Origin: an uncultured Oscillospiraceae bacterium
Lineage (GTDB): Bacteria > Bacillota > Clostridia > Oscillospirales > Oscillospiraceae
Direction of reading: 5' to 3'
Length of the DNA stretch: 11,964 nt
NCBI GenBank assembly: GCA_934668295.1
Contig: CAKUND010000058.1
Span: 1 to 11,964 of the forward strand
The position numbers and the translations under genes are program-made. Below the pieces are notes generated by a model. That model made no database searches, was not told where the DNA came from, and worked only from the letters and a program-made list of their open reading frames with translations. Positions 1 through 11,964 of the stretch are shown one piece after another (within the stretch, counting starts at the first letter, position 1; every line of letters begins with the position of its first letter).

Positions 1-165
1 GCAAGCATCAGCCGCTCTCATCTGAGCGCGATCGAAGCACCGAATATGGTCCGTGCGTTCTCCATGGAAGCGTTCTTTAACATCGCCGACGCGCTTGATG
101 TAACGCCGGAGGAGCTGATCCAGATCGCATTCTTGCAGGATAAGATTTTAAAGCGGAAACAGTAA
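1..165 (+). CDS. XRE-family helix-turn-helix regulator, C-terminal part
   Basis: The frame is open from the first base and ends at TAA 163-165, giving the last 54 residues; the start lies outside the window. The visible peptide begins ASISRSHLSAIE and continues with FFNIADALDVTPEEL. This is the second half of a Cro/C1-type HTH domain: recognition helix, conserved Ile-Glu, then the Ile-Ala-x-Ala-Leu and x-Pro-x-x-Leu helix. Such small proteins usually bind operators as dimers and control nearby genes, often the excision or transfer functions of a mobile element. It converges on the S1-like gene with only 17 bases between the two stops, and I see no hairpin there. The HTH family is confident; the target is unknown. 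Confidence 0.8.
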   Translation, partial: ASISRSHLSAIEAPNMVRAFSMEAFFNIADALDVTPEELIQIAFLQDKILKRKQ

Positions 166-182
166 GCAGTTTTTCTATCGTC

Positions 183-1247
183 TTATTTTCCCACAATCTT
201 CCCAAAGATCTGCTTCTTCCCCTCGTCATACCGCTGGATCACAACCATGACGGTATCGCCGGTCTTGAAATCCGAGTCCTCGTAGTGGAACGAGTACCGG
301 CACATGACGACTGCGCCGTCGGGGAGGTTGCAGAACACGCCTCCGGCGTATTTACCTGCGATACTCGCCCTGCGGCGGCAGCCGACAGGGTGGCGCAGGC
401 TGGCTTCATCGAAGGGGTTCGGAACGGTCTCCTTGACGGAGATCTCCAAGGTACCGGCCTTGCGGTCGAACTGCTTGACCACGCAGGTCAATTCGTCGCC
501 CGGATGATACTGCTCCCGCAGGTCTGGAATAGCGGCATAGCTCATATCGCGCTGCGAGAGGTTGACATCGTAGCCGTAGCATTCGACGAGGCACCGGCGC
601 GGGCCGACGGCCAGCACATGGCACGGCACACGGCTGCCCGGCTGGCGGAGTGACTGTGTGGAGAAGAAATAGCGCCGTGACGCCAGCGCCAGACGGCGGG
701 AGCCGATAGCGAAGCCCGCTTCACGATCCACATGGGTAATCACAAAATCGATCTGTGCGCCCGGCATGTTCCGTAAAACGAACGCTGGGCGTTCTTCACT
801 TTCTGCCCACATTTCCGTTTCCGGGATCAAAATGCGGGCGCGGAACGGCACGATGACCGCGCAGTACATCCGCTTGGTCTCGACCTGTCCGGTCTGCGCG
901 CTGCGGACGGTCATGGAATGGGGATCGACGCCGATGATCGTGCCGCGCATGACACTTCGGCTGCGGAAGGAGGCGTAAATTGTGTTCCACTCCCGCCGCT
1001 GCTCCGGCGAAAGATCCTGGTCGAGCGCACGGAAGTCCAGATCGTAGAAGGATTTCTTCTCCGGTTCGCTTGGTTCTGGCAGTTCTTCCGCTGCGCTCGA
1101 TTCTCCTTCGCCGTATGGCTGCACGGGTTCTTCGATTTGTGGCTCTAATGCGGGCTGTTCTGCGGGGGTGAGTTCTTCAATGTCGGTGATTTCCGGCTGC
1201 ACAGTTTCTTCCTGCAGCACTTCGGGTTCGGCTTTCTTTCTGGGCAT
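183..1247 (-). CDS. S1-like repeat (OB-fold) RNA-binding protein
   Basis: This 354-residue protein starts at ATG 1247 with an AGGAGG site at 1256-1261, 8 bases upstream. Residues 1-66 are acidic and rich in Glu, Pro and Gln, and probably disordered. After a linker come three S1/OB-like segments, roughly 97-185, 203-272 and 284-354. The second has the clearest S1 pattern: a PCHVLAV strand, then YHPGDELTCVVKQFD and a LEISVKE end. The third repeats it with FKTGDTVMVVIQRYD. S1 domains bind single-stranded RNA or DNA, so a cytoplasmic nucleic-acid-binding role is likely. It is the last gene of the repA operon, 19 bases after the preceding gene. It is not the chromosomal ribosomal protein S1, being shorter with divergent repeats. 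The fold is fairly sure; the function is not known. Confidence 0.72.
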   Translation of the reverse strand: MPRKKAEPEVLQEETVQPEITDIEELTPAEQPALEPQIEEPVQPYGEGESSAAEELPEPSEPEKKSFYDLDFRALDQDLSPEQRREWNTIYASFRSRSVMRGTIIGVDPHSMTVRSAQTGQVETKRMYCAVIVPFRARILIPETEMWAESEERPAFVLRNMPGAQIDFVITHVDREAGFAIGSRRLALASRRYFFSTQSLRQPGSRVPCHVLAVGPRRCLVECYGYDVNLSQRDMSYAAIPDLREQYHPGDELTCVVKQFDRKAGTLEISVKETVPNPFDEASLRHPVGCRRRASIAGKYAGGVFCNLPDGAVVMCRYSFHYEDSDFKTGDTVMVVIQRYDEGKKQIFGKIVGK

Positions 1248-1266
1248 ATGTAGTTCCTCCTAAAAA

Positions 1267-1782
1267 TTATTTTCTGGCAAAGAAGCGGTGCGTGCCGTTC
1301 TCTTGCCGGATTGCAAAAATAACGGGTCTGGTGTACGAAAATGCTTCTGGTCGGATGCCATCAGGCAGCAGAACGATGATTTTTTCGTCCTGCCGGATCT
1401 CGCGCTCCGGCGGCGGATCACTGCCGGACACGATGACGAATTGCTTGAAGCTGGGTTCTCCAAGCGAGAAGCGGAGCAGGATATGTTTGTCTACGGCATA
1501 GAAATCCTCTGGCTGCGCCGCAGACAACTCCAACATCACGTCAATGGCTTCTATCCGCTGTGTGATAGGATTCTCTCCGGTTCGTGTGACGATGCCATCT
1601 GCGATTTGCAGCAGCCCGCCCACCTGCATCTGCCGCACGCAGGCATTGGTCACGCGCATGGCATCGTCAAGCGAGGAAAAGACGAACGCTTTTTGCAGCA
1701 GCGCGGCAAGCTGCCGCTGTTTCGTGCAGCCGAGCTTTTCCAACGCGGCCAGCAGATATTTTTGCTGTTTTGTCAGCAGCAT
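1267..1782 (-). CDS. Small winged-helix-like mobile-element protein (DUF5697-like)
   Basis: A 171-residue protein. Its start ATG at 1782 shares one base with the repA stop (TGATG), so translation is probably coupled to repA. The N-terminus (MLLTKQQKYLLAALEKLG, then a QLAALL helix) resembles a winged-helix segment. Residues about 85-171 form an alpha/beta-looking region with strands such as KQFVIVSG and EKIIVLLPDG. I recall similar proteins called DUF5697 beside repA in Firmicute elements, but that is from memory. Position between repA and the S1-like gene suggests a role in replication or its control. I see no catalytic motif. The reading frame is secure, the family name tentative. Confidence 0.62.
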   Translation of the reverse strand: MLLTKQQKYLLAALEKLGCTKQRQLAALLQKAFVFSSLDDAMRVTNACVRQMQVGGLLQIADGIVTRTGENPITQRIEAIDVMLELSAAQPEDFYAVDKHILLRFSLGEPSFKQFVIVSGSDPPPEREIRQDEKIIVLLPDGIRPEAFSYTRPVIFAIRQENGTHRFFARK

Positions 1783-2774
1783 CAGCCTCGCCCCTTTCCC
1801 GGCGGCGAGCGCAGTGAATTGAGATATGGGTCAACCATCAGATTGCTCTCTGTTTCTGTGATGCAGTTGTAGATCGTGGACATGACGTACTTCGTAGAAT
1901 CGCGAACAGGGGCGTTCCGGTTCGCGTGCAGATTGACTTCCGCTTCCTGCAAAACGAAATAGTTCAGCCGGTGCAGCCGCGAGCGTACCCGGCTTTGCGG
2001 CAGAACAGCCTGCCCGATGCGCAGATTGTCCGAGTAGAAAAGCCGCTCGATGGCATTTTCAAAAACACGCGCCACCTCCGGCTTGAAATACGAAAGCTCA
2101 CAAGCATCCAGAATGCCCGTGAGCTCTTTTTCATCGTCCGCCGGTCCGTCCTCCGAGGGTACAGACAGACTGACATCTGAGAAAGCTGTATCAGGTTGAC
2201 TAAAATCAGTATTACTTGCGCCCGGATCCTGCGGTTCTGGAACATCAGAATCTGCGGTTCTAAAGGCGGGGATTTCGGGGTTCTGGGGCCGCGTATCCTG
2301 CGGTTCTTCCGCTTCAAGAAACGCAGAATCCGCGGTTCTGGAACCGCAGGATTCATACGATTCAGAGCAGAACGGCGCGCATTCGTAGCCGGGATCGTCG
2401 ATGGGCGTGACGCTGGCCAGATAGATCTGATTGGCGTCGCCGCGGCCGCAGCGCTTTTCCCAGATGAGCTGAAGCTCCGCCAGCTTGCGAAAGGCCGCCG
2501 TGACGCGCTGCTCACAGATGCGAAGCTCCTTTGCCAGCGCCTTTCGCGGAAAGATCACGAACACCTCACCGGCATCATTCACCCAGCCGTTGCGCCGTGA
2601 AAGCTGAAAGCGGTTCAGGAGAAAGGTGTACGTCACCTTCGCGTCCAGACTCATATCCGCATATCGCGGGTCGGAAAATAACCATCGCGGCATCTGCATG
2701 TGCCAGACGTTCTGTACGTCCGTCTGCCGCATAAGCCGGAAACTTGGATGCTCGGTCAGCTTGGCTGCTTTCAT
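1782..2774 (-). CDS. repA: Replication initiator protein A (RepA_N family)
   Basis: This 330-residue protein starts at ATG 2774 with a GGAGGG site at 2782-2787, 7 bases upstream. Residues about 20-125 match the RepA_N DNA-binding domain in order: MPRWLFSDPRYADMSLDAKV, LLNRFQLSRRNGWVNDAGEV, a helix-turn-helix (KELRICEQRVTAAFRKLAEL) and GRGDANQIYLA. Residues about 130-215 are low-complexity, rich in Asp, Glu, Pro and Ser, and are encoded by the iteron block described separately. Residues about 216-318 form the variable C-terminal domain. RepA_N proteins initiate theta replication of Firmicute plasmids and conjugative elements from origins often lying inside the rep gene. The gene is divergent from the toxin-antitoxin pair across 106 bases. 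A TACAAT at 2801-2806 (minus strand) could be its -10, but I see no good -35. Confidence 0.9.
   Translation of the reverse strand: MKAAKLTEHPSFRLMRQTDVQNVWHMQMPRWLFSDPRYADMSLDAKVTYTFLLNRFQLSRRNGWVNDAGEVFVIFPRKALAKELRICEQRVTAAFRKLAELQLIWEKRCGRGDANQIYLASVTPIDDPGYECAPFCSESYESCGSRTADSAFLEAEEPQDTRPQNPEIPAFRTADSDVPEPQDPGASNTDFSQPDTAFSDVSLSVPSEDGPADDEKELTGILDACELSYFKPEVARVFENAIERLFYSDNLRIGQAVLPQSRVRSRLHRLNYFVLQEAEVNLHANRNAPVRDSTKYVMSTIYNCITETESNLMVDPYLNSLRSPPGKGRG
2224..2354. repeat. Iteron array inside repA; probable replication origin
   Basis: Five copies of a 15-base unit, roughly RGAATCYGCGGTTCT on the plus strand, start at 2224, 2247, 2270, 2293 and 2325. The first four are exactly 23 bases apart and the last is 32 bases on. 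The 2270 copy is the most degenerate. The last is followed by an inverted copy, making a palindrome at 2326-2354. Since 23 is not a multiple of 3, the copies encode different peptides (RTADS twice, EPQD twice, QNPEI once), so the conserved object is the DNA. RepA_N replicons are known to carry their origin as repeats in the central rep coding region, which this fits. Function as an origin is inferred. Confidence 0.75.
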
Positions 2775-2813
2775 GGGGATTCCCTCCGATTTCTAATTGC
2801 ATTGTATTGACAG

Positions 2814-2842
2814 TTGATAAAATGGCATAGTTGTGATAAAAT
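2814..2842 (+). promoter_or_regulatory. Sigma-A-type promoter of the toxin-antitoxin operon
   Basis: A -35 box TTGATA (2814-2819) and a -10 box TAAAAT (2837-2842) are separated by 17 bases. TG at 2834-2835, one base before the -10, makes it an extended -10. The antitoxin start is 39 bases after the -10. A nearby TTGACA (2807-2812) is a better -35 by sequence but lies 24 bases from this -10. Confidence 0.65.
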
Positions 2843-2849
2843 AATGCCA
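2815..2849. promoter_or_regulatory. Operator-like repeats over the toxin-antitoxin promoter
   Basis: An inverted repeat TGGCAT (2823-2828) and ATGCCA (2844-2849) with a 15-base gap brackets the -10 box. A 9-base direct repeat TGATAAAAT occurs at 2815-2823 and 2834-2842, 19 bases apart, once over the -35 and once over the -10. Phd/YefM antitoxins usually repress their own operons at short repeats over the promoter, so this is the likely binding site. Binding is inferred. Confidence 0.5.
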
Positions 2850-2880
2850 CAAGGATTTTATTTGCGTGGGAGGTGTAAGC

Positions 2881-3150
2881 ATGATCACGATTCGGCCTGT
2901 ATCAGATTTACGAAACAAGTTTACAGAGATCGAAGACTGCGTCAAAAGCGGCAAGCCTGTTTATCTCACCAAAAACGGGTACGGCTCTATGGTCGTTCTC
3001 AGTCTGGAGCAGTACGCCGCGCTGACGGACGATATCGAACTGAAGCTGGATGAGGCAGATAAGGCTGCGGCCGCAGACCCCGTTCGTTATACGGAAGATG
3101 AAGTTTTTTCGAGAGCGAGGAGCCGCATCCATGAACGAAAAGCATTATAA
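2881..3150 (+). CDS. Phd/YefM-type antitoxin
   Basis: An 89-residue protein from ATG 2881, chosen because GGGAGG at 2868-2873 lies a suitable distance upstream; an in-frame ATG at 2866 precedes that site. The N-terminus (MITIRPVSDLRNKFTEIED, then GKPVYLTKNGYGSMVVLSLEQY) is the classic Phd/YefM DNA-binding fold, and the charged C-terminal tail is where the toxin usually docks. Its last 20 bases overlap the start of the toxin gene at 3131, as is common in these pairs. The product should neutralise the toxin and repress the operon. In a mobile element it stabilises inheritance. Confidence 0.88.
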   Translation: MITIRPVSDLRNKFTEIEDCVKSGKPVYLTKNGYGSMVVLSLEQYAALTDDIELKLDEADKAAAADPVRYTEDEVFSRARSRIHERKAL

Positions 3151-3445
3151 GTTGCGCTTCCTCCCACTGTTTGAAGAAGACCTCAATGAAATCGTAGATT
3201 ATATCACGAATCGTCTGAAAAACCCAATCGCCGCAGACGCATTGGTTTCTGATGTGCAGACGGCGATCCGGAACCGCCTTTCCTGCGCAGAAGCATTTGA
3301 ACAGTATCACTCGGCAAAGGAGCGGCAGTATCCGTACTATCGGATCACTGTCCGCAATTATACGATCTTCTATGTCGTCATTGATGATGTCATGGAAGTC
3401 CGCAGAATCATTTACAGCCGGCGCGATATCAAGCGCCAGATCTGA
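3131..3445 (+). CDS. RelE/ParE-superfamily toxin
   Basis: A 104-residue protein from ATG 3131, preceded by GAGGAG at 3117-3122. The frame is open further upstream, but that part lies within the antitoxin gene. The sequence has the compact RelE/ParE pattern: KLRFLPLFEEDLNEIVDYI (strand plus first helix), then a helix ending near AFEQY, then YYRITVRNYTIFYVV and RRIIYSRRDI strands ending in basic residues. Members are either ribosome-dependent mRNA nucleases (RelE) or gyrase poisons (ParE), and I cannot decide which. It converges with virD4 with a single base between the stop codons and no obvious terminator. Confidence 0.85.
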   Translation: MNEKHYKLRFLPLFEEDLNEIVDYITNRLKNPIAADALVSDVQTAIRNRLSCAEAFEQYHSAKERQYPYYRITVRNYTIFYVVIDDVMEVRRIIYSRRDIKRQI

Positions 3446-3446
3446 A

Positions 3447-5474
3447 TTACTGGTTCAGAATGCTGTCCACCGTACACTCCACCATTCCAATCTCATCATC
3501 CTCAGCCAGATCGTAGGCGGGCGGCTGCTCGCTGCGGTCTGGCTGTTTTTCTTTGACGGGCGGTTTTGGGATGTTTGACGCTTCTTTCTGAACAGGCGCT
3601 TTCTTTTGCGGCGCTGCTTCGGTTTCTTTTCTTCGCCACTCCGGGATGTAGTCAATGACGCGGCAGGTAGTGAGGCCGGCGTAGTCCGGCAGCTCCTCCG
3701 GCGTCATTTTGTAGAGAAGCGCGGGCTTGTGACCCTTGAACAGAGCCAAGCACTTCCGGTTCTCCAAACGCAGGATCTCATCGGGGTTCATCAGGTCGCG
3801 CTGGGTGTTGCTTCGCGTCTGGGAATACGGGCGCGTGGACGAATACACCGGCGAGAACAGCGGCATCATTGGCATTTGGTTATTGAGGACGGAGATCGTC
3901 ACCTTGCCGCATTTCTCCGAAATGTACTTTGCCGACGTCAGATCGTTGCAGCCCATGTAGAGCGTCTGGTCGAACGTCGCCAGCTGGTTCTCCCACTCCT
4001 TGCCCGGATACTTTTCCTGCCACTGAGATAAGCTCTGCACGACGATCTGCGCGGACATATTGAAGCCGCGGATGCTGTTCAGACTGTCCGCCACGCCGTC
4101 CAGATAACCGATGTTGCAGTATTCGTCGAGGCAAAAATTTGTCAGCACCGGCAGCCGTCCGCCCGCGCATTGCAGACGTGCGAAGTTGGACAGCTGCGGC
4201 AGGGCCAGCGAAAAGAACAGCGACGACAGGAATCGATAGGCACTGTCCTGCGCGGAGATGATGACGAAATACACACAAGGACGCTTGCCGGGGAGCAGGA
4301 GATCGACATCGTGGTTGCGCGTGATCTTATCCACCAGACGGCTCTGGAAGACCGCTAAACGGTTGCCGAGACCAATAACGATGTTGCCCCAGAGATTTTC
4401 CTTTGCCTTGAGGAACAGACCATGCGGATACTTGGCCGGGTGTTCCGGTGGCAGGGCTTCGAGTTTACGGTTGATCTCCTCAATGCTCTCCGTCGCGATC
4501 ATGCGGTACACGTCGCCAAGGCCGCGCTGCTCAATGGGCAGCAGGTTCCCGTTTGCGTCACGCAGATTGACAACATAGTGGATGAGCGCCATCAGGAGGT
4601 TCAGCTCCGCGCGGCTCCAGAAGTCGTTGGCTTCTTTCGGTCCTGACGTGTTCTGCACGATCGTGTTGGCTACCGTCTGCACGAGCTGCGGCTGGGTGTC
4701 CAGTCCATACAGACAGTTCCAGCCGTCCGAATGCTCCATGTCCAGAAAGTTTACCGCTTTCACATAAAAGCCGTGCTGCCTGAAATACGGGGAAAGACGT
4801 TCAAACAGCTTGCCCTTCGCATCCGTAATGAACGCGGACTCGCCGCGCTTGGCGCAGCCCATGAGGAACGGAATAATAAAGCCTCTGGACTTGCCGCTGC
4901 CCGGTGCGCCGATGCAGAGTAAGTTATTATTGTCTCCGGCGACCATCCGGTGCGCGGCATAGAGTGCGTAAGCATCCGGATCATCCGGATGCTTTTTGAC
5001 TTTGCCGAGGATCATGCCCTCCGTCTTGTCTGTGGGCGACAGCTCCAGAAACTCGCGCATTTCTTTCTCCGTCAGGAAACCGGACGTGCCATGTGTGCCG
5101 TCCGGAAGAATGTCAAACCCGCGCGGGTCATGCGTGTATTTGTAACCGGAGAACCAGATATAGCCTTTCTTCGTGATGAGGCAGATGATCAGCACGATCA
5201 CCAGCGTTGTTACAATTCCAAAGCCCGTGAATACCGCACCCCAGTTTTTGAACGGGTTCAGCACCCAGATGCTTTGGATTTCTTCGCCCGCTTGATGAAA
5301 GGTTGATGCGATTCCAAGCCGCAGAGAGTTGAGAAACATCCCATAAAAATACCAGCCGACGATCACGGCTGGCACGCGCATAGGCAGCTTGGCTTTGTTT
5401 CGGGCAAGCCAGCTTTTGAATCTCGCATCCAGTTTGTCCTCCAGCTTTTCAAGGAGCTTTGAGAGGCGGAACAT
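3447..5474 (-). CDS. virD4: VirD4/TraG-type type IV coupling protein
   Basis: A 675-residue protein from ATG 5474, preceded by GGAAGGAAG; the frame is open to 5579, but no site supports a start there. Two membrane segments (about 34-55 and 80-101) are followed by the soluble ATPase. Walker A is GAPGSGKS (189-196), Walker B is NFCLDEYCNIG (446-456), and a TraG-like QSLSQ motif is at 480-484. The C-terminal 90 residues are Pro, Lys and Glu rich, with an acidic end. The coupling protein sits at the inner membrane and feeds the relaxase-DNA complex into the transfer channel. The gene overlaps the replication-relaxation gene by 26 bases, indicating one operon. Confidence 0.93.
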   Translation of the reverse strand: MFRLSKLLEKLEDKLDARFKSWLARNKAKLPMRVPAVIVGWYFYGMFLNSLRLGIASTFHQAGEEIQSIWVLNPFKNWGAVFTGFGIVTTLVIVLIICLITKKGYIWFSGYKYTHDPRGFDILPDGTHGTSGFLTEKEMREFLELSPTDKTEGMILGKVKKHPDDPDAYALYAAHRMVAGDNNNLLCIGAPGSGKSRGFIIPFLMGCAKRGESAFITDAKGKLFERLSPYFRQHGFYVKAVNFLDMEHSDGWNCLYGLDTQPQLVQTVANTIVQNTSGPKEANDFWSRAELNLLMALIHYVVNLRDANGNLLPIEQRGLGDVYRMIATESIEEINRKLEALPPEHPAKYPHGLFLKAKENLWGNIVIGLGNRLAVFQSRLVDKITRNHDVDLLLPGKRPCVYFVIISAQDSAYRFLSSLFFSLALPQLSNFARLQCAGGRLPVLTNFCLDEYCNIGYLDGVADSLNSIRGFNMSAQIVVQSLSQWQEKYPGKEWENQLATFDQTLYMGCNDLTSAKYISEKCGKVTISVLNNQMPMMPLFSPVYSSTRPYSQTRSNTQRDLMNPDEILRLENRKCLALFKGHKPALLYKMTPEELPDYAGLTTCRVIDYIPEWRRKETEAAPQKKAPVQKEASNIPKPPVKEKQPDRSEQPPAYDLAEDDEIGMVECTVDSILNQ

Positions 5475-6543
5475 CCAGAACACTTCCTTCCGATGTGTAA
5501 AATGGCAGATCAGGCGGCGCGTATGGCATGGTGCTTCCAAGCAGCTCCAGCAGCGCCGATTCCGTGATCGTAAAGACACGCGCCTTTCCGGTTTCGCGGT
5601 AGCGGCGGTTCAGAACGGTTTCCACCTGCTCCGGCAGCGTGGCCAGCGCGATTTGTGAAATGCCATCCGAACGGGCCGTTTCCACCGCCGCGTCGATGCG
5701 CCGCAGATCCATGTCCGCCGCCATGACGAACGGCACACCCTGATACATCGCGTCATACATCGCTCGATTCACAGGCGGCGGAACGTAATGCGACTTCAGG
5801 ATGATTCTCGCCAGAAGTTCACGGTAATTTGGAACACCCATGATGTGGAGCTGCAAGCAGCCCGTGTCATTGCACGGCAACAGAAACAGCGGCAGCTTCA
5901 GGCAATCGTAGACCTCGCGGTAGGTTTGCAGGCGCGTATTCTGGTTCGCTTGCCCGGCATCCAGTTCGGCGAGAATTTCCTCGTAGCCGGACGCGGCAAA
6001 AATTATGACGCGCTGCTTTGCGGGAATTGCCACCGTGTGATTCTGAAAGGCGGTCAGTTCATCTGTCAGTGCGACACAGCCGATACCGGGACTGACCCAG
6101 TGGATCGCGCACATGAGGTCGCCGGTATGGAGCAGCGCCGCCACACGGGTGCTGCCCCATGGATTGGACCCACGATTGCGGGCGATCATGGGAAGAAACA
6201 TCGCCCGTTCGTTTAGTGCAGAAACGTCTGTTGTAAAAACGGAAACAGCGGCCTGATACACGGTGCCCATCAGCTTCGCTTGTCGGATGCGGCGTAGAGT
6301 ATCAGCGGCTTTGTAAGCCGGAGCAACTGCGGCCGGGAGTTTCGGAAAGGCGGCGTCGAGCAGCCGGTTCCCGGCAGCGGTCAGCGTGTAGGCTTGTGCG
6401 GGCAAATAGAGTTTTATCAGGCGGAGGATTTCAAGGTTCTGAACCTCAGCCTTGGAAAACACACTGGTCAAATCTTCCGCCAGCACGAAGCGGCACCAGC
6501 GGAGAAAGCGCAGGATATCAAGGTCGCGGGTCGTAAAAATCAT
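5449..6543 (-). CDS. Replication-relaxation family protein
   Basis: Taken from ATG 6543 this is 364 residues. The frame is open to GTG 6687, but the extra residues cross the inverted repeats and do not look like the family, while MIFTTRDLDILRFLRWCRF is a typical beginning. The ribosome site is weak (GGGAA, 5 bases upstream). Residues 1-70 form a winged helix ending in YTLTAAGNRLL, and a larger domain of unknown fold follows. PF13814 proteins are mobile-element accessory proteins thought to bind DNA near the origin and act in replication or relaxation. The end overlaps virD4. The family is fairly sure; the exact start is not. Confidence 0.75.
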   Translation of the reverse strand: MIFTTRDLDILRFLRWCRFVLAEDLTSVFSKAEVQNLEILRLIKLYLPAQAYTLTAAGNRLLDAAFPKLPAAVAPAYKAADTLRRIRQAKLMGTVYQAAVSVFTTDVSALNERAMFLPMIARNRGSNPWGSTRVAALLHTGDLMCAIHWVSPGIGCVALTDELTAFQNHTVAIPAKQRVIIFAASGYEEILAELDAGQANQNTRLQTYREVYDCLKLPLFLLPCNDTGCLQLHIMGVPNYRELLARIILKSHYVPPPVNRAMYDAMYQGVPFVMAADMDLRRIDAAVETARSDGISQIALATLPEQVETVLNRRYRETGKARVFTITESALLELLGSTMPYAPPDLPFYTSEGSVLDVPPLKAP

Positions 6544-6760
6544 GGCAGTTCCCATTTTCCTGCGAGGCACCGAAACTGCGCTTGCGCCGGTTCCGGCGCA
6601 ACCACAATTTCGGTGCTTCTGCGTGACTTTTGCCTGCTTGACCGATGGGTAGCCGTAGATGCCGGTTTTTCGCCGTCTGCCGGACACTTCAAATTGCGAA
6701 AAAGCGTGGAATTACAAGCGGTTTGACCCATCGGGTCTGTCTGAGCCTCAGACAAGACAA
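6544..6760. other. Intergenic region dense in inverted repeats; possible oriT or regulatory site
   Basis: This gap before the replication-relaxation gene contains four nested or neighbouring structures. (1) GCACCGAAA (6567-6575) pairs with TTTCGGTGC (6608-6616). (2) Inside it, TTGCGCCGG (6582-6590) pairs with CCGGCGCAA (6593-6601). (3) CCGATGGGT (6642-6650) pairs with ACCCATCGG (6726-6734). (4) GTCTGAG (6739-6745) pairs with CTCAGAC (6747-6753), extended by GTCT/AGAC around one extra base, and overlaps the end of the preceding gene. None has a T-run on the minus strand, so ordinary terminators are unlikely. Position beside a replication-relaxation gene makes a transfer origin or protein-binding site plausible. 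Confidence 0.5.
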
Positions 6761-7461
6761 AATGAAGTCGCGGAGCACAGGGTAACGGATGGCTCAAGGG
6801 GCCGGTATGCGATCCCTTTTCGATGAAACCGGAAAAATTCCTCCTCCGATTCCGGCAGCACCAGGCTGATATGGCAGACATTCTCCGCGCTGCGGCTGGA
6901 CATCATGTGAACAGATAGATGGTACTGGTCGTCATCGTCAATGACCAGACCCTTGAGCGCATTGCTCACGGCTTTCCATCCCTTATTGTCCTGATCGAAT
7001 ACGTGCCGCCCGTCCACATCGCTGTGTTCGTCGATCACCAAAAGCATCTGCTTGAAATGCAGCCGGAAATTCGTGTGCTGCATATACGCGCTCAAAAGCT
7101 GTCGCACGGTATCCGTCAGCCATGCGGCGGGCAGATACCGGCAGTGCGGCAAAAGCGTGTCGATCTGCATATGGACCCATCCCGCGCCCGCAATCTCAAT
7201 ATGACCAGACGGAAGCTGATACTCCAGCCCATCGCGCCGCCCGTATCCGCCAGCGCCCGGCATCTGTGTTTCGCAGAGGGCGCGCAGATAGAGCGTCGCG
7301 GATTCAAAGAAATACGCGGTTTCTTCCAGCGTAAGCTGCAATTTTTCCAGATTCATTTTGCCGCCGTCCGCAAGTGCTGTCAGCGCATTGGCCTTCTGCA
7401 AAGCCCTGCTGACGACCGACTGGATCTTCTTCATTTCCTTTGCAAAGCGTTCTTCGTTCAT
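6748..7461 (-). CDS. DUF6100-like conjugative-element protein with RusA-like motif
   Basis: A 237-residue protein from ATG 7461 with AAAGGA about 9 bases upstream. Residues 1-65 look helical. Residues about 95-210 contain WVHMQIDTLLP, then strand KQMLLVIDEH and HVFDQDNKGWKAVSNALKGL (153-172), followed by DDDDQY (175-180) and strand CHISLVLPE. From memory it resembles the DUF6100 proteins beside virB4 in Firmicute elements. The Asp-x-Asp-Asn...Lys...Asp-Asp spacing recalls the RusA Holliday junction resolvase active site, with one extra residue before the lysine. No biochemical role is established. Its start would overlap the stop of frame-restored virB4 (ATGA), which supports translational coupling. 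Confidence 0.62.
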   Translation of the reverse strand: MNEERFAKEMKKIQSVVSRALQKANALTALADGGKMNLEKLQLTLEETAYFFESATLYLRALCETQMPGAGGYGRRDGLEYQLPSGHIEIAGAGWVHMQIDTLLPHCRYLPAAWLTDTVRQLLSAYMQHTNFRLHFKQMLLVIDEHSDVDGRHVFDQDNKGWKAVSNALKGLVIDDDDQYHLSVHMMSSRSAENVCHISLVLPESEEEFFRFHRKGIAYRPLEPSVTLCSATSFCLV

Positions 7462-7480
7462 GCTTCTCGTTCCTTTCTGT

Positions 7481-9415
7481 TCAGCAAATCCGTTGGGGAT
7501 GTTGTGATGGCGTCGTATTCTTTTTGAGTCGCGTAAAACGCGATCGGCACATGGTTATAGCCGATGCACAAAGCCCCTCGCCGCGGCGAAACCGTGTGAT
7601 CTGACGGACTTCTTCCTCGGATAAATTCAAGACGTTTTGAATCAGCCGCGCTTCCTGTTCTTCCATCTGCATGACGATCTTGATGCGGCTGGAATCCAGA
7701 ATGCCTTTGCCGTATTTGCCATTATCCAGCGAGAACAGGTCTTGCATACCCTGTGTGGATGTGATCGCGATACCGCCGAGACCGCGGATGGTCTTGACCA
7801 TCTCCTGAATATAGCCCGCCGCCAGCGGATTGGAGTTTGCGCCGACCAGCGACCAGAGTTCGTCTGAGATGAGCGCGGAGAGCTGTCCGCCGGCACCAGA
7901 GATGATGTCGTTCGCGATATCTGTCGCCCAGAAGATGCCAGGCAGAAGCAGATCGTCTGGCATACCGGATGTGTCAATGACGATGTATTTGTTATCAAGG
8001 TCAATTTCATTCCGGCTGCCCATCGCGGAGGCCGAGCCGGTCACATAGCGCGCCAGCACAACGGCAAGATGCCGCGTATCCGCGCTTTCCTGCAGCACGT
8101 CGTACCAATCTGCCAGGATGGGCATTCTGCCAAAACTTCCGTCTTTGTTCAGAACGGAAGCGTTGTCAAATGTGATGCCGTACCGCCGGTAGCATTCGAC
8201 CAGCGACGTATCCAGGTAATTCCGGTCTTCATCGCTGAGGTCGCGCTTTTGCAGGCTGTACCAGATGATAAGCCGCGAAATTTTATCCGCCAGCACGGAA
8301 TCATCCCGGGAGGCGAGTCCCTTGAGGCCCGCATAGGTGTCCAGCGATTTTCTGCGGATGGCCATAATATTCGGGCAGTCCGGTGAGGACGGGGACATTC
8401 TCAGATACAGTCCGCCAAGCTGCTCACAGCGTGGACGGAACTCGTGTCCTTTTTTCGGGATGATGTAAATAACGCGCTTGCCCTGCTGTCGCAGGCGGCC
8501 GCCGACACATTGGAGCGTGAACGTCTTGCCTGCGCCGGACGAGCCGCCGATCCAGATGTTGCCGTTCGTATATTTATAGTCGTCATAGGGGTTCAGAAAG
8601 ACCGGCGAACGGTTGTACATATTGAGACCGAGAAAGATGCCGTTGCGGTCGGATAACTCATAGGACGCGAATGGGAACGCCGCCGCCACGCCGCTGGTAA
8701 GCGCATTGCGGCGCGACTTGCGTTCAATGTCCGGGTCAAGATAGAGGATGGGGAGCATGGACAAAAACGCCTGCTCCTGCTTGTACTCACAGCGGCGGGC
8801 AATCATGTCCACGGAGACACACAGCTTTTCTACCGCCGTGACACGATGCTCCAGCGTCTCCGGATCACCGGCCGTGACCTCAATGAGCGTGTGCATATAA
8901 TAAAAATCCTCACCCTGCCGGTTCATCACATCCTTGAGATACATACCGGAGGCAATGGCACTGTCCAGCTCCTCGAAGTCCTGCCGGGTGTCCGCAACGT
9001 CACGCATCCGGCTGCGGTTCATCATGGTCTGCTGGGAGATCTTCGCCAGAATCTTCTCCTTGGATTGCTTGTCAAAGTGGAACGAAATGCTGATGCCTTC
9101 GCCGGCCTCGACCAGCGGTGCCAGCCAGCTCGCGCCGACGGTCGTGGAATATCCGTAGCCCGTGATGTAAAGATAGGCATGAAAAATGCCGTCCACTACA
9201 ATGTAGTCCCGGCTTTTGGTGTCCACGCTCGTAGGCGAGAGAATATCCAAGATCGTTGTTGAGCCAGCCTCCAGCTCGCTCAGATCCGGCGTTTCCTCGC
9301 CGAACAGCAGGCGCTTGAGAAACGGCTGCTTCTTCGGCTGCTCCTTGACTGGCGGCTTCGCCTCCGGCGGCAAGCCGGGCGGCGGGGCGGGTTTGTTCTT
9401 GCGGTTCTTTTTCAA
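7481..9415 (-). CDS. virB4: VirB4-type conjugation ATPase, apparent 3' frameshift
   Basis: Start is TTG 9415, because AAGGAGG at 9425-9431 lies 9 bases upstream; an in-frame ATG at 9499 would overlap the divergent gene and has no ribosome site. As read, 644 residues. A Pro/Lys-rich start is followed by a VirB4/TraC N-terminal domain (HAYLYITGYGYSTTVGASWL), Walker A GGSSGAGKT (290-298), Walker B LISDELW (515-521) and a TSTQ motif. VirB4 proteins power assembly of the transfer channel at the inner membrane. After residue about 614 (GEGL) the frame becomes atypical (CASAITMCRSRF). The -1 frame gives a normal-looking end and would stop at 7458-7460 over the next gene's ATG. A one-base loss in 7570-7577 would explain this. 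Confidence 0.88.
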   Translation of the reverse strand: MKKNRKNKPAPPPGLPPEAKPPVKEQPKKQPFLKRLLFGEETPDLSELEAGSTTILDILSPTSVDTKSRDYIVVDGIFHAYLYITGYGYSTTVGASWLAPLVEAGEGISISFHFDKQSKEKILAKISQQTMMNRSRMRDVADTRQDFEELDSAIASGMYLKDVMNRQGEDFYYMHTLIEVTAGDPETLEHRVTAVEKLCVSVDMIARRCEYKQEQAFLSMLPILYLDPDIERKSRRNALTSGVAAAFPFASYELSDRNGIFLGLNMYNRSPVFLNPYDDYKYTNGNIWIGGSSGAGKTFTLQCVGGRLRQQGKRVIYIIPKKGHEFRPRCEQLGGLYLRMSPSSPDCPNIMAIRRKSLDTYAGLKGLASRDDSVLADKISRLIIWYSLQKRDLSDEDRNYLDTSLVECYRRYGITFDNASVLNKDGSFGRMPILADWYDVLQESADTRHLAVVLARYVTGSASAMGSRNEIDLDNKYIVIDTSGMPDDLLLPGIFWATDIANDIISGAGGQLSALISDELWSLVGANSNPLAAGYIQEMVKTIRGLGGIAITSTQGMQDLFSLDNGKYGKGILDSSRIKIVMQMEEQEARLIQNVLNLSEEEVRQITRFRRGEGLCASAITMCRSRFTRLKKNTTPSQHPQRIC

Positions 9416-9424
9416 GTGATGCGA

Positions 9425-9431
9425 CCTCCTT
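9425..9431 (-). promoter_or_regulatory. Ribosome binding site that sets the virB4 TTG start
   Basis: AAGGAGG on the minus strand is a near-perfect anti-SD match, 9 bases before TTG 9415. No ATG in this frame lies a suitable distance from it. Its last two bases overlap the -35 box of the divergent cassette promoter. Confidence 0.8.
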
Positions 9432-9457
9432 GAAATTATTTGGGTTTTGGATATAAT
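9430..9457 (+). promoter_or_regulatory. Sigma-A-type promoter of the DUF3791-DUF3990-TIR cassette
   Basis: TTGAAA (9430-9435) and a perfect TATAAT (9452-9457) are 16 bases apart. The expected start near 9464 gives a short leader with GAAAGGGG at 9465-9472 before ATG 9480. This gives the cassette expression independent of the opposing transfer operon. I see no operator-like repeat. Confidence 0.7.
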
Positions 9458-9479
9458 AGAATCAGAAAGGGGCGTCTGT

Positions 9480-9677
9480 ATGAGTACATTATCTTTCAAA
9501 GCATTCTGTATTGAATACTATGCTGCGCATATCGGGCAGCCCAGCAATGAGGTCTATGCGCTGTTTGAGCGAACCGGACTTCTGAACCTGCTCGACGAAG
9601 ATTATGAAGATTTGCACGGCATGAGCATGGAATACCTGATGCAGTTCTTCGACCGATATCTGGAGGGCGCGGCATGA
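9480..9677 (+). CDS. DUF3791-family small protein
   Basis: A 65-residue protein from ATG 9480, chosen for GAAAGGGG 7 bases upstream; an in-frame ATG at 9447 lies inside the promoter. The sequence (FKAFCIEYYAAHIGQPSNEV, LFERTGLLNLLDEDYEDLHG, then an aromatic helix) fits the short helical DUF3791 family. That family commonly precedes DUF3990 genes in Firmicutes, which happens here with an ATGA overlap at 9674-9677. Constant pairing of a small helical protein with an ART-like protein suggests an antitoxin or partner, but this is inference. It is the first gene of the cassette. Confidence 0.75.
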   Translation: MSTLSFKAFCIEYYAAHIGQPSNEVYALFERTGLLNLLDEDYEDLHGMSMEYLMQFFDRYLEGAA

Positions 9678-10183
9678 TTTTGTATCACGGAAGTACGATG
9701 GAGGTTTCACAGCCGCACATTCTCAAATCCGAAATCGGTCGTGACTTTGGTTTTGCATTCTATACCACGGATATTCAGGCACAGGCCGAACGCTGGGCCA
9801 GACGCCGCGCCATGATCGAGAGTCGTCGTACAAAAGCGAAGGTTCAGGCTATTGTCAGTGTCTACGAATGGGGCGAGGATGCTGCAAAGCAGCTTCGGTT
9901 TTTGCAGTTTGACGGCGCGAGCATGGAATGGTTGGATTTGGTCGTGACCTGCCGCAGTCGAACAGATTATTCTCACGGCTATGACATTGTCGAGGGCAAA
10001 ATTGCAAACGACAATGTGGGTGAAACGGTATCCTACGTTATGCAGGGGATCATGCGCAAAGAGGATGCCATCGAGCGGCTGCGGTTTGAACAAATCAATA
10101 ATCAAATCGCGTTCTGTACGGAAGCGGCCCTGCGCACGCTTCATTTTCAGAACAGCTATATCTGCGGGAGTGTGAATCCATGA
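9674..10183 (+). CDS. DUF3990-family protein, ADP-ribosyltransferase-like
   Basis: A 169-residue protein starting in an ATGA overlap with the DUF3791 gene. Motifs in order: ILYHGS (2-6, His5), GFAFYTT (26-32), WLDLVVTCR (86-94), YDIVEGKIANDNV (103-115) and NQIAFCTEAALRTL (143-156, Glu150). The YDIV-G-x-AND and Q-x-x-F-x-TE-x-AL patterns are those I know from DUF3990. The His near a first strand, the G-x-FYTT strand and the late Glu resemble the ADP-ribosyltransferase fold; I recall DUF3990 being grouped with that superfamily but cannot check. If active it would transfer ADP-ribose from NAD to an unknown target. It is short enough to be a single domain with no signal peptide. Confidence 0.78.
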   Translation: MILYHGSTMEVSQPHILKSEIGRDFGFAFYTTDIQAQAERWARRRAMIESRRTKAKVQAIVSVYEWGEDAAKQLRFLQFDGASMEWLDLVVTCRSRTDYSHGYDIVEGKIANDNVGETVSYVMQGIMRKEDAIERLRFEQINNQIAFCTEAALRTLHFQNSYICGSVNP

Positions 10184-10383
10184 ATCACAGCACAACACGC
10201 GCAACCATTTTGCCGGAGATTATACGGAAAATCATGGCGCACGATCATCTGAGCGAAGATGAAGCCTTGAGGGCCTTTTATTCCTCCGCAACCGGCGCGT
10301 CCTTTGCCGATGACGAAACTGGACTTTACGGCCAGTCGCCGAACTATGTTTTTGGGTTATATCTAGAAGAAATGCGCAAGTGA
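10180..10383 (+). CDS. Small conserved protein of the DUF3990 cassette
   Basis: A 67-residue protein starting in an ATGA overlap with the DUF3990 gene. The sequence runs from a helix (ILPEIIRKIMAHDHLSEDEA) to AFYSSATGASFADDETGLYG and SPNYVFGLYLEEMRK. I do not recognise a named domain, but similar short proteins (helix, then FADD-x-TGLYGQSP) are familiar near DUF3990 genes. It may be an antitoxin or immunity partner. The stop TGA (10381-10383) shares a base with a possible ATG of the next gene. Just beyond it, the +1 frame encodes an acidic tail ending FYKNWAR at TAA 10430-10432, which could be a lost or recoded extension. Confidence 0.7.
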   Translation: MNHSTTRATILPEIIRKIMAHDHLSEDEALRAFYSSATGASFADDETGLYGQSPNYVFGLYLEEMRK

Positions 10384-10436
10384 TGCAGCACGAGAAGAAG
10401 ACGAGGACTTTTACAAAAATTGGGCGAGGTAAGAGG

Positions 10437-11201
10437 ATGGATCAAATTATGTTGCTGACTAAGTTCAAAGACGAGCTTTCGGCATATTCTAACTTTTCGG
10501 AAATCAATTATGAAACAAAATTTGTTTCTCTATTCGAACGTATCTTTGGGAAAAATGACCAATTCACGCATAAAGCTAAGCATATCGCCAGTGGCATAGG
10601 TGTTAAAGGTGTTGCTGATGTAGCGTATGGAAGCATTAGCGATGAGCAATTCAATCGCAACAAACACAATGCTTTTCTATCATTGCTTGACGAGGCGATA
10701 AGTTTCAAGAAGATGGAGCCGCTTCTCACAGAAGAAACACACAATAAAGGTTCGGAGACTGTTATGAATAATAAAGTTTTTATTGTACATGGACATAACG
10801 ATGCACTCAAATACCAGCTCGCGGATTGGTTAAGAAAAATTGAAATTGAACCGATAATTCTGCATGAGCAGGCGAATATGGGCATCACTTCCATATTGGG
10901 GAAAATCGAAAGATATTCTGGCGTTGATTGTGCAATCGTTCTCTTCACGTCTGATGATATTGGCAGTCTAAAAGATGATACAGACAATTTGAGACCGCGT
11001 GCAAGGCAGAATGTTGTTTTTGAAGCAGGGCTTTTTCTTGGTCTACTCGGCGATAAAAAGGTAATCATGCTCTGTGAAAAAGATTTAGAGCGGCCCGGTG
11101 ATCTGGATGGGTGTATCTACATAGAAGCAGATGAGTATGGTGGCTGGAAAGAAAAACTTCGTGCAGAATTTGATGCTATTGGCATAGAGTATAGGCACTG
11201 A
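10437..11201 (+). CDS. TIR-like predicted nucleotide-binding protein (PF10137-like)
   Basis: A 254-residue protein from ATG 10437, chosen for the GAGG 7 bases upstream; ATG 10383 in a TGATG overlap is an alternative. Residues 1-110 are a mostly helical region I do not recognise. Residues 113-254 match the TIR-like fold: KVFIVHGHND (113-122), ILHEQANMG, DCAIVLFTSDD (164-174), RARQNVVFEAGLFLGLLG (188-205) and LDGCIYI. Glu196 in the FEAGLFLG motif is the candidate catalytic residue. Proteins with this domain occur in anti-phage systems as NAD-degrading effectors triggered by nucleotide signals. It is visibly AT-richer than its neighbours (22 of 60 G/C in bases 10441-10500), suggesting separate acquisition. 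Confidence 0.85.
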   Translation: MDQIMLLTKFKDELSAYSNFSEINYETKFVSLFERIFGKNDQFTHKAKHIASGIGVKGVADVAYGSISDEQFNRNKHNAFLSLLDEAISFKKMEPLLTEETHNKGSETVMNNKVFIVHGHNDALKYQLADWLRKIEIEPIILHEQANMGITSILGKIERYSGVDCAIVLFTSDDIGSLKDDTDNLRPRARQNVVFEAGLFLGLLGDKKVIMLCEKDLERPGDLDGCIYIEADEYGGWKEKLRAEFDAIGIEYRH

Positions 11202-11236
11202 TATATGGTTAATCAGCGGAAGATTTACTCGTTTTT

Positions 11237-11264
11237 GAGGAACGGATTCATCCGTTCCTCTTTT
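11237..11264 (+). terminator. Intrinsic terminator of the TIR cassette
   Basis: A perfect 10-bp stem, GAGGAACGGA (11237-11246) and TCCGTTCCTC (11251-11260), has a TTCA loop and is followed by TTTT, then CC and TTT. It lies 35 bases after the TIR stop. In the minus direction the stem is followed by A residues, so it should act only on plus-strand transcripts. Confidence 0.85.
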
Positions 11265-11268
11265 CCTT

Positions 11269-11943
11269 TCATTCTCCATACACCCCATGCACCTCCGTGG
11301 TCATGTCAAATACACCTTCCGGCAGTTTGACGCGCAGGCTCGTGGCTTTGTTGATCAGCTCATACAGGAGCTTCAGCACAAAATCGTCTGTGTAGCGTGG
11401 CTCTAAGACCTCCAATTCGCAGATATCCAGATACCGCCGGGCGGTGTCCGCTTCTTCGTTCAGGCGCTGAATGATGCCTTTGATAGTATTGCGCTTGGCG
11501 CGCATTTTGGCTTCGTACTGGAACACCAGAAAGAAGCGGTGTCGGATGGATTCACTTGCGATGCCGAGGCCGATTTTCTCGATATTGTCCTCGATCTCCG
11601 CGCGGCAGTTTTCGCTTTCCTCGGTTTTCTGGAACTGCCGCATCTGCTCGACGTATTCGCTCGTATCCGGCGGGAGCGTGCGCACCTCGCAGCTCATGCT
11701 GTCCGGTGCGATCTTCAGATACGCTGCGTATGACGTGATGATATTCTGCTGGTCAGATGGTGATTTGAGGTAGAAATTGACGGGCAGTACCTCAAGGATC
11801 TTGATAAACCGATTGTCCTTCGTGATGACCACGCCACCAATGATATTCTTGACCGGTAACCACGCCTGGATGCTGTCACGATAGGTCGCGCCGCCGTGAC
11901 TGGTCGGCGCGGCCGTGCCGAAAATGGCGTCCTTCATGCTCAT
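11269..11943 (-). CDS. TraC-like conjugal transfer protein, VirB4 partner
   Basis: A 224-residue protein from ATG 11943 with GGAGGT 6 bases before it. Residues about 25-110 contain AWLPVKNIIGGVVITKDNRF, EVLPVNFYLKSPSDQQNI and a strand around DSMSCEVRTLP. This follows the TraC-like domain found beside VirB4 ATPases in conjugative elements of Firmicutes and other bacteria. A charged coiled-coil-like region and a C-terminal ILELINKATSL-like helix follow. It has no Walker motifs. It probably works with VirB4 in the inner-membrane part of the channel. Normally virB4 would follow directly; here 1.8 kb of opposite-strand cassette intervenes. Confidence 0.75.
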   Translation of the reverse strand: MSMKDAIFGTAAPTSHGGATYRDSIQAWLPVKNIIGGVVITKDNRFIKILEVLPVNFYLKSPSDQQNIITSYAAYLKIAPDSMSCEVRTLPPDTSEYVEQMRQFQKTEESENCRAEIEDNIEKIGLGIASESIRHRFFLVFQYEAKMRAKRNTIKGIIQRLNEEADTARRYLDICELEVLEPRYTDDFVLKLLYELINKATSLRVKLPEGVFDMTTEVHGVYGE

Positions 11944-11964
11944 AGACGCACCTCCCCGCGGTAA
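11940..11964 (-). CDS. C-terminal end of an upstream transfer gene (possibly PrgI-like)
   Basis: The minus strand reads YRGEVRL and then TGA at 11940-11942, overlapping the TraC-like ATG as ATGA. Position suggests the gene normally preceding traC-like and virB4, often a PrgI-family membrane protein, but seven residues cannot identify it. Confidence 0.35.

Follow-up and report, generated by a model that had tools for sequence, protein, structure and literature searches.

Two candidate defence units, a DUF3990 trio and a TIR gene, as probable composite cargo in a conjugative element of an uncultured Oscillospiraceae bacterium

Introduction

An 11,964-nucleotide stretch of DNA from an uncultured Oscillospiraceae bacterium (GenBank assembly GCA_934668295.1, contig CAKUND010000058.1), hereafter the window, contains four adjacent plus-strand genes that bring together a DUF3990 protein, a TIR protein and two small proteins. 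Do these genes constitute one module with two NAD-consuming enzymes, as a first-pass annotation proposed, or are they separate units carried as neighbours? We conclude that the first three genes (the trio) and the TIR gene are best read as two units, both of which belong to known but uncharacterised candidate defence families.

Layout of the cassette

The cassette has outer limits of 9416-11268 at most and contains these features:

9430..9457 (+), promoter-like site TTGAAA-16-TATAAT; agrees with the consensus at 11 of 12 positions, a consensus match only
9480..9677 (+), gene 1, DUF3791, 65 aa; PF12668 E 6e-18, PADLOC PDC-M13 models, best E 3.8e-11
9674..10183 (+), gene 2, DUF3990, 169 aa; PF13151 E 1.4e-48
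10180..10383 (+), gene 3, divergent DUF3791-like, 67 aa; PADLOC PDC-M13C model E 1e-12
10384..10436 (+), spacer between genes 3 and 4
10437..11201 (+), gene 4, helical N-terminal region and CAP12/Pycsar-type TIR domain, 254 aa; PF10137 E 6.8e-34, PADLOC PDC-S35 E 8e-60
11237..11260 (+), terminator-like hairpin of 10 pairs with a T-rich tail

Open reading frame coordinates bear out the first-pass description of the four genes, their strand and their overlaps. ATGA overlaps occur at the gene 1/2 and gene 2/3 junctions. At the gene 3/4 join, the ATG at 10437 leaves a 53-base gap after the gene 3 stop at 10383, and an alternative TGATG start at 10383 would give a gene 4 product of 272 residues, with an 18-residue leader that the spacer plus the last base of gene 3 could encode. 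The cassette had also been credited with its own promoter and terminator. Both sites are present as described, but the scanned stretch holds 8 promoter-like sites (3.3 expected) and 4 terminator-like sites (2.4 expected); with such counts, each site is only consistent with function. Rfam at the gathering threshold gave no match within the window.

Gene 3 had been called unknown, and indeed no Pfam family matches it above the cut-off, but the PDC-M13C model does. Since PADLOC candidate PDC-M13 models match genes 1-3 and PDC-S35 matches gene 4, neither unit is new to databases. These candidates are defined by models only, and the PDC-M13 assignment is based on individual model matches rather than on PADLOC's system-calling rule.

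Place in the conjugative element

On its minus strand the window holds a mobile element's conjugation region, and the cassette lies antiparallel inside it, a setting absent from the first-pass annotation. The backbone features are:

11269..11943 (-), VirB4 N-part, 224 aa; L317 counterpart 40% identical, weak TrsD/CD1110 matches
7481..9415 (-), VirB4 C-part (CD1110-like ATPase); NF045971 E 6e-57, 193 bits, below the curated cut-off of 325
3447-5579 (-), VirD4, CD1115 family; 318.5 bits against a cut-off of 250
2866-3445 (+), Phd/YefM antitoxin (PF02604) and ParE toxin (PF05016), forming another antiparallel cassette, with VirD4 and RepA_N on either side
1782-2774 (-), RepA_N replication protein

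The VirB4 C-part probably starts at a TTG (9415), AAGGAGG lies at 9425-9431, and two unnamed backbone proteins (237 aa and 412 aa) are encoded between it and VirD4. The closest relative with both VirB4 parts, L317, is 51% identical in the C-part and 40% in the N-part. Its VirB4 genes overlap directly by eight bases and are followed, in the same order, by matches to the window's 237 aa, 412 aa, VirD4 and RepA_N proteins. In 15 of 15 other loci (L289-L303) a single open frame of 842-1028 aa encodes VirB4, which is split into two genes in L317 and in the window. Because the VirB4 genes overlap in L317 and form a single frame in L289-L303, the cassette is most simply read as an addition at the joint between the two VirB4 parts. 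If the conjugation genes form one transcript, that transcript must run against both antiparallel cassettes. A megablast search of 72,556 plasmid records with the whole window found no match.

At 11236-11271 on the minus strand, an ATG overlapping the stop of the VirB4 N-part opens MKGKEERMNPFLKNE, which resembles the start of the L317 VirB4 C-part. We considered a remnant of the C-part start here (MKGKEERMNPF; MSKEYRNPF in L317), with insertion just inside the C-part, and do not claim it; the resemblance may be coincidence because the same bases form the terminator-like hairpin.

DUF3990 as a predicted ADP-ribosyltransferase

Gene 2 matches the PDC-M13 DUF3990 model PDLC04438 (E 3.8e-49 over residues 1-161) and Pfam DUF3990 (164.9 bits, cut-off 32.2), a family that the accessible text of PMC7955679 places in the Pfam ADP-ribosyltransferase (ART) clan. 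The model of the protein is a predicted ART fold, and Foldseek puts the ParT and RES toxins among its nearest solved folds, in line with the ART-like character that the first-pass annotation had seen. In a second fold comparison a chain that is non-ART by title, from a cyanophage ejectosome, likewise ranks high, and the DUF3990 profile found only chance-level matches among solved-structure sequences (best E 0.09). Across 41 DUF3990 sequences H5 and Y30 are invariant and Q144 is at least 90% conserved; in the model these residues lie on strands 2-7, 29-32 and 142-147. They are candidates for the three catalytic positions, and by position they may correspond to the ART triad.

ParST and RES-Xre are likened to gene 2 through the folds of their toxins. 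ParST and NatRT have Xre-type antitoxins. RES-Xre also has one, by the title of 6gw6, in contrast to the DUF3791-like pair found here; neither gene 1 nor gene 3 matched an HTH family in Pfam. The candidate triad, H-Y-Q, is a further difference from ParST, RES-Xre and NatRT. The toxin of the last, NatT, is described as an NAD/NADP phosphorylase in the available text of PMC11535050.

DUF3990 is also a C-terminal domain of type VI Rhs effectors, as described in the accessible parts of PMC4524185 and PMC10763514. Those effectors are secreted and have an immunity gene, whereas the window encodes a stand-alone DUF3990 protein with two intracellular partners. This use in effectors makes it less likely that DUF3990 is, rather than a toxin, an ADP-ribosyltransferase with a regulatory or housekeeping role in mobile elements. 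Such a role would fit with the published record, as no assay of DUF3990 was found in the literature searched, a set without subscription papers and preprints; but overlapping partner genes and a patchy mobile distribution are usual for toxin-antitoxin units, and we regard a non-toxin as highly improbable. The same literature yielded no paper on PDC-M10, PDC-M42 or PDC-S35 and no functional study of PDC-M13, and in the text available an association with isolates was the sole mention of DUF3791 found.

Two small proteins as one partner

Genes 1 and 3 match the PDC-M13 small-partner models PDLC04433 (E 3.8e-11) and PDLC04444 (E 1e-12), respectively. Profile comparison of the two (E 2.5e-4, probability 43) indicates that they are perhaps distantly related to each other. 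Their relation to DUF3990 was followed through 40 DUF3990 neighbourhoods, 20 from a class search (19 among the best matches plus L188, chosen for its TIR) and 20 among the best of an order search. Of these 40, 27 have both small proteins, in the order 1-2-3 in 10 loci and 2-3-1 in 17. A single partner of ~155 aa is present in 10. The three that deviate are L182, with no recognised partner, L188, with a PDC-M42B-like partner, and L202, which is cut by a contig end. The small genes are therefore regular neighbours of DUF3990, as the first-pass annotation supposed in calling them partners. An apparent absence of any partner from six of the 40 loci was ruled out for five, where the fused partner is present.

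Profiles made here identify the single partner as a fusion in which a half of the gene 1 kind precedes one of the gene 3 kind, and in the one member tested (L100) PADLOC models likewise split it in two. PADLOC PDC-M10B, found at L100 (1953-2411), resembles a fusion of both PDC-M13 small proteins. This relation was worked out in the present analysis. A Bacteroidales plasmid protein of 149 aa annotated as DUF3791 (L087, 3132-3581), a fused relative of gene 1, is the fusion in the reverse order. Two fusions of opposite order, together with two split orders, strongly suggest that the small proteins function as one partner of DUF3990. Given the split pair in 27 of 40 loci and the fused PDC-M10B in 10, PDC-M10 (DUF3990 plus a single partner fusing both small kinds) and PDC-M13 look like a single toxin-antitoxin design.

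PDC-M13 is common: an available part of PMC13356809 reports 3,324 occurrences of it across 6,530 surveyed rumen genomes and MAGs. We found DUF3990 matches in 67 of 72,556 plasmid records and, by searching with an alignment (a single DUF3990 protein query found none), 24 DUF3990 loci on viral contigs; the split trio is present in 12 of these, about seven of them distinct. In both plasmids inspected, which are one plasmid kind by gene order, an HTH-HipA pair lies ~1.4 kb from DUF3990. In an alignment of gene 3 homologues, residues 1 to ~64 are common and the tails mostly differ, a sign that neighbours are exchanged at the 3' end of the trio; this counts against linkage with gene 4.

A second reading of the trio makes it a tripartite anti-phage system of the CmdTAC kind, in which a small protein would sense a phage product and release the ART toxin. 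The accessible text of PMC11618068 describes such a precedent, an anti-phage ART toxin with two partner proteins, and the trio matches it in having three genes, an ART-fold protein and two small partners, as well as in being listed by PADLOC as a defence candidate; one match, on a Moraxella plasmid, also shares bases with a gene annotated as type I restriction-modification. However, the CmdTAC partners are an antitoxin and a chaperone, unlike two small proteins that are apparently related and fuse, and plasmid and phage carriage is equally compatible with addiction. General Pfam and PADLOC scans matched neither CmdC nor CmdA in the cassette. We consider a CmdTAC-like trio unlikely and favour a toxin held by a two-part antitoxin.

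The TIR protein

Gene 4 matches PF10137 (CAP12-PCTIR_TIR; 116.9 bits, cut-off 24.7) and PADLOC PDC-S35 over residues 17-251, and it has the motif RQNVVFEAGLF. The glutamate of this motif, E196, is invariant among 28 sequences, and we take it to be the catalytic glutamate. The profile aligns it with the glutamate of RDNVVFEFGLF in the Cap12 TIR-STING structure 7un8. The model of gene 4 (pLDDT 83.5, pTM 0.54) has a predicted helical region at residues 1 to ~100, and its best structure match is the TIR domain of 7un8 (SfSTING; E 3.8e-6). A TIR-like protein with a conserved glutamate, as read in the first pass, is thus well founded. That annotation had named predicted folds without NAD-binding sites as grounds for rejecting a joint system; at the level of the predicted folds, both of NAD-using kinds, this objection does not apply.

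No STING domain was matched in gene 4. Within the window, gene 4 does not have the make-up of a CBASS Cap12, a TIR-STING protein with a CD-NTase gene: NCBIfam Cap12 scores 37.9 bits against a cut-off of 450, over the TIR part only, and the Pfam scan of 12 window proteins turned up neither STING nor CD-NTase. SpbK of Bacillus subtilis is carried by the conjugative element ICEBs1. Gene 4 is likened to it by description, as a single TIR NADase defence protein (PMC12847820, in the text available). A stand-alone TIR of the gene 4 family is encoded on a Moraxella osloensis plasmid (L088, 4752-5519), between genes for nitrate reductase and peptidylprolyl isomerase.

Are the trio and the TIR gene linked?

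In a four-gene system the DUF3791-like pair would restrain both enzymes, or ADP-ribosylation or NAD fragments would couple them. The genes share a strand and a join of 0-53 bases. Homologue P0001, with a TIR 94% identical to gene 4, starts with the same 18-residue leader that the window's join would encode; judged from this protein, the trio-TIR join may be present in a second allele. At L188 (2480-4858, minus strand) an HTH-DUF3990 unit with a PDC-M42B-like partner and a 99-aa open frame has a PDC-S35 TIR ~0.8 kb downstream. Of 391 Clostridia genomes, 80 have DUF3990 and 21 the TIR family; both occur in nine of the 21 TIR genomes (hypergeometric P 0.014), although co-occurrence may come from both families being drawn to mobile cargo. 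The pair is side by side once, in L188, which exceeds a rough chance expectation of 0.011 (mean genome size assumed). The DUF3990 of L188 is of another subtype (the PDC-M42 kind) than the window's. The co-occurrence survey that the first-pass annotation called for largely went against the proposed combination. L188 and P0001 keep a linked four-gene system in play as a possible reading. The window and L188 make at least two cases in which a DUF3990 unit, each time of another subtype, came to lie with a PDC-S35 TIR gene.

Most comparisons argue against linkage. We assembled 182 TIR loci: 83 came from a first viral and genome scan, 78 from another viral scan and 20, with flanks of 1.5 kb, from the class search, and L188 was added. 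As 22 share sequence with another, 160 are distinct. In this set, in which some loci reach a contig end, DUF3990 is present only in L188 and gene 1 or gene 3 in none. Gene 4 adjoins the trio and so differs from the relatives in 181 loci; conversely, the trio here is followed by a TIR gene, which sets the window apart from PDC-M13, PDC-M10 and PDC-M42. The genome-contig scan with a TIR alignment covered the best 80 of 539 relatives, at best 53% identical to gene 4, and closer relatives (54-94% identical) are represented by proteins only, without contig context. No DUF3990 lies within ~1.5 kb of 18 further TIR loci, and no TIR is near any of the 24 viral DUF3990 loci. Within one order of 394 genomes, 39 match DUF3990 in a protein search and 19 have a TIR of this family; the positions listed include no case of the two side by side. 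Among the matches listed, identity is at least 90% for 120 of 120 DUF3990 relatives versus 4 of 120 full-length TIR relatives.

Composition adds to this. GC content is 39.9% in gene 4 (third positions 37.6%), about nine points below the trio, 48-50% in genes 1-3 (third positions 54-58%) and 54-57% in backbone stretches. Given the lower GC and the scarcity of DUF3990 near TIR loci, the TIR gene looks like a later, separately acquired addition to the trio. We hold that a single four-gene system is decidedly unlikely, and the claim of the first-pass annotation is not sustained. A dual-NAD module of ART toxin, two-part DUF3791-type antitoxin and TIR NADase, with the antitoxin pair or the ART product gating both enzymes, is very unlikely.

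Proposed function

Families, predicted folds, gene linkage, fusions and the compositional break are computed results. From them we infer toxicity, neutralisation, NAD use and phage protection in the reading that we prefer, with a probability of roughly two in three: a composite antiparallel cargo of an ART toxin kept in check by a two-part antitoxin and a stand-alone TIR NADase. DUF3990 would be an NAD-using toxin of the ART fold, with both DUF3791-like proteins jointly serving as a single antitoxin that binds to it. Should this partner be lost or depleted, the freed toxin would modify a cell component or break down NAD and so stop growth. Gene 4 would be a stand-alone TIR NADase with its N-terminal region as its own sensor, a single-gene defence of the abortive-infection type that joined downstream of the trio later. 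The cassette would serve as element-stabilising or anti-phage cargo.

Significance

In summary, the cassette is a composite cargo arrangement of known candidate families, and an example of candidate toxin-antitoxin or defence-type genes placed antiparallel inside a conjugation operon. The trio and TIR families are seldom co-located in the loci examined. The recurring ART-fold protein with its split-or-fused DUF3791-like partner deserves specialist attention more than the ART-TIR pair does. If PDC-M10 and PDC-M13 share a design in which the DUF3791-like partner of an ART-fold protein comes split or fused, then separate candidate labels become a single testable toxin-antitoxin hypothesis.
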